This document shows, piece by piece, positions 1-64,000 of a stretch of DNA of 64,000 nt. The position numbers and the translations under genes were made by a program. The notes under the pieces are model-generated. The model was given only the letters and a program-made list of their open reading frames with translations. It had not been told where the DNA came from and did not search any database. Origin of the DNA: Pararhizobium sp. IMCC3301 (GTDB lineage: Bacteria; Pseudomonadota; Alphaproteobacteria; Rhizobiales; GCA-2746425); the NCBI RefSeq assembly GCF_030758315.1, contig NZ_CP132336.1:3501001-3565000 (forward strand), given 5' to 3'. Positions within the stretch are counted from its first letter, which is position 1. Each line of letters begins with the position of its first letter.

Positions 1-300
1 GGCAAAATTACGCGGGTGGAAACTTGCGGTGATGATCGCTTCCAGCCGGTCCAGTGGCGTATCCACCAGTGACAATTCGTGGCGCACATGGTCGCCGAAA
101 ATTTTCAGGATGTGACGCATCGCCGCCAGCAATATCTGGTCTTTGCCGCCAAGATAGTGATGCGCCAACCCGCTGGAAACGCCGGCGCGCTTGGCAATTC
201 GTCCGACTGTCACCTCCAGAGATCCGACCTCTCCGATCTCCAGAATGGTCGCATCAATCAGAGCCTGTCTGCGAATCGGCTCCATTCCGACCTTCGGCAT
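1..300 (-). CDS. betI: BetI, TetR-family choline-responsive repressor (3' part cut by window edge)
   Basis: The first 100 residues are present; the rest lies left of position 1. The opening residues MPKVGMEPIRRQALIDAT are the typical BetI N-terminus, followed by a TetR helix-turn-helix at about residues 28-55 (TVGRIAKRAGVSSGLAHHY). BetI represses choline-to-betaine genes and is released by choline. It is divergent from choX, with a perfect palindrome in the shared promoter region. The betaine biosynthesis genes betAB would be expected downstream, outside the window. The family call is firm; the effector is inferred from homology. Confidence 0.9.
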   Translation of the reverse strand, partial: MPKVGMEPIRRQALIDATILEIGEVGSLEVTVGRIAKRAGVSSGLAHHYLGGKDQILLAAMRHILKIFGDHVRHELSLVDTPLDRLEAIITASFHPRNFA

Positions 301-369
301 GATAGTCCTCTTTGAGTTTTGCGCATGGTGCCTTTCAGGGCGAGGGCTTGCTATGTTCAGGGAATATGT

Positions 370-393
370 TTTTAATTGACTCGTCAATTAAAA
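370..393. promoter_or_regulatory. Palindromic operator between betI and choX, probable BetI site
   Basis: Two perfect 11-bp arms (TTTTAATTGAC and its reverse complement) are separated by TC. The site lies 70 bp upstream of the betI start and about 50 bp upstream of the choX start, where one dimer pair could control both divergent genes. BetI regulators bind inverted repeats with TTGA..TCAA character. The structure is seen directly; its binding by BetI is inference. Confidence 0.65.
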
Positions 394-444
394 ATAATTC
401 TGAATTTTGCAGCCATCAATCATACGAATTCACGGGGACCCATC

Positions 445-1377
445 ATGAAACTCTTCAGGACGACAGCCGCCAGCCTGCTTGTGCTCGGCGCTCTATCCAC
501 GGCCGCCCAGGCGGATTGCAGCACAGTGACCTTCTCGGATGTGGGCTGGACCGACATCACCGCGACCACCGCAACCACCGCCGTTTTGCTGGAAGCACTG
601 GGCTATGAGGCAGATATCAAGGTTCTGTCCGTTCCGGTCACCTACAAATCCATGGAGCGCGGCGATATCGACGTTTTCCTCGGCAACTGGATGCCGACCA
701 TGGAGGCGGATATTGCGCCTTACCGCGAGGCCGGCACTGTCGATACGGTTCGGGAAAACCTTGAGGGCGCTAAATATACTCTGGCGACAAATGCTGCCGG
801 CGCCAAGCTTGGCATCACCGATTTCGCCAGCATCGCCAAAAATATAGATGCTCTGGAGGGCAAGATTTACGGCATCGAGCCGGGCAATGACGGCAACCGG
901 CTGATCATTGACATGATTGAAGCAGATGCCTTTGGTCTGAAAGGTTTTGAGGTCGCTGAATCATCCGAGCAGGGCATGCTTGCCCAGGTCGGCCGCGCCG
1001 ACAAACGCGACGAGCCGGTGGTCTTCCTCGGCTGGGAGCCGCATCCGATGAATGCCAATTTCGATATGACCTATCTGCAGGGCGGCGATGATTATTTCGG
1101 TCCAGATTTGGGCGGCGCTACGGTCTACACTAACACCCGCGCTGGATATGCGTCCGAGTGCCCGAATGTCGGCCAGCTTCTGAAAAATCTGAAATTCACC
1201 CTCGCCATGGAAAATGAGATCATGGGTGCTATTCTGAATGATGGCGAGGACCCCCAGGACGCGGCAACTGCCTGGCTGAAAGCCAATACGGATGTTCTGG
1301 CCGGCTGGCTGAATGACGTGACAACTGAAGATGGCGGCGACGCTCTGGCCGCCGTGACGAAACAACTCGGTCTGTAA
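445..1377 (+). CDS. choX: Choline/glycine-betaine ABC transporter substrate-binding protein ChoX
   Basis: This is a 310-residue periplasmic protein with a signal peptide at residues 1-23 ending STAAQA. The mature part is an OpuAC-type binding domain (VTFSDVGWTD near its start, then the LGNWMPTMEADI segment). It captures choline and passes it to ChoW. The reading frame continues upstream, but the ATG at 445 directly precedes the signal peptide and follows a GGGG purine stretch, so I start it there. It heads choX-choW-choV and is divergent from betI, which supports choline over other betaines; the exact ligand cannot be proved from sequence. Confidence 0.88.
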   Translation: MKLFRTTAASLLVLGALSTAAQADCSTVTFSDVGWTDITATTATTAVLLEALGYEADIKVLSVPVTYKSMERGDIDVFLGNWMPTMEADIAPYREAGTVDTVRENLEGAKYTLATNAAGAKLGITDFASIAKNIDALEGKIYGIEPGNDGNRLIIDMIEADAFGLKGFEVAESSEQGMLAQVGRADKRDEPVVFLGWEPHPMNANFDMTYLQGGDDYFGPDLGGATVYTNTRAGYASECPNVGQLLKNLKFTLAMENEIMGAILNDGEDPQDAATAWLKANTDVLAGWLNDVTTEDGGDALAAVTKQLGL

Positions 1378-1389
1378 AAGATGTAAAAT

Positions 1390-1406
1390 CCGGCCAGCGG
1401 GGCCGG
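1390..1406 (+). other. Small GC-rich hairpin between choX and choW
   Basis: CCGGCC and GGCCGG arms enclose a 5-base loop 12 bp after the choX stop, without a T tract. Such hairpins after a binding-protein gene commonly stabilise the upstream message or dampen downstream expression. That role is inferred here. Confidence 0.4.
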
Positions 1407-1505
1407 CATTGCAAACATCTCCCGGCCTGCGTTGCAGATCGGGAGGTGGCAGATGCGGAGATGAAAAAATGGGGCAACATTCATCATGGGCGGGCTTGAG
1501 CAACA

Positions 1506-2342
1506 ATGGAATGGCTGACAGCGAATAAAATTCCGGTCGGCAAGTCGGCACAGTCAGTATTCGACTGGCTTCAGGCCAATGCTGCCTGGTTCTTCGACGG
1601 TCTGGCACTCGGTCTGGAAACCCTGATTGATGGCATACTCTGGGTATTGCAGACACCGCACCCGCTTTTCATCATTGCCTTTTTTGTTGGGCTGACCTGG
1701 TATCTGCAGCGTTCGTGGAAAACCTGCCTGCTTATTCTGCTGGGGTTTCTGTTCATTCTCAATCAGGATTACTGGGAAGAAACCACGGAAAGCCTCACTC
1801 TGGTTCTGTCGGCTTGTATGGTCTGCATGGCCGTCGGAGTTCCGATTGGTATCGCAGCAGCCCATCGGCCGGCGCTTTACCGCTTCATGCGTCCGGTTCT
1901 GGATCTGATGCAGACGCTGCCGACATTCGTTTATCTGATCCCGGCCATCGTGTTTTTCGGCATCGGCATGGTGCCGGGCTTGATGGCCACTGTCATTTTC
2001 GTGGTGCCGGCCCCGATCCGGCTGACTCATCTGGGTATTTCCTCCACGCCGCAGCCATTGCTGGAAGCCGCAGATGCTTTCGGCGCGACCGGTTTTCAGA
2101 AATTGTGGAAAGTCGAGTTGCCCTATGCTGTGCCGCAGATCATGGCAGGTCTCAACCAGACCATCATGCTGTCGCTGTCGATGGTTGTGATTGCCGCGCT
2201 GGTCGGTGCCGACGGTCTGGGAGTGCCGGTTGTCCGGGCGCTCAACCAGGTCAATGCCGCACTTGGATTTGAAAGCGGTTTTGTCATTGTTGTCGTTGCA
2301 ATCATGCTCGACCGCATGCTGCGTGTGGAGCGCCGCAAATGA
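1506..2342 (+). CDS. choW: Choline ABC transporter permease ChoW
   Basis: A 278-residue inner-membrane permease of the binding-protein-dependent (OpuAB/ProW) family. An N-terminal segment of about 60 residues precedes several hydrophobic spans (for example LFIIAFFVGLTWYL and VYLIPAIVFFGIGM). The permease loop that contacts the ATPase is seen around LLEAADAFGATGFQKLWKVE. Its stop overlaps the ATG of choV (ATGA), so the two are translationally coupled. Length and gene order match choXWV of rhizobia. Confidence 0.9.
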   Translation: MEWLTANKIPVGKSAQSVFDWLQANAAWFFDGLALGLETLIDGILWVLQTPHPLFIIAFFVGLTWYLQRSWKTCLLILLGFLFILNQDYWEETTESLTLVLSACMVCMAVGVPIGIAAAHRPALYRFMRPVLDLMQTLPTFVYLIPAIVFFGIGMVPGLMATVIFVVPAPIRLTHLGISSTPQPLLEAADAFGATGFQKLWKVELPYAVPQIMAGLNQTIMLSLSMVVIAALVGADGLGVPVVRALNQVNAALGFESGFVIVVVAIMLDRMLRVERRK

Positions 2343-3379
2343 GCAATGCAGTCGAATTTGAAAAGGTCTCGATTGTCTTTGGACCCAAACCCGACACCGC
2401 CTTGCCTTATATGGATGCGGGCAAAACCCGAGCCGAGGTTCAGGAGCTCAGCGGTCAGGTCCTCGGCGTGCATGACTGTTCGCTGACCGTGAAAGCCGGT
2501 GAAATTCTGGTTCTGATGGGTCTGTCCGGATCCGGAAAATCCACCCTGTTGCGCGCGGTTAACGGTCTCAATCGCGTGGTGCGCGGTTCGGTGCGGGTCA
2601 ATGATGGCAGCCGCATGGTCGATATTACCTCCGCAGATGCTGCAACCCTGCGCGAAATACGCCTGAAGCGCGTCGCCATGGTGTTTCAGCAATTCGGTCT
2701 GCTGCCGTGGCGCAGCGTGCGCGAAAATGTCGGTCTTGGCCTGGAATTTGGCGGCATGGCCCTTGCAGAGCGCAATGAGCAGGTCGACAGGCAACTCGCT
2801 CTGGTCGGATTGACCGAATGGGCCGACCGCCGCGTCGCAGAACTGTCAGGCGGCATGCAGCAGCGTGTCGGACTGGCCAGGGCGTTTGCGACGGAAGCGC
2901 CGATCCTGCTGATGGACGAACCGTTTTCCGCGCTCGATCCGCTGATCCGCACCCGGCTTCAGGACGAATTGCTGGATTTGCAGGGCAGCCTCAAACGCAC
3001 CATCATTTTCGTCAGCCACGATCTGGACGAAGCTTTCAAGATTGGTGATCGGATTGCCATCATGGAAGGCGGCCGCATTATCCAGTGCGGCACGCCGCAG
3101 CAGATTTTCTCCGATCCGGCCAATGAATATGTCGCCGATTTTGTCGCCCACATGAACCCGCTCAATGTGCTGTGTGCACAGGATGTGATGCGGCCCTTGC
3201 AGGGCAAACCACCGATTGTCACCGTGACGGGCGCGGAAATGATTCAGAACGTCATGGAACAGATGAAAACCAACGGCGCCAGCGTCGGGGTCGAGAAAGA
3301 CGGCGTCATTGTCGGCGAGATCACCCAGGAAAGCGTGCTGTCAGCGCTGCTCGACCCGCGCGGCGAGGTTAACAGATAG
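2339..3379 (+). CDS. choV: Choline ABC transporter ATP-binding protein ChoV
   Basis: A 346-residue ABC ATPase of the ProV/OpuAA type. Walker A GLSGSGKST lies at residues 61-69, the signature LSGGMQQR near 169-176, Walker B ILLMDEP near 190, and the H-loop in VSHDLDEA. The C-terminal part carries a CBS-like region (IVTVTGAEMIQNVMEQMK), used in this family for osmotic or ionic sensing. It powers choline import with ChoX and ChoW and overlaps choW by 4 bp. Confidence 0.9.
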   Translation: MSNAVEFEKVSIVFGPKPDTALPYMDAGKTRAEVQELSGQVLGVHDCSLTVKAGEILVLMGLSGSGKSTLLRAVNGLNRVVRGSVRVNDGSRMVDITSADAATLREIRLKRVAMVFQQFGLLPWRSVRENVGLGLEFGGMALAERNEQVDRQLALVGLTEWADRRVAELSGGMQQRVGLARAFATEAPILLMDEPFSALDPLIRTRLQDELLDLQGSLKRTIIFVSHDLDEAFKIGDRIAIMEGGRIIQCGTPQQIFSDPANEYVADFVAHMNPLNVLCAQDVMRPLQGKPPIVTVTGAEMIQNVMEQMKTNGASVGVEKDGVIVGEITQESVLSALLDPRGEVNR

Positions 3380-3404
3380 AACATGTTTGTGGGCGTGAAA
3401 CGGT

Positions 3405-3905
3405 TTATTGCCGGGTTTTGTTCTGCTCGGCAATCCGGTTCATGTCGTCGTGCCTGGCCTGCATTTCCTTTGGCCAGCGTGACTTGATGTATGACAGGGC
3501 CGCAATGATCTCGTCATCACTCAGAACGTCTTCGAAGATCGGCATGGCGTTCTGATAGCCGTCCAGGCCGGAAAATTCTGCAACGCCATATTTGGTAATG
3601 CCAAACAGCACGTCATCGCCGTGGTGCCAGGTATGGCCGTTTTCGTCATGTGGCGGCGCTGGCAGAAGGCCGTCTTCGCCGGGGCTTTTCCAGTCCGGCT
3701 GGCCTTCCAGATCTTTGCCGTGGCAGGAGGCGCAATTGGCCGTGTACACTGCGCTGCCGCGTTCGACAATGGCTGAATCCCGCGGCTTGAAAAGGCCAGC
3801 TGACCTGCCGGCACCGAAAAAATTGTTCTGTGCGGCAAGCACATAGGCACCACCGCCAACAACAATCAATCCAAGCACCCACAAGACAGGTCCAGGTTTT
3901 GCCAT
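3405..3905 (-). CDS. Membrane-anchored class I cytochrome c
   Basis: A 166-residue protein with an uncleaved hydrophobic anchor at about residues 8-25 and one haem-c site, C58-A-S-C61-H62. The C-terminal YIKSRW helix region is typical of small monohaem cytochromes. It is probably exported with the haem domain in the periplasm. It starts 8 bp after the stop of the L,D-transpeptidase gene on the same strand, so the two are co-transcribed. Lying in the copper cluster, it may carry electrons to or from a cuproenzyme; that role is inference. Confidence 0.8.
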   Translation of the reverse strand: MAKPGPVLWVLGLIVVGGGAYVLAAQNNFFGAGRSAGLFKPRDSAIVERGSAVYTANCASCHGKDLEGQPDWKSPGEDGLLPAPPHDENGHTWHHGDDVLFGITKYGVAEFSGLDGYQNAMPIFEDVLSDDEIIAALSYIKSRWPKEMQARHDDMNRIAEQNKTRQ

Positions 3906-3913
3906 GACCGCGC

Positions 3914-4603
3914 TTAGATCACCAGAATCGGTGCTTTTGGCGGCACCCGCGTATACAGATCAATCACGTCCTGATTGATCATCCGTACGCATCCGCTGGA
4001 GACCGCTTTACCGATGGTCCAGTATTCTGGCGTGCCGTGGATACGATATAAGGTGTCCTTGTTATTCTGGAAAATATACAATGCGCGGGCGCCGAGCGGG
4101 TTGTTGAGACCGGGTTGCATGCCGCCGTTTTTGGCGCTGTATATTTCCAGCTCCGGTTGTCTGGCAATCATTTCCGATGGCGGCGTCCATGTTGGCCATG
4201 GCCGCTTCCAGCCCACTCTGGCCCGGCCTGACCAGTCAAATCCGGCCCGTCCAAGACCTACCCCGTAACGCATTGCCTTGCCGCCTGGCTCGACGAGATG
4301 CAGGTAGAATGTATTCGTGTTCACGATGATCGTGCCCGGTTTTTCCGCTGTGTCGAAATCAACACGCTGGCGCCGGAACCTTGGTGGAACTTTATCGATT
4401 TCAATCCCCGGAATGGGAAATTGTTCGTCCGGCATGGGGCCGTACATCAAGGCGAATTGCCGGGCCTCAGCAGGATCGCTGATAACTACAGTTCGGGTTG
4501 CCGCTGTTGAACAAGCCGACACAGCCAGCCCCATAACACCGACACTGCCAAGAACAAAGGCGCGTCGCGACGGCCTGCGAATTGTCTGATCATCGAAACT
4601 CAT
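3914..4603 (-). CDS. L,D-transpeptidase (YkuD), lipoprotein-like
   Basis: A 229-residue protein with an RR-containing N-terminus and hydrophobic segment ending in a lipobox-like LAVSAC (C31), so it is exported and possibly lipid-anchored. The YkuD catalytic pattern is complete: RIHG (H189) followed by SSGCVRM (C205). Enzymes of this family make 3-3 cross-links in peptidoglycan or attach proteins to it. I start at the ATG at 4603 because it overlaps (ATGA) the stop of a decayed upstream YkuD frame. A TTG at 4624 is the alternative. Location inside a copper cluster is notable because L,D-transpeptidases use a copper-sensitive cysteine. Confidence 0.87.
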   Translation of the reverse strand: MSFDDQTIRRPSRRAFVLGSVGVMGLAVSACSTAATRTVVISDPAEARQFALMYGPMPDEQFPIPGIEIDKVPPRFRRQRVDFDTAEKPGTIIVNTNTFYLHLVEPGGKAMRYGVGLGRAGFDWSGRARVGWKRPWPTWTPPSEMIARQPELEIYSAKNGGMQPGLNNPLGARALYIFQNNKDTLYRIHGTPEYWTIGKAVSSGCVRMINQDVIDLYTRVPPKAPILVI

Positions 4604-4740
4604 ATTACCACTACCTTTGGACAAATTTGGATGTGTTCATCAACTTCTTGCACACATTTATTAACCATACGGATACATCCGTTCGAAAAATTTCTGCTGC
4701 CGGGCCATGGCGTTTTCATGCCATGAATTCTCAACGTCAT
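4600..4740 (-). pseudogene. Remnant of a second L,D-transpeptidase (C-terminal YkuD motif only)
   Basis: The last 45 codons of an open frame read TLRIHG, then FSNGCIRMVN, then PKVVVI. They align with RIHG, SSGCVRMIN and PKAPILVI of the intact neighbour, including the catalytic His and Cys. Upstream of this the frame no longer resembles YkuD and there is no signal peptide. The stop codon overlaps the start of the intact gene (ATGA), as expected for a former tandem, translationally coupled pair of which the first member has decayed. Confidence 0.6.
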
Positions 4741-5179
4741 GCCGACAGCGCATCGTTGAGGGTGTTTGAGAGCCAGGCGGTTCACCGATGTGGCGGATAC
4801 AAGCGGCGGCAATCTGCGTTTTCGTGAATTTCTCCACAGCCCCATGACTGCCCCCCTGAATCTCAAAGCCGGTTTGTCTGCGATCAATCCGCGACTCCGG
4901 GCCGGGGCCGGTTTTGATATAGGACCTGACAATTGATTACGCGCGTCGACCGCAATAGTTCCAGTAATTCCGCCATTCTGCTGCAAATCATCTGCCAGAT
5001 AGAGCAAACCGGCTCTGTCGTTTTTCTGTTTAATGACACAATCCGGCTCAGGCACCGTCCGGGCACCAGTAGCATTACCAATTAGAAAATTTTGTCTGGA
5101 GAGCATTATATGCCTCGTAAATTATCTGACAGAAAGAGCAATCCGCACCACAGCAAAATTGCCGGATTAAAGAGTTGTG
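4741..5179. other. Degenerate spacer in the copper cluster
   Basis: An open minus-strand frame continues from the YkuD remnant to 5106, but it has no recognisable domain, start signal or signal peptide. I regard the stretch as eroded coding sequence. No RNA gene or clear terminator is visible. Confidence 0.45.
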
Positions 5180-5554
5180 TCAGACTATCGGAGGCCTAAA
5201 CGGCGCATTTCCAAATGCTGTATTCTGGTTTTTCTTTGCTTCACTGCCAAGGTTCCGCGCGCTGAACCCGATAGCCAAACCAAAATCCGCAGTCATGATT
5301 GTACAATCATAGATACAGGGTGTGGCACTGTTTGTGCTCTGCGGCGCGTCATCCTGACTGCAGCATCTTTCAACCATGGCAACCATGGCAACCCTGGTAA
5401 CATCGGCATTATCGAGCGTATTCACCGGAGCAAACAGACGTTGTCCCGTCGGGATCGCCACATCCAGGATTCCGGCAGTCGAGGCACTATTCGCAAACAA
5501 CCCCTGGCTGCCAGCGAATAACAGTAACAGACATAGAACAATTACATTCCTCAT
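5180..5554 (-). CDS. Small secreted Cys-containing protein of unknown function
   Basis: A 124-residue protein with a clear signal peptide (MRNVIVLCLLLLFAGSQG..ANSA). The mature part has a VAMVAM duplication, encoded by a short 9-bp tandem repeat, and cysteines in ERCCSQ and PCIYDC that could bind metal. GAGAG sits 4 bp before the ATG. It starts 62 bp downstream of the multicopper oxidase stop and is probably the last gene of the cueR-cytochrome-oxidase operon, which suggests a periplasmic copper role. I do not recognise the family, and a decaying gene cannot be excluded. Confidence 0.55.
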   Translation of the reverse strand: MRNVIVLCLLLLFAGSQGLFANSASTAGILDVAIPTGQRLFAPVNTLDNADVTRVAMVAMVERCCSQDDAPQSTNSATPCIYDCTIMTADFGLAIGFSARNLGSEAKKNQNTAFGNAPFRPPIV

Positions 5555-5616
5555 AGTGCTCTCATACCTACAAGCTGCGCGAAAATCCAGACCCGAATGT
5601 TCACCTTGCCGTGAGT

Positions 5617-7020
5617 TCAGCCCACCTCAAACCAGGTGATCATTCCCGCCGCTGCGTGTTCCAGCATGTGGCAGTGCAGCAACCATTTGCCGGGATTGTC
5701 GGCAACGAACGCTATCTTTGTGGTTTGTTCAGGGCCGATCAGGAAGGTATCCCGCCATGGTTGCCCCTCATCGATATCGCTGCCGCTGCGTTCCAGAATG
5801 CGAAAATGGTGCCCATGGACGTGCATGGCATGGATAAAGCTTGTGCGATTGATGGTTTCCACAACAACCGTTTCCTCGCGCTCGACGGAAAAGAACGGCT
5901 CCGTGGCCAGATTGGCTATGCCGTTGAACGCCCAGACCTGTGCGGTGTCTCTGAAATCGTTGCCTTCCAGCTTTTTGCCATTATAGACCATATCAACCAT
6001 CTGCCCCATTGCGCCGCCGGTCATGTCGAGCCGGAAGCTGCGCGCCTTCGCAAGATCGGGTTCCGGCAGGCGGTTCGGGATCAGCGCTGGCGTAACCAGC
6101 TTGCTGTCCGGCTTTTCCGCCACGTCGAAATTGGCAAAGGCAAAGGGCTGGTTTCCGGAGACTTCGTTGAGTTCGATGGGTTCTCCGGCTTTGGGAACCA
6201 CCAGCAGATCAACCCTTTGCGCCGGGCCAAGCAACAGCGGCTGGTAGGTCAGCTCAGCCGGTTGCGGCAGGCTCTGTCCATCATAGGCCAGGATTTTACC
6301 GCCGAATTGTGTCGGGTCAAGCCCCAGCACACGGGCATTTGAGGCGTTGATCAGGCGCAACCGGTAGGCTTCATTTGCATTCAGGCTGTATCGCGGCAGG
6401 CTTTTGCCATTGACCGTCAGCCAGTTTCCGATACGCCCGCCATGGGTCCAGTCCATCAAACTGCCGAGACTGGCAGTGTCCAGTTTACCCTGTTGGTCCA
6501 AACGCCAATCATCAATCACAAGTGTGCGGTCATGTTCAGCATCAAATTCGGCTGTATCCGCTTCCACGATCAGCACACCATACAGACCCCGGGCAACCTG
6601 ATTCCAGCTTCGGTTGTGGGCATGATACCAATAGGTTCCCGCGTCAGGCACGATGAAGTCATAATCAAAACTGCCGCCCGGCTCCACTGCATCCTGGGTC
6701 AGGCGGGCTACGCCATCCATCGCATTGGCGATGCGGATACCGTGCCAGTGAATAGAGGTCGGCTCGTCAAGGCGGTTGATGAGCCGGACCTTGACGCGGT
6801 CTCCGCGTTTGACCCTGATTTCAGGTCCCGGAGCCGTACCATTATAGGTCCACAGATCCGATGCCGGTGCTGTGTCTGAGTAAAGCGATTGCTGCGATGG
6901 CGCTGCGGTAATTTCCAGAAATCCGTCAGCGGCGAATGCGGCGTGAAAGCTGATCGGCAATGCCGCAAAAGCTGCTCCGCCAGCGCTGGTCTTGAGGAAT
7001 TGTCGTCTGTTGATCGTCAT
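5617..7020 (-). CDS. Periplasmic multicopper oxidase (CueO/CopA-type)
   Basis: A 467-residue protein with a Tat signal (INRRQFLKTSAGG, cleaved near residue 31). All copper ligands are present: HWHG (91-94), HAH (133-135), HAMHVHGHH, and HCHMLEHAAAGM near 449-460, which provides the type 1 copper Cys, His and Met. Members oxidise Cu(I) to less toxic Cu(II), or phenolics and metals. No long Met-rich insert is visible, unlike E. coli CueO. It sits in one minus-strand run with cueR and a cytochrome c, which supports a copper-detoxifying role. Confidence 0.9.
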   Translation of the reverse strand: MTINRRQFLKTSAGGAAFAALPISFHAAFAADGFLEITAAPSQQSLYSDTAPASDLWTYNGTAPGPEIRVKRGDRVKVRLINRLDEPTSIHWHGIRIANAMDGVARLTQDAVEPGGSFDYDFIVPDAGTYWYHAHNRSWNQVARGLYGVLIVEADTAEFDAEHDRTLVIDDWRLDQQGKLDTASLGSLMDWTHGGRIGNWLTVNGKSLPRYSLNANEAYRLRLINASNARVLGLDPTQFGGKILAYDGQSLPQPAELTYQPLLLGPAQRVDLLVVPKAGEPIELNEVSGNQPFAFANFDVAEKPDSKLVTPALIPNRLPEPDLAKARSFRLDMTGGAMGQMVDMVYNGKKLEGNDFRDTAQVWAFNGIANLATEPFFSVEREETVVVETINRTSFIHAMHVHGHHFRILERSGSDIDEGQPWRDTFLIGPEQTTKIAFVADNPGKWLLHCHMLEHAAAGMITWFEVG

Positions 7021-7111
7021 TGTTTGAACTCCTGATCCAAAACTATCGTCGAATCCGGCCGGTTAGACAGCAGGCTCAGGCTCGTAAAATATTGGAAGAC
7101 AGTCCGCTTCA

Positions 7112-7525
7112 CTAATTAATGCCGTTGGCGCGTTGCAGCGCCCGCACATAGGTGAGGATCTGGCTGACATCTTCCTCGCTGACGCCTTCGACAGGAGGCA
7201 TGTTGCCGAAGGTCCAGTGATGCGCCCTGACGCCGAGTTGGGCCGCACGTTGAAAGGCGACATCAGCATGATGATTTGGCTCATAGATACGGTGCACCAG
7301 TGGCGGCGCGAAACCATCCTTGCCGGCAGCATTGTCGCCATGGCATGCGGCGCAATTATTATCAAACACAGCCTTGCCGGCCGTCTCAGCAGCAGTAAGC
7401 TCTGGAACTTTGACCTCAGCCAGGGCTTCGCCTGTGCCACCGCTTCCGTCCGAAGCCAGAAACCGCCACAACGCCAGAGCGATGATAATTCCGCCAATCA
7501 ATATGGTCTTAAAATGCTTTTTCAA
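7112..7525 (-). CDS. Small membrane-anchored cytochrome c in the copper operon
   Basis: A 137-residue protein with an N-terminal hydrophobic segment (residues 8-22) and one haem site, C58-A-A-C61-H62. A Met in FGNMPP could be the sixth ligand. Its start overlaps the cueR stop by 4 bp, and it is followed by the multicopper oxidase. Co-expression with the oxidase suggests it delivers or receives electrons in copper oxidation; that partnership is inference. A competing frame at 7063-7497 lacks any domain and is a shadow. Confidence 0.82.
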   Translation of the reverse strand: MKKHFKTILIGGIIIALALWRFLASDGSGGTGEALAEVKVPELTAAETAGKAVFDNNCAACHGDNAAGKDGFAPPLVHRIYEPNHHADVAFQRAAQLGVRAHHWTFGNMPPVEGVSEEDVSQILTYVRALQRANGIN

Positions 7526-7917
7526 TGTTTCAATCCTCCGGCCAGATCGTCAATGATCGGGCATTCCGGTTTATCGTCACCGTGGCAGTTTTCGGCCAGC
7601 GCTGACAATGTCGATTTCAATGAATTCAATTCCGATAATTTGCGTTCGATTTCAGTGATTTTCTCCAGCGCCAGCCTTTTGACATCGGCGCTGGCCCGGT
7701 TGCGATCTTTATAAAGCGACAGCAGCAGGCGGCATTCGTCAATCGAAAACCCCAGGCTTCTGGCGCGTTGCAGGAAGCGCAGGCGATGCACATCCGTTTC
7801 AGAATAGGTGCGATAACCATTGCCGGCGCGCGTTGGCCGGATGAGTTCGATTTCCTCATAATACCGAATAGTCTTTGTTGGCAAATGCGATGCCAGCGAT
7901 GCCTGTCCAATATTCAT
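7522..7917 (-). CDS. cueR: CueR, MerR-family Cu(I)/Ag(I)-responsive activator
   Basis: A 131-residue MerR-type regulator: an N-terminal winged helix (NIGQASLASHLPTKTIRYYEE), a coiled dimerisation helix, and the metal loop with C111 and C119 (CHGDDKPECP), spaced as in CueR. Cu(I) or Ag(I) binding converts it to an activator of promoters with a 19-bp spacer. Exactly such a promoter precedes copA at 10712-10742. No such promoter is evident in front of cueR itself. Confidence 0.92.
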   Translation of the reverse strand: MNIGQASLASHLPTKTIRYYEEIELIRPTRAGNGYRTYSETDVHRLRFLQRARSLGFSIDECRLLLSLYKDRNRASADVKRLALEKITEIERKLSELNSLKSTLSALAENCHGDDKPECPIIDDLAGGLKH

Positions 7918-8068
7918 TCTGGTCCTCTATATCGTTTCATGGTTGCATTGAACCATTGATGTTACAGATCCGTTCTTCCAGCGGCGCACGTACCGGTTGG
8001 TCAACGCCCGCCGGTGGGCTTATCTGGAGCACTGAAGGGCAGCACTGCACGCCCGCCGAACGTCGTTT

Positions 8069-8105
8069 CACTCCTCTTGTGGTCTTGAAGACCACAAGAG
8101 GAGTG
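8069..8105. repeat. Perfect 18-bp inverted repeat between copA and cueR
   Basis: Two perfectly complementary 18-base arms (from CACTCCTCTTG to CAAGAGGAGTG) flank a single central G. It lies 104 bp downstream of the copA stop and 150 bp upstream of the cueR start, both minus strand. It lacks a T tract on either side, so it is not a standard intrinsic terminator, though it could stop transcription or protect the copA message. Such a long perfect palindrome could also be the trace of an inserted element. Confidence 0.6.
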
Positions 8106-8208
8106 GGCCTGACCGGTAGACGTGCAAACTCGGCCAAACGTTTCAATGCAGACACAAACGATCTAACATTTTTTCCAAATGACCTGCCACGAAATTGCAG
8201 CTTTGTGT

Positions 8209-10653
8209 CTAAAGTTTAAGTCTGCGCAATCGCAAGGCATTGGAGATTACCGAAACTGAAGACAGGCTCATGGCTGCAGCAGCCAGCATCGGCGACAACA
8301 ACACCCCGGTGAAAGGATACAGAACGCCAGCCGCCACAGGTACACCCACGGTGTTATAGACAAACGCAAAGAACAGGTTCTGCTTGATATTGCGCAAGGT
8401 TGAAACAGACAGGTTTCGGGCTCGTGCAATACCGGCCAAATCTCCTGTCAGCAGGGTTATGCCGGCACTTTCCACAGCAACATCGGCTCCCGTACCCATG
8501 GCAATGCCGACATCGGCTTCAGCCAGGGCAGGCGCGTCATTCACCCCGTCACCGGCCATCGCCACAACATGGCCTTTGGCCTTCAGTTCCGCCACCAGTG
8601 CCTGCTTGTCCTGTGGCAGCACGCCGGCACGAATTTCATCTATGCCCAATTCTGCGGCCACAGCTGCTGCCGTGATTTCATTGTCGCCCGTCGCCATGAT
8701 GACTTTCAGGCCGGCCGCATGCAGGGCCCGGATAGCTTCCGGCGTGGACTTCTTGATCGTGTCTGCGACCGCGATAAGAGCTGCCAATTCTCCATCGACA
8801 ACCATATACATCACCGTCTTGCCAGACTGGCGAAGCGTATTGGCCCTGGTATCGGCCGCAGCCGTATCTACACCCAGATCGCGAACCATGGCACTGTTGC
8901 CAAGGCTGATGCGATGCCCGCCAACCACGCCTGAAGCGCCTTTGCCGGTCACCGCATTGAAATCCTCCACCGGCAGCAGTGCGAGCTGGCGCTGATCCGC
9001 ACCTTCGACAATAGCATCGGCCAGCGGGTGTTCAGAGGCTTTTTCAAGAGAGGCTGCCAGTGACAGCAATGCTGCCTCATCCCGGTCCGACAGGGCAATG
9101 ACATCTGTCAGTGTCGGTTTGCCGTCGGTCAATGTGCCGGTTTTGTCGACAATGACGACATCAACCTTGGCAAGGCGTTCCAGCGCGGACGCCTCCTTGA
9201 TTAGCACGCCTGCCTGTGCGCCCCGGCCGGTAGCTGTCATGATCGACATCGGTGTTGCAAGTCCAAGTGCGCAGGGACATGCAATAATCAGAACCGAAAC
9301 CGCTGAGACGATGGCAAACACAAAGGCCGGTTCCGGCCCCCAGACGATCCAGCTTATCATTGCAGCTATCGCGATCAGAACCACCGTGGGAACGAAATAC
9401 GAGGCGACTCTGTCGGCCAGGCCCTGGATCGGCGCACGCGAGCGCTGGGCCGAGGCCACCATCTGGACGATTTTCGCCAACATTGAATCTTCGCCGACAT
9501 GTCTGGCTTCAACAATCAGACTGCCATTTTTATTGATCGTCCCGCCGGTGACGACGTCAGACGGGCCTTTTTCCACGGGAAGCGGCTCGCCGGTAATCAT
9601 GCTTTCATCAATGACAGAATGGCCCTCCAGAACGATGCCGTCCACCGGTACGCTGGAGCCCGGGGTTACGCGCAAACGGTCGCCGGTCAGAATATTCTCC
9701 AGCGGCGCATCATATTCCGATCCGTCCGGATTGATCCGGCGCGCTGTTTTCGGGGCCAGGTCGAGTAGCGAGCGAATAGCGTCTCCGGTGCGCTCGCGTG
9801 CCCGCAATTCCAGCACCTGTCCGACAAACACAAGGGCAATAATGACCACCGCTGCCTCGAAATAGACCGGCGCGTGGCCTTCCGTCAGAAGCGCTTCCGG
9901 AAACAGGCCGGGGAACAGCACTGCCACCACACTGTACAGATAGGCAGCGCCGACGCCGAGCATGATCAGCGTCCACATATTCAGCTTCCAGGTGCGCACC
10001 GAGGTCCAGCCGCGGTGGAAAAACGGAGCCGCCGCCCACAGCACCACCGGAGTGGCCAGCGCCAGTTCCAGCCAGAGTGTGGTGGTTTCGCCGATCCAGT
10101 TCCGGATCGGCAGGCCAAACATCGGTCCCATGGCCAGAATCAGCAGTGGAATCGCCGCAGCAGCGCTGACCCATAGCCGCCGCGTGAAATCCAGCAATTC
10201 ATGGTTCGGCCCGTCAGCGACCCCATCCATTGGTTCCAGTGCCATGCCGCATATCGGGCAGGTGCCGGGGCCTTCCTGAACCACTTCCGGGTCCATCGGG
10301 CAGGTATACATGGCGTTTTTGGCAGCCGGCTTGGGCTTTTTCTTGTTGTTACCCGACAGATAGAATACCGGATCTGCCTGAAAACGATCTTTGCACCTGG
10401 GACTGCAGAAATGGTAGTCCGTGCCGCCATGGGTGAGGTTCGGTTTTCCCGCATTGAGTTTGACAGTCATTCCGCACACAGGGTCAATGCTGGTTGCGGC
10501 GTTGCCATCTGTCTGTGCGCTGTCCCCATGCGGGTCATGTGCATGCTCTGCAGCGTGATCGTGGGTGCAAGTGCTGCTGTGCCCATGATCGCTGTGCCCA
10601 TGATCGCTGTGCCCGTGATCGCTGTGTCCGTGATCGCTGTGCTTTTGGTCCAT
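8209..10653 (-). CDS. copA: CopA, copper-exporting P1B-type ATPase with His-rich N-terminus
   Basis: An 814-residue inner-membrane ATPase. The order is: His-rich tail with four SDHGH repeats (residues 6-25), YHS domain (57-97, DPVCGM..FCSPRC), heavy-metal-binding domain (116-141, YTCPMDP..CPICGM), transmembrane core with the CPC metal motif near 459, phosphorylation motif DKTGT near 501, then GDGVNDAPAL. There is no classical HMA domain; YHS plus the CPxCGM domain replace it. CPC motifs indicate Cu(I)/Ag(I) export. It is transcribed from its own CueR-type promoter. Confidence 0.93.
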   Translation of the reverse strand: MDQKHSDHGHSDHGHSDHGHSDHGHSSTCTHDHAAEHAHDPHGDSAQTDGNAATSIDPVCGMTVKLNAGKPNLTHGGTDYHFCSPRCKDRFQADPVFYLSGNNKKKPKPAAKNAMYTCPMDPEVVQEGPGTCPICGMALEPMDGVADGPNHELLDFTRRLWVSAAAAIPLLILAMGPMFGLPIRNWIGETTTLWLELALATPVVLWAAAPFFHRGWTSVRTWKLNMWTLIMLGVGAAYLYSVVAVLFPGLFPEALLTEGHAPVYFEAAVVIIALVFVGQVLELRARERTGDAIRSLLDLAPKTARRINPDGSEYDAPLENILTGDRLRVTPGSSVPVDGIVLEGHSVIDESMITGEPLPVEKGPSDVVTGGTINKNGSLIVEARHVGEDSMLAKIVQMVASAQRSRAPIQGLADRVASYFVPTVVLIAIAAMISWIVWGPEPAFVFAIVSAVSVLIIACPCALGLATPMSIMTATGRGAQAGVLIKEASALERLAKVDVVIVDKTGTLTDGKPTLTDVIALSDRDEAALLSLAASLEKASEHPLADAIVEGADQRQLALLPVEDFNAVTGKGASGVVGGHRISLGNSAMVRDLGVDTAAADTRANTLRQSGKTVMYMVVDGELAALIAVADTIKKSTPEAIRALHAAGLKVIMATGDNEITAAAVAAELGIDEIRAGVLPQDKQALVAELKAKGHVVAMAGDGVNDAPALAEADVGIAMGTGADVAVESAGITLLTGDLAGIARARNLSVSTLRNIKQNLFFAFVYNTVGVPVAAGVLYPFTGVLLSPMLAAAAMSLSSVSVISNALRLRRLKL
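10576..10635 (-). repeat. 15-bp tandem repeat encoding (SDHGH)4 in CopA
   Basis: Four near-identical 15-bp units (GCTGTGCCCATGATC on the plus strand) encode the metal-chelating SDHGH repeats, with a degraded fifth unit next to the start codon. Near-identity at the DNA level indicates recent expansion, so copy number could vary between strains. Confidence 0.8.
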
Positions 10654-10711
10654 GCGTCATCATACCTTGGTTGAGCCCGTTTTGCGGCGGGCAATGACTT
10701 TCAGAATCAAC

Positions 10712-10742
10712 TATGTAAGGCTTACAGTAGCTGGAAGGTCAA
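10712..10742 (-). promoter_or_regulatory. CueR-activated copA promoter
   Basis: On the minus strand TTGACC (-35, 10737-10742) and TACATA (-10, 10712-10717) are separated by 19 bp. The spacer holds an imperfect dyad, ACCTTCCAG..CTGTAAG. The over-long spacer and the ACCTTCC half-site are hallmarks of CueR promoters, and cueR lies 2.8 kb away. The copA ATG follows about 60 bp downstream. Confidence 0.85.
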
Positions 10743-10836
10743 GCCCTGTTGGGCAGCATGCGTTACGAAGCCAAATGACTCGACATTTATAGAATGTGTT
10801 CTAGTCTCCTGCGAATGCTCCCGATTGTGCCCGAAC

Positions 10837-11544
10837 ATGCAGAACCCTGAGATAGATCTTGTCATTTTCGATTGCGACGGCGTGCTCATTGACAGTGAGA
10901 TGATCAGTTCTGCCATTTTGATTTCTGAATTGGAAGCAGCCGGTATCTCCGTCACGTTTGATTATTTTCGACGCTGGTTTCTGGGACGCAGCTTTCCCAA
11001 GGTTGCGGAATCTGTGCGCCGGACATTCGATGTGGCGTTGCCGCCGGATTTTGAGGAATCCTATCGCAACAGATTATTCCAGGCCTTCAGCAGCGAGCTG
11101 AAAACGACGCCGGGAGTGACCGACATTCTTGCAAATCTGGCACGGCCCGCCTGCGTGGCAACAAGCAGCACGCCGGCACGTGTTGAAAAATCATTGCAAC
11201 TGACCGGGCTGACAGGGTTTTTTGGCGATAATGTTTTTACCGCCTCGGAAGTGAAATTCGGCAAGCCGGCCCCGGATCTGTTTTATCATACGGCGCGGCA
11301 GATGCAGGCGGAGCCGGAAAGATGTCTGGTCATTGAAGACAGTGGACCCGGCCTGGAAGCAGCCCTTGCAGCCGGCATGATTGTCTGGCGATATACCGGA
11401 GGCAGCCATCTGATAGACATGCCGGTCGAGGACGATTGCCGGTTTGCTGACGTAACGAATTTTGACAATTGGGCGGAATTCTTTGAAATGGCCCCTCAAT
11501 TGAAACTGCACGAACAGAGTATCGGGGACATAAGTGGCCGCTAA
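10837..11544 (+). CDS. HAD-superfamily phosphatase of the polyol cluster
   Basis: A 235-residue HAD hydrolase with motif I FDCDGVLIDS, motif II threonine/serine in VATSST, motif III lysine in KFGKPAPDLF and motif IV in VIEDSGPG. The alpha-helical cap after motif I marks subfamily IA (phosphoglycolate- or sugar-phosphatase-like). It overlaps the SorC regulator by 11 bp and precedes the polyol transporter, so it probably acts on a sugar or polyol phosphate. A TTG at 10825 is the alternative start. Confidence 0.82.
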   Translation: MQNPEIDLVIFDCDGVLIDSEMISSAILISELEAAGISVTFDYFRRWFLGRSFPKVAESVRRTFDVALPPDFEESYRNRLFQAFSSELKTTPGVTDILANLARPACVATSSTPARVEKSLQLTGLTGFFGDNVFTASEVKFGKPAPDLFYHTARQMQAEPERCLVIEDSGPGLEAALAAGMIVWRYTGGSHLIDMPVEDDCRFADVTNFDNWAEFFEMAPQLKLHEQSIGDISGR

Positions 11545-12487
11545 ATCCGACAATGAATTCAGCCGCCTTGACGAGGCCGCGCGAGCCGGATGGCTATATT
11601 ATGTGGCTGGCAACACGCAGGATGAAATCGCCCGCAAACTGGGTGTTTCGCGCCAGTCGGCACAGCGGCTGGTGTCGCTGGCAGTCAGCGAGCGCCTGAT
11701 CAAGGTTCGCGTGGATCATCCGATCGCCAAATGCATGGAACTTGGCAAAAAACTGACCGAGCGCTTTGATCTGATGGCTTGTGAGGTAGTTCCCAGCGAT
11801 CCGGAAGCCCCGGCATCGACGGTCGGGATCGCTCAGGCCGGCGCGGCTGAAATGGAGCGCCATCTGAAATCCAGCCAGCCCAGGATCATCGCCATTGGAA
11901 CCGGCCGCGCGTTACGGGCCTGTGTGGAACAACTCCCCGCCATGGATTGCCCCCAGCACCGTATCGTCTCGCTGCTGGGCAACATGATGTCGGACGGCTC
12001 GGCGACCGCCTATAATGTGATCATCCGCATGGCAGACCGCGTCAATGCCCGGCATTTCCCCATGCCACTGCCTGTATTTGCGACGAATTCGGAAGAAAGG
12101 AAGCTGTTGCACGGGCAGGCACCGGTCCACAATATTCTTGAGCTGGCCCGACAGGCTGATGTGACCTTTGTCGGCATTGGCCAGATGAACGAAAGTGCAC
12201 AACTCGTTGTCGACGGGTTCGTCACCAGAGAGGAGGCGAAATCCCTCAACCGGCTGGGTGCCATCGGAGAAATCACCAGCTGGGTTTACGACAAGGACGG
12301 CAAACTGATTGATGGCCTCATCAATGACCGCGTCGCCAGCGCGCCATTGCATGCCGATCAGGATCATCCGGTGTTCGGAATTGCCGTCGGCGAGCCCAAG
12401 GTCGCTGCTATCCGGGGCGCCTTGCGCGGGCGTTTGATCAATGCATTGATTACGAATGAGGCGACAGCCGAACTATTGCTCAATTAA
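11534..12487 (+). CDS. SorC/DeoR-type sugar-binding transcriptional regulator of the polyol operon
   Basis: A 317-residue protein from a GTG start. The N-terminal helix-turn-helix (NTQDEIARKLGVSRQSAQRL, about residues 27-46) precedes a SorC-type effector domain (IAIGTGRALRACVEQL; FVGIGQMNES). Family members bind phosphorylated sugars. The operator-like repeats around its stop and in front of smoE match its position as local regulator. It overlaps the HAD gene, so the two are co-expressed. Confidence 0.87.
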   Translation: MAAKSDNEFSRLDEAARAGWLYYVAGNTQDEIARKLGVSRQSAQRLVSLAVSERLIKVRVDHPIAKCMELGKKLTERFDLMACEVVPSDPEAPASTVGIAQAGAAEMERHLKSSQPRIIAIGTGRALRACVEQLPAMDCPQHRIVSLLGNMMSDGSATAYNVIIRMADRVNARHFPMPLPVFATNSEERKLLHGQAPVHNILELARQADVTFVGIGQMNESAQLVVDGFVTREEAKSLNRLGAIGEITSWVYDKDGKLIDGLINDRVASAPLHADQDHPVFGIAVGEPKVAAIRGALRGRLINALITNEATAELLLN

Positions 12488-12576
12488 TGAGCAAATGCCC
12501 ATTATGTTAATACATTGAAATATAACAATTTTTTCTCTTTTAATCTTGAGTTGTTAGGAAAAATTTAACATCCCTC

Positions 12577-12630
12577 TTGACATTCAGAACAGTTTGTGTG
12601 AACATTTGCCCGCTTAATAAGCAAATGCTC
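12577..12630 (+). promoter_or_regulatory. smoE promoter with inverted-repeat operator
   Basis: TTGACA (12577-12582) could be a -35 box; the -10 is weak. Immediately downstream, GAACATTTGC (12600-12609) and GCAAATGCTC (12621-12630) form 10-bp inverted arms with one mismatch. A third copy, GAGCAAATGC, sits at 12489-12498 just after the regulator stop. The arrangement suits looping repression or activation by the adjacent SorC-type protein; the assignment is inference. Confidence 0.6.
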
Positions 12631-12652
12631 AAACTGGTTCTGGGAGGACCTT

Positions 12653-13963
12653 ATGAAATTTTTCTCACGTGCCCTGGTGGGCGTATCTGCGCTTGCCTTG
12701 CTGGCATCTCCGGCTCTCGCCGAGACGCTGACAATCGCAACCGTCAATAATGGCGATATGATCCGGATGCAGAAGCTGGCCGGTGACTTCACAGCCAAAA
12801 ATCCCGACATCGAACTTGAGTGGGTCACTCTGGAAGAAAACATTCTTCGCCAGCGTGTCACCACAGATATTGCCACCAAAGGCGGGCAGTATGATGTCAT
12901 GACTATCGGCACTTACGAAGTTCCGATCTGGGGCGGCAAAGGCTGGCTCGTATCGTTAAACGATCTGCCGGCATCCTATGATGTCGATGATATTCTTCCT
13001 GCCATTCGTGGCGGTCTGACTGTTGATGGCGAGCTGTATGCCGCGCCATTTTACGGCGAAAGCTCCATGGTCATGTACCGCAAGGACCTGATGGAAAAAG
13101 CCGGTCTGGAAATGCCGGACGCTCCAACCTGGGACTTCATTGGCAAAGCCGCTCGTGCCATGACGGACAAGGACAATGAAATCTACGGTGTCTGCCTGCG
13201 CGGCAAGGCTGGCTGGGGTGAGAACATGGCGTTCCTCACCGCAATGGGCAATTCGTTCGGGGCTAAATGGTTCGATATGGACTGGAAGCCGCAATTCGAC
13301 AGCGATGCGTGGAAAGAAACCATCACCTTCTACGTCAACCTGCTGAATGATGCTGGCCCCCCTGGCGCTTCCAACAACGGCTTCAATGAAAACCTGTCGC
13401 TGTTCCAGACCGGAAAATGCGGCATGTGGATTGACGCGACTGTTGCAGCTTCCTTTGTCACAAACCCGAATGACAGCAAAGTGGCTGATCAGGTTGGATT
13501 TGCTCTTGCACCGGACACCGGCCTTGGCAAGCGTGGCAACTGGCTGTGGGCCTGGTCTCTGGCCATCCCGTCCGGCACACAGAAAGCTGATGCAGCGAAG
13601 AAATTCGTCGCCTGGGCAACATCGAAAGACTATCTGGCGCTGGTCGCCGAAAACGAAGGCTGGGCAAATGTGCCTCCAGGCACCCGCACCTCGCTTTACG
13701 AGAATCCCGAATATGCCAAAGTGCCATTTGCCAAAATGACACTCGAGAGCATCAATTCGGCTGATCCGAAGAACCCGACTGTGGATCCGGTTCCTTATGT
13801 CGGTGTTCAGTTTGTTGCCATTCCTGAATTCCAGGGTATTGCAACTGCCACCGGGCAGCAGTTTTCAGCTGCTCTGGCTGGATCGACCTCTGTCGACGAC
13901 GCCCTTCAGAACGCTCAGAACCTCACCGAGCGTGAGATGACGAAGGCCGGTTACATCAAGTAA
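12653..13963 (+). CDS. smoE: Polyol (sorbitol/mannitol) ABC transporter substrate-binding protein
   Basis: A 436-residue family-1 solute-binding protein with a signal peptide at residues 1-23 (ending SPALA). GGGAGG lies 6 bp before the ATG. The mature chain has the usual extracellular binding-protein pattern (DVMTIGTYEVPIWG; FYGESSMVMYRKDL). Together with two permeases, an SmoK ATPase and mannitol 2-dehydrogenase it matches the smoEFGK sorbitol/mannitol importers of rhizobia and Rhodobacter. Confidence 0.88.
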   Translation: MKFFSRALVGVSALALLASPALAETLTIATVNNGDMIRMQKLAGDFTAKNPDIELEWVTLEENILRQRVTTDIATKGGQYDVMTIGTYEVPIWGGKGWLVSLNDLPASYDVDDILPAIRGGLTVDGELYAAPFYGESSMVMYRKDLMEKAGLEMPDAPTWDFIGKAARAMTDKDNEIYGVCLRGKAGWGENMAFLTAMGNSFGAKWFDMDWKPQFDSDAWKETITFYVNLLNDAGPPGASNNGFNENLSLFQTGKCGMWIDATVAASFVTNPNDSKVADQVGFALAPDTGLGKRGNWLWAWSLAIPSGTQKADAAKKFVAWATSKDYLALVAENEGWANVPPGTRTSLYENPEYAKVPFAKMTLESINSADPKNPTVDPVPYVGVQFVAIPEFQGIATATGQQFSAALAGSTSVDDALQNAQNLTEREMTKAGYIK

Positions 13964-13973
13964 CTGCCTTCCT

Positions 13974-14000
13974 CGGGGCCGGCTTTCCCGGCCGGCCCCG
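13974..14000 (+). other. GC-rich hairpin after smoE
   Basis: CGGGGCCGG and CCGGCCCCG arms (9 bp) flank a 9-base loop 10 bp beyond the smoE stop, without a T run. It probably protects the abundant binding-protein message and lowers expression of the permease genes. Confidence 0.5.
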
Positions 14001-14105
14001 TTCGCAATATTCCGGCCCTGTTTGCATCAGGGCACGCACATTGCATTGTCGATCTGATTTGCGATAAGCTGATTTAATTGATCCTGACAAATGGGGGGAG
14101 TTGTC

Positions 14106-14978
14106 ATGGCTACTGCACATTCCAGAACCGCTGCGCGCTTAATGATTTCACCGGCAGTATTGGTGCTGCTGGCATGGATGATCGTCCCGCTGGCGATGAC
14201 GATTTACTTCTCGTTTCTGCGCTACAACCTTTTGTCTCCGGGTGAGGAAACCTTCACAGGATTTGCAAATTATCGCTATTTCCTCACCGACCCGGCCTTT
14301 TTTGACGCATTTTTCAACACCATCATTCTGGTCTGCGGTGTTCTGATCATCACTGTTGTGCTCGGAATCGCGCTGGCAGTGCTGCTGGATCAGCCGATGT
14401 GGGGCCAGGGGATTGTCCGCATCCTTGTGATCGCGCCCTTCTTCGTCATGCCGACCGTGTCCGCCCTTGTCTGGAAGAACATGTTCATGGATCCGGTCAA
14501 CGGACTGTTCGCCCACGCCGCCAAGGCGATCGGTCTGCCGCCATTCGAGTTCTTGAGTCAGGCGCCGCTGGCCTCAATCATCCTGATTGTGGCCTGGCAA
14601 TGGCTGCCTTTCGCTACCCTCATTCTGCTGACCGCCATGCAATCCCTGGATCAGGAACAACTTGAGGCGGCAGAGATGGACGGTGCCAGCTCGACAAGCC
14701 GTTTCATGTATATGGTGCTGCCGCATCTGTCCCGGGCCATCACAGTTGTTGTGCTGATCCAGACAATCTTCCTGCTCTCGATATTCGCTGAAATTCTTGT
14801 CACGACCAATGGCGGGCCCGGCACCGCCTCGACCAACATCACCTATCTGGTATACGCGCAGTCTCTGCTGCAGTTCGATGTTGGCGGCGGGTCAGCAGGC
14901 GGAATCATAGCGGTCATTCTCGCTAACATTGTTGCGATCTTCCTGATGCGGATGATCGGCAAAAACCTGGAGGCATGA
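14106..14978 (+). CDS. smoF: Polyol ABC transporter permease SmoF
   Basis: A 290-residue inner-membrane permease of the MalF-like family with six predicted spans, beginning LMISPAVLVLLAWMIVPLAM. The ATPase-contact loop is at LEAAEMDGASSTSRFMYMVLP. I start at the ATG at 14106 because GGGGGAG lies 5 bp upstream; the frame also opens at 14091. It follows smoE after a 142-bp gap with a hairpin, and smoG begins 4 bp after its stop. Confidence 0.88.
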   Translation: MATAHSRTAARLMISPAVLVLLAWMIVPLAMTIYFSFLRYNLLSPGEETFTGFANYRYFLTDPAFFDAFFNTIILVCGVLIITVVLGIALAVLLDQPMWGQGIVRILVIAPFFVMPTVSALVWKNMFMDPVNGLFAHAAKAIGLPPFEFLSQAPLASIILIVAWQWLPFATLILLTAMQSLDQEQLEAAEMDGASSTSRFMYMVLPHLSRAITVVVLIQTIFLLSIFAEILVTTNGGPGTASTNITYLVYAQSLLQFDVGGGSAGGIIAVILANIVAIFLMRMIGKNLEA

Positions 14979-14982
14979 GATC

Positions 14983-15813
14983 ATGGCACGTGCTGTTACC
15001 AACCAACGCAAACTCATCGTGACGCTTGTCGCCTGGGCCATTGGACTGGCGATCTTTTTCCCGATCCTGTGGACCTTTCTGACAAGCTTCAAAACCGAGG
15101 CTGAAGCGATTGCCTCGCCGCCGTCTTTCCTGTTCTTTGAATGGACCACGGAAAATTATTCGGAAGTCCAGTCGCGGTCGAACTATCCGCGTCACTTCAT
15201 GAATTCAGTCATCATTTCCCTGGGCTCAACGCTATTGGGGCTGCTGATTGCCATTCCGGCAGCCTGGTCGATGGCATTTGTTCCCAGCAAACGCACTAAA
15301 AACGTTCTGATGTGGATGTTGTCTACCAAGATGTTGCCGCCGGTCGGAGTGCTGATCCCGATCTACCTGATTTTCCGCGATACCGGCCTGCTGGATTCGC
15401 GTGTCGGTCTGGTACTGGTGCTGACCTTGATCAATCTGCCGATCATCGTCTGGATGCTGTACACCTACTTCAAGGAAATTCCCGGAGAAATTCTCGAGGC
15501 ATCACGAATGGATGGTGCAGGCCTGTGGTCGGAAGTGCTTTACGTGCTGACACCGATGGCGGTGCCCGGCATTGCCTCCACGCTTCTGCTGAATGTCATT
15601 CTGGCCTGGAATGAAGCGTTCTGGACGCTCAATCTGACAGCGTCCAAGGCGGCGCCGCTGACAGCCTTCATTGCCAGCTATTCCAGCCCTGAAGGGCTGT
15701 TCTACGCCAAACTGTCAGCCGCATCGACAATGGCCATCGCGCCCATCGTCATTCTTGGCTGGTTCAGCCAGAAACAACTGGTGCGCGGCCTGACCTTCGG
15801 CGCAGTGAAATAG
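14983..15813 (+). CDS. smoG: Polyol ABC transporter permease SmoG
   Basis: A 276-residue MalG-like permease. Hydrophobic spans start at LIVTLVAWAIGLAIFFPILW, and the EAA loop reads EILEASRMDGAGLWSEVLYV. It pairs with SmoF to form the channel. It lies 4 bp after smoF and 21 bp before smoK, in a tightly packed operon. Confidence 0.88.
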   Translation: MARAVTNQRKLIVTLVAWAIGLAIFFPILWTFLTSFKTEAEAIASPPSFLFFEWTTENYSEVQSRSNYPRHFMNSVIISLGSTLLGLLIAIPAAWSMAFVPSKRTKNVLMWMLSTKMLPPVGVLIPIYLIFRDTGLLDSRVGLVLVLTLINLPIIVWMLYTYFKEIPGEILEASRMDGAGLWSEVLYVLTPMAVPGIASTLLLNVILAWNEAFWTLNLTASKAAPLTAFIASYSSPEGLFYAKLSAASTMAIAPIVILGWFSQKQLVRGLTFGAVK

Positions 15814-15834
15814 GGTTTAATGGGGAATTCGAAC

Positions 15835-16833
<999 letters not shown>

Positions 16834-16947
16834 TCAATGGTCTGTTCGCCAGATAACAACAGCTGCCTCTGGGGAACCAGGACAGGTCCTCGCGCGTCCC
16901 TTTCAGGCGCATGGGAACGGCTGAAAATCTGACTGGCATGGCCGTTT

Positions 16948-16983
16948 TTGGCCGTGTTTCTGGCCGAGTTCCTGGCCGAGTTC
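16948..16983. repeat. 12-bp tandem repeat upstream of mtlK
   Basis: Three units of CTGGCCGAGTTC (the first degenerate) stand in the 221-bp gap between smoK and mannitol dehydrogenase. The rest of the gap shows no gene; a promoter for mtlK may lie here, but I cannot define one. Confidence 0.55.
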
Positions 16984-17054
16984 CCGGGAAGTTCTGACAG
17001 TATATTTACGGTAGCACAGACATAAAATGTCGATGGTGGAAACTGGATGAGTTG

Positions 17055-18524
17055 ATGACATTCACGAAATTGAATCAAGCCGCTCTGGCGGCATTGCCGG
17101 CGAATGTTGCGGTTCCCTCTTATGATCGCCACGCGCTGACACCCGGTATCATGCATATTGGTGTGGGAAATTTTCATCGCGCCCATCAGGCCGTCTATCT
17201 GCACGAGTTGTTTTCGCTGGGCGAGGATCATGATTGGGCACTGGTTGGTGCCGGCATCAAGCCTTATGACGCGGTCATGCGCGAGCGGCTGCGCCAGCAG
17301 GACTGGCTGTCGACCATTGTTGAACTGGACCCGGACGGCTTCACCGCAAAAATCTGCGGATCAATGATCGATTTTGTCGAGGTCGATCCTGCAGCGGTCG
17401 TCGAACGGCTGACATCGCCTGATATTCGCATCGTCTCGCTGACCATCACCGAGGGCGGCTATTTTGTCGATGCCCGCAGCGGTGGCTTTGACGCCAATCA
17501 TCCCGACATCGTCCACGACATCAACAATCCCGATGCGCCGGAAACGGTTTTCGGCACACTGATCGCTGCAATCAGGCAACGCAGAGCGAAGGGTATCGTG
17601 CCCTTTACCATCATGTCCTGCGATAATCTGCCGGAAAACGGTATCATCACCCGGCAGGCGGTACTTGGGCTGGCCGGGCAGATGTCCGGTGAACTGGCAG
17701 ACTGGATTGGCAACAATGTCGCCTTTCCCAACAGTATGGTGGATTGCATAACGCCTGCAACTTCCGACCGTGAGCGCGCCATGGTTGAACAGAAATTCGG
17801 CATCAGCGATGCGGTTCCGGTTGCCTGCGAGCCGTTTCGCCAGTGGGTTCTGGAAGACAAATTTACCGCTGGCAGACCGGCGCTGGAAAAAGTCGGTGTC
17901 GAATTTGTCTCCGACGTTGCGCCTTACGAATTGATGAAATTGCGCATTCTCAATGGCGGGCACGCCGCGATCGCTTATCCGGCCGCGCTGATGGGCATCG
18001 AATTTGTCCACGACGCCATGGCGGAACCGCTGGTCAGCGGTTTTCTGACCCGGCTGGAGACGACAGAAATCATTCCCACGGTACCGGCGGTTCCCGGGGT
18101 CGATTTCCTCAACTATCTCGACAAGGTCCGGGAGCGGTTTTCAAACGCCGCCGTCGCCGATACGATTCCCCGTCTTTGCCTTGACGGCTCGAACCGGCAA
18201 CCCAAATTCATCCTGCCGACAATCCGAGAAAGTCTGGGCGCCGGCGGGCTGGTGAATGGTCTGGCACTGGAGGTGGCGCTATGGTGCCGCTACTGCGCCG
18301 GGACCGATGATGCAGGCAATAATATTGCCATTGTCGATGAAAAAGCTGCGCGCCTGACGGACCACGCCTTGCGCGCCCGCAGCGATCCGGCAGTCTTTCT
18401 GGAAATGAGCGATATATTCGGGGCGCTGGGTGACAATGAGGTCTTTGCCGGGGCGTTTTCCGCGTCGGTACGTTCCTTGTGGGAAAACGGCACCAAAGCC
18501 ACCCTGCAGACCTATCTGGCCTGA
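17055..18524 (+). CDS. mtlK: Mannitol 2-dehydrogenase (polyol-specific long-chain dehydrogenase)
   Basis: A 489-residue NAD-dependent enzyme that oxidises D-mannitol (often also arabitol or sorbitol) to the ketose. The N-terminal nucleotide-binding motif GVGNFHRAHQAVYL, the CDNLPENG and PNSMVDCITPAT segments, and the catalytic lysine in LMKLRILNGGHAA mark the mannitol dehydrogenase family. It is downstream of smoEFGK, so imported polyol goes straight to fructose. A separate sorbitol dehydrogenase (smoS) and a fructokinase, found in some relatives, are not in the window. TTG at 17052 precedes the chosen ATG. Confidence 0.92.
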   Translation: MTFTKLNQAALAALPANVAVPSYDRHALTPGIMHIGVGNFHRAHQAVYLHELFSLGEDHDWALVGAGIKPYDAVMRERLRQQDWLSTIVELDPDGFTAKICGSMIDFVEVDPAAVVERLTSPDIRIVSLTITEGGYFVDARSGGFDANHPDIVHDINNPDAPETVFGTLIAAIRQRRAKGIVPFTIMSCDNLPENGIITRQAVLGLAGQMSGELADWIGNNVAFPNSMVDCITPATSDRERAMVEQKFGISDAVPVACEPFRQWVLEDKFTAGRPALEKVGVEFVSDVAPYELMKLRILNGGHAAIAYPAALMGIEFVHDAMAEPLVSGFLTRLETTEIIPTVPAVPGVDFLNYLDKVRERFSNAAVADTIPRLCLDGSNRQPKFILPTIRESLGAGGLVNGLALEVALWCRYCAGTDDAGNNIAIVDEKAARLTDHALRARSDPAVFLEMSDIFGALGDNEVFAGAFSASVRSLWENGTKATLQTYLA

Positions 18525-18560
18525 CACGGCGGCTTTCGGCCTGCGGCGGGAAGCGCGCCT

Positions 18561-18995
18561 TCAACTCAGAACGTAACGCAGAATATCGACCACTTGCGAG
18601 GGCTGTTCTGCCACAGCCAGCGCGGCAGAATCGACCTCTTTCAGCGCATGCTGGTGATCCGGACCGTGCAGCACAATCAGCGATTTGCCGAGCGCCGCCG
18701 CATAACCGGCATCAAATGCAGCATTCCACTGTTTGTATTTGTCGCCAAAGCGGACGACGACCACGTCAGCATCCTCGATGCCCTTGCGCGTGCGGATCGC
18801 ATTCAGCTTTGCGCCTTTGTGATCGTGCCAGAACTTGTTCTCTTCCGGCCCCATAATGGTCACGCCGCAATCGTCAGAGGCGCTGTGATCGGTGACAGGC
18901 GCTGAAAACGCCACATCCAGATCCGCCGCACCTGACATGATTTCCTCACGCCAGTCTGAGTGAATTTCACCGGACAAATAGACTTTAAGCTTCAT
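18561..18995 (-). CDS. ytoQ: YtoQ family protein
   Basis: A 144-residue protein with the YtoQ signature: N-terminal KVYLSGEIHSDWREEI, then the conserved GPEENKFWHDHKGAKLN and DADVVVVRFGDKYKQWNAAFDAGYA. The fold resembles nucleoside 2-deoxyribosyltransferases, but the reaction is unknown. It is convergent with mtlK and probably monocistronic. Confidence 0.82.
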   Translation of the reverse strand: MKLKVYLSGEIHSDWREEIMSGAADLDVAFSAPVTDHSASDDCGVTIMGPEENKFWHDHKGAKLNAIRTRKGIEDADVVVVRFGDKYKQWNAAFDAGYAAALGKSLIVLHGPDHQHALKEVDSAALAVAEQPSQVVDILRYVLS

Positions 18996-19004
18996 ATCAA
19001 CTGG

Positions 19005-19034
19005 TTCCTGATTGAGTTTTTCCTGATTGAGTTT
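19005..19034. repeat. 15-bp tandem duplication upstream of ytoQ
   Basis: Two exact copies of TTCCTGATTGAGTTT lie head to tail 10 bp from the ytoQ start, overlapping the probable ribosome-binding area on the minus strand. Confidence 0.6.
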
Positions 19035-19097
19035 TTTCTGCAGTGCCGCCGCACTGTTGCAGCCGGCCTGCGTAGGCCCTGGCTTTGATGCTGGCCA

Positions 19098-19141
19098 TCC
19101 CAGATCCGGTCATCCCAGATCCGGCGAATCCAGATCCGGCT
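19098..19141. repeat. 15-bp repeat, three copies (ATCC-AGATCCGG)
   Basis: CATCCCAGATCCGG occurs twice and GAATCCAGATCCGG once at a 15-bp period, in the ytoQ-znuA divergent intergenic region. No coding function is apparent. Confidence 0.6.
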
Positions 19142-19228
19142 GGCCGCGCAGAAATAGCACCTCTTGCCGGTCATTACAAAAACCTGTTGCAAAGCCCCTT
19201 GTCACAGCTCGTTTCAATCATTATTGAT

Positions 19229-19251
19229 GAGTGTAACTTTATAACATTTTT
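19229..19251 (+). promoter_or_regulatory. Zur-box-like site upstream of znuA
   Basis: On the minus strand the site reads AAATGTTATAAAGTTACAC. The left half (AAATGTTATA) equals the Zur consensus half-site; the right half is degenerate. It lies 18 bp upstream of the znuA ATG, where a repressor would block transcription under zinc-replete conditions. Assignment rests on similarity to the known Zur motif. Confidence 0.6.
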
Positions 19252-19268
19252 TGCTCATAGGATGGTTT

Positions 19269-20255
19269 ATGCGTATTGTTCATACTCTTGCGCTGGCAGT
19301 TTTGCTCGGCGCACTCGCCAGTCCGTTTTCGGGTCGTTTTGAAAGCGAGGCGTCAGAAGGCGTCGACCATATTGTCACCTCCATCAAGCCGGTGCACGCT
19401 CTTGTGTCGGGCGTTCTGGCCGGCGTCGCGGAGCCGGAACTTCTTCTTGATGGCGCATCCTCGCCCCACACTTACAGCTTGAAGCCGTCGCAGGCCCGCA
19501 GTCTGCAGCAGGCCAGTCTGATTTTCTGGATCGGTGAGGAACTCGAGCTGTTTCTGGTAAAGCCGCTGGCCACACTTGGCCGCGAAGCCGGCGTGGTGCC
19601 CCTGGAAGATACGCCCGGCGTGAAACGTCTGCCTGTCCGCGAGGGTGGTGCTTTTGCATCCCCTAAGACAGCGGAGAATGGAATTTCGGCACTACAAGCC
19701 CAGCCCGGCGACAATGGATCGGGCAATCCTGTTGCCTATGATCCGCATATCTGGCTTGATCCGCTGAATGCCGAATTAATGGTGAGTTATATTGCCGGAC
19801 GTCTGACGGAGCTTTATCCGGACAATGCCGCACAATTTGCCGCCAATGCAGCTGCCACGCGGGACCGCTTGCAGCAACTGACTGAACAGGTCAACACTCT
19901 GCTGGCACCGGTCCGCGACCGTCCCTTTGTGGTTTTCCACGACGGGTTCCGCTATTTTGAAGATCGCTTCGGCCTGAACGCCATCGGCTCGCTGACAGTC
20001 AATCCAGACACAATGCCCGGCGTGGCGCGCATTACGGAAATCAAGAACAAGGTCAAGGAACTGGAGGCGGCCTGCGTCTTTTCAGAGCCGCAGTTTCAAA
20101 GCCGTATCGTCAATGTTATCCGCGAAGGCACGGACGCCAAAGCCGGCGTTCTCGATCCGCTTGGCAGCGATCTGGAGGAGGGGCCGGAGTTGTATTTCCA
20201 GCTGATCCTGAATATGGCCGAGAGTTTTCGCCAATGCTTGGTCGAAAAGCCGTGA
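19269..20255 (+). CDS. znuA: Zinc ABC transporter substrate-binding protein ZnuA
   Basis: A 328-residue cluster A-I binding protein with an N-terminal export signal. Metal-site motifs are visible: IKPVHALV (H43), YDPHIWLDP, and VVFHDGFRYF, each with the expected His. The loop between the first two sites (about residues 115-155) contains no histidine, whereas most ZnuA proteins carry a His/Asp-rich loop there. ZnuB and ZnuC are not adjacent, so it depends on a permease encoded elsewhere. The preceding Zur-like box supports zinc over manganese. Confidence 0.87.
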   Translation: MRIVHTLALAVLLGALASPFSGRFESEASEGVDHIVTSIKPVHALVSGVLAGVAEPELLLDGASSPHTYSLKPSQARSLQQASLIFWIGEELELFLVKPLATLGREAGVVPLEDTPGVKRLPVREGGAFASPKTAENGISALQAQPGDNGSGNPVAYDPHIWLDPLNAELMVSYIAGRLTELYPDNAAQFAANAAATRDRLQQLTEQVNTLLAPVRDRPFVVFHDGFRYFEDRFGLNAIGSLTVNPDTMPGVARITEIKNKVKELEAACVFSEPQFQSRIVNVIREGTDAKAGVLDPLGSDLEEGPELYFQLILNMAESFRQCLVEKP

Positions 20256-20262
20256 TTTCGCT

Positions 20263-21249
20263 CTAAGATCCAAAACGGTCGCGCTGATGCGGCTCTGACC
20301 AGTCAATCAGCGGGCCGACAGGGACAATCCGTGTCGGGTTGATGCTTTCATGGCTCTGATAATAGTGTTTCTTGGCATGGTCCAGATTGATCGTGCCGGC
20401 AATGCCGGGCCATTGGTAAAGCTCGCGGGCATAGGCCCAGAGATTCGGATAATCGATCAGCCGCGCTAGGTTGCATTTGAAGTGGCCATGATAGACGGCA
20501 TCAAATCGCAGCAGGGTGGGAAACAGCCGCCAATCCGCTTCGCTGGGTCGATCACCTACCAGAAAGCGATTTTCCGCGAGCATCTTTTCCAGCATGTCGA
20601 GGGTCTCAAACAGTGGCACCACCGCTTCCTCATAGCTGTCCTGGGTGGTTGCAAAGCCTGCTTTGTAGACCCCGTTGTTCAATGTGTCATAAATGATGGC
20701 GTTGAGCCGGTCGATTTCCGCGCGGTGCTGCTGCGGGTAAAAATCGCCCGGTTTTGCGCCCACATCATCAAACGCCGAATTGAACATCCGGATTATCTCT
20801 GACGATTCATTGGAAACTATCGTGCTGCGTTGCTTGTCCCACAGAACCGGAACCGTCACCCGGCCGGAAATTTCCGGGTCTGCCTTTTGATATATTTTAT
20901 ACAACCGATCACCGTGAAACAGCCGGTCGCCGACAATGCCATCTTCATCCGCTTCAAAAGTCCAGCCGTTTTCTCCCAGAAACCAGTGCACATGCGACAC
21001 ATCAATCAGCTCCTCCAACCCTTTCAGAACGCGGTAGATCAGGGTGCGGTGCGCCCACGGGCAGGCATAGGACACATAAAGATGATAACGTCCGGGCTCC
21101 GCCTTGAATCCCGCCTCGCCGGAAGGGCCAGCTGAGCCATCGGTCGTCACCCAGTTGCGGCAAACAGCATCTTTGCGGATGAATTTTCCGCCGGATTCTT
21201 TCCTCTGAGTTGCATCGCTCTGCCACTCGCCATTTACCAGAATACCCAC
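20263..21249 (-). CDS. yqjG: Glutathionyl-hydroquinone reductase (xi-class GST, YqjG/EcmB-like)
   Basis: A 328-residue xi-class glutathione transferase. The catalytic cysteine lies in YACPWAHR (C63), and the C-terminal helical domain includes AEIDRLNAIIYDTLNNGVYKAG. These enzymes reduce glutathionyl-hydroquinones. I start at GTG 21249 because GGAG sits 6 bp upstream and MGILVNGEW is the family-like N-terminus. The frame opens up to 30 codons earlier without homology. Confidence 0.88.
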   Translation of the reverse strand: MGILVNGEWQSDATQRKESGGKFIRKDAVCRNWVTTDGSAGPSGEAGFKAEPGRYHLYVSYACPWAHRTLIYRVLKGLEELIDVSHVHWFLGENGWTFEADEDGIVGDRLFHGDRLYKIYQKADPEISGRVTVPVLWDKQRSTIVSNESSEIIRMFNSAFDDVGAKPGDFYPQQHRAEIDRLNAIIYDTLNNGVYKAGFATTQDSYEEAVVPLFETLDMLEKMLAENRFLVGDRPSEADWRLFPTLLRFDAVYHGHFKCNLARLIDYPNLWAYARELYQWPGIAGTINLDHAKKHYYQSHESINPTRIVPVGPLIDWSEPHQRDRFGS

Positions 21250-21432
21250 AAATTTCTCCGACTTTTCCTGACCAGTCACGGGCTTGCCACGTCCGGCGGA
21301 CGAATTCAATCTGAACACAATGTTCAGTAAAATTGACACAGCGGATTGCGCCGGTGAACCGATCAGATTCTGCCATCACATGCGTTGTATCAAGACGGCG
21401 TTGATGACCGGATCATTTGGCAGGGAAACAGT

Positions 21433-22161
21433 ATGAAGATCGTATTTTTAAAGTGTCTTTCTGCCTCAATTCGCAGTGTCAGCGCGGCATCCCTGATTGC
21501 AACCGGACTGGCCAGCGCTGTAGTGCTGCAATCCGGCGGCGTAGCACAGGCTGCCATCCGGACGATTTCCTGTCCGCTGGAAAAAATCAGACGCGAGGTC
21601 ACGTCAGCCTTGCCAGAAGGATGGTGGAGCACTCCCGAGATCTGGACCTTGCAAACCACCAGGATCATTGAGCTGGGTGGCCGGACAGTATTGCAGTGTG
21701 ATTACGGTCCGTCCGGAAGCATACAAATCTATGCGCCTGATGCAGCAAATTGCGAAGCACGCGCCGCCGGTTTCCGCTGCCAAACTACAGTCGCAGCACC
21801 GGTTCCGCGCACTTATTCCACAGGGGAAATCAACATTCCGCAAACCTACCGGGCGGATCTGGATCGTGGCAGGATCGGCAGCGTTGGAGCTGATATCCGG
21901 GTTCAGGCGGTCGGGCACGATCAGCTCTATCTGGCACCGGAAAACGGCTCTGCATTCGCTATTGGCGACCGCTCAAACCGCGGCCATAGAGGTTGCTCCA
22001 CAGCGCGTTACGCCTCTGCACCTGTGTCACTGCGCGACCTGCCGGTCGGGTCCTATGTCTGCCTGCGGACCGACCAGGGCCGGATCAGCCAGTTCCGCAT
22101 CAACCGCCTCTCCGGCGGGTCGCCGAAATCTGTGACAATCGGCTACACGACATTTGAATAG
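21433..22161 (+). CDS. Secreted protein of unknown function
   Basis: A 242-residue protein with a long signal peptide (about 40 residues, ending VAQA). The mature part is rich in beta-strand-like segments with several cysteines (ISCPLEK, LQCDYG, NCEARAAGFRC, GCSTARY, YVCLRTDQGRISQFRI), consistent with a disulfide-bonded periplasmic or surface protein. The C-terminal half resembles small modules that bind ligands outside the cell, but I recognise no named family. AGGGA precedes the ATG at 21433. Confidence 0.65.
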   Translation: MKIVFLKCLSASIRSVSAASLIATGLASAVVLQSGGVAQAAIRTISCPLEKIRREVTSALPEGWWSTPEIWTLQTTRIIELGGRTVLQCDYGPSGSIQIYAPDAANCEARAAGFRCQTTVAAPVPRTYSTGEINIPQTYRADLDRGRIGSVGADIRVQAVGHDQLYLAPENGSAFAIGDRSNRGHRGCSTARYASAPVSLRDLPVGSYVCLRTDQGRISQFRINRLSGGSPKSVTIGYTTFE

Positions 22162-22220
22162 ACATGCGAACAACGATCCGGTAGCTCGCTGTGAGCGATC
22201 AAACCTCAACGGGGCAGAAA

Positions 22221-23108
22221 ATGACTGACATTCAAATTGCCGTTCCCGCAGCCAACTGGTGCGGCGAAGGCCCGGTCTGGTCAGCAGCCGATCAGGCGCT
22301 TTACTGGACTGATATCAACCGCTTTCTATGGCAGCGCTATCATCCCGAAACCGCCACAGTCAGACATTGGCTGTTTGACGAACCGGTTTGTGCTGCAGCT
22401 TTGACCGACCGGCCCGGCGTGTTTTTGCTGGCTCTGGGATCGAAGCTGATTGTGTGGGATCAAGCGGATGACAGCCGAACCCCTTTTGCGGCACCGGAGA
22501 CGAATTGGCCGGCAAGCCGCCTGAATGATGGCCGGCCCAGCCCGTTCGGCGATTTCTGGGTCGGTTCGATGCAGAACAATGTTGACGAACACGGCCAGGC
22601 AACTCCGGTCACCGAAAAGCATCTTGGCACGCTTTACCGGGTTCTGGCTGATGGCAGTGCAACGGTTGAAGACCGCGAGCTGGGCATTTCAAATACTCTG
22701 TGCTGGTCGCCGGACAAGACGCGGTTTTACTTCGGTGACACCATGCAGAATACGATATTTGTCTGGGACTATGACGCAACGACGGGCGAAATTGCCAATA
22801 AGCGCCCATTCTTTTCCGGCTTTGACCGCGGCAGACCGGACGGCTCGGCGGTCGACAGTGAAGGCTATTTGTGGAATGCCCGCTACGGCGGTTCCTGCCT
22901 GGTCCGTGTGGCACCTGATGGCTCGGTTGACCGGATCATCGACATGCCGGTCAGCAATCTGACCAGTTGCACCTTTGGCGGTCCGGATTTGAAAACGCTG
23001 TTTGTGACCAGTGCGCGGCACCCAGGAGAATTGCGCGCGGGCAGTGTGTTTTCGCTGAATGTCGAAGTTGCCGGCCTGCCGGAACACATCTTCTCTTTGC
23101 CGGGCTGA
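22221..23108 (+). CDS. SMP-30/gluconolactonase-family sugar lactonase
   Basis: A 295-residue six-bladed beta-propeller enzyme. The metal-site segments are present: GEGPVW (Glu), RLNDGRPSPFGDFW (Asn), ISNTLCWSPD (Asn) and PDGSAVDSEGYLW (Asp). Family members hydrolyse sugar acid lactones with Ca or Zn. GGGGCA precedes the ATG at 22221. Substrate is unknown; genomic proximity to polyol genes makes an aldono- or uronolactone possible. Confidence 0.85.
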   Translation: MTDIQIAVPAANWCGEGPVWSAADQALYWTDINRFLWQRYHPETATVRHWLFDEPVCAAALTDRPGVFLLALGSKLIVWDQADDSRTPFAAPETNWPASRLNDGRPSPFGDFWVGSMQNNVDEHGQATPVTEKHLGTLYRVLADGSATVEDRELGISNTLCWSPDKTRFYFGDTMQNTIFVWDYDATTGEIANKRPFFSGFDRGRPDGSAVDSEGYLWNARYGGSCLVRVAPDGSVDRIIDMPVSNLTSCTFGGPDLKTLFVTSARHPGELRAGSVFSLNVEVAGLPEHIFSLPG

Positions 23109-23148
23109 TCTTTGCCTGCCTGACCTGTGCCTGCCCGGCGCCCGGCAC

Positions 23149-24438
23149 TCACAGCCGGTCGCGAAGCGCGAACCAGCCCATGCCCAGCGCAAGCACTGCC
23201 GGCCGCAGCAGTTTGCCTCCCGGAAACGCCGGTGTTGGCAAAGCGGCATAGGCTTCAAGCCGGTCCGGGCGGCCAAGTACGGCCTCCGCCAGAATCTGAC
23301 CCGCGAGAGGGGCAATGGTAACGCCCTGACCGGAAAAGCCGGCGGCGGTCCAGACCCGGTCTTTCAGGCGCTGCAGCAGTGGGACCCGGTGAACCGTCAC
23401 CGCCAGCGTGCCACCCCAGGCATAGTCAATCTCAATGTCCTTGAATTGCGGATAAATCAGCGAAAGCGGCTTGCGGACAAAGGCTTTGATATCCGGCGGA
23501 AATCTGGCGGAGTAGTTTTCACCGCCGCCAAACAGCAGCCTGCTATCCGCACTCATACGCCAGTAATTTATCACAAACCGGCTGTCCGAGGCGCACTCAT
23601 CACCTGGCAGCGGAATTTCCGTTGGGCTCAGCGGGCGCGTCGCGGCGATGAAATTGTTGATCGGCATCACCCTGGCATCCAGCTCCGGCGCCAGACCGCT
23701 CATATAGCCATTGCCGCACAGCAGCAGTTTGTCTGCCCGCACCACTCCGCCCGGCGTCACAAGGGTCGGTTGATCCCAATCGGTGATTTGCTGAACCGGC
23801 GTGTTTTCAAAGATCAGCGCCCCTTCCGCAATCGCTGCTTCAGCCAGACCGAGGGCGAATTTCAGCGGATGCAGATGTCCTGCAGTGGGATCATAAATAG
23901 CTCCGAAATAAGCATCCGTGCCAAGCCGGTGGCAGGCTTCCTCCCGGTCAAGCCACGCCAGGGGATGATTATAGCGGCTAGTCATATGCGCGACATGATC
24001 GCGATAGAGGGGCACAAAACTTTGCTTGTGCGCGGCATGGATCAATCCGGCTTTCAACTCGCAGGCGATGCGGTGTTTTTCGATCAGCCTGTGCACCAGG
24101 GTTTTGGCATCTTCCCCCATCTGGAAAAATTTCCTGGCGACCGCGTCGTCGTAGCGTGCTTCAAACCATTCCGGGTCCTGACGCTGACCGGAATGTATCT
24201 GGCCGCCATTGCGGCCCGAAGCACCCCATCCGACGCGCTTTGCTTCCAGAACAGCGACACGAAGACCCGCCTGGGCCAGATGCAGCGCGGCACTGAGGCC
24301 GGTATAGCCGCCGCCGATAATCGCCACATCGACCCGGCAATCCCCGGCCAATGGGGGACGGGCTTCAGGCAGGGCGGCGGAATGGGTGTAATAGCTGTCC
24401 GGCGGATAAGCGGTAGCAGAGCCGCCTTGCTCGCTCAT
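23149..24438 (-). CDS. puuB: FAD-dependent oxidoreductase, probable gamma-glutamylputrescine oxidase
   Basis: A 429-residue DAO-family flavoenzyme. The dinucleotide motif VAIIGGGYTGLSAALHL (about residues 38-54), GWGASGRNGGQ and the C-terminal GFSGQGVTIAPLAG are intact. Relatives next to a puuA-like synthetase oxidise gamma-glutamyl-putrescine to the aldehyde with H2O2 release. It overlaps spuC by 4 bp and is in the same operon. Specificity between putrescine and other polyamines is inferred from context. Confidence 0.82.
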   Translation of the reverse strand: MSEQGGSATAYPPDSYYTHSAALPEARPPLAGDCRVDVAIIGGGYTGLSAALHLAQAGLRVAVLEAKRVGWGASGRNGGQIHSGQRQDPEWFEARYDDAVARKFFQMGEDAKTLVHRLIEKHRIACELKAGLIHAAHKQSFVPLYRDHVAHMTSRYNHPLAWLDREEACHRLGTDAYFGAIYDPTAGHLHPLKFALGLAEAAIAEGALIFENTPVQQITDWDQPTLVTPGGVVRADKLLLCGNGYMSGLAPELDARVMPINNFIAATRPLSPTEIPLPGDECASDSRFVINYWRMSADSRLLFGGGENYSARFPPDIKAFVRKPLSLIYPQFKDIEIDYAWGGTLAVTVHRVPLLQRLKDRVWTAAGFSGQGVTIAPLAGQILAEAVLGRPDRLEAYAALPTPAFPGGKLLRPAVLALGMGWFALRDRL

Positions 24439-25826
24439 GCAGACAGGCGTCCTGTGCTGCGCAGCGTATGTTCCGTATCATCCAGCGTTTTTTCGACCAG
24501 AGCCACCAGCAGATCCACTTCCTCTTCGGTAATGGTCAGCGGCGGCGATATGATCATCGAATCGCGCACAGCCCGCATCACCAGCCCGTTCTTGAAGGAG
24601 TGATCGCGACAGATCCCGCCGGCCAGCCCTTCATTGGCAAAGCGCTTGCGTGAGGGCTTGTCCGGCACCAGTTCCAGTGCGCCCACCAGCCCGACCATGC
24701 GGGCTTCGCCAACCAGCGGATGATCGCCAAGCGATGCCCATCGGGCCTGCAGATAGGGTCCGATATGATCGTGCACCCGCTCGACAATCCGCTCGCGTTG
24801 CAGAATTTCAATGTTTTTCAGGGCGGCTGCGCAGGCGGCAGGATGCCCTGAATAGGTAAAGCCGTGATAAAACTCACCGCCTCCTGACGTGATCACATCT
24901 CCGACCGTGTCCTTCACCAGAACGCCGCCAATCGGCAGATACCCTGACGACAGGCCCTTGGCGATCGGCATCAGATCCGGCTCGATGCCGAATGTTTCGC
25001 TGCCCCACCATGCGCCGGTCCGTCCAAAGCCGCAAATCACCTCGTCGGCCACCAGCAGAATATCGCGTTCCCGGCAAATCCGGCCGATCTCGGGCCAGTA
25101 GCTCGGCGGTGGAATGATGACGCCGCCGGCACCCTGCAGCGGCTCGGCAATAAAGGCGGCAACTTTGTCCTCGCCCAGCCGGTCAATCTCCTCTTCCAGC
25201 GCCTTTGCGCAGAGCAGGCCGAATGCGTCCGGATCGAGATCTCCGCCCTCGTCAAACCAGTAGGGCTGGCGGATATGGCTGATGCCGCTCAACACACCGC
25301 CCTGGGCATGCATGCCGCTCATGCCGCCAAGGCTTGCGCCAGCCACTGTCGAACCGTGATAGCCGTTCTTGCGGCCGATAATGTGGGATTTTTCCGGCCG
25401 GCCCAGAATCGCCCAGTGATGGCGCACCATGCGCAGCACAGTGTCATTTGCCTCTGATCCGGAGCCGGCAAAAAACACCCGGTTGAAACCGTCTGGCGAC
25501 AGTTCCGTCAGTTTTTCCGACAGGGCGACCACCGGCGGATGGGTGGTTTTGAAGAATGTGTTGTAATACGACAATTGCAACATCTGTTCATGCACGGCGT
25601 CGGCAATTTCCCGGCGCCCGTGACCGACATTCACGCACCACAGGCCGGCCATGCCATCCATGATCCGGTTGCCGTCCGAATCCCACAGAAACACGCCTTC
25701 GCCACGCACGATGACGCGGCTTTTTTCGCGGATCAGCGTCTCGTGGTCGCTAAACGGGTGCAGATGATGTGCGGCATCGGAGTTCTGCAGTTCGGCGGTC
25801 GGGAAATGATTGGATAACTGGTTCAT
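24435..25826 (-). CDS. spuC: Class III aminotransferase, polyamine:pyruvate type
   Basis: A 463-residue PLP enzyme. NQLSNHFPTAELQNSDAAHH at the start is characteristic of SpuC-type putrescine/polyamine aminotransferases. Cofactor motifs are seen in GSEANDT, VADEVICGFGRTG and the lysine in MPIAKGLSSGYLPIG. It transfers the amino group of putrescine or spermidine to pyruvate. The ATG at 25826 gives the family start; a GTG at 25835 overlaps the upstream stop. It lies between the puuA-like and puuB-like genes. Confidence 0.85.
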   Translation of the reverse strand: MNQLSNHFPTAELQNSDAAHHLHPFSDHETLIREKSRVIVRGEGVFLWDSDGNRIMDGMAGLWCVNVGHGRREIADAVHEQMLQLSYYNTFFKTTHPPVVALSEKLTELSPDGFNRVFFAGSGSEANDTVLRMVRHHWAILGRPEKSHIIGRKNGYHGSTVAGASLGGMSGMHAQGGVLSGISHIRQPYWFDEGGDLDPDAFGLLCAKALEEEIDRLGEDKVAAFIAEPLQGAGGVIIPPPSYWPEIGRICRERDILLVADEVICGFGRTGAWWGSETFGIEPDLMPIAKGLSSGYLPIGGVLVKDTVGDVITSGGGEFYHGFTYSGHPAACAAALKNIEILQRERIVERVHDHIGPYLQARWASLGDHPLVGEARMVGLVGALELVPDKPSRKRFANEGLAGGICRDHSFKNGLVMRAVRDSMIISPPLTITEEEVDLLVALVEKTLDDTEHTLRSTGRLSA

Positions 25827-25831
25827 AAGCG

Positions 25832-27226
25832 TCACACATTCAACAACAGAAATTCGCGTTCCCAGGGACTGATGACCGCCATGAAGGTTTCATATTCTTC
25901 CAGCTTGATGGCACAGAAAGTGGCTACAAATCTGGCTCCCAGCATGTCAATCAGTTCCGGGCATTTTTCGAACCGGTCAACCGCTTCCAGCAGCCCGCGG
26001 GGAACGCCGTAAGGCAGGCCTTCGCCAGACCCGGACAGCGGCGGAGGCGGGTCCATTTTCTTCTGAATCCCGATCAGTCCGCAGGCCAGACTGGCGGCAA
26101 TGGACAGATACGGATTGGCATCGGAGCAGGGAATCCGGTTTTCCACCCTGCGGGCCTGCGCTCCGGCCAGCGGCACGCGCAATCCGACAGTCCTGTTGTC
26201 ATAATCCCAGTTCACATTGACGGCAACTTCCGTTTTGCGTGCCAGGCGGCGGTAGGAGTTCACGTAAGGCGCCAGAATGCACATCACATTCGGCAGAAAG
26301 GCGTTCTGTCCGGCAATGAAATTGTAAAACAGATCGGTCGGCTCGCCGCCGGGCCCGGAAAACGCATTGTCCCCGCTCTCGATGCTGACCACCGACTGGT
26401 GAATATGCATCGAGGAGGCCGGTTCACCGGCAATCGGCTTGGCCATGAAAGTGGCATACATATTGTGGCGCAGGGCCGCTTCCCGGATGGTGCGCTTGAA
26501 CAGGAACACTTGATCGGCCAGCATCAGCGGATCGCCGTGACGCAGATTGATTTCCATCTGCCCGGCGCCTTCCTCATGCACCAGCGTATCGATCTCCAGA
26601 CCCTGTGCTTCGGAATAATCATAGATGTCGTCAAACAGATCATCAAATTCATTGACGGCGGAAATGGAGTATAATTGCCGTCCGCTTTCGGACCGCCCGG
26701 ACCGCCCGACCGGCGGCTCCAGCGGATAATCGGGATCTGTATTCGGCTTTACCAGATAGAATTCCAGCTCGGGCGCAATGATCGGCTGCAGACCCATATC
26801 AGCGTACATCGCCAGAATTTTTTTCAGCACATTGCGTGGTGAAATATCGACCGGATCGCCGTTCTTGTAATATGCATCATGGATAATCTGGCCTGTCGGA
26901 TCGTTGGCCCAGGGCACCACGGTCAAGGTTGACAGATCAGGTTTCAGCACCAGATCGCTGTCAACCGGATCGTGTTGGAATGTATCATTGTCCAGCGCGT
27001 AATCACCGGTGATGGTCTGGGTCAGAACAGAACTGGGGATGTTCATGTCCGGCGTATTGAAGAATTTTTCAGCCGGCATCAGCTTGCCACGGGCAACGCC
27101 GGCCTGATCGCAGGTCATGCATTCAAGGTCTTCAATCTGGCGTTCGGCAAGCCACTTTTTGGCTGCTGCCATATCGGGAACGCCGCGCAGCATCTGCAGC
27201 GTGCCGGAGGTGTCGGAAATCGTCAT
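25832..27226 (-). CDS. puuA: Glutamine-synthetase-like gamma-glutamylpolyamine synthetase (1)
   Basis: A 464-residue GSI-fold ligase. Catalytic patterns EGAGQMEINLRHGD, MYATFMAKPIAGEPASSMHIHQS and CSDANPYLSIAASLACG are present. The usual adenylylation loop of housekeeping GlnA is not recognisable. With an SpuC-like aminotransferase, a PuuB-like oxidase and a polyamine transporter, it most likely ligates glutamate to putrescine or another polyamine. It starts at the ATG at 27226, with AGG 6 bp upstream. The nearby divergent gene encodes a second GS-like protein. Confidence 0.83.
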   Translation of the reverse strand: MTISDTSGTLQMLRGVPDMAAAKKWLAERQIEDLECMTCDQAGVARGKLMPAEKFFNTPDMNIPSSVLTQTITGDYALDNDTFQHDPVDSDLVLKPDLSTLTVVPWANDPTGQIIHDAYYKNGDPVDISPRNVLKKILAMYADMGLQPIIAPELEFYLVKPNTDPDYPLEPPVGRSGRSESGRQLYSISAVNEFDDLFDDIYDYSEAQGLEIDTLVHEEGAGQMEINLRHGDPLMLADQVFLFKRTIREAALRHNMYATFMAKPIAGEPASSMHIHQSVVSIESGDNAFSGPGGEPTDLFYNFIAGQNAFLPNVMCILAPYVNSYRRLARKTEVAVNVNWDYDNRTVGLRVPLAGAQARRVENRIPCSDANPYLSIAASLACGLIGIQKKMDPPPPLSGSGEGLPYGVPRGLLEAVDRFEKCPELIDMLGARFVATFCAIKLEEYETFMAVISPWEREFLLLNV

Positions 27227-27324
27227 AAAAACCTGTAAGATGCATTGCAAGATTGCCAAAGCGTATCACGGGGCGTAGTCACAAACGAAGCTAATTATCC
27301 GTCGAAAACGCGTTCCAGGCCATT

Positions 27325-28671
27325 ATGTTGAAACAAGCAGACACTGAACCAGACGCCTTTATTGCCGCGCATCCGGAGATCGCAATTGTCGAATTTCTGA
27401 TCTCTGATCTGAATGGCATTTTGCGGGGCAAGTGGGCGCCTGTCACGGCTCTGAAAAAAGCCTATGGCGAAGGCGTCAACTTCCCGCTCTCCCTGTTCGG
27501 GCTTGATGTATGGGGACGTGAGGTCAACGATACTGGCCTGCATATCGATACCGGAGACCGAGACGGTTTCTGTTTTGCCGTCCCCGGTACGCTGAGCCGA
27601 AGTGGCATCGGCACCCAGAATGCCGCCCAGTTGATATTGACCATGAAAGATGAAAACGGAGTGCCGTTTCTGGGTGACCCACGGCAGATTCTGGCGCGCC
27701 AGGTAGACCTGCTCACCGCCGAGGGGCTGACAGCCTGCGCCGCTTTCGAACTTGAATTCTTTCTGTTTGATCCAGCCAAACTGAACGGCGAGGGAGAGCC
27801 GTTGCCGGTTGGTCACGGACCCGGTCCTGAGCGCCAGAACATGTATTCGCTGCAATCGCTTGACCAGTATTCGGCAGTCTTTGACGACATCACTAAAAGC
27901 GCCGCGCGACAGGGCGTTGCGGTGGATACGATTGTGTCGGAAGCTGCGCCCGGACAGTTCGAAGTCAATCTCAACCATCGCGCCGATGTCATGCGCGCCA
28001 CCGATGAGGCTGTCCTGCTGAAGCGCATCATCGCCGAATGCGCCACGGCGCATGGTCTGAAAGCCAGTTTCATGGCCAAACCGTTCCCCGGTCAGGCTGG
28101 CAACGGCATGCATGTTCACATCAGTTTGCTGGATGATGCGGGCCGCAATATTTTCTCAACTGCGCAAGGCGAGGCGCTGTTGCGATATGCCATTGCCGGC
28201 ACTCTGGACACAATGGCCGAGTGCACCCTTGTGTTTATCAATACGATCAACGGATTTCGCCGGCTGCGTCCGGGTTCCTATGCCCCGACGCGGGCAGTCT
28301 GGGGCCGCAATAACCGCTCTGTCGCGGTGCGCATTCCTGCTTCACCGCCCAGTGCGGCACGGCTCGAACACCGCATTTCCGGGGCCGATGCAAATCCGTA
28401 TCTGGTGATGACAGCCTTGCTGGCGGCGATGCGCGAGGGCCTCAATCAGGCCGCAGAACCTGCAAATCCGGTTGAACAAAATGCTTATGACACCCATGAC
28501 GGACACTTGCCTATAAGCCCGGATGTGGCACTGCAGCTGTTTTGTCAAAGCGCATTTGCCAAAGAAGCTTTCACGCCGCTTGGCCATAAAATCATCTGTG
28601 CATTGAAACAGGCCGAGATTGATGAATTCGCAGCAGAAATCACGCCTCTGGAACGCAGTACCTATGGTTGA
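27325..28671 (+). CDS. Glutamine-synthetase-like gamma-glutamylpolyamine synthetase (2)
   Basis: A 448-residue GS-fold protein distinct from its divergent neighbour. The N-terminal domain has IVEFLISDLNGILRGKW; catalytic segments are EAAPGQFEVNLNHR, LKASFMAKPFPG, GNGMHVHISL and SGADANPYLVMTALL. It leads into potFGHI on the same strand, so it is probably a polyamine- or amine-specific gamma-glutamyl ligase. Two GS-like enzymes in one cluster suggest that two polyamines are handled separately. Confidence 0.82.
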   Translation: MLKQADTEPDAFIAAHPEIAIVEFLISDLNGILRGKWAPVTALKKAYGEGVNFPLSLFGLDVWGREVNDTGLHIDTGDRDGFCFAVPGTLSRSGIGTQNAAQLILTMKDENGVPFLGDPRQILARQVDLLTAEGLTACAAFELEFFLFDPAKLNGEGEPLPVGHGPGPERQNMYSLQSLDQYSAVFDDITKSAARQGVAVDTIVSEAAPGQFEVNLNHRADVMRATDEAVLLKRIIAECATAHGLKASFMAKPFPGQAGNGMHVHISLLDDAGRNIFSTAQGEALLRYAIAGTLDTMAECTLVFINTINGFRRLRPGSYAPTRAVWGRNNRSVAVRIPASPPSAARLEHRISGADANPYLVMTALLAAMREGLNQAAEPANPVEQNAYDTHDGHLPISPDVALQLFCQSAFAKEAFTPLGHKIICALKQAEIDEFAAEITPLERSTYG

Positions 28672-28809
28672 GAAATGAAATTTACACGCCTCGGTCGGGG
28701 TAAAAAAATCTTGAGATAGGCCGCATTCCCTCCTATCGTTTTGTGCCAGGGGGCAGTCTTCCACCCCAATCAGCCGCTCCGGCTCGGGTTCTTTCTTTTG
28801 AGGGATTGT

Positions 28810-29913
28810 ATGATCAGATCCAAATCAGCATTTAAATTCAGCCTGTTCGGCCTCGCATTGTCCATCAGCGCAACTGCGGCCTTTGCGCAGGAACGTGTCG
28901 TCAATGTGTTTAACTGGTCCGATTACATTGACGAGGAAGTCCTTTCGGACTTTACCGCTGAGACCGGAATCAAAATTGTCTACGACGTTTTCGATTCAAA
29001 TGAAGTCCTTGAAACCAAATTGTTGGCCGGCGGAACAGGCTATGATGTTGTCGTGCCGACCGGCACTTTTCTGGAGCGCCAGATAGAGGCCGGTGTGTTC
29101 CAGAAGCTGGACAAATCAAAACTGCCCAACCTGAAAAACATGTGGCCTGAAATCGAGGCCCGTGTCGCCAAATATGATCCGGGCAACGCCTATTCCATCA
29201 ATTATATGTGGGGCACGACCGGCATCGGCTACAATGTAGATATGATTGCTGAACGCATGGCCGATGCCCCTGTCGACAGCTGGAAACTGATTTTCGATCC
29301 TGCCATTCTGGCGAAATTTCAGGATTGCGGGATTCATTTTCTCGATGCGCCCACCGAACTGGTCCCGGCTGCGCTGAATTATCTTGGACTTGACCCTGAC
29401 ACCAAGGAGGCCGAATCTCTTGCCAGGGCTGAGGAACTGCTGCTCGGCATCCGGCCTTTCGTGCAGAAGTTCCATTCCTCTGAATATATCAATGCGCTGG
29501 CCAATGGAGATATCTGTCTGGCGGTCGGCTGGTCCGGCGACGTTCTGCAGGCGCGTGACCGCGCTGCGGAAGCCGAAAACGGGGTTTCGGTTGAATATTC
29601 GATCCCGAAAGAGGGCGCTTTGATGTGGTTCGACCAGATGGCAATTCCTGCCGATGCCGCGAACGTCGCCGAAGCCCATGAATTCCTCAACTACATCATG
29701 CGCGCTGATGTCATCGCCAAGGCGAGCAATTATGTCTATTACGCCAATGGCAACAAAGCCTCGCAGCCGCTGCTGGATGAAGAGGTCATCACCGATCCGG
29801 CGATCTATCCGACACCGCAAGCCACCGAAAACCTCTATACGGTAACCGCTGCCGCACCGCAGCAACAACGCCTGCTGACGCGAACCTGGACCAGGGTCAA
29901 GACCGGCCAGTAA
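28810..29913 (+). CDS. potF: Polyamine ABC transporter substrate-binding protein PotF-like
   Basis: A 367-residue periplasmic protein with a signal peptide (about residues 1-26, ending ATAAFA). The mature N-terminus RVVNVFNWSDYIDEEVL and the YDVVVPTGTFLERQ and VDSWKLIFDP segments are typical of PotF/SpuD. GAGGGA precedes the ATG at 28810. It binds putrescine or spermidine and works with PotGHI. A terminator-like hairpin follows it. Confidence 0.9.
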   Translation: MIRSKSAFKFSLFGLALSISATAAFAQERVVNVFNWSDYIDEEVLSDFTAETGIKIVYDVFDSNEVLETKLLAGGTGYDVVVPTGTFLERQIEAGVFQKLDKSKLPNLKNMWPEIEARVAKYDPGNAYSINYMWGTTGIGYNVDMIAERMADAPVDSWKLIFDPAILAKFQDCGIHFLDAPTELVPAALNYLGLDPDTKEAESLARAEELLLGIRPFVQKFHSSEYINALANGDICLAVGWSGDVLQARDRAAEAENGVSVEYSIPKEGALMWFDQMAIPADAANVAEAHEFLNYIMRADVIAKASNYVYYANGNKASQPLLDEEVITDPAIYPTPQATENLYTVTAAAPQQQRLLTRTWTRVKTGQ

Positions 29914-29923
29914 AATTTCCCTG

Positions 29924-29953
29924 AAAGCCCGGTTCTGACAGACCGGGCTTTTT
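29924..29953 (+). terminator. Hairpin terminator/attenuator after potF
   Basis: AAAGCCCGGT and ACCGGGCTTT arms with an 8-base loop end in a short T run (TTTTTC). It probably reduces read-through into potG, so that binding protein is made in excess. Confidence 0.75.
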
Positions 29954-30025
29954 CATATTGTGCCCGGTATCCTGCATCTGGTATCCGGTGTCCGACAACC
30001 GTGACAGGTGCAAGCGGAAACTCGT

Positions 30026-31210
30026 ATGGCAAAAACTCTGGGGCCGGTCCGGCGGGACTTTACGCCGTGGAATGATCCTGATGCTGTGCCTTTTATTTCC
30101 TTCAGGAACGTCACCAAGCGGTTCGGCAATTTCACCGCTGTCGATAATCTGACGCTCGACATTCATGAGCGCGAATTCTTCGCATTGCTCGGCCCGTCAG
30201 GATGCGGCAAGACAACGATGATGCGGATGCTGGCCGGATTTGATGCACCGACCAGCGGCACCATTCAGCTTGACGGCACCGATCTGACCGGCATCCCGCC
30301 CCACAAACGGCCGGTCAATATGATGTTTCAGTCCTACGCGCTGTTTCCCCATATGAATGTTGAAAAAAACATCGCTTTCGGGCTCAAGCAGGATGGCATG
30401 AAAGCGGCCGATCTGAAGGCCCGTGTGGAGGAGATGCTGGAACTTGTGAAGCTGGAGGCTTTTGCCCGGCGCAAACCGCACCAATTGTCCGGTGGGCAGC
30501 GCCAGCGGGTCGCTCTTGCCCGCTCGTTGGCCAAGCGTCCCAAAGCGCTGTTGCTCGATGAGCCGCTGGGTGCGCTGGATAAAAAACTGCGCGAGGAAAC
30601 CCAGTTCGAGCTGATGGATCTGCAGGAACGGCTCGGCACCACATTCATGATTGTGACTCATGACCAGGAAGAAGCGATGACCGTTGCCGACCGGATTGCC
30701 GTGATGGACAAGGGACGCATCATCCAGATCGCCACACCATCGGAGATATATGAACAGCCGGCGTCGCGTTATGTGGCGGATTTTATCGGCGACATCAACT
30801 TGCTGGAAGGCCGGCTGGAGGGCTTTGCTGACCAGCAGGCCAGCATGCAGTGTTCCGGTATCGGGCCAGACCCCGACAAGGGGCTGGAGCTGCGCATTCA
30901 ATGTGACAACACCGGCGGTCTGTCCGCCGGAGACACCGGATGGTTTGCGATACGTCCGGAAAAAATCCACCTGTCGCTTGACCTGCCGGACGGCATCGAT
31001 CCGGCAAATCCTGTCAATGCCGTTGAAGGCGTGATCTACGACATCGCCTATCTTGGAAATGTCTCGGTGTATCACGTCAAGATCGGCAATGGACGCCTCA
31101 TCCATGCGACGCAGACAAACACCACCCGTCTGGTGGAACGGCCCCTGTCCTGGGAGGACAAGGTCTGGCTGTATTGGGGAGAGGATGCCGGCATCCTGCT
31201 GACATCGTGA
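30026..31210 (+). CDS. potG: Polyamine ABC transporter ATPase PotG-like
   Basis: A 394-residue ABC ATPase with Walker A GPSGCGKTT, signature [14 protein letters not shown], Walker B LLLDEPLGALD, H-loop VTHDQEEAM and a C-terminal TOBE domain (WFAIRPEKIHL). The leader before the domain (WNDPDAVPFISFRNVTKRFG) is usual for PotG. The ATG at 30026 is preferred over GTG 30008. Its stop overlaps the GTG of potH. Confidence 0.9.
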   Translation: MAKTLGPVRRDFTPWNDPDAVPFISFRNVTKRFGNFTAVDNLTLDIHEREFFALLGPSGCGKTTMMRMLAGFDAPTSGTIQLDGTDLTGIPPHKRPVNMMFQSYALFPHMNVEKNIAFGLKQDGMKAADLKARVEEMLELVKLEAFARRKPHQLSGGQRQRVALARSLAKRPKALLLDEPLGALDKKLREETQFELMDLQERLGTTFMIVTHDQEEAMTVADRIAVMDKGRIIQIATPSEIYEQPASRYVADFIGDINLLEGRLEGFADQQASMQCSGIGPDPDKGLELRIQCDNTGGLSAGDTGWFAIRPEKIHLSLDLPDGIDPANPVNAVEGVIYDIAYLGNVSVYHVKIGNGRLIHATQTNTTRLVERPLSWEDKVWLYWGEDAGILLTS

Positions 31211-32121
31211 AGAGCCTGAAGCGGTTTTTCAGCACGCGGCTGCTGTTGATCGGCGTGCCCTATCTGTGGCTGCTTGTGCTGTTTGCCGTGCCCTTTCTGA
31301 TTGTTCTCAAAATTTCGCTGTCAGAACCGGCCATATCGATCCCGCCCTATAGTCCCAAACTGGATATCAGCGCCGGGCTGTCGGCACTGTGGCAGCAGAT
31401 GCAGCAGTTCAGCCTGGAGAATTACGCATTTTTATTTGAGGAGCCGTTGTTTTACCGCTCCTATCTTTCGAGCGTGACCATCGCGTTTTTCGCAACTTTG
31501 CTCACTCTGCTGGTGGGCTATCCGTTGGCCTATGCCATGGCGCGGGCACCGCATTCCTGGCGCGCCACTTTGCTGATGCTGGTGATCCTGCCATTCTGGA
31601 CATCATTTTTGATCCGAATTTATGCCTGGATCGGTATCCTGAAAAAGGAGGGTCTGCTTAATCAGCTGCTGCTGACACTTGGCGTGATTTCCGAGCCATT
31701 GACGATCCTCAATACCAACACGGCGGTTTATATCGGCATTGTCTATTGCTATCTGCCGTTTCTGGTGCTGCCGCTCTATGCGTCGCTGGAGCGCATGGAT
31801 GAGCGCCTGCTGGAAGCGGCAGCCGATCTTGGCTGCACGCCAATCAAGGCGTTCTGGAAGATCACCTTTCCGATTTCGCTCCCCGGTGTCGCGGCAGGGT
31901 GCTTTCTGGTGTTCATCCCGGCCGTGGGTGAATTTGTCATACCTGATTTACTTGGCGGGTCGGAAACGCTGATGATCGGGCGAACTTTGTGGGTGGAATT
32001 TTTCAATAATCGGGACTGGCCTGTGGCCAGCGCAGTGGCAATCATCCTGCTGCTGCTTCTGGTGATACCGATCGTTCTGTTTCAAAATGCCCAACTGCGC
32101 GCTGAGGAGAAAATCTCGTGA
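31207..32121 (+). CDS. potH: Polyamine ABC transporter permease PotH-like
   Basis: A 304-residue permease starting at GTG inside the potG stop (GTGA). It has about six spans (LLIGVPYLWLLVLFAVPFLI first) and the EAA loop LLEAAADLGCTPIKAFWKI. The GEFVIPDLLGG segment is conserved in PotH and PotB. It overlaps potI by 4 bp. Confidence 0.9.
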   Translation: MKSLKRFFSTRLLLIGVPYLWLLVLFAVPFLIVLKISLSEPAISIPPYSPKLDISAGLSALWQQMQQFSLENYAFLFEEPLFYRSYLSSVTIAFFATLLTLLVGYPLAYAMARAPHSWRATLLMLVILPFWTSFLIRIYAWIGILKKEGLLNQLLLTLGVISEPLTILNTNTAVYIGIVYCYLPFLVLPLYASLERMDERLLEAAADLGCTPIKAFWKITFPISLPGVAAGCFLVFIPAVGEFVIPDLLGGSETLMIGRTLWVEFFNNRDWPVASAVAIILLLLLVIPIVLFQNAQLRAEEKIS

Positions 32122-32900
32122 AGCGCACCACTTGGTTCAACATAACATCTCTCGTCTTCGGCTTCGCGTTCCTCTATCTGCCGATCCTGCTGCTTGTGTT
32201 ATTCTCATTCAATGAGTCCCGTCTGGTCACTGTGTGGGGCGGATTTTCCACAAGGTGGTATGCGGAAATCTGGCAGAATGAAGGTCTGTTGAATGCTGCA
32301 TGGGTGACGTTGCGGGTCGGCGTTCTGTCGGCCACAATTGCCACCATACTCGGCACTATGGCAGCTCTGGCACTGTCCCGGCATAAACGGTTTGCCGGGC
32401 GCACATTGTTTTCCGGAATGATCTATGCGCCTCTGGTCATGCCCGAAGTCATCACCGGATTGTCGCTGCTGCTGTTATTCGTGGCGATTGATTTTGCCCG
32501 TGGCTTCTGGGCGGTCACACTGGCCCATATAACTTTCGCCATGTGTTTTGTTGCCGTTGTCGTGCAATCCCGGCTGGTGACTTTCGACCGGTCTCTGGAA
32601 GAAGCTGCCGGTGATCTGGGTTGTCCGCCGGCAAAGACGTTTTTCGTCATAACCCTGCCGGTAATCGCACCGGCGATTATTGCCGGCTGGATGCTGGCTT
32701 TCACGCTGTCACTTGATGATCTGGTGATCGCAAGCTTCACGACCGGTCCGGGAGCCACCACATTGCCGATGAAAATCTACAGCCAGGTGCGTCTGGGTGT
32801 GACACCGGAAATCAACGCGGTCAGTACCATCATGATCGCGCTGGTGACAATCGGAGTGCTGATCGCATCCTATGTGACCCGCCGGCAGAACCGCCAGTAA
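32118..32900 (+). CDS. potI: Polyamine ABC transporter permease PotI-like
   Basis: A 260-residue permease from a GTG start overlapping potH. Spans begin LVFGFAFLYLPILLLVLFSF. The EAA loop LEEAAGDLGCPPAKTFFVI and the SLDDLVIASFTTGPGATTLP motif identify the PotC/PotI group. It is the last gene of the uptake operon. Confidence 0.9.
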   Translation: MKRTTWFNITSLVFGFAFLYLPILLLVLFSFNESRLVTVWGGFSTRWYAEIWQNEGLLNAAWVTLRVGVLSATIATILGTMAALALSRHKRFAGRTLFSGMIYAPLVMPEVITGLSLLLLFVAIDFARGFWAVTLAHITFAMCFVAVVVQSRLVTFDRSLEEAAGDLGCPPAKTFFVITLPVIAPAIIAGWMLAFTLSLDDLVIASFTTGPGATTLPMKIYSQVRLGVTPEINAVSTIMIALVTIGVLIASYVTRRQNRQ

Positions 32901-32972
32901 TGTCGGGAACGTCAGGAACGTCGGGGCGGCCAACTTTAGATCGTTGGCAGGACAGGTGGGATCGAAAAGAAA

Positions 32973-33049
32973 TGGTACAGCTGAGTGGGGTTGAACCACC
33001 GACCTCCGGATCCACAATCCGGCGCTCTAACCAACTGAGCTACAGCTGC
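32973..33049 (-). tRNA. tRNA-His (anticodon GTG)
   Basis: The minus strand folds into a full cloverleaf of 77 nt with encoded CCA. The acceptor GCAGCTG pairs with CAGCTGT through a terminal G-U, the D arm reads GCTCAGTTGGTTAGAGC, the anticodon loop TTGTGGA sits in a CCGGA/TCCGG stem, and the T loop is TTCAACC. There is no G at position -1 (the base is T) and the discriminator is A73, not C. Loss of G-1:C73 is a known feature of tRNA-His in most alphaproteobacteria. Confidence 0.95.
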
Positions 33050-33228
33050 ACATGCCAGTCCTTGTTACAGGCGCGGGCGAAACCGTGTGTAAGCCGACGC
33101 CGACGGCATTTCAAGCAAAACTTTACCATTCATCCAATGGCGTAACTCTGCCGGTTGCCTGGTCGCAGTTTCCGTCAAGCCGGTCAGGCACGCGGTGCCG
33201 GCTGTAGGCAAAGCAACCTTGAAAACAG

Positions 33229-33256
33229 AAAAACCCGGACGCAAACCCGGGTTTTT
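33229..33256 (-). terminator. Bidirectional intrinsic terminator downstream of the phasin gene
   Basis: AAAAACCCGG and CCGGGTTTTT arms surround an 8-base loop. Both orientations end in T runs, so it can stop the phasin transcript on the minus strand and read-through from the other side. Confidence 0.85.
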
Positions 33257-33282
33257 CCAACTCAGTTCAGAAGGGCTGCTGT

Positions 33283-33876
33283 TTAAGCGGTCTTCATGAC
33301 TTTTTCAGCGGCATCCTTGGCTGGTTTGAAAGATTCTGTAGCAGCCTTTCCAGCCAGTTCGGACATGTCTTTGGTCTGTGCGCTCAGCATTTCGAACTGC
33401 TGGCGGGCGAAGGAAGTCTGCAGCTCAACGGCTTCAGACACTGATTTCACGCCGAACATGTCTTTGAAGAAATCATAAACCGCATCCGTGCTGGCCTTGG
33501 CATTGTCCATGGCTTTCTGCTGGACTTCCAGGCTGGTTTCACGAACGGTTTCAAGGGTTTCTTCAACCATGTCGAACGAGTCTTCAGCGGCGGCCTTTGC
33601 TTTTGCATAGCCGTCTTTGCTCTGGGAAACGGCTTTTTCAGCCATATCGCGCACCATTGCAGGGACTTCGAAATTTTGCATGTCGAAGTTTTTCATGTCG
33701 AATTTCGAAAGATCGAACATATTTGTGTCTCCAAAAGAAATTTCAGGGACTTTGAATGCTTCAAAATTCGGCATTCCGGGAATGACGGGTGCAGCAACTG
33801 TTTCGGTTGCAGCTGGTTTTGCAGCGGGTTTGCTGGCTGCGGTTTTCGTTTTGGCAGTGGTTTTTGCAGTGCTCAT
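33283..33876 (-). CDS. phaP: Phasin (polyhydroxyalkanoate granule protein), larger paralogue
   Basis: A 197-residue protein. A Lys/Ala/Thr/Pro-rich N-terminus (residues 1-40) is followed by a DMKNFDMQNFEVP segment and a helical phasin domain (about 85-190), with the hallmark EAVELQTSFARQQFEMLSAQ. Phasins coat PHA granules and control their size. The ATG at 33876 has GGAG 8 bp upstream; the frame runs 14 codons further. A second phasin lies upstream on the same strand. No PHA synthase or depolymerase is in the window. Confidence 0.88.
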   Translation of the reverse strand: MSTAKTTAKTKTAASKPAAKPAATETVAAPVIPGMPNFEAFKVPEISFGDTNMFDLSKFDMKNFDMQNFEVPAMVRDMAEKAVSQSKDGYAKAKAAAEDSFDMVEETLETVRETSLEVQQKAMDNAKASTDAVYDFFKDMFGVKSVSEAVELQTSFARQQFEMLSAQTKDMSELAGKAATESFKPAKDAAEKVMKTA

Positions 33877-33960
33877 GTCAATAACTCCAGGTTCTCGTTT
33901 GGCCTGCAGCGTAAACATAATGTCTCGGCAAGCCGTTGCAGTCTCTATATAGGAAAGAAA

Positions 33961-33993
33961 TGGTGCGTTGCAACATAATTTTGCATCGCACCA
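33961..33993 (-). promoter_or_regulatory. PhaR-like binding site upstream of the larger phasin gene
   Basis: TGGTGCGTTGCAACA and TTTGCATCGCACCA form an inverted arrangement of TGC/GCA elements (outer arms TGGTGCG/CGCACCA). PhaR/AniA repressors of alphaproteobacterial phasin genes recognise TGC..GCA sites of this kind. Similar boxes precede the second phasin. Confidence 0.6.
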
Positions 33994-34007
33994 TGGATTT
34001 GCAGACT

Positions 34008-34382
34008 TCAGGCTTTGAATTTGTCCTGAATGTCCTTCACCGCGTTGACGGCTTCTTCGCCCATCGACTGCGCCTGTTTCGTCAGCGCATCAATCTGTTC
34101 GCGGATGTATTTGGTCTGCAGTTCCAGCGCTTCCTGCGGATCTTTTGCCGTGACCAGTTTTTCGGCCTGGCTGAAAGCTGCATTCATATGCGCCTCGGTA
34201 ATGGAGATCGCTTTTTTGCTGGCTTCACTGGTTTTTGACTTCAGGTCGGTGCTGGAGCTTTCCAGCTTGCTAACGGTCTCCTGCATTGTCTCCATGTAAG
34301 TGTCGAACGCTTTGCGGGCCTGATCCATGCCTTGCTCGGCAAAAGCGCGCATCTGCTCTGTCATGTCGTATTTTTTGCTCAT
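34008..34382 (-). CDS. Phasin, smaller paralogue
   Basis: A 124-residue phasin-domain protein (MSKKYDMTEQMRAFAEQGMDQ start; core PQEALELQTKYIREQIDALTKQAQ). It shares the ALELQT..FVRxQ pattern with the larger neighbour, with 131 bp between them. AGGTAGGGA precedes the ATG. It is probably a granule-coating protein, or a partner of the larger phasin. Confidence 0.87.
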   Translation of the reverse strand: MSKKYDMTEQMRAFAEQGMDQARKAFDTYMETMQETVSKLESSSTDLKSKTSEASKKAISITEAHMNAAFSQAEKLVTAKDPQEALELQTKYIREQIDALTKQAQSMGEEAVNAVKDIQDKFKA

Positions 34383-34412
34383 TGTCCCTACCTTCACAAG
34401 TTTGAAATGGTT

Positions 34413-34456
34413 ATGCTGCAATGCAATATATAGTGAATAATTTGTGCAGTGCAACA
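34413..34456 (-). promoter_or_regulatory. Tandem PhaR-like boxes upstream of the smaller phasin gene
   Basis: ATGCTGCAATGCAAT (34413-34427) and TTGTGCAGTGCAACA (34442-34456) are two TGC/GCA-rich boxes about 14 bp apart, next to an AT-rich probable -10 region (ATATATAGTG). The rest of 34457-34727 shows no gene. Confidence 0.6.
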
Positions 34457-34727
34457 TAAAAAGTTGCCAGCGGGCCATTTTGTTGGCATCCGCGTCTCAC
34501 CCTGTGGAACGCGGGGATTGGCGCGGATTTTAACTCTGTTTGCAATCAAAATGCCGTATTTGGCACAATAGATGGACCCGCTCGGCACTTTGTATTAACA
34601 AATTCTTAACAATGGCGCTGATTTTGATTGGATTGACCAGGGTCCTGACCGTTGAACCCGGTGTTGGAATCCGGAGCGTCGAGCCGCGTTGAACAACTGC
34701 GGTGCAATTGAGAAAAGTGGAGAGCAC

Positions 34728-37700
34728 TTGTCGAAACGTCGTGACAATCGGGCATTTATGGCTTGGACCGCCTGCGAACCGCTGAGCACGCTGGTGCTGT
34801 CCGGTGAGCCGGCGCTGGTTCTGTCACCCGATGGCGGCCAGTTGCTTTGGGCCAATCCCGCCGGTGCGCAGCGTCTGGGTGCGGATGACCTTGAAACATT
34901 GTTGAGTGAGGAATTTCCGCAGGATCTGCCATTGCGTAAACAGATCCGGCATTTATACGGCTGGTTGCGCAGTGACCGCGAGCAGGTCCAGCGCCTGCGC
35001 CTGGGCCGCAGCGCCGCAACGCCTCTGGAAATGGTCACTGTCAGCAAATTGCGGAACATGGATGGTGTATCCGGTGTGCTGCTGCGCCCGGCGAGTGTGC
35101 CTGCAGCAAGCGACTTTGATAGCCGCGCCGATCTGCTCGCCAACTGGCTTGGATCAGGACATCACTATGCCGCTCTGTTATCGGCCAGCGGCGATGTGAT
35201 CGCATCTTCAGGGGCGTTCAGTGATTTGCGCCACGCCGCCGAAACCCTGCAGACACTGCTGGAAGATGCCGCCGACAGTGTCGCGCCGGTGTCGCAACAA
35301 ATCAACATCCAGAGCGGCATGCGCCATCTCATCACCGCGCTGAAATTGCCGGTCGATAAAGCTACGGTCTTCCTGCTGCTGGTCGATGCGGAAGAAACTC
35401 CATTGCAGCGCGTGGTGCAGCAGGGACAGCCGGGCAGAATGGCCGCTTCCGCGATCAGGGTTCCGACGCCCGCCAATGACACAAGGCCGCAGCAGCTTCC
35501 GCTGGAAACTCCTGTGTCGCCCCAACCGCTTCCGCAAGAAGGCGACAGCAAGCGCAGCGAGCCCGATCTGATGCGCTTTGTCTGGCGTATGGATGAGGCT
35601 TTCAAATTTACCTTTGTATCCCCCGAATTCCAAACTTTGGTGAGTTTGCGCGGCGCGTTTGAAGGCCGCAGCTGGCAAGATCTGGCAGGTGATTTTCAAT
35701 TGGATCCGTCCGGCGATGTGCAGGCTGCAATTGCCTCGAAGGATAGCTGGAGCGGCAAACAGTTTGACTGGCGGCTTCCCAAACGCAGCAAGGTGGCGGA
35801 GATCGAACTGTCTGCCATGCCGGTGTTCGATGCAGAAAAGCGGTTTCTGGGATATCGCGGATTTGGTGCCTGCCAGCTGCGGGCTGAACACAGCGCATCC
35901 AATCCGGGCTCGTCGCAAAATGACAATCAGGCAGAAAACGGCGTGGGCAGTTCAAGCCGGTCAAAACCAACCCATCCTGCTGACACCGCTTCTGTGCAAT
36001 CCGGAGCGGAAATTCCGGCCATTATCGACACAAGACCCGCCAGCTCGTCGGACGATGTGAAGAGCGGCTTGAGGGGTCTGACCGCCGAAGAACGACGCGC
36101 GTTTGAGGAAATCGGCAAATCTCTCGGCAAAAAACCATTCAGCCGGTCAAATGCCCCGGCCGCCGATCAGAGCGGTCGGCCACCACACCAGCTAACCCGC
36201 AGTGCGCCGCCGGTCGGACAGAGCGATCGACACACTCATCAACCCGCGAATGCCGCCAGGCCGAACACCGAGGCCGCGACCGAGAGGGCGCTGCGCACTG
36301 TGCTCGACCAGTTGCAGACCGGTATCCTGGTGGTCCGGGAAGACAAGCTGCTGTTTGCCAACAAAGCACTTGCCGGACTGGCCGGCTATGATGATGCCGG
36401 TGCCTTCCTTGCAGCAGATGCAACTGCGCTGATGTCGGGGTTTTCGCTTGACCGCGTTGGTGACAGCGGTGTCATGCAGTTTACCGGCAGGAACGAAATT
36501 GCCCATAGTGTCCGCGCCACCATCGGCCGGATTGACTGGGCCGGCCGTCCCGCCAGTCTTTTGATTGTGGAGCCTGTCGACAACGCTTCCGATGAAGCTG
36601 TTGTTGATGCCGCGCAGCCTGAACGACGGGAGGATGAAGTCTGGAATGCCGAGGAACTTCTCTCTATCCTCAATACCGCGACCGAAGGCGTTTTGATGAT
36701 CGATGTCGAGGGCAGAATTCTGGCGCTGAATCACGGTGCCGAAGCGCTTTTTGACGAGCATCAGGCCAGTCTGATCGGGCGCGACATGACCGCTTTGCTT
36801 GCCCCGGAGAGCCACAAGACAGCGCATGATTATCTGGCCGGCATCACCGGTGCTGGTGTGGCATCGATTCTCAATGATGGCCGCGAAGTCATCGGCCAGA
36901 CCGCAAAAGGCGGCTATATGCCGTTATTCATGACCATGGGCCGTGTCGGCGAGGAAGCCTCCGGCGAAGACGCCGAGACCCGCCTGTGTGTGGTGTTGCG
37001 CGACATAACCCAGTGGAAACGCGCAGAAGATGATCTCATCGCCGCCCGCCACAGTGCAGAAAAGGCGAGCACTGCAAAATCAGATTTTCTGGCCAAGATC
37101 AGCCACGAAATCCGCACGCCGCTGAACGCCATACTCGGCTTTTCCGAAGTCATGCTAGAAGAGCGTTTCGGCCCCATCGGCAATCCGCGTTACAAGGATT
37201 ACATCAACGATATTCACACTTCCGGTGCGCATGTCATCAATCTTGTCAATGACATGCTGGATATTTCAAAAATTGAAGCCGGGCAGTTGGAGATGAGTTT
37301 TACCGCTGTTGATCTGGTTGAAATCCTCAAAGAATGCGTCGCCCTGATGCAGCCTCAGGCCAATGATGGCCGCGTCATCATTCGCACCAGTTTCAGCGAG
37401 GATCTGCCGCGGGTGGTGGCAGACGCCAAAACCCTGCGCCAGATCGCTCTCAACCTGTTGTCGAACTCGATCAAATTCACTGCCGAAGGCGGCCAGGTGA
37501 TCGTCTCTGCCGTTGTCGAGAAGGACGGTTCTCTGATCCTGCGTGTGCGCGATACCGGAATTGGCATGAGTGAAGCCGATCTGGCGACTGCCATGGAGCC
37601 TTTCCGGCAGCTTCAACAGATTGAAACCACTCCGGGCAATGACCGGATGCGCAAGTCCTCGGTGGGAACCGGGCTTGGTCTGCCGCTGACAAAAGCTCTG

Positions 37701-37799
37701 GTTGAAGCCAATCGCGCCCAGTTTCTGATTGAAAGCACGCCGGCCAAAGGCACTTTGATCCGGGTGATTTTCCCCAACACACGGGTGCTGGCGGAGTAA
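34728..37799 (+). CDS. pdhS: PdhS/PleC-DivJ-like cytosolic sensor histidine kinase
   Basis: A protein of about 1023 residues without a membrane span. The N-terminal half (1-500) has a PAS-like segment and a low-complexity Pro/Ser/Arg linker; two PAS regions follow (about 525-630 and 640-770, VLMIDVEGRILALNHGAEALF). HisKA has its phospho-acceptor His near 793 (KISHEIRTPLNAILGFSEVM). The ATPase domain has NLLSNSIKFT, DTGIGMSEADL and GTGLGLPLTKAL. ERFGPIGNPRYKDYINDI is typical of the DivJ/PleC/PdhS group acting on DivK. The TTG at 34728 has GGAG 5 bp upstream; ATG 34758 is the alternative. Confidence 0.85.
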   Translation: MSKRRDNRAFMAWTACEPLSTLVLSGEPALVLSPDGGQLLWANPAGAQRLGADDLETLLSEEFPQDLPLRKQIRHLYGWLRSDREQVQRLRLGRSAATPLEMVTVSKLRNMDGVSGVLLRPASVPAASDFDSRADLLANWLGSGHHYAALLSASGDVIASSGAFSDLRHAAETLQTLLEDAADSVAPVSQQINIQSGMRHLITALKLPVDKATVFLLLVDAEETPLQRVVQQGQPGRMAASAIRVPTPANDTRPQQLPLETPVSPQPLPQEGDSKRSEPDLMRFVWRMDEAFKFTFVSPEFQTLVSLRGAFEGRSWQDLAGDFQLDPSGDVQAAIASKDSWSGKQFDWRLPKRSKVAEIELSAMPVFDAEKRFLGYRGFGACQLRAEHSASNPGSSQNDNQAENGVGSSSRSKPTHPADTASVQSGAEIPAIIDTRPASSSDDVKSGLRGLTAEERRAFEEIGKSLGKKPFSRSNAPAADQSGRPPHQLTRSAPPVGQSDRHTHQPANAARPNTEAATERALRTVLDQLQTGILVVREDKLLFANKALAGLAGYDDAGAFLAADATALMSGFSLDRVGDSGVMQFTGRNEIAHSVRATIGRIDWAGRPASLLIVEPVDNASDEAVVDAAQPERREDEVWNAEELLSILNTATEGVLMIDVEGRILALNHGAEALFDEHQASLIGRDMTALLAPESHKTAHDYLAGITGAGVASILNDGREVIGQTAKGGYMPLFMTMGRVGEEASGEDAETRLCVVLRDITQWKRAEDDLIAARHSAEKASTAKSDFLAKISHEIRTPLNAILGFSEVMLEERFGPIGNPRYKDYINDIHTSGAHVINLVNDMLDISKIEAGQLEMSFTAVDLVEILKECVALMQPQANDGRVIIRTSFSEDLPRVVADAKTLRQIALNLLSNSIKFTAEGGQVIVSAVVEKDGSLILRVRDTGIGMSEADLATAMEPFRQLQQIETTPGNDRMRKSSVGTGLGLPLTKALVEANRAQFLIESTPAKGTLIRVIFPNTRVLAE

Positions 37800-37868
37800 G
37801 CCGGCCAACTCTGGCAAGCTCTCTGCTCCCGCGAAGATCACCAATATTTATTTATTGAATGTCAGAAG

Positions 37869-39296
37869 CTATGTGGTCGTCCGGTAAGCGTCGCGCATGT
37901 CCGCAATTTCACTGAGAGCGGAATGCAGCAACGACCAGTCATCCGCTTCTGCAATCGGCTGCCAGATGGCTTCCACCTCATCAATCAGCATGGTGCGCGG
38001 GCTCGCGCGCTGAAAATAGGCATGATCCAGATTGGCATTGCCCGTGATCCGGAAGTTCTCCGTCAGCAGCGCTGCGACCGGCTCGAAACTCGGATCGGAA
38101 TACAGCTCTGCGATGGGACTGTTGGTTAATCGCCCGCAGGATGTTGCGCCGCCGCGCAGATCGAACATCACCTGTTCAAACGGTGCCTGCGTCGCCGTCC
38201 AGAATTCAATCAGGGCTCGCAACAGCGAGAGGCCGCTTTCCGAACCGTTGCTGCTGTCGGTCGGCTCAACGCCAAGGCGGCGGCAGAAATTGACAGCCAG
38301 GGCCGACTGGAACACGTCCCAAAATCCCGTCAGCGCTTGTTCCAATTCGTCTGGCTGGGCAAAATCCAGCAGCGATTCCGCCAGACGGGCCAGATTCCAC
38401 AACAATGTTTCCGGCTGGCGGCCGAACGAATAAAGCCCACTCGTGTCGAAATAGGCGGCTGTGAAAGCTGGATCATAGCTCGGCAGGAACCGCCACGGGC
38501 CATAATCGAAGCTTTCGCCTGTGACGTTGATATTATCGGTGTTGAGAACGCCATGGACAAATCCGGCGGCAGTCCATGCCGCCCCTGTGCGGGCCACATT
38601 TTCAGCGACCTGTGTCAGGAATGCCAGAGTGCGCCGAGTGCGGTCATCATGCCAGACATGCGGCATGTAATGGCGGATGGCGTGGTTCATCAGCTGTTCC
38701 AGATTGTCCGGCCGCTGCAGCGCCGCCTGTCTCTGGAAACTGCCGATTCGGATATGGCTGTGCGACAGGCGCACCATTACCGCCGAGCGCGTTGGAGATG
38801 GCTCGTCACCGCGCACCAGTTCCTCGCCGGTTTCAATCAGGGAAAAGGTCCTCGATGTATCAACGCCGAGCGCTTCCAGCATTTCGGTTGCCAGAACCTC
38901 GCGCACACCGCCCTTCAGCGTAAGCCGGCCATCACCGCCGCGCGACCAGGGCGTCTGGCCGGAGCCCTTGGTGCCCAGATCCAGCAGCCGCCCATCCTCC
39001 AGATCGCGCATTTGCGCAAACAGAAAGCCGCGGCCGTCGCCCAGATCAGGATTGTAGGAGCGGAACTGATGGCCGTGATAGCGCAGCGCCAGAGGTTTTT
39101 CAAAACTGCCCGCAACAGGGACAAACCGGCCAAAATGATTGAGCCATGCCTCATCCGTGAGCTTGTCGAGGCCGACCCGTTTGGCCCATCGCTGATTGCG
39201 ATAGCGCAAGATGTGCTGCGGAAAACTGGCTGCGCTGACCTCATCGAAAAAATCGGCACCAAGATCGCTGTGAACAATTTCAGGACGAAAGTTCAA
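37869..39296 (-). CDS. selO: SelO, protein adenylyltransferase (YdiU family pseudokinase)
   Basis: A 475-residue protein. Conserved pieces include LRYHGHQFRSYNPDLGDGRG, the KGSGQTPWSRGGDGRLTLKGG nucleotide loop, VREVLATEML and GVLNTDNINVTGESFDYGPW. SelO transfers AMP to Ser/Thr/Tyr of target proteins and links to redox control. I choose TTG 39296 because AAGGA lies 6 bp upstream and the N-terminus then matches family length; this also removes overlap with gshA. It sits 76 bp after gshA, the glutathione-synthesis gene, in keeping with a redox theme. The C-terminus does not show the selenocysteine found in eukaryotic forms. Confidence 0.87.
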   Translation of the reverse strand: MNFRPEIVHSDLGADFFDEVSAASFPQHILRYRNQRWAKRVGLDKLTDEAWLNHFGRFVPVAGSFEKPLALRYHGHQFRSYNPDLGDGRGFLFAQMRDLEDGRLLDLGTKGSGQTPWSRGGDGRLTLKGGVREVLATEMLEALGVDTSRTFSLIETGEELVRGDEPSPTRSAVMVRLSHSHIRIGSFQRQAALQRPDNLEQLMNHAIRHYMPHVWHDDRTRRTLAFLTQVAENVARTGAAWTAAGFVHGVLNTDNINVTGESFDYGPWRFLPSYDPAFTAAYFDTSGLYSFGRQPETLLWNLARLAESLLDFAQPDELEQALTGFWDVFQSALAVNFCRRLGVEPTDSSNGSESGLSLLRALIEFWTATQAPFEQVMFDLRGGATSCGRLTNSPIAELYSDPSFEPVAALLTENFRITGNANLDHAYFQRASPRTMLIDEVEAIWQPIAEADDWSLLHSALSEIADMRDAYRTTT

Positions 39297-39372
39297 AATC
39301 AATCCTTCGCTTTGGAGTGCTGTAGACGCTCGGGAGACGCTCGGAAGACCGGGAGAGAACCGCGTCGCCGCC

Positions 39373-40746
39373 TCAATAGGCGAAATCCTCGAACACGCGG
39401 TCGATATCGCCGCCCCATTCGCCGTGATATTTGCCAAGCATCAGCTCCGCCGGGGTTTTGCCGGAGGCAATTGTTTCATCAATCGGCGTGAGATACTGGC
39501 TTTCATCAAACCCCGCACCGTTCATCTGGCTGCGCCGGCTCAGACCCTGATGCGACAGCATCACCACACGCCTGGCGACATCGAGCAATTTGCCTTTACG
39601 GAACGGCATGTTGAGCGCCAGCTTCGGCACTGTATCACGCATTGTCTGGCGTTCTTCATTGGTCCAGTCGGCCAGATAATCTTCGGTTTCGGCAAGCGTG
39701 TCTTCATCATACAGCAGGCCGACCCAGAACGCCGGCAGGGCGCAGATACGGCGCCATGGATTGCCGTCGGCACCGCGCATTTCCAGAAAGCTTTTCAGCC
39801 GCACATCCGGAAACACCGTGGACAGATGATTTTTCCAGTCGCCCTGAGTGACATCCGCCTTTTCAGCGCCGGCCGGGCGCTTGCCATTCATATACTCGCG
39901 AAAGGTAACGCTGGTTGCATCAATATAATCAGCCCCGCGCTTGATAAAATACATTGGAATATCAAGTGCGTAGTCAACATAGGATTCAAAGCCGAAACCC
40001 TCGTCAAAGGCGAATGGCAACAGGCCGGAGCGGTTATTGTCCACATCCCGCCAGATTTCGCCGCGATACGACAAAAACCCGTTGGGCTTGCCGTTCAGAA
40101 AAGGTGAACTGGCAAACAGCGCTGTGGCAACCGCCTGCAGCGACAGGCCGACGCGCATTTTGCGCACCATATCAGCCTCGCTGGCAAAATCCAGATTGAC
40201 CTGAATGGTGCAGGTCCGGTGCATCATATCGAGCCCGTGCTGACCTACTTTGGGCATGTAATTGCGCATGATCTCATAGCGCGATTTCGGCATGTGCGGT
40301 GTTTCTTCAAGGGTCCATTTCGGGCTGGCACCCAGGCCCAGAAAACCAATTCCCAAAGCATCGGAAATTTCGCGCACATGGGCCAGATGCCCGTGAACCT
40401 CGCGGCAGGTCTGATGCAGGGTCTGCAATGGCGCACCGGACAATTCAAACTGCCCGCCCGGTTCCAGTGAAATGGCACCACCGCCGACAGGGTCAAACAG
40501 CCCGATGATGTGCTCGTGATCGTAAATTCCGTCCCAGCCGAGATTCGCCTTCATGCCGTCCAGAAGAGCTTTGACGCCGCGCTTGCCCTCATAGGGAACC
40601 GGCGAATAATCATCGGTGTAAAAGCCGAATTTCTCGTGTTCCGTGCCAATCCGCCAGGCGTCTTTCGGCTTGCAGCCTTCGCTCAGCGCTTCAATCAGTG
40701 CAGCGCGACTGTCAAGCGGCGTGTCGTCAGCAGTATCACGGGCCAT
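39373..40746 (-). CDS. gshA: Glutamate-cysteine ligase GshA (plant/alphaproteobacterial type)
   Basis: A 457-residue GCS2-family ligase that makes gamma-glutamylcysteine, the first step of glutathione synthesis. Motifs: RIGTEHEKFGFY, SLEPGGQFELSGAPLQ, MHRTCTIQVNLDF and FLSYRGEIWRDVD. The sequence is of the type shared by alphaproteobacteria and plants. It lies between rsmE (65 bp away) and selO on the same strand, so the three are probably co-transcribed. Confidence 0.93.
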   Translation of the reverse strand: MARDTADDTPLDSRAALIEALSEGCKPKDAWRIGTEHEKFGFYTDDYSPVPYEGKRGVKALLDGMKANLGWDGIYDHEHIIGLFDPVGGGAISLEPGGQFELSGAPLQTLHQTCREVHGHLAHVREISDALGIGFLGLGASPKWTLEETPHMPKSRYEIMRNYMPKVGQHGLDMMHRTCTIQVNLDFASEADMVRKMRVGLSLQAVATALFASSPFLNGKPNGFLSYRGEIWRDVDNNRSGLLPFAFDEGFGFESYVDYALDIPMYFIKRGADYIDATSVTFREYMNGKRPAGAEKADVTQGDWKNHLSTVFPDVRLKSFLEMRGADGNPWRRICALPAFWVGLLYDEDTLAETEDYLADWTNEERQTMRDTVPKLALNMPFRKGKLLDVARRVVMLSHQGLSRRSQMNGAGFDESQYLTPIDETIASGKTPAELMLGKYHGEWGGDIDRVFEDFAY

Positions 40747-40811
40747 ATGCCGAATTCCTTATTGCCAAAGCGGCGCGACCATACTGCGCCATCGCAGAGC
40801 ATGGCAACCCT

Positions 40812-41564
40812 TTATCGGTAATCACCGATAATAGCCTGAATGATCGCCAGCGCGGCCACGGCAGCGGTGTCGGCGCGCAGGATTCGCGGCCCCAGTGACA
40901 GCGCGTGAACAAAGGATTTGCTGTGCAGCAAATGCCGCTCATCTTCGGAAAATCCGCCTTCCGGTCCAATCAGTACCGCCAGCGGCCGGCCGTCAATGGC
41001 CGTCAGCCCCTGCGCCCCGGCGGCAGCTTCCGCCAGTTCATCGCAGAAAATCAGCACCCGGTTGCCCTGATCAGTAAGCCAGGTCTCAAGCATCCGCTCC
41101 AGCGTGATCGGCGCGCCCAGCTCCGGGACTGTCAGAATGCCGCATTGCTCTGCCGCTTCCAGCATGTTGGCCTGCATCCGCTCAGAATTGAGCTTTTGCA
41201 CCTGAGTATAGCGGGTGATGACCGGCTGCAGATATCCGGCCCCCATTTCCACCGCCTTTTGCACCATATAATCCAGCCTTGCCTGTTTTAAAGGCGCGAA
41301 ATAAAGCTGCAGATCATAAGGTTCCGGCTGCGGGCGAAGCTGTTTTTGCGGCACCAGCGAGCAGGCTTTTCGGCCGCCTGGCACAATATCCGCCAGCCAT
41401 TCGCCATCGCTTCCATTGAACAGCAGCACGCTATCGTCGGCTTTCAGCCGCAGCACATTCAGCAGGTAGTTCGCCTTGGCGCGATCCGCCTCTATGGCCT
41501 GTCCCGCCAATAGCGCATCTTCGACATACAGCCGCTTGGTTCGAAAATCGGTGCGCTCGCCCAT
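40812..41564 (-). CDS. rsmE: RsmE, 16S rRNA m3U1498 methyltransferase
   Basis: A 250-residue SPOUT methyltransferase with a PUA-like N-terminus (FRTKRLYVEDALLAGQ). The SAM knot is LAVLIGPEGGFSEDE followed by SLGPRILRADTAAVAAL. It methylates U1498 of 16S rRNA. ATGATG offers starts at 41567 and 41564; spacing from a GAAAGAG sequence favours the second. It is divergent from xseA. Confidence 0.92.
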   Translation of the reverse strand: MGERTDFRTKRLYVEDALLAGQAIEADRAKANYLLNVLRLKADDSVLLFNGSDGEWLADIVPGGRKACSLVPQKQLRPQPEPYDLQLYFAPLKQARLDYMVQKAVEMGAGYLQPVITRYTQVQKLNSERMQANMLEAAEQCGILTVPELGAPITLERMLETWLTDQGNRVLIFCDELAEAAAGAQGLTAIDGRPLAVLIGPEGGFSEDERHLLHSKSFVHALSLGPRILRADTAAVAALAIIQAIIGDYR

Positions 41565-41662
41565 CATGCTCTTTCTTGACGCCTTGCGCGATTGGGTGAC
41601 ACACAGATAGCTATCTGGTCAAGATTTTCGAATCGCGTCCCCGAACCCGGACACAGCAAGCC

Positions 41663-43261
41663 ATGAGCGAAACAGACAAGACAGAAGCCGATTCTACTCA
41701 GGACAGTTCTTCCAGTGACAGCAATGTCGCCGAATTCTCGGTCACCGAGATTTCTGCCGCGTTGAAACGCACTGTTGAAGACACATTTGGCTATGTCCGC
41801 GTGCGTGGCGAGATTTCCGGCTATCGCGGGCCGCATTCATCCGGCCACGCCTATTTCTCGATGAAGGACGACCGCGCCCGGCTCGAGGCCGTGATCTGGC
41901 GCGGTGTCTTCTCAAAACTGAAAATCCGCCCGGAGGAGGGCATGGAGGTGATTGCCACCGGCAAGCTCACCACCTATCCCGGCTCGTCGAAATACCAGAT
42001 TGTCATCGAGCGCATCGAGCCGGCCGGTGTCGGCGCGCTGATGGCGCTTCTGGAGGAGCGCCGCAAGAAACTCGCTGCTGAAGGCCTATTCGACGACGCG
42101 CGCAAGAAACCGCTGCCGTTTCTGCCAAAAATCATCGGCGTCGTGACATCCCCGACCGGGGCCGTGATCCGCGATATTCTGCACCGGCTGCGCGACCGCT
42201 TTCCGGTCCATGTTCTGGTCTGGCCGGTGCGGGTGCAGGGCGAGACCAGCGGCCACGAGGTGGCGAGCGCGATTGATGGCTTCAACCGCTTCACCGGCGA
42301 TGCTGTTCCAAGGCCCGATCTGCTGATTGTGGCGCGCGGCGGCGGCAGTCTTGAAGATCTTTGGGGTTTTAACGATGAAGCCGTTGTAAGGGCGGTGGCC
42401 GCATCGCAAATTCCGGTCATTTCAGCGGTTGGCCACGAGACCGACTGGACGCTGATCGATCATGTTGCCGACCGCCGTGCACCGACCCCGACCGGGGCCG
42501 CCGAAATGGCGGTGCCGGTGCGCCACGATCTTGAAAACACCGTCGACACATTGAGCCTGCGCAATGCCCAGGCCATGCGCCGCAGCCTTGACCAGCAGCG
42601 CAATGGCCTGCGCGCCCTGAGCCGGGCGATGCCTTCGCTCGACGCTCTGTTCGGCCTGCCACGCCAGAGATTTGACACCGCAGCCCAGCGTCTGACCAGC
42701 GCCTTGTCGGCCAATACCGCATCCCACCGCACCCGGCTGGTTGCGGCAGGAAGCCACATGCGGCCGCGCATTCTGGCGCTGCATTTTTCCCGTGCCCGCG
42801 ACCGCAAGGTCCAGGCGGCGCTGCGTCTTGGCACTGTCATGGCACGCATTGTCGAGCGCCGGCGTGAAGACTGGAAGCGCGTCGGAGCCCTGAAACCTTC
42901 TGTGCTGATCCGCCAGACCGCGCTTGCCAGAACTGCGCTCGACGAGCGCACGGCGCGCCTGCACCGCGCCTTTGCCGCCAGCATCGACAGAACCCGGCAA
43001 AAACTCGATGGCCAGTCTCAATTGCTCAGGCTGGTGTCCTATCAAAGCGTCCTGCAGCGCGGCTTTGCCCTGGTGCGCGACGAGGCCGGACAGCCCGTCA
43101 GAGCAGCGTCACAGACCACAAGGCACCAGCGCATTTCCCTGGAATTCGCCGACGCCAGCATTGCCGCTATTGTTGAAGACGGACCGGCGTCTGAGCCGAA
43201 ACCGAAAGCCAAAAAAGCCGCACCGGCCAAACCGCCAGGCAATCAGGGGACATTGTTTTAA
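41663..43261 (+). CDS. xseA: Exodeoxyribonuclease VII large subunit XseA
   Basis: A 532-residue enzyme: an N-terminal OB-fold (about 30-130), then the catalytic domain with FLPKIIGVVTSPTGAVIRDI, RGGGSLEDLWGFNDE and ISAVGHETDWTLIDHVADRRAPTP, and a long helical part. The C-terminal tail is Lys/Pro/Ala-rich. It degrades single-stranded DNA with XseB, which is not encoded nearby. It is the last conserved gene before an accessory region. Confidence 0.93.
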   Translation: MSETDKTEADSTQDSSSSDSNVAEFSVTEISAALKRTVEDTFGYVRVRGEISGYRGPHSSGHAYFSMKDDRARLEAVIWRGVFSKLKIRPEEGMEVIATGKLTTYPGSSKYQIVIERIEPAGVGALMALLEERRKKLAAEGLFDDARKKPLPFLPKIIGVVTSPTGAVIRDILHRLRDRFPVHVLVWPVRVQGETSGHEVASAIDGFNRFTGDAVPRPDLLIVARGGGSLEDLWGFNDEAVVRAVAASQIPVISAVGHETDWTLIDHVADRRAPTPTGAAEMAVPVRHDLENTVDTLSLRNAQAMRRSLDQQRNGLRALSRAMPSLDALFGLPRQRFDTAAQRLTSALSANTASHRTRLVAAGSHMRPRILALHFSRARDRKVQAALRLGTVMARIVERRREDWKRVGALKPSVLIRQTALARTALDERTARLHRAFAASIDRTRQKLDGQSQLLRLVSYQSVLQRGFALVRDEAGQPVRAASQTTRHQRISLEFADASIAAIVEDGPASEPKPKAKKAAPAKPPGNQGTLF

Positions 43262-43790
43262 GGGGAGCGCGCAAAATGTGCCGGTCGTTTTCGGCTTTGG
43301 CAAGAAAGGCCTATGCGCGCTTGCCGGTCCGTTCTAAGCATATCGGAGGATGCTTTCGCAGGGCAGGTTAGAAGCCGCTTGATACCTTGAGACCTTGAGA
43401 AAAGTGTCCGCATTGGAACAACCAGGCCAAAGCTGACGTTCGCTGGAGGTTCGTTCTTTTGCATTGTAGTGCGTCATTCCAGCCGTTCGTTCTTTGCGCA
43501 GCATTTGGCAGTGATCATACATCAGGTCGCGGCCGAATGTAGGCGGTCCGGCCCACCATAAAAGTCACACCAATTCCTATGGCAGTCTCACGCTGCACGA
43601 ATTTTCATTGCAATCTAGGCGGGGAAATTGAGATTCACAAGTTTAGGGATCAACCGATGAATTCTCCGGAGGCGTTGACGGACGTCGGCTCCGAAGTCAG
43701 TAGCGCAATCTTATAAAATATAATATTTACATTATTTACGTAAAGATATATATTTGCGTGAATTTCCTGTAAAACGCGAAACATTGATAT
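43262..43790. other. Non-coding spacer, left part of an accessory region
   Basis: Short GTTCGTTCTTTGCGCAGCATTTGG-like debris typical of intergenic regions stands in the first half; the last 150 bp become strongly AT-rich (TATAAAATATAATATTTAC, TTTACGTAAA palindrome). No convincing gene is seen. The shift in composition begins here and marks probable acquired DNA. Confidence 0.5.
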
Positions 43791-44726
43791 ATGGAATTTC
43801 GAGCTCCAACGGCCGCTGCACAGCAAAACGCCTCTGCTTGCGACTACCTGACAAAAAACCTGACAGACAAGGAAGCCGGTTTGGAGCAGTTCCAAGGGTT
43901 GCTTGACGCGTTAGGGAACAGCGTTGAGCGTTTACCCGATTGGCATCCCATCTTGACCGATCCGTCTCAGCCCTACGAAAAACACGTTTTCGGCATTAGC
44001 CAACTGGAAACGTATCGAAAATGTGATCACACAGTGTACTTCGTTCGCGGTTTTGTAACCTGTCCATATGACGAAGGCGCTGCGGATCAATTGGTGGAAG
44101 CCGTAAATCGGGTTGAACGTCTTCACGCACACAGAATGGATGAACCACTATATAACGAAGGCACGTATCCGGTCGTTGTAGTGTCGGACAAGATAGAGTT
44201 GGAAGCAGACGGAACTATTCGCAGCCGTGACGCTCTTTCCATGTTTGCGCAGCATACGGTCAAGCATGCTCTTACCGCGCAGGTTGCCGAAACTTGGTGG
44301 AATATGCGGGCGAACATCCTTGGGGTCCCGCATGGCTCTCGATCATCGCTGTTTGTAAATCAGCACGCCGGAGGTCATATGCGCAAAATCTTAGAGACCC
44401 TAAACGATAGTGGCATGTTCGGGCCAATCAAGGAATGGTCGCTGGATATGCTTCCAGAGAAGAAGCGAAACGCAATTGGCGTTACTCTCATAAGTGTCGC
44501 GGTGTCGAATTGGGCCAACAGTAGCGAGAAGTTTGAATTTGAGCTTCGCGGCGAGAAATGTGAGGCTGGCGTGCGGGATACATGGGACGACGGAACAGAG
44601 TTGTCTGTTCGGGTGACAATTGGAGATCACGATCTATACGTATCGGGCTTTTATTATCCCAAGGGTGAACGTGTCGAAGTCGGAACTACCGTTGGTAAGA
44701 AAGCGCTGGCACTGAAGTTCGCGTAA
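43791..44726 (+). CDS. Hypothetical protein in accessory region
   Basis: A 311-residue soluble protein without a signal peptide or transmembrane segment. I do not recognise the family. The middle (VVVVSDKIELEADGTIRSRDALS) looks like a small beta-rich domain, and the C-terminal third (GDHDLYVSGFYYPKGERVEVG) is also beta-rich. Codon use is less GC-biased than in neighbouring core genes, and the upstream region is AT-rich with a weak ribosome-binding site, consistent with recent transfer. The next gene (minus strand) encodes a HEPN-like protein, so a defence or stress role is possible but unproven. Confidence 0.65.
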   Translation: MEFRAPTAAAQQNASACDYLTKNLTDKEAGLEQFQGLLDALGNSVERLPDWHPILTDPSQPYEKHVFGISQLETYRKCDHTVYFVRGFVTCPYDEGAADQLVEAVNRVERLHAHRMDEPLYNEGTYPVVVVSDKIELEADGTIRSRDALSMFAQHTVKHALTAQVAETWWNMRANILGVPHGSRSSLFVNQHAGGHMRKILETLNDSGMFGPIKEWSLDMLPEKKRNAIGVTLISVAVSNWANSSEKFEFELRGEKCEAGVRDTWDDGTELSVRVTIGDHDLYVSGFYYPKGERVEVGTTVGKKALALKFA

Positions 44727-44947
44727 TAGTGGGAGAGCTTTAAGCTTGGCCGCCCGCAAACTCCGTTAACTGTCACAGTAGCCCAAAACCGGCCATTCTC
44801 GCAATACGCAGCATTTGTGGATTCGAGGCGCGCTATGCGCGGTTAGGAATCTCCATCGGCACCTACGAGAGTCCAATGGCCCGTGCACGCGAAACTGAGG
44901 GCGTAGAGCACGTTACTTGGGACTAGACGACGAACGCATCACTTCTG

Positions 44948-45787
44948 TCAAAATGGGAAGTTTTCGGTCAGTTTGCCTTCCAAATGGTCGATGACTTCCC
45001 CAATCGCCTCAATGACACGTCGAACATAATCATCAGTAAAATCACCTAGCTTGTTACCCTCTTTGTCCTGACCGTTCCTGTGTACGCAGTGATGGCGCAA
45101 CATCATTGCAGGAAATAGAATGTCGCGTTGTGATTTGGAAGGTATTAAATCCAGTCCAAAAGCATCTTTGTAGAGCGCCGATACTGCGTTTAAGTTGTGA
45201 TAAAGAACCGCGCGCAATACAACTATAACACGCTTTGCCACAGATTCAGGGTCATTGGCCAAATCAGCGGCTGAAAACTTCAACTCCCCAAGCAATTTAT
45301 TCGACTTGAGAAGTTGCTCGCGAACCTCGGAACGGCCTAGGACAGCGTTAATCAAGGTGTCTCCGAGATACGCCTCCAGGGACGATACTGCACCCGAGAA
45401 GATGAGGCGATTAGTGAATTGTGGGTCATTGATTGGGCTTTGTGAGCCAACCATCCCGTTAAGATAGCCAAGCGCTTCTTTGGATACCGAATACGGATCG
45501 TCGGGCGGGTCGTAGTCTTCCTCATCCGGTTCATACATTGGCATATCGCCGGAGAACTCAAATTTACGCGGCTCTTCGATCTCAAAGTGGACGTCGCCAG
45601 TATTTACAAAGACGTGACCGCTGTATGCTGTCTCACAATGGTCGCATTCTATTTCAACCCAATCATCTACAACCATATCTGACATCTTCTCAGCCATGAA
45701 GTTTAGCTCGGGAACAGGAACCTTTTGGTTGTTGGCGTTCTCACACTCAGGGCACATCCAGTAGGTATTGGTAGTGAATTGCTGCAT
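44948..45787 (-). CDS. Zinc-ribbon protein with HEPN-like C-terminal domain
   Basis: A 279-residue protein. C12/C15 (CPEC) and C48/C51 (CDHC) form a four-cysteine zinc ribbon. An acidic Pro-rich linker (residues 76-98) leads to a mostly helical domain. It contains LRHHCVHRNGQ, in which R231-x4-H236 fits the Rx4-6H catalytic motif of HEPN ribonucleases of toxin, abortive-infection and CRISPR systems. No cognate antitoxin is obvious; the nearest gene is convergent. Composition differs from core genes. The HEPN call rests on the motif and helical context only. Confidence 0.6.
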   Translation of the reverse strand: MQQFTTNTYWMCPECENANNQKVPVPELNFMAEKMSDMVVDDWVEIECDHCETAYSGHVFVNTGDVHFEIEEPRKFEFSGDMPMYEPDEEDYDPPDDPYSVSKEALGYLNGMVGSQSPINDPQFTNRLIFSGAVSSLEAYLGDTLINAVLGRSEVREQLLKSNKLLGELKFSAADLANDPESVAKRVIVVLRAVLYHNLNAVSALYKDAFGLDLIPSKSQRDILFPAMMLRHHCVHRNGQDKEGNKLGDFTDDYVRRVIEAIGEVIDHLEGKLTENFPF

Positions 45788-45903
45788 CCGTCTATTCCAT
45801 TGTGTCTGCTGGTCTTCCTGAAGGATTGTATCTCAATTTTCGCTAGGTGTTTAGTCCCGGCATTTGATGGTGCAATATTCTCTCCTGAATGGAAGGAAGC
45901 ATT

Positions 45904-45957
45904 ATGGGAAAAATTTTACATGGCAGCGCTACAATAATTTCAAAAAAAGGGATTTGA
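45904..45957 (+). mobile_element. Vestige of a transposase/integrase gene start
   Basis: After a GGAAGGA ribosome-binding sequence the ATG opens MGKILHGSAT and stops after 17 codons. MG(K/Q)(V/I)LHGSAT is the common N-terminus of IS481-like transposases. Only the first ten residues match, so this is at most a fragment left by a deleted element. No terminal inverted repeat could be identified. Confidence 0.35.
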
Positions 45958-46173
45958 GCGCTGATATTCTCGCGCTTCTTGGCACTACTGAATTGTTTTC
46001 GACGAAAACGATGATGGCAGATTTAAAAGTCGCCTATTTAAATAGGTCCACGACACTCTTGAAAGCAACCAATGTCAGCTACATTGGTTTTTGGAAATCT
46101 CTGTTGCGCTGCACCGAACGCCCGCTCTCCGCCCATTTCGGCAAGCGATGGTCATTTTTGTTCCAGTCGCTTC
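45958..46173. other. Degenerate spacer before the direct repeat
   Basis: An open plus-strand frame runs through this stretch and on into the repeat, but it shows no domain, proper codon bias or start. No gene is called; it reads as intergenic debris. Confidence 0.45.
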
Positions 46174-46417
46174 GTCCGCAAAGCGGACCAACACGATTTG
46201 TGGAAACTGTTTTAGCCAAGTTTAAAACCGGCTCTAATTCTCATCCAGCGGCGTACGCCGGATGCGGCGCACCACATACCACATGACCCGCGACAACCAC
46301 CGGGATCCACAAGGCTGTCAGAACCGCGCTGATATAGACATAGCCGAACAGCGCCTGCAGCATTGTGTCGATGCCTTTCAGCAGATAGTCCATCAGGCCG
46401 ACCACATAAGTGCTGGC
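46174..46417. repeat. Direct repeat copy 1 (diverged 3' end of the DUF3422 gene plus flank)
   Basis: About 244 bp correspond to 47121-47364 at an offset of 947-948 bp. The repeat begins in GTCCGCAAARCGGAC and includes the stop region and the last 58 or so codons of the DUF3422 gene. The first 60 bp, outside the gene, are less similar than the coding part. The repeats bracket the rhodanese gene. Confidence 0.85.
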
Positions 46418-46424
46418 CAACCCA
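46241..46424 (-). pseudogene. Truncated, frameshifted 3' copy of the DUF3422 gene
   Basis: The minus strand encodes YVVGLMDYLLKGIDT, then LQALFGYVYISAVLTAL, matching the C-terminal membrane hairpin of the intact protein. One inserted base near 46284 shifts the frame; in the other frame MWYVVRRIRRTPLDE continues to a stop. No N-terminal part exists, so this is a gene fragment. Confidence 0.8.
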
Positions 46425-46503
46425 TGCGTTGATTTGCCATGACGCATACTCAATTACCGATTATGGTAAACCCTGCAGATCACAGGATTGAGGAGTACCG
46501 AAC

Positions 46504-47094
46504 ATGAAGATAATTGTGCTGGCTATCACGCTGATGCTTGTTACTGGCGTGGCGGGGGCCGAAGTCACGGTGGGCATCACCAAGGACATGCCGTCCGTCA
46601 CTGTGCAAACAAATGCCGGTCCGGTCGAGATCAGCAGAATTCAGGATACCGAGAACAAGATACAAGGCGAATGGGCCAAAACCTCCCGCCCTTGCCCCGA
46701 CTTTTGCATACAGCCTTTCACGCCCGCGAAAGGGGTGACCACCATTGGCGAACTGGAGTTGATCGAGATGCTTCAGGACCCAGAGGCGATCGTCATCGAC
46801 AGCCGCACCAACGATTGGTTTCAAGGCGGCACGATCCCTGGGGCAATCAACATTCCTTACACCTATATTATCGACGAGTTGGCACAGTTGGGGTGTGAGC
46901 CGGACTTTGACGGTTGGATCTGCGATAATGCGAAACGTGTCGCACTTTTCTGCAACGGCATCTGGTGCGGTCAATCCCCCACGGCAATCCGCAACATGAT
47001 CGAAGCGGGATACCCGGCAGATCGTATTTCTTACTATCGCGGTGGGATGCAGGTCTGGCGGACGCTGGGTCTGAGCGTCACCGGAAAGGACTGA
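46504..47094 (+). CDS. Periplasmic rhodanese-domain protein
   Basis: A 196-residue protein with a signal peptide (residues 1-19, ending VAGA). The rhodanese domain covers about 78-190: IVIDSRTNDWFQGGTIPGAINIPY, then the active-site loop with C150 (LFCNGIWCGQS), and YYRGGMQVWRTLG. An extra PCPDFC pair (residues 63-68) precedes it. Relatives act in periplasmic sulfur transfer or as accessory factors of c-type cytochrome and sulfur metabolism. It is flanked by the two DUF3422 direct repeats and probably arrived with them. Confidence 0.82.
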   Translation: MKIIVLAITLMLVTGVAGAEVTVGITKDMPSVTVQTNAGPVEISRIQDTENKIQGEWAKTSRPCPDFCIQPFTPAKGVTTIGELELIEMLQDPEAIVIDSRTNDWFQGGTIPGAINIPYTYIIDELAQLGCEPDFDGWICDNAKRVALFCNGIWCGQSPTAIRNMIEAGYPADRISYYRGGMQVWRTLGLSVTGKD

Positions 47095-47120
47095 CGGTTT
47101 CGCATGTATCATGGCAGAAT

Positions 47121-47364
47121 GTCCGCAAAACGGACCCACATGATTTGCGGAAACGACTTGAGCTAAAGGTTTAAAAAGACCCTATTTCTCATCCAGCGGC
47201 GTGCGCCGGATGCGGCGCACCACATACCACATTGCCGCGACAACCACCGGGACCGACAACGCTGTCAGAACCGCGCTGATATAGGCATAGCCGAACAGCG
47301 CCTGCAGCGGCGTGTCGATGCCTTTCAGCAGATAGGCAATCAGGCCGACGACATAATAGCTGAC
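47121..47364. repeat. Direct repeat copy 2 (within and beyond the intact DUF3422 3' end)
   Basis: Partner of 46174-46417. The coding part matches at roughly nine bases in ten; the flank is more diverged. See copy 1 for limits. Confidence 0.85.
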
Positions 47365-48453
47365 CGCTGCAATCGACAGGCCTTCGACGGTTTGCTGCAG
47401 CCGCAATTGCTGTTTTGCGCGGTGGTTCATCGATGTCAGCAGATCGCGGTTCTGCCGCTCCAGTTCCACATCGACGCGGGTGCGCAGCAGATTGGCGGCC
47501 CGCGACAGTTTGCGCGACAGGTTTGCCTGGCGTTCCTCCAGCGCATGAATGGTCTGCATCGCCGGCTGCAAACGCCGGATCAGGAAGGCTTCCAACGTGG
47601 GATGATGTTCGTAGCCGACCTCCTGAATGGCATCGAGGCGCAGACGAACGATCTCGTGATAGGCTCTGCTGGCACCAAATCTGAACAGGCAGGCCGCAGC
47701 ATTGGCTTCCAGATCTGCTGACAGGCGGGTGATTTCATCCAGCAGGCGTTCGCTGATGCCGTGCGGATGGTCTTTCAGATCGGCGGTGATGGTCGCCAGA
47801 CTGGTTTCAATGCCGCTGACAATCGGCGCGGTGCGCTGCGCCAGCGGCAGGCCGAGCAATGCCAGTGTGCGGTAGGTTTCAATTTCCAGCAGCCGCTGCA
47901 CCAGCGCGCCAATAGCGATTTCTGTAGCGCTCTGGTTGATGATTGTCATGCGCGTCGCGCCATCATCGGACTGGCGGAAATCCGTGGCGATCAGGGCCAC
48001 GCCGTTTTCCACTTTTGAAACGCACAGCGATCGGTGGTCGTAGATCTTTTCAAAATTGACATCGCTGTCATGTTCCAGAACGTCAATCCGGGTCATCGAA
48101 ATCACCTGGCCCAGCGGTTTGGTGGCCCGTTCGATGATCAGCGCCAGTCCGTCATGGGCGTTGCGCGGCGGGGCGTCCCAGGTCAGCGAGCCGAATTCGG
48201 AATGTTGTTCCCAACGCAGCCGCCCGCCAAACGCGTTGAGCACATAATAGCGCACCTGCGGCGCTGGCGGCGCAACACCGGCTTCGGTGGCGCAGTGCGA
48301 GATGGCCTCGTGCAGCGCTTCCGCTTCTTCCGCCCCGGTCAGCAAAGCGACATGGCGCACCACGCGCGGCGTTGGCATCGGCTCGAACGGCCGTGCGTGG
48401 ACTTCTCCCAGAACCCGCGCCCTTTCCGGGTGGGTGGTGATGATCTGCGACAT
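47182..48453 (-). CDS. DUF3422 membrane protein
   Basis: A 423-residue protein. The N-terminal part includes the conserved LGEVHARPFEPM. A central helical, coiled-coil-like region follows (ALEERQANLSRKLSRAANLLRTRVDVELERQ in two pieces). The C-terminus has a membrane hairpin (YYVVGLIAYLLKG; YISAVLTALSVPVVVAAMWY) and a basic tail. Function is unknown. I start at the ATG at 48453, where GGAG stands 8 bp upstream and the conserved region begins; ATG 48492 is the alternative. The open frame runs on to 49125, inside the divergent regulator, without homology. Confidence 0.87.
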   Translation of the reverse strand: MSQIITTHPERARVLGEVHARPFEPMPTPRVVRHVALLTGAEEAEALHEAISHCATEAGVAPPAPQVRYYVLNAFGGRLRWEQHSEFGSLTWDAPPRNAHDGLALIIERATKPLGQVISMTRIDVLEHDSDVNFEKIYDHRSLCVSKVENGVALIATDFRQSDDGATRMTIINQSATEIAIGALVQRLLEIETYRTLALLGLPLAQRTAPIVSGIETSLATITADLKDHPHGISERLLDEITRLSADLEANAAACLFRFGASRAYHEIVRLRLDAIQEVGYEHHPTLEAFLIRRLQPAMQTIHALEERQANLSRKLSRAANLLRTRVDVELERQNRDLLTSMNHRAKQQLRLQQTVEGLSIAAVSYYVVGLIAYLLKGIDTPLQALFGYAYISAVLTALSVPVVVAAMWYVVRRIRRTPLDEK

Positions 48454-48606
48454 GCTGATGGCTCCGATTCGCACGACAGGCTGATTTATCATCACCCTTG
48501 GCACAAAAGCGAAGCAAAGGCTTGGATTATCCGGCACGCTGCCGGTGGGCAATTTTATTGACCACTCGTCAGATGTGGCTGTAATGTCCGGCTTAATGAG
48601 GAAGGA

Positions 48607-49428
48607 ATGAATCAGTCCGGCATGATATTCTCTGAAATTTCCCATTCCCGCACCGCCGATGAGGTGATGCACCAGATTGAAGAGCTGGTGCTGCAGGGCG
48701 TCCTGAAGCCGGGCGACCGAATTCCGGGGGAGCGCAGCCTGTCCAAATCCCTCAATGTGTCGCGCCCGGTTCTGCGCGATGCCTTGCAGGATCTGGAAGC
48801 GCGCGGATTGCTGGAAACCCGTCAGGGCGAGGGCACTGTTGTGGCCGATGTTGTCGGCACCGTGTTCCGCGATCCGATTGTCCAGCTGATCCGCAAACAT
48901 CCCAAAGCCACCGCCGATTATGTCGAGTTCCGCCGCCAGATCGAAGGCATTACCGCCTTCATGGCGGCAAGCCGCGCCAATGAGGCAGACCGGGAGCTGC
49001 TGACGCGGCTGGTCGGCACTATGACCGAAACCCATGGCATGCAGGATTTTTCTGCCGAGGCTGCAGTGGATGTGGAGTTTCATCAGGCCATCGGCGAATG
49101 CGCCCACAATATTGTGTTGCTTCACACATTGCGCGCCTGCTACCGCTTGCTGGAACAGGGGGTCTTCATCAACCGAAGCCTGCTATATGGCCACAAAGGC
49201 TCGCGCGATGCCCTGCTGGCCCAGCACAAGGCGATTTATCACGCCATCATGCAACGCGATCCGGAGGCGGCGCGCCGCGCGGCGGAAGCCCATATGGATT
49301 TTGTCGCAGAGGCGGTGAAGGACGTGGAAATTGTTGGGGAACGTGAAGCGGTTTCCCGCATGCGCCTGGCGCAACACGGCACCCAGCGAAAATCGGAACG
49401 CGCTGTCAAACCAGCCAGAGTAAAGTAG
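48607..49428 (+). CDS. GntR/FadR-family regulator of the lactate/glycolate locus
   Basis: A 273-residue FadR-type regulator. The winged helix (about 16-80) includes GVLKPGDRIPGERSLSKSLN and VSRPVLRDALQDLEARG; the FCD effector domain follows with VEFHQAIGECAHN and HKAIYHAIMQRDP. AGGAAGGA lies just before the ATG. It precedes lldE by 3 bp, so it probably senses lactate or glycolate and controls the locus (LldR- or GlcC-like). Confidence 0.88.
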   Translation: MNQSGMIFSEISHSRTADEVMHQIEELVLQGVLKPGDRIPGERSLSKSLNVSRPVLRDALQDLEARGLLETRQGEGTVVADVVGTVFRDPIVQLIRKHPKATADYVEFRRQIEGITAFMAASRANEADRELLTRLVGTMTETHGMQDFSAEAAVDVEFHQAIGECAHNIVLLHTLRACYRLLEQGVFINRSLLYGHKGSRDALLAQHKAIYHAIMQRDPEAARRAAEAHMDFVAEAVKDVEIVGEREAVSRMRLAQHGTQRKSERAVKPARVK

Positions 49429-49431
49429 ATT

Positions 49432-50274
49432 ATGAGCGAATCAGCCACAAACCCGTCTCCCCAAACCAGTGCCATTGAAACGCCGAGGAATGTCGGCCTG
49501 TTTGTCACCTGCCTGGTCGATCTGTTTCGACCCTCTGTGGGATTTGCCAGTGTCAAATTGCTGGAAGATGCCGGCTGCACCATTTCCGTGCCCCCCGCCC
49601 AGACCTGCTGCGGTCAGCCGGCCTATAATTCCGGCGACAAGGCCGACACCCGCGATATTGCCATGCAGGTCATCAAGTCCTTTGAGGATTATGACGCCGT
49701 GGTCGCACCCTCCGGCTCCTGCGCCGCGATGATCAAGGTTCACTATCTGGAATTGTTTGAAGTCGGCACGCCGTGGCATGACCGCGCCCGCAAACTGGCT
49801 GACAAGACCTTCGAGCTGACCAGTTTTCTGACCGATATTCTGGGCCGCAATCCGGTGACGGCGCATTTTGACGGTACTGTCACCTATCACGACAGTTGTT
49901 CCGGCCTGCGCGAACTGGGCGTCGAAAAACAGCCGCGCCGCCTTTTGGCGGCAGTTGACGGGCTGGAACTGAAAGAAATGAAAGACAGCGATGTGTGCTG
50001 CGGCTTTGGCGGCACCTTCTGCATCAAATATCCCGACATTTCCAATGCCATCGTGCAGAAGAAAACCAAAAACATTGAAGCCACAGAGGCCGGTACGCTG
50101 CTGGCGGGAGATCTCGGCTGCCTGTTGAATATGGCCGGCAAGCTGAAACGCGAGGGCAGCAGCGTCGATGTCCGCCATGTTGCCGAAGTTCTGGCTGGAA
50201 TGACCGACGTGCCGCCCATCGGCAAGAACCGCAATGAAGCGAGCGGCCCGACTAAAAGCAGCGAGAAGGGATAG
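49432..50274 (+). CDS. lldE: L-lactate utilisation protein LldE (LutA), CCG-domain Fe-S oxidoreductase
   Basis: A 280-residue protein with two cysteine-rich CCG domains (QTCCGQPAYNSGD; DVCCGFGGTFCIKYPD). The conserved YHDSCSGLRELGVEKQPRRL is also visible. LldEFG/LutABC oxidises L-lactate to pyruvate without a flavin dehydrogenase of the LldD type. It ends 7 bp before the lldF start. Confidence 0.9.
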   Translation: MSESATNPSPQTSAIETPRNVGLFVTCLVDLFRPSVGFASVKLLEDAGCTISVPPAQTCCGQPAYNSGDKADTRDIAMQVIKSFEDYDAVVAPSGSCAAMIKVHYLELFEVGTPWHDRARKLADKTFELTSFLTDILGRNPVTAHFDGTVTYHDSCSGLRELGVEKQPRRLLAAVDGLELKEMKDSDVCCGFGGTFCIKYPDISNAIVQKKTKNIEATEAGTLLAGDLGCLLNMAGKLKREGSSVDVRHVAEVLAGMTDVPPIGKNRNEASGPTKSSEKG

Positions 50275-50281
50275 GACGATT

Positions 50282-51721
50282 ATGCAGATCACGTCACCCT
50301 ATTTTAAGGAAAAATCCTCCGAAGCGCTGAAGGACGCAAACCTGCAGAAAGCGCTCGGCAATGTGGAGCGCGGCTTCATCGACAAACGCGCCAAGGCTGC
50401 GGCCAATCTGCCGGAATTTGAAGCGCTGCGCGACCGCTCGAGAGACATCAAAGACCATGTGCTGGGCCATCTGGATCATTATCTGGAAGCCTATGAGGCC
50501 AAGGTTCAGGACAGTGGCGGCCGCGTCCACTGGGCAGCTGGTGCCCAGGATGCCCGCAATATCATTCTTGATATCTGCAAGCGCGCCAACGCCAAAACCG
50601 TCACCAAAGGCAAATCCATGATCGCCGAGGAAATCGCGATCAACGAGCACCTGGAACGCAATGGTATTGAACCCATCGAAACCGATCTGGGTGAATATAT
50701 CATTCAACTGCGCAACGAGCCGCCCAGCCACATCATTGCGCCGGCGGTGCATGTCAACAAGGAAGAGGTAGAGGCGGATTTCCGCCGGGTCCACCGTCAT
50801 TTGCCACCGGGCCGCAATCTGGAGGAGGCAACCAGCCTTTTGTCGGAGGCAAGAAGCGTTCTGCGCGACAAGTTCCTCGCCGCTGATGTGGGCATTACCG
50901 GGGCGAATTTTCTGGTCGCCGAAACCGGCACGTCCATCATTGTCACCAATGAGGGCAATGGCGATCTGACCCAGATATTGCCAAAGGTCCACATAGTCAT
51001 TGCCTCAATTGAGAAGATCGTCCCGACGCTGGAGGATGTCAGCCAGATCTTGCGTGTTCTGGCCCGCTCCGCCACCGGCCAGGATATGTCGGTCTACACC
51101 ACATTTTCCACCGGCCCGCGCCGCAAGGACGATCCTGATGGCCCGGAAGAATATCATGTGGTACTGCTCGACAATGGCCGCTCCGACATGCTTGGAACCG
51201 AGTTTCAGGACATGCTGCGCTGCATCAGATGCGGTGCCTGCATGAATCACTGCCCGGTCTATCATGCGGTCGGCGGCCATTCTTACGGCTGGGTCTATCC
51301 CGGACCGATGGGTGCGGTTTTGACGCCAACCCTGATCGGTGTTGAAAAGGCCGGCCACCTGCCCAATGCATCAACCTTTTGCGGGCGCTGCGAAGCGGTT
51401 TGCCCGATGCGTATTCCACTGCCGAAAATGATGCGGCACTGGCGCGAAAAGGAATTTGAACGTCATATTGCGCCGGGCGGACTGAGGCGTGGCCTTGGCG
51501 TCTGGGCCTGGGTGGCCAAACGACCGGTCATTTACCATGCGGCAACCAGACTGGCGATCAAATTGCTCGGCGTATTGGGCAACGGCAAGGGGGCCTTCAA
51601 ATCCCTGCCGATGGCAGGAGGCTGGACCGAGCACCGAGACCTGCCGGTCCCGGAAGGCCAGACCTTCCAACAACAATGGGCAGCGCGGCACAAAAACTCC
51701 AAAGCGGGACAAAGCGCATGA
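50282..51721 (+). CDS. lldF: L-lactate utilisation protein LldF (LutB), iron-sulfur LUD protein
   Basis: A 479-residue protein with an LUD domain (GITGANFLVAETGTSIIVTNEGNG) and two ferredoxin-like clusters, CIRCGACMNHCPVYH and FCGRCEAVCPMRIPL. It is the electron-transfer subunit of the lactate-oxidising complex. The start is the ATG at 50282 (MQITSPYFKEK); the stop overlaps lldG (ATGA). Confidence 0.91.
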   Translation: MQITSPYFKEKSSEALKDANLQKALGNVERGFIDKRAKAAANLPEFEALRDRSRDIKDHVLGHLDHYLEAYEAKVQDSGGRVHWAAGAQDARNIILDICKRANAKTVTKGKSMIAEEIAINEHLERNGIEPIETDLGEYIIQLRNEPPSHIIAPAVHVNKEEVEADFRRVHRHLPPGRNLEEATSLLSEARSVLRDKFLAADVGITGANFLVAETGTSIIVTNEGNGDLTQILPKVHIVIASIEKIVPTLEDVSQILRVLARSATGQDMSVYTTFSTGPRRKDDPDGPEEYHVVLLDNGRSDMLGTEFQDMLRCIRCGACMNHCPVYHAVGGHSYGWVYPGPMGAVLTPTLIGVEKAGHLPNASTFCGRCEAVCPMRIPLPKMMRHWREKEFERHIAPGGLRRGLGVWAWVAKRPVIYHAATRLAIKLLGVLGNGKGAFKSLPMAGGWTEHRDLPVPEGQTFQQQWAARHKNSKAGQSA

Positions 51722-52431
51722 ATGAACGGGCAGGTTCCGCCAATCGCACAGCTGCCGGTGGACGCAGCGGTATTATGGCCAGAATACGGAAGAATATTCC
51801 GGACGCTGACGATCCCGCACGCGCAGCCAGAGTAAAGGAACGGCTTGCCAAAAATCCATCCGGATTGATTCCTGCCCGTGGCCGCAAACCCCATGACAAG
51901 CAGGTCGATCTGTTCTGCGAACAGGCCGTCAAGGTTCAGGCCACGGTGACCCGGATCAGCAGCATTGCCGATCTGCCGGCGGCTCTGGCCGATTATCTGC
52001 GTGGTCGAAACCTGCCCAAACGGGTGCGCATGGGCGATGCACCGCTTCTGGCCGGGGCGGGTTGGGAGAAAGCGACTGGCCTCGAAATCTCGAAAGGCGC
52101 TTCTGACGGAACCGATCCGGTGGGTCTTTCCCACGCCTTTGCCGGGGTCGCGGAATCCGGAACACTGATGCTGGAATCCGGCAGCGACAATCCCACCACT
52201 TTGAATTTCCTGCCTGAAACCCATTGTGTCGTGGTGCGCGCATCCGACATTGCCGGCGATTATGAAAGCGTCTGGAGCCAGGTGCGCGAAAAACACGGCA
52301 AGGGCAGCATGCCGCGAACCGTCAACATGATTACCGGACCATCGCGATCCGGCGATATTGAACAGACCCTACTGCTCGGAGCCCATGGCCCGCGTTCGCT
52401 GCAGATTTTTGTTGTCGACAGTGACGGCTGA
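51718..52431 (+). CDS. lldG: L-lactate utilisation protein LldG (LutC)
   Basis: A 237-residue LUD-domain protein. GVAESGTLMLESGSDNPTTL and FLPETHCVVVRASDI are characteristic, with the terminal GPSRSGDIEQTLLLGAHGPR motif. It completes the LldEFG complex. ATGA overlap with lldF. Confidence 0.9.
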   Translation: MNERAGSANRTAAGGRSGIMARIRKNIPDADDPARAARVKERLAKNPSGLIPARGRKPHDKQVDLFCEQAVKVQATVTRISSIADLPAALADYLRGRNLPKRVRMGDAPLLAGAGWEKATGLEISKGASDGTDPVGLSHAFAGVAESGTLMLESGSDNPTTLNFLPETHCVVVRASDIAGDYESVWSQVREKHGKGSMPRTVNMITGPSRSGDIEQTLLLGAHGPRSLQIFVVDSDG

Positions 52432-52433
52432 CA

Positions 52434-52461
52434 ACAGGCCCGGAACGACAGGCCCGGAACG
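52434..52461. repeat. 14-bp tandem duplication after lldG
   Basis: ACAGGCCCGGAACG occurs twice head to tail immediately after the lldG stop. Confidence 0.6.
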
Positions 52462-52465
52462 ACGA

Positions 52466-52494
52466 AAGCCGCGAACACAGTGTGTTCGCGGCTT
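52466..52494. terminator. Long hairpin between convergent lldG and cytochrome c genes
   Basis: Two 14-base arms (AAGCCGCGAACACA and complement) have a one-base centre. It lies where transcripts from both sides meet, but lacks a long T run, so it may be a weak bidirectional terminator. Confidence 0.6.
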
Positions 52495-52522
52495 CAAATC
52501 CTCGATGTTGCGACGAAATTGG

Positions 52523-52948
52523 CTATTCAGCCATATTTCCCTCTTCATCGAACTGCGCCAGATAGGCGATGACATTTTCAAGGTCGTCTTCTTTTTTCAG
52601 ACCGCCAAATGCCATCTTGGTTCCCTTCAACGCTTTGCGCGGATTGGCAAGAAATTCCTCTAGCGTTTCTTCATCCCAGGTTTTCTCAGCTGCCAACATC
52701 GCTTTGGAATATTTATATCCCTCGACAGTGCCTGCTTCGCGTCCGAAAACACCATTCAGAACTGGACCAACCTTGTTCTTGGCGTCAGGACCCACAGCGT
52801 GGCAGGCCGCGCATTTTTTAAAGATAGCTTCACCAGCCTCGGCATCGCCTTCAACCTGGCTATCGGCATCGCCATCAGAATGGCTATCGGCATAGGCCGC
52901 AAATGGCATCAGCATGCTCAAAACGCCTGCAAGAATAATTTTCTTCAT
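52523..52948 (-). CDS. Periplasmic cytochrome c (c2/c550-like)
   Basis: A 141-residue protein with a signal peptide (residues 1-20, ending AAYA). An Asp/Ser-rich spacer follows, then C46-A-A-C49-H50 with the sixth ligand Met112 in GTKMAF. The length is that of mitochondrial-type cytochrome c2. It sits between lldEFG and glcDEF on the opposite strand. Electrons from hydroxyacid oxidation could reach it through the respiratory chain, but no direct link is shown. Confidence 0.88.
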   Translation of the reverse strand: MKKIILAGVLSMLMPFAAYADSHSDGDADSQVEGDAEAGEAIFKKCAACHAVGPDAKNKVGPVLNGVFGREAGTVEGYKYSKAMLAAEKTWDEETLEEFLANPRKALKGTKMAFGGLKKEDDLENVIAYLAQFDEEGNMAE

Positions 52949-53195
52949 GCTTATTTCTCCTCAAATTATTTCACCTGTCCGGTCAAATCCCGGAATTGTT
53001 CGCACACCCGATGGGGTTGTCGAATGTATTGCAATCGGCGTCAAGTCCACAGCACATATTGTGATTGTCGAGCCATTTACCAAGGCCGGACCCCCAAACA
53101 CTGATTTCATGCGCGGAAGCAGGTGGTTAGCTGGTAAAAAAAATTGACCAGTTAGAAAAACTCTGACAGAATTACTGCGGTTTATGGAGGAAAAC

Positions 53196-54641
53196 ATGGG
53201 CACAATTGCAATACCCGAACCGGATCCGGCCATTCTGGCGCGCCGAAACGAGATTGTTCGCGATCTTGGCAAACTGGTATCCGGGGAAGGTGTCATCAGC
53301 GATCCGACTGAACTGGTGCCTTACGAAACTGACGCATTTACCGCCTATCGGCGGGTTCCGCTCGCCGTGGTGTTGCCGCAAACCACTGAAGAAGTCGCCG
53401 CCGTCCTGAAATACTGCCACCAGGCGGGCTTGCCGGTGATCCCGCGCGGTGCCGGGACCTCGCTGGCCGGTGGCGCAATTCCGCAGCAGGATGCAGTGGT
53501 GATCGGGATTGCCAAAATGAGCCGGGTGCTGAATGTCAATTATGACAATCGCACAGCCACAGTTCAGGCAGGAATTACCAATCTGAAGGTGTCCGATCAT
53601 GTCGGGCCGGACGGATTTTTCTACGCACCGGACCCTTCATCGCAACTGGCCTGCACCATTGCCGGCAATATCGGCATGAATTCCGGCGGGGCCCATTGTC
53701 TGAAATATGGGGTGACCACCAATAATCTGCTCGGCGTCAAAATGGTCATGCTGGATGGCACCGTGCTGGATATTGGCGGCGAACACCACGACGCACCGGG
53801 TTATGATCTGCTTGGCCTGATCTGCGGGTCGGAAGGTCAGATCGGCATTATCACCGAAGCAGTGGTACGCATTCTGCCCAAGCCGGAAGGCGCGCAACCG
53901 GTGCTGTTCGGCTTTCCCACCGCTGAAAGCGCCGGGGCCTGTGTCGCCAGCATCATCGCGGCCGGACTGGTGCCGGTGGCGATGGAGTTCATGGACAAGC
54001 TGGCCATCGAAATCTGCGAAGCCTTTGCCAAGGCGGGCTATCCCATGGACGTCGATGCGCTGCTGATCATCGAGGTTGAAGGCTCCAACGCGGAGATGCG
54101 TGAACAGCTCGACAAGATCGTCGCGATTGCCAGGCAGCACGACGTCAAGACCATCAAGGAAAGCCAGTCGGCGATGGAAGCGGCGGCCATCTGGAAAGGC
54201 CGCAAATCAGCCTTTGGCGCTACCGGCCGGGTCGCGGATTATATCTGTATGGATGGCACAATCCCGACCGGCCAACTGCCCTATGTGCTGTCGCGGATGA
54301 GCCAGATCATCGACCATTACGGCCTGCGCGTGGCCAATGTGTTTCATGCCGGTGACGGAAATCTGCATCCGTTGATTCTGTATGATGTCAACGATCCGGC
54401 AGAGCGGCAAAAGGCGGAAGATGCCGGCAATGAGATCCTCACACTGTGTGTCGAGGTCGGCGGCTGCCTGACCGGTGAACACGGTGTCGGCATTGAAAAG
54501 CGCGACCTGATGCGTGTCCAGTTTACCGAAGAGGATCTGCGCCAGCAAATGCTGGTCCGGGCGGTTTTCGATCCGGCCTGGCAGATGAACCCGGCCAAGG
54601 TGTTTCCGCTGGATGGCCGTATTACAGGGCAGGCAGCATGA
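53196..54641 (+). CDS. glcD: Glycolate oxidase FAD subunit GlcD
   Basis: A 481-residue flavoprotein. FAD-binding residues occur in VIPRGAGTSLAGGAIP and IAGNIGMNSGGAHCLKYGV; the C-terminal FAD-oxidase part includes FHAGDGNLHPLILYD and GGCLTGEHGVGIEKRDLM. With GlcE and GlcF it oxidises glycolate to glyoxylate at the membrane. The ATG at 53196 has GGAGG 5 bp upstream. Confidence 0.93.
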   Translation: MGTIAIPEPDPAILARRNEIVRDLGKLVSGEGVISDPTELVPYETDAFTAYRRVPLAVVLPQTTEEVAAVLKYCHQAGLPVIPRGAGTSLAGGAIPQQDAVVIGIAKMSRVLNVNYDNRTATVQAGITNLKVSDHVGPDGFFYAPDPSSQLACTIAGNIGMNSGGAHCLKYGVTTNNLLGVKMVMLDGTVLDIGGEHHDAPGYDLLGLICGSEGQIGIITEAVVRILPKPEGAQPVLFGFPTAESAGACVASIIAAGLVPVAMEFMDKLAIEICEAFAKAGYPMDVDALLIIEVEGSNAEMREQLDKIVAIARQHDVKTIKESQSAMEAAAIWKGRKSAFGATGRVADYICMDGTIPTGQLPYVLSRMSQIIDHYGLRVANVFHAGDGNLHPLILYDVNDPAERQKAEDAGNEILTLCVEVGGCLTGEHGVGIEKRDLMRVQFTEEDLRQQMLVRAVFDPAWQMNPAKVFPLDGRITGQAA

Positions 54642-55831
54642 AAACTGTGACGCCAGGCAGTGAAGAGGAGCTGATCGAGACAATCCGCGAGGCAATTGCC
54701 GGAACAGCTCCGCTGCAGGTTCAAGGCAGCGGTTCCAGAGCCGGATTGGGCCGCACTGTTCCTGAAACGACAAAACTCAGCATGGCGGAACTGTCCGGCA
54801 TCACCTTGCTGGAACCGGCCGAGATGGTGTTTTCCGCCAAAGCAGGCACACCGGTTTCCGTGGTGGAGGCCGCGCTGGCCGAACACGGCCAGGCTCTGAC
54901 CTTTGAGCCAATGGACCATCGATCGCTGTATGGAACCAGCGGCGAGCCGACCATCGGCGCAGTTGCTGCCGGCAATATTTCCGGTCCGCGCCGGATTTCC
55001 GCCGGAGCCGCCAGAGACAGTCTGATTGGTATAAGGCTGGTCAATGGCAGGGGCGAAATGATCAAAAACGGCGGCCGCGTCATGAAAAATGTCACCGGTC
55101 TCGATCTGGTCAAGCTGCTGTCCGGGTCCTGGGGCACGCTTGGCGTCCTCAGCGAAGTCACGTTCAAGGTACTTCCGAAACCGGCAAACAGCACGACACT
55201 GCAACTCAGCGGACTGGCAGATGATAGGGCGATTGCCGCGCTCTGCCGGGCGATGACATCGCCGTTCGAGCCCACCGGGGCCGCGCATCTGCCCGCCGGT
55301 ATAGCGGGTGATGCGGCACGCACGCTGGTGCGGCTGGAAGGCTTTGACACGCAATTGCGCTATCGCTTTGAGCAGACCGCCCGGCATCTGGCTGAATTCG
55401 GCAAGGCGGAGGAGATTGCCGGGCCGGACAGTGAGGCATTGTGGCGCGATATCCGCGATGTCGTTCCTCTGGCCGAACCCTTTGACCGTGCAGTGTGGAA
55501 AATTTCAGTGGCCCCCACCAAAGGTGCGGACATCATGCGCCGCTTCGCAGAGCAGCACGAAACCAGGCATTTCTTTGACTGGAGCGGCGGGCTGATCTGG
55601 GTTGCGATTGATCCGGCAGAGGATGGCGATGCCGGTGCAGCGGCGCTGCACAGAATTTTGGCTGAATCTGGCGGTCACGCCACCCTGGTGCGCGGCCCGG
55701 ACGAGTTGCGTGCACGCATTGATGTATTTCAGCCCTTGTCAGCACCCATGATGAAACTCACCTCCAGCATCAAACAGACATTTGATCCCAAGGGGATCTT
55801 CAATCCCGGCTTTATGTATTCCGGCGTATAG
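54638..55831 (+). CDS. glcE: Glycolate oxidase FAD-binding subunit GlcE
   Basis: A 397-residue protein with a truncated FAD-binding domain (VQGSGSRAGLGR; EPTIGAVAAGNISGPRRISAGAARD; LVKLLSGSWGTLGVLSEVTF). It overlaps glcD by 4 bp and is followed by glcF after 25 bp. This second flavin-domain subunit is needed for the complex. Confidence 0.92.
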   Translation: MKTVTPGSEEELIETIREAIAGTAPLQVQGSGSRAGLGRTVPETTKLSMAELSGITLLEPAEMVFSAKAGTPVSVVEAALAEHGQALTFEPMDHRSLYGTSGEPTIGAVAAGNISGPRRISAGAARDSLIGIRLVNGRGEMIKNGGRVMKNVTGLDLVKLLSGSWGTLGVLSEVTFKVLPKPANSTTLQLSGLADDRAIAALCRAMTSPFEPTGAAHLPAGIAGDAARTLVRLEGFDTQLRYRFEQTARHLAEFGKAEEIAGPDSEALWRDIRDVVPLAEPFDRAVWKISVAPTKGADIMRRFAEQHETRHFFDWSGGLIWVAIDPAEDGDAGAAALHRILAESGGHATLVRGPDELRARIDVFQPLSAPMMKLTSSIKQTFDPKGIFNPGFMYSGV

Positions 55832-55856
55832 AGCGCACTCTTGTTCAGGTTGACCC

Positions 55857-57254
55857 ATGCAGACAAATTTCACTGAAGCTCAGCTTCAGGACCCGCAAAT
55901 TGCCGCATCAGAGAAAATTCTGCGCAGCTGTGTGCATTGTGGCTTCTGTACCGCCACCTGCCCAACCTACCAGCTTCTCGGTGATGAGCTCGACAGTCCG
56001 CGTGGACGGATTTACCTGATCAAGGACATGCTGGAACATGACCGGCCCGCCGATGATAAAGTCGTCAAGCATATTGACCGCTGCCTGTCCTGCCTGTCCT
56101 GCATGACAACCTGTCCCTCCGGCGTGAACTATATGCATCTGGTCGATCATGCCCGCTCGCATATTGAAAAAACCTATACAAGGTCCTGGCATCAGCGGGC
56201 GATGCGCGCAGTGCTGGCTGGTGTTCTGCCCTATCCCGGAAGGTTCCGCCTCGCCTTGGCGGCAGCCTTCTTCGGCAAGCCATTTGCCGGATTGCTGAAA
56301 AGGCTGGGCGGGCCCTTCCGCCAGATCGGGGCGATGCTGGAATTGGCGCCTTCGCGGATCGAACCGCGCAGCGCGCTATCGGCCGGCGATGTGTTCAAGC
56401 CGCAAAAAGCGGTTTCCGGCCGTGTCGCGCTGCTGACCGGTTGCGCTCAGCCGGTACTCAATCCGGGTATCAATGAGGCGACGGTTGAGCTGTTGAACCG
56501 TGCCGGCATCGAAATTGTGCTGCCGAAAGGGGAGGGCTGCTGTGGCGCTCTGGTGCATCATATGGGCAAGGATGCAGCCAGCCATCACCAGGCCAGGGCA
56601 AATATTGATGCCTGGTGGCGCGAGATTGAGGGAGATGGTCTGGACGCTATCATCATTACAGCGTCCGGCTGTGGCACAACGATCAAGGATTACGGCCATA
56701 TGCTGCGCCATGATCCCGATTACGCCGACAAAGCGGCCCGCGTGTCGGCGCTGGCCAAAGATGTCACCGAATATCTCTGCGCAATTGATCTTGGTCAGCC
56801 GCAACGCGGGTTTGATCTGACCGTTGCCTATCATTCGGCATGCTCGATGCAGCATGGCCAGCAGATCACGACCCAGCCGAAAAAGCTGCTCGAGGCAGCG
56901 GGTTTCCGGGTCACCGATGTGCCGGAAGGACATTTGTGCTGCGGATCGGCAGGGGTTTACAATATTCTCCAGCCCGTAATTGCGCGGCAATTGCGAGACC
57001 GCAAAATTGCCAATATTGAACGCACAAGGCCGGACCTCATTGCCACCGGCAATATCGGCTGCATGACCCAGATCGGCGGCGGCACCGATCTTGCCATCCT
57101 GCATACGGCGGTGCTTTTGAATTGGGCCTATGGCGGCGACATGCCGCAGTTGCTGCACGATCGGGGTTTTGACAATCCACAATTGGGCTCCGGGCCGCAA
57201 TTGGGCTCCGGGCATAACACTGTGCCGGCAGCTTTGTTTGAAGCCACTGAATAA
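55857..57254 (+). CDS. glcF: Glycolate oxidase iron-sulfur subunit GlcF
   Basis: A 465-residue protein with two 4Fe-4S motifs (CVHCGFCTATCPTYQ and CLSCLSCMTTCPSGVNY) and two CCG domains (GEGCCGALVHHMGK; HLCCGSAGVYNILQP). It passes electrons from glycolate to quinone. The C-terminus carries a recent 18-bp tandem duplication (PQLGSGPQLGSGHN). Confidence 0.93.
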   Translation: MQTNFTEAQLQDPQIAASEKILRSCVHCGFCTATCPTYQLLGDELDSPRGRIYLIKDMLEHDRPADDKVVKHIDRCLSCLSCMTTCPSGVNYMHLVDHARSHIEKTYTRSWHQRAMRAVLAGVLPYPGRFRLALAAAFFGKPFAGLLKRLGGPFRQIGAMLELAPSRIEPRSALSAGDVFKPQKAVSGRVALLTGCAQPVLNPGINEATVELLNRAGIEIVLPKGEGCCGALVHHMGKDAASHHQARANIDAWWREIEGDGLDAIIITASGCGTTIKDYGHMLRHDPDYADKAARVSALAKDVTEYLCAIDLGQPQRGFDLTVAYHSACSMQHGQQITTQPKKLLEAAGFRVTDVPEGHLCCGSAGVYNILQPVIARQLRDRKIANIERTRPDLIATGNIGCMTQIGGGTDLAILHTAVLLNWAYGGDMPQLLHDRGFDNPQLGSGPQLGSGHNTVPAALFEATE

Positions 57255-57332
57255 AGGGTCGAAACTTTGCAGCCACTCTGCTAAACCCGCCCGCAATTGA
57301 TAATTCATTCAGTCAGCAGCAGAGAGTTCGTC

Positions 57333-57737
57333 ATGATCGAAGGCAATCAACTAGAAAAAGTCATCAATGTCGGCGCCAGCGACGACGGCAATTTGTCCTA
57401 TGTCACACTCCAGCTGGCTGGCGCAGGAAATGTCCGTCTCGTGGTTCCCAAGGAACAGGCTTCGACCTTGCTGTCAGCCGTGATGACCGCCAAATCATCA
57501 GCCGAAAACAACCGCGCCAAGGCGGCGGGCGAAAAATCCGGTCAGCGCGCCTTTTCGCCGGCAGGTGCATTGCCGGTCAAGACATTTGCCGTCGGTGCGG
57601 CTACCCGCTCGGACGGCCAGCGCAATCTGTTTCTGCGCATTGAAATCCCCAATGGCGGCTATATTGATTTCGGCTTTGACGAGGAACAGGCACAACATCT
57701 TGCCCGCGGTGTGCGCCAGACCCTGGAACGGCGCTAG
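57333..57737 (+). CDS. Conserved hypothetical protein
   Basis: A 134-residue soluble protein with no signal peptide. YVTLQLAGAGNVRLVVPKEQ and RNLFLRIEIPNGGYIDFGFD suggest a beta-rich domain with two similar strands pairs. GAGAG precedes the ATG at 57333. It stands 8 bp before tag, so the two are co-transcribed. I know no function. Confidence 0.7.
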   Translation: MIEGNQLEKVINVGASDDGNLSYVTLQLAGAGNVRLVVPKEQASTLLSAVMTAKSSAENNRAKAAGEKSGQRAFSPAGALPVKTFAVGAATRSDGQRNLFLRIEIPNGGYIDFGFDEEQAQHLARGVRQTLERR

Positions 57738-57745
57738 AGCGCTTT

Positions 57746-58387
57746 ATGGCACAGGCCCTCGCCGATGGTCTTATCGAGGGCACCGATGGTGCGGTGCGGT
57801 GCTGGTGGCACGGCAATCAGGCGGATTACCTGCTTTACCACGACACCGAATGGGGCTGGCCGGTTGATGATGACCGGCGGCTGTTTGAAAAAATCTGCCT
57901 GGAGGGATTTCAATCCGGCCTGTCGTGGCTGACGATCCTGCGCAAACGCGAGAATTTTCGCGCCGCCTTTGCCAATTTTGATGCGGAAATTCTCTCGCAA
58001 TTCGGCGAGCAGGATGTCGAGCGCCTGTTGCAGGATGCCGGCATCGTGCGCCATCAGGGTAAAATCCGTTCAACCATCAACAATGCCGCCCGGGCACTGG
58101 AGCTGAAGTCCGAATTCGGATCGCTGGCGGCCTATTTCTGGAGCTTCGAGCCGGCCGCTTCAGAGCGTCCGAAAAAGCTGGATCACGCTGCCGCAATGAC
58201 CCTGGGAAAGACGGCTATATCGACCCGCATATCAAAGGATCTGAAAAAGCGCGGCTGGTCCTTTGTCGGGCCGACCACAGTCTATGCGTTCATGCAGGCC
58301 ATGGGTCTGGTCAATGATCATCTTGAGGGCTGTATCTGCCGCCCCAGTGTCGAAACCGCCCGGGCAAGCTTCAAACGACCTGTTTGA
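57746..58387 (+). CDS. tag: DNA-3-methyladenine glycosylase I
   Basis: A 213-residue Tag-family enzyme that removes 3-methyladenine from DNA. The zinc-site residues appear in VRCWWHG, YLLYHDTEWGW and VNDHLEGC; SWLTILRKRENFR and WSFVGPTTVYAFMQAMGLVNDH are family motifs. The ATG follows the upstream hypothetical gene by 8 bp. Confidence 0.92.
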   Translation: MAQALADGLIEGTDGAVRCWWHGNQADYLLYHDTEWGWPVDDDRRLFEKICLEGFQSGLSWLTILRKRENFRAAFANFDAEILSQFGEQDVERLLQDAGIVRHQGKIRSTINNAARALELKSEFGSLAAYFWSFEPAASERPKKLDHAAAMTLGKTAISTRISKDLKKRGWSFVGPTTVYAFMQAMGLVNDHLEGCICRPSVETARASFKRPV

Positions 58388-58486
58388 GCAGATGCCGCCA
58401 CCGCGTCTGCTGCATCCATGCTTGCCGCAATCGGGCCAATGGGTTAGGACATCGCAGACTTTTCAGGCAAACCGATTGCGCATCCC

Positions 58487-60022
58487 ATGAGCACGAAACA
58501 GAACAGGAAGGCCGACAAGGTCAAGGCCCGCAAACCACGCGGATTTGCAGACCGCGAAGTCCATGACATTCGCGCCGCTGACGCCATGATGTCGACCATC
58601 AAAGCGGTCTATGAACTGTATGGCTTTGATCCTGTTGAAACGCCTTTGTTTGAGTATACCGATGCGCTGGGCAAGTTTCTGCCCGATACGGATCGCCCCA
58701 ATGAAGGTGTATTTTCGCTGCAGGATGATGATGAGCAATGGATGAGCCTGCGTTATGATCTGACTGCGCCGCTTGCCCGCTATGTGGCCGAGAACTATCA
58801 GGATCTGCCGAAACCTTACCGCAGCTACCGGGCCGGGTGGGTGTTCCGCAATGAAAAGCCGGGTCCGGGCCGCTTCCGTCAATTCATGCAGTTCGATGCT
58901 GACACGGTGGGCACTGCATCGGTCGCGGCAGACGCGGAAATCTGCATGATGGCAGCGGATATTCTGGCCAGGCTGGGGCTGGTGCAGAGCGGCGCGGACC
59001 GTGAATTCGTAATTTACGTCAACAACCGGAAACTGCTGGATGGCGTCATGGAAAGCGCCGGCCTGGCTGGTCTCGACCATGCCGCAACGCGCCTTTCGGT
59101 GTTGCGCGCCATCGACAAACTCGACAAATTTCCAGTCGGTGAAGTAAAAAAACTGCTCGGCAAAGGCCGTCTCGATGACAGCGGCGACTTTACCAGCGGA
59201 GCTGGCCTCAGCGATGAACAGACAGAGACAATTATGGGATTTGTCGATTTTCGCAGCCTGGAAAGCAACGATGCGGCGGCAAATACGGCAACGCTTGCGG
59301 CCCTGAAAGCATCAAGCTTCATTGACAATCAGAATTTTGCTGCCGGTGTCGAGGAGATGGAGACGATTGCCGCGCTGACGGCGGCTGCCGGCTATGACAG
59401 CAGCGTCATCGCCATCGCGCCCTATATTGTGCGCGGTCTGGAATATTATACCGGCCCGGTCTATGAAGCGTCGCTGACCTTTGAAGTCGAGAACGACAAG
59501 GGCAAGCCGGTGCAGTTCGGCTCTGTTGCCGGCGGCGGCCGCTATGATGGTCTGGTCGGACGGTTCCGCGGTGAAGCGGTCCCAGCCACCGGATTTTCCA
59601 TCGGTGTGTCGCGACTGCTGACCGCTCTGCGCCAGAAGGATCTTCTGGCGGACCGCGACCAGCTCGGCCCGGTTGTGGTGCTGGTCATGGACCGCGACCA
59701 GATGGTGTCCTATCAGGCCATGACGCGCGAATTGCGCGCTGCCGGCATTCGCTCTGAAATGTATCTCGGCAATCCCAAGAATTTCGGCAAGCAACTGGCC
59801 TATGCCGACAAACGCAATGCGCCGGTGGCGGTCATTGAAGGGTCAGACGAGCGGGCCGCCGGTGAGTTGCAGATCAAGGATCTGTTTCTGGGTAAGCATT
59901 TGTCGGCGCAGATTATCGACAACGAACAATGGCGCGCAGAAAATCCAGGCCAGAGCACCATTAAACGCACCGATCTTGTAGCCGCCGTCGCTGCGATCGT
60001 GGCACGGTATCAGCCGGAATAG
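58487..60022 (+). CDS. hisS: Histidyl-tRNA synthetase HisRS (alphaproteobacterial type)
   Basis: A 511-residue class II synthetase. Motif 1 and 2 regions include [14 protein letters not shown] and [20 protein letters not shown]; the histidine loops include [12 protein letters not shown] and [12 protein letters not shown]. The alphaproteobacterial HisRS group is divergent because it recognises tRNA-His without G-1, the type encoded at 32973-33049. It is followed at 11 bp by hisZ. Confidence 0.94.
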
Positions 60023-60033
60023 GGACGCGATCA

Positions 60034-61194
60034 ATGGTGCCCCGCGTTTCATCATCCAGCCCTGTCGGGACCAAGGCACTACAGGCCTTTGACGTGCTGT
60101 TCGAGCGCTATCAGTGCGAGCGGATTGAAACGGCCATTTTGCAGCAGGCCGACCCGTTTCTGGAAACAGCCGGAGAGGATCTGCGCCGCCGCATGTTCAT
60201 AACGGCGGGTGCGGCGGGTGAGGAAATGTGTCTGCGCCCGGATTTTACAATTCCGGTCTGCCTGTTTCATCTGCAGTCTGAAATCGATCTGCCGCGCCGC
60301 TACGGTTATCTTGGCCCGGTGTTCCGCCAGCGTGACGCCGGCCCCAACGAATTTCTGCAGGCCGGGGTGGAGCATCTCGGCCGCACCGAAACGCCGCATC
60401 TTGTCGATGCGGAAATCATGACGATTGCGGTCAATGCGGCCACCATTCCCGACAGCCACGCAGAGCTGTCACTGAAACTCGGCGATCCGTCGCTGTTTCA
60501 TCAATTGCTGGTCTCACTTGACGTGCCTTCGGGCCTGCGCCTTCGTTTGATCCGCGCCTTTGGCCGAGGTCTTGACAGGCCGACGATCCAGCGCATCCTG
60601 TCACCGGGAGATGCGGAAGCATTGCCCTTGCCCGGCGGCCTGCAAGCAGGCTTGCACGACGCTGAGGCGCTGCGGCAAGCTGTTGCCGACATGATGCTGA
60701 CTCAGGGCCTGTCGCCGCATGCAGGCCGCAGCCCGGAGGATATCGCCACCCGCTATCTGGAGACCTACGGACCGCAGGATTTTGGTTTGAACGAGGGCGC
60801 AAAGACCCGGCTGGAAACTGTGCTGTCGGATTATCTTGAACTCAGTGGCCCGGCGCTGGAAATGCCGGCCAGACTGGTTGAATTTGAGCGGCACCACGCG
60901 GTTGAATTCGGCACCAGGCTGACGCAATTTTCAGACCGTCTGTCGGAGTTTGCCAGACAGGCCGGGGACTTGATGCCAGACAGTTTTGTGTTTGCATCAG
61001 ACTTTGCCCGGCCTTTGGATTATTACACCGGTTTTGTGTTTGAACTGTTTGTCAATGGCGCAACCCAGCCGGTTGCGGGCGGCGGGCGTTATGACCGGCT
61101 GATGGAGATTCTCGGCTCCGCTGTGCCGGTCCCGGCCGTCGGGTTTTCGCTGTGGCTTGACCGGATGCCGAAAGGGAAGGGTGATCATGGCTGA
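60034..61194 (+). CDS. hisZ: ATP phosphoribosyltransferase regulatory subunit HisZ
   Basis: A 386-residue paralogue of HisRS without tRNA-binding function. [34 protein letters not shown] and the C-terminal [24 protein letters not shown] mark HisZ. It forms the hetero-octamer with short HisG in the first step of histidine synthesis. It overlaps hisG by 8 bp. Confidence 0.93.
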
Positions 61195-61924
61195 CCTGGT
61201 GCTTGCCATTCCCTCAAAGGGCCGTCTTAAAGAGCAAACCGAAGCGGTTTTCAAAAACGCCGGATTCAGCATCGAGGCGCTGGGCTCCTCGCGCAGCTAT
61301 TTCGGCCGATTGAGCGGCTTTACCAATGGACGCAGTGCCGACATTTCATTTCTCTCGGCCGGGGAAATTGCCCGCGAGACGATGCGCGGGGCAATTCACC
61401 TGGGCATAACCGGCGAGGATCTGGTGCGCGAAACCCTGCGCCAAGCGGACGACAAGATTGCTCTGTTAAAACCACTTGGATTCGGCCATGCCGATGTGGT
61501 GGTGGCCGTTCCGGAAAGCTGGGTTGATGTGAACACTATGGAGGATCTGGATGATGTCGCCGCCGGGTTCCGGCGGCATTATGGCCGGCGCCTGCGGGTT
61601 GCGACGAAATACTGGATGCTGACTCAGAGTTTTTTTGCCAGTCACGGACTGGGAGTCTACCGGATTGTTGAAAGCCTTGGTGCGACCGAAGGGGCTCCGG
61701 CGGCAGGGTCTGCTGATATCATCGTCGATATTACCAGCACCGGATCAACGCTTCAGGCCAATCATCTCAAAATTTTAGCCGATGGGGTGGTTCTGCGATC
61801 GCAAGCCAACTTGATTGGATCAAAAACTGCGGCATGGACATCGGCAAATTTGGAACTTGCCAGAGAGATTGTGGAGCGTATCGGGGGCGATCCGACATGT
61901 CTTGAACATGCGGTGGCTCCCTGA
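61187..61924 (+). CDS. hisG: ATP phosphoribosyltransferase catalytic subunit HisG (short form)
   Basis: A 245-residue catalytic subunit lacking the C-terminal regulatory domain of the long form, as expected with HisZ. Motifs: [40 protein letters not shown] and [26 protein letters not shown] precedes the ATG at 61187. Confidence 0.94.
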
Positions 61925-62144
61925 AGCTTTGTCGTTTGAAAAACATGATGGACATCCTTGTGGACGGTTGAAAGCGTAGGCAGTCGAGAACTTGTTCCTT
62001 GATCCAAGGCCATTTTTTTTGTTGTTTTTGGCGGCCTTGGAATCAGCGATGGTCTTTGTCAGATCCCGACGCCCGGCTCAGGGGCGACACTGTGGGGCGG
62101 CGGGATCCTTTGCCGCAACAAACCAGTTGCTGCGTTTTCCCGGC

Positions 62145-62306
62145 TTATTTGCCGGAAAGGTCTTTCGCCAGGCCTGTATAACCAGGGGTCATGGCGTCAG
62201 GCGAGCTGTCATTGGCCGGATTGTAAACATTGGCACTGACAGCTGAGGCGCCAAGAACGATTGAACTGAGGATCAGAACGGGCGCTGCAATTTTACGAAA
62301 AGTCAT
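62145..62306 (-). CDS. 53-residue secreted peptide with one SPDAxTPGxTG motif
   Basis: A short frame: signal peptide (MTFRKIAAPVLIL..ASAVSA, cleavage near residue 25) and a mature 28-residue part, NVYNPANDSSPDAMTPGYTG then LAKDLSGK. AAGGA stands 8 bp before the ATG. The mature part is one repeat unit of the larger protein at 62919-63338, and the first residues (MTFxKxAP) also agree, so the two are paralogues. The function is unknown; a small, exported, Pro/Ser/Asp-rich peptide could be structural or a binding factor. Confidence 0.72.
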   Translation of the reverse strand: MTFRKIAAPVLILSSIVLGASAVSANVYNPANDSSPDAMTPGYTGLAKDLSGK

Positions 62307-62840
62307 TTTCTTATTCCTTGTTATTGGTTTTCGTTTTCTCTCTGGTGCGAGGGGTGTGTGCCTCTCGATGAATACAAGTTAGGTGATACTGTCTGCGATT
62401 TAAACGGGAACAATCCGTTCAACCTGGCTGAACATTCACAGCCCCGTGAGAGTGATCTGGCAAAGTGGCAGACTTCTGCGAATCTTGATTTCTGATCTCA
62501 CGAAAACACAATGCAGCTTCACCAATGTGTGTAGTCTTGTGACAAGGCCGTGTCCGGGAAAGACCTGAAAAATCTGGGGAAACGGCCGGAATTACCGCCC
62601 ATGAAGGCCAAATCCACATCATATTTTCCTGCTGACAGCCGAAGTTTCGCGGGCAGCGACTATCCGTGCATCAGGGTTGTGCGGCGCAAGCCAGTCTGTT
62701 GGCAGTGTCTGCAATCACAGCGATAAGATGATCGGCAACCAGCCTTATCCGGTGCGAGATACAACGATGAGGGCATGAACGGCGTTAAAGCGTAGCCGGT
62801 TTGGCACATCTCAACGGTGAGCCGCATCTGCCGCCACAAC
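62307..62840. other. Spacer between the two SPDA-motif genes
   Basis: I see no gene. Short minus- and plus-strand frames lack domains, signal sequences and starts. The first 100 bp should hold the promoter of the 53-residue gene, but no clear -35/-10 can be given. Confidence 0.4.
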
Positions 62841-62876
62841 AAAAAAGACGTATGGTGCGGAACACCATACGTCTTT
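62841..62876 (-). terminator. Intrinsic terminator of the SPDA-repeat protein gene
   Basis: AAAGACGTATGGTG and CACCATACGTCTTT arms (14 bp) with a 5-base loop are followed on the minus strand by TTT. It stands 43 bp after the gene's stop and fits a strong terminator. Confidence 0.88.
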
Positions 62877-62918
62877 CGCGTGTGAGAGGGCTGATCGTAA
62901 TCAGCTGACGCTCATCTG

Positions 62919-63338
62919 TTAGTTTGTAGAGGCAGTACCGGTCTGACCGGGAGTCTGCGCATCAGGAGACGTTTCATTGGCCGGGTTAAACACGCCTGAC
63001 GATTCTTTGTCATCGTCTCCGGTCATTGCAGTTTCATTGTTTTCAAGAGCAATACCCGTGCAACCTGGTGTCATGGCATCGGGTGCAGTTTCATTGGCTG
63101 AATTGAACACGCCGGACGTTTCGCAATTAAGCATGGTTTCGCCTGTCACGGCTGTTGCATTGTTGGATTCTGCAAGACCGGTCTGACCAGGGGTCTGTGC
63201 ATCTGGCGAGGAGTCTGTTGCGGCGTTGAATGTGCCTGTAGACTCAGTGACAGTATCGCTCGTTGCGACGGCGGCTGATGCGCTCAGCGCCAGAAAGCTA
63301 GCAAGTGTAATAGGGGCAATTTTCTTAATAAAAGTCAT
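62919..63338 (-). CDS. Secreted SPDA-repeat protein with three units
   Basis: A 139-residue protein with a signal peptide (MTFIKKIAPITLASFLALSA, cleavage near 22). The mature chain contains three units of about 39-41 residues beginning at 35, 75 and 114, each with the pattern FNxAxxxxPDAxTPGxTGxA; the first two are followed by NNxTAxTG. Cys72 and Cys93 lie in or next to the middle unit and could form a disulfide. AAGGGA precedes the ATG at 63338. I recognise no named family; see the findings for its relation to the 53-residue neighbour. Confidence 0.78.
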   Translation of the reverse strand: MTFIKKIAPITLASFLALSASAAVATSDTVTESTGTFNAATDSSPDAQTPGQTGLAESNNATAVTGETMLNCETSGVFNSANETAPDAMTPGCTGIALENNETAMTGDDDKESSGVFNPANETSPDAQTPGQTGTASTN

Positions 63339-63373
63339 ATCATTTCCCTTTTTGATTTCGCTGAAATTCAAAT

Positions 63374-63409
63374 GGATCGTTTATACTCAGCATGTCAAAG
63401 TAACGATCC
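63374..63409 (-). promoter_or_regulatory. Inverted repeat in the promoter region of the SPDA-repeat gene
   Basis: GGATCGTT (63374-63381) and AACGATCC (63402-63409) are 8-bp perfect inverted arms 20 bp apart, about 36 bp upstream of the ATG. Between them the minus strand has TTGACA and TATAAA, but too close for a normal promoter. A regulator site is a reasonable guess; no regulator is identified. Confidence 0.45.
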
Positions 63410-63540
63410 GGGTAGGGAAAAGTTTCAATTGCTTTGATTATTATAAGTTAACAGTTTGTTCACTGATGGCGGGGTTGAAAATCCATTTTTTGCGCTAGTG
63501 CGGCGCCGTGCCGCGGCCCGGAGATGCAGGCCGGTTTGAC

Positions 63541-63570
63541 AAAAAAGGCGGCCCGATGGCCGCCTTCTTC
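63541..63570 (-). terminator. Intrinsic terminator of groL
   Basis: GGCGGCC and GGCCGCC arms with a four-base loop (ATCG on the minus strand) are followed on the minus strand by a T6 run. It stands 29 bp after the groL stop. Confidence 0.92.
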
Positions 63571-63592
63571 AAGATCAGATTGATGCCGGACT

Positions 63593-64000
63593 TTAGAAGT
63601 CCATGCCACCCATGCCGCCCATGCCACCTGGCATGCCGCCACCACCGCCACCGGCACCTTCTTTGGAAGGTTTGTCAGCAACCATGGCTTCAGTCGTCAC
63701 CAGCAGGCCGGCAATGGAAGCCGCGTCCTGAAGGGCTGTACGCACCACTTTGGTCGGATCGATAATGCCGGCTGCGATCAGATCGACATATTCTTCGGTC
63801 TGGGCATCGAAACCGTAAGGGTCTTTGCCTTCCAGAACCTTGTTGACGACGACAGAGCCTTCAACGCCCGAGTTTTCGGCAATCTGGCGGATCGGAGCCT
63901 GCAATGCGCGCAGAACGATCTTGATACCAGCCTGAATGTCCGGATTTTTGGAAGTCAGTTTACCGACGGCAACAGTGGCCCGCAGCAAAGCAGCGCCACC
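63593..64000 (-). CDS. groL: GroEL chaperonin, C-terminal part (gene runs off the window)
   Basis: The visible 135 codons end in [15 protein letters not shown], the flexible tail that closes the GroEL cavity. Upstream segments [19 protein letters not shown] and [17 protein letters not shown] are highly conserved in the equatorial domain. The start lies beyond position 64000. It is the housekeeping chaperonin or one paralogue (rhizobia have several). Confidence 0.94.

Follow-up and report, generated by a model that had tools for sequence, protein, structure and literature searches.

A short peptide family with a PDAxTPGxTG unit, found so far in one bacterial genus, is encoded in multicopy arrays with conserved hairpins

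Two neighbouring minus-strand open reading frames, coding for 53 and 139 amino acids and sharing a PDAxTPGxTG motif, raise the question whether genes of this kind are real and, if so, what such a family may be made for. They lie in the window, that is, the whole stretch of 64,000 nt analysed from Pararhizobium sp. IMCC3301, and an initial annotation had taken them for genuine genes of two paralogous secreted proteins. Both ORFs are indeed present (Table 1). The pattern [TV]FNx[AS][NT][DE]x[AS]PDAxTPGxTGxA occurs three times in the 139-aa protein and once in the 53-aa peptide, with ten of the 23 columns (N3, P10-D11-A12, T14-P15-G16, T18-G19 and A21) invariant across the units of both, and the single-unit peptide profile matches the beginning of the three-unit protein, together with its signal, with an E value of 1.2e-8, so that the paralogy of the two proteins is sound. 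The other features proposed for the pair were likewise recovered, namely signal peptides on both proteins (by sequence), SD-like sequences read ahead of the 53-aa and 139-aa starts (AAGGAA and AAAGGGAA) and an intrinsic terminator after the larger gene, which is the sole long stem among four terminator-like sites where 2.3 are expected by chance. Of the four further genomes available for the genus, two encode relatives spanning the length of the 139-aa protein (E 3.9e-53 and 2.5e-51; 71% and 69% identity), as would be expected of a real gene, and Cys93, inside unit 2, and Cys72, shortly ahead of it, are retained in all three known three-unit proteins.

Table 1. Features located in the window
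Feature	Position (nt)	Strand	Details
Conserved structured 3' array end	62043–62131	−	A pair of hairpins; compensatory changes in the longer one (14 pairs)
Single-unit peptide gene, 53 aa	62145–62306	−	Predicted signal peptide about residues 1–25, mature part about 28 residues
Conserved upstream element, most single-unit arrays	62307–62566	−	GTGA/TCAC boxes at fixed spacing
Intrinsic terminator, three-unit gene	62843–62877	−	16-pair stem followed by a T-run, about 41 bases past the 139-aa stop
Three-unit protein gene, 139 aa, with predicted signal peptide	62919–63338	−	
Unit 3, three-unit protein	62925–62993	−	Residues 116–138
Unit 2, three-unit protein	63042–63110	−	Residues 77–99; PDAMTPGCTG
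Unit 1, three-unit protein	63165–63233	−	Residues 36–58

The view of a locus with just two genes did not stand, and the analysis adds further gene copies, their arrays, a common upstream element and hairpins. The genome of the window (G000, one contig of 4.58 Mb) holds one three-unit gene. Its single-unit genes number six and fall at three places: besides the one in the window, there is a tandem of three at C1:1257277-1258034 and a pair at C1:2255573-2256024. Intact single-unit copies total 33 across the five genomes examined from the genus (6, 10, 4, 7 and 6 in G000 to G004) and encode 19 distinct peptides; the count omits a G004 copy that contains N letters as well as incomplete copies at the ends of G002 contigs. 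The family is present in all five genomes, each with single-unit genes, and the small frame is conserved in relatives. The three-unit gene was found in three of the five: it is near groEL in G000 and G003 and at another place in G001, and the draft genomes G002 and G004 yielded none. This distribution is compatible with the suggested expansion from a one-repeat ancestor as one possible direction. In the G002 draft (about 20 contigs), all six array fragments found (C3, C6, C14, C16, C17 and C18) sit at contig ends, so that the repeats of the family probably break this assembly and hide copies. Genes of this kind, with an ORF of 53 codons and, in such a draft, array fragments that end contigs, can thus be missed.

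To date the family appears restricted to this bacterial genus. An initial protein search gave matches in 5 of 61 relatives, each belonging to the genus. With the full-length profile, 8 of 397 genomes drawn from the order matched (the five of the genus and three by chance) and one of 385 from the class (the window's own), while the unit profile matched 7 of the 397 order genomes (five of the genus, two by chance) and 3 of 349 from the phylum (its own and two by chance). No convincing member beyond the genus was thus present in these draws of 397, 385 and 349 genomes, which overlap and sample larger groups, so that the absence holds for the drawn genomes. The three further order matches to the full-length profile (G018, G044 and G382, E 2e-4 to 1e-3) run opposite to, or out of frame with, long unrelated frames and were rejected. 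The unit-profile matches in G203, G015, G1014 and G1052 were attributed to chance: in three, an unrelated frame contains a short run reading PDAQTPG, and the search pattern found nothing at the fourth (L105). A tblastn search of phages gave a single match (MT835787.1, E 0.1), two sets of pattern matches in viral contigs (43 and 16) contained no confirmed relative, no family member was found on plasmids, and one of 72 matches to the three-unit protein patterns in genome contigs proved to be a relative. As anticipated, the family is an unnamed one: for the two window proteins the best Pfam match (Pik1, E 0.12) was under the cut-off and NCBIfam gave no match, the best PHROGs match was to a family of unknown function (phrog_11263, E 0.058), and PDB chains did not match the three-unit profile. 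No mention of the family appeared among the papers listed for related RNAs and small secreted peptides, which is no proof of its being unpublished.

To weigh selection on the peptide, pN/pS was counted in 27 of the 33 copies, each of 53 codons, the six G004 copies (56-57 aa) being left out. The ratio is 0.20 for residues 2-25 (signal), 0.09 for residues 26-53 (mature part) and 0.05 for residues 27-50 (core); with copies that are not independent, these values are descriptive. Silent changes abound (pS 0.36-0.40) against a nearly constant mature core, and the part predicted to be exported is under strong purifying selection. The low core ratio is the main evidence that the peptide, and not RNA alone, is selected, and it upholds the smaller ORF as a real gene. 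On the alignment, a basic start, a hydrophobic stretch and a small-X-small site, as in Sec-type signals, were recognised by eye, as was the cleavage site placed in the 53-aa peptide; the prediction of export rests on this signal-peptide sequence. The mature peptide of about 28 residues, G/N-VYNPANDSSPDAMTPGYTGLAKDLSGK, is near-invariant across species, and the periplasmic or surface role put forward for the two proteins is consistent with these data as a candidate. The AF2 model of the single-unit peptide (pLDDT 66) has a signal helix at residues 3-26 and a mature part without a confident fold, which fits a short linear ligand and could also reflect shallow alignments; the model of the three-unit protein (pLDDT 40, from three sequences) is uninformative.

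A peptide needed in bulk, as an envelope or matrix component with a structural or protective role, would agree with a mature part without predicted fold, with the existence of a multi-unit paralogue, and with copy amplification together with the concerted evolution discussed below. Codon usage, however, is not of the highly expressed sort: the CAI of 0.68-0.71 is ordinary beside the mean over 40 window ORFs (0.70), by a crude measure whose reference consists of minus-strand ORFs of the ribosomal-protein stretch, some of them doubtful. We hold such a bulk role to be possible, if rather doubtful.

The single-unit genes lie in arrays of one to three tandem copies. About 250 bp of upstream sequence are common to most of the 15 first copies aligned, one of which, from G002, is cut by a contig end. 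Besides its boxes, the element carries a TGTGAATGTTCA...GAAC...GTTTAAAT block, plus TCATCGAGAGGC near the presumed mRNA 5' end. The G004 copies b.1 and b.3 have a different upstream sequence, and b.2 has the core. When the element of the window was searched in the DNA of the five genomes, 18 matches were obtained, of which 14 adjoin arrays, two lie at G002 contig ends with no peptide gene remaining on the contig, and two are short (34 bases before a later G001 copy, and 29 bases elsewhere in G004 with E 0.07). The spacing of the GTGA/TCAC boxes (20, 21, 52 and 10) is kept in five of seven sequences, and a single spacing is preserved in each of the two from G004; as a count the boxes are unconvincing, with two of the seven sequences below 0.05 in a Markov control. 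A scan of the window stretch found no sigma-70-type promoter.

The element was not seen in the window at 63339-63520, ahead of the three-unit gene. There, TTGAAAC is followed after 16 bases by CGTT (CGTG in G003), an arrangement common to the three-unit genes of G000, G001 and G003 that is perhaps an alternative-sigma promoter.

As to genomic surroundings, an array adjoins hisG in all five genomes and a DctM transporter gene in four (the window's hisG and four DctM genes were named by Pfam). These two positions are what is common, and no gene among ORFs of at least 100 aa is conserved beside all arrays. This bears on the reading of the peptide as a secreted signal, or pheromone, perceived by a receptor of the same genus. 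A short product with an export signal, a mature sequence near-invariant across species and a conserved upstream element would be expected of it, but the array neighbourhoods share no receptor gene; a histidine kinase gene about 0.4 kb from one G004 array was not seen at other arrays. High copy number is, moreover, unusual for a pheromone, and we regard this role as quite unlikely.

Between the genes of an array, 16 of 17 spacers contain one long hairpin, the exception (G004b.1) bearing the upstream core instead; three G001/G003 spacers and one G004 spacer were extracted past the adjacent gene to the following one, and show the hairpin in their first part. Over 15 spacers from four genomes, 98.1% of cells are paired and 18 are double-change cells, with none of 500 shuffles as high; for the number of pairs with double changes 31 of 500 shuffles were as high, and pair types were unremarkable (331 of 500). 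The structured 3' end behaved similarly in 12 sequences, with 97.3% of cells paired and seven double-change cells (no shuffle of 500 as high) and unremarkable pair types (392 of 500). In both cases the control leaves the relatedness of the copies in, and the structures derive from the same alignments. When the partners were slid, pairing fell to 19-52% across the two structures. When the five genomes were searched with the resulting models, strong matches numbered 15 for the spacer and 13 for the 3' end, every one at an array; most of them are rows used in model building, and the informative point is that no strong site lies elsewhere. The G004 spacers, missed by the spacer model, have similar loops on different stems at the corresponding position. 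CCUCCC is found in 17 of 19 inter-gene spacers (one more, with N letters, was left out). The loop mostly reads UCUCCUCCC or ACCCCUCCC, and one G003 spacer has lost its motif. Control in cis by pairing of the loop with the peptide's own AAGGAA is unlikely, since that pairing would be short. The dispersed arrays finish with a GC-rich hairpin and a T-run, as judged by eye, which are absent from the three hisG-side arrays shown. In the window, a minus-strand hairpin with an A-rich loop lies between the peptide gene and hisG (61980-62060), and a similar GGCC...GGCC hairpin is retained at G001-G003 array ends.

Arrangements of this type recall two groups of alphaproteobacterial RNAs. At the CIN1 (CcaF1-CcsR1-4) locus of Rhodobacter sphaeroides, a small ORF is reported to be co-transcribed with tandem homologous RNAs and followed by a terminator, one copy of the ORF, for a 71-aa DUF1127 RNA-binding protein, preceding four RNAs (PMC10253847). 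The layout of a small ORF with tandem hairpins is alike here at the level of sequence, but our ORF carries a predicted export signal and the hairpins alternate with repeated ORFs. The alpha-r14 sRNAs (NfeR1, SmelA075) are reported to have CU-rich anti-Shine-Dalgarno loops and several copies per genome, and pairing of their CCUCCUCCC loop with targets has been described (PMC3927594, PMC10746234, PMC7143759). The spacer hairpins share the CU-rich loop and the several copies per genome; on the contrary, they sit between coding genes, have no Rfam match (one sub-threshold match each for the window stretch and for nine loci), and their loops come close to CCUCCUCCC without being exact, with 0 of 19 spacers identical and 15 of 19 within two mismatches. 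A Pfam scan of the two window proteins found no DUF1127. With both this domain and the exact loop lacking, the arrays are not assigned to the CIN1/cuckoo class.

One may nevertheless suppose that RNA is the main product, the arrays being sRNA loci of cuckoo/CcsR type and the peptide ORF a passenger or a minor second product. The conserved hairpins with compensatory changes and the frequent CCUCCC would be in line with this, as would published alphaproteobacterial sRNAs with CCUCCUCCC loops, which can be co-transcribed with a small ORF. The strong selection on the peptide speaks against it, as do the lack of an above-threshold Rfam match and of the exact loop, the loss of the motif in G003 and the window array itself, which has a peptide gene and no inter-gene spacer; we consider this supposition improbable.

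In G001, and likewise in G003, units taken from different places share for the most part 95-96% identity (92% for one long G001 pair), whereas G001 and G003 units at the same place share 82-85%. In the genome of the window, the window array stands apart at 79-81% identity to the other two arrays, which are 92-95% alike. Overall, the likeness within genomes points to concerted evolution of the arrays; the shared places together with the within-genome likeness would suggest gene conversion, and lineage-specific spread or recent dispersal is the other possible course. In rRNA-type operons a whole multicopy unit is likewise repeated and homogenised within a genome; the peptide arrays resemble them in this respect and differ in encoding a peptide with a predicted export signal and in being found in one genus. 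Dispersed near-identical units with sharp ends could also be a mobile, transposon-like repeat whose peptide has no function in the cell. Pfam detected an IS4/5-type transposase pair near one G001 array (a split gene at L068:9906-10663, about 3 kb from this dispersed array), the flanks of the other arrays being read as ORF lists. However, the unit ends coincide with the upstream element and the terminator, ten arrays compared had no clear terminal inverted repeats (best local scores 7-11, uncontrolled), the hisG position is kept in all five genomes and the peptide is under purifying selection, all of which makes a mobile repeat very improbable.

The reading we prefer, at a probability of about 0.55 with its mechanistic steps included, is that of a genus-specific family whose copies are amplified for the dosage of a single short exported peptide. 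Each array would be one transcription unit, and the arrays would be switched on jointly by a regulator binding the upstream element. The peptide would be made in quantity, exported and remain unfolded, acting outside the cytoplasm by binding a conserved partner through PDAxTPGxTG, with the three-unit protein as a putative multivalent version under its own promoter. The spacer hairpins would control transcript stability or processing, and may in addition give rise to small RNAs whose loops are CU-rich. Against this stand the crude codon-usage measure, which lends high expression no support, the window array, a single gene without spacer and divergent from its sister arrays, and the lack of a gene conserved beside all arrays. 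A secreted peptide made in quantity with hairpins for processing being favoured, a two-product locus is kept as a bold alternative, which we judge unlikely: a single transcript would alternate secreted-peptide ORFs with anti-Shine-Dalgarno hairpins, so that one signal would yield both bulk peptide and translation-damping small RNAs, the arrays being homogenised by gene conversion. The family is of interest as a taxon-restricted one that lets selection, copy amplification and homogenisation all be seen. Should the hairpins be processed, the alphaproteobacterial layout of a small ORF with tandem hairpins would be shown to accommodate an exported peptide.

A last observation concerns a second gene behind a G004 peptide gene and its CUCCUCCCUCCC hairpin (L078:6142-6477, i.e., G004:C83:20141-20476), with the same type of signal peptide and a different body of 86 residues. 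Part of this body is similar to secreted proteins of the isochorismatase family in other genomes from the order, with some 43 residues matching a longer protein that is an isochorismatase by Pfam. This match makes the divergent gene look like a fusion of a signal peptide with the remnant of a gene, and it was rejected as a possible partner of the peptide.
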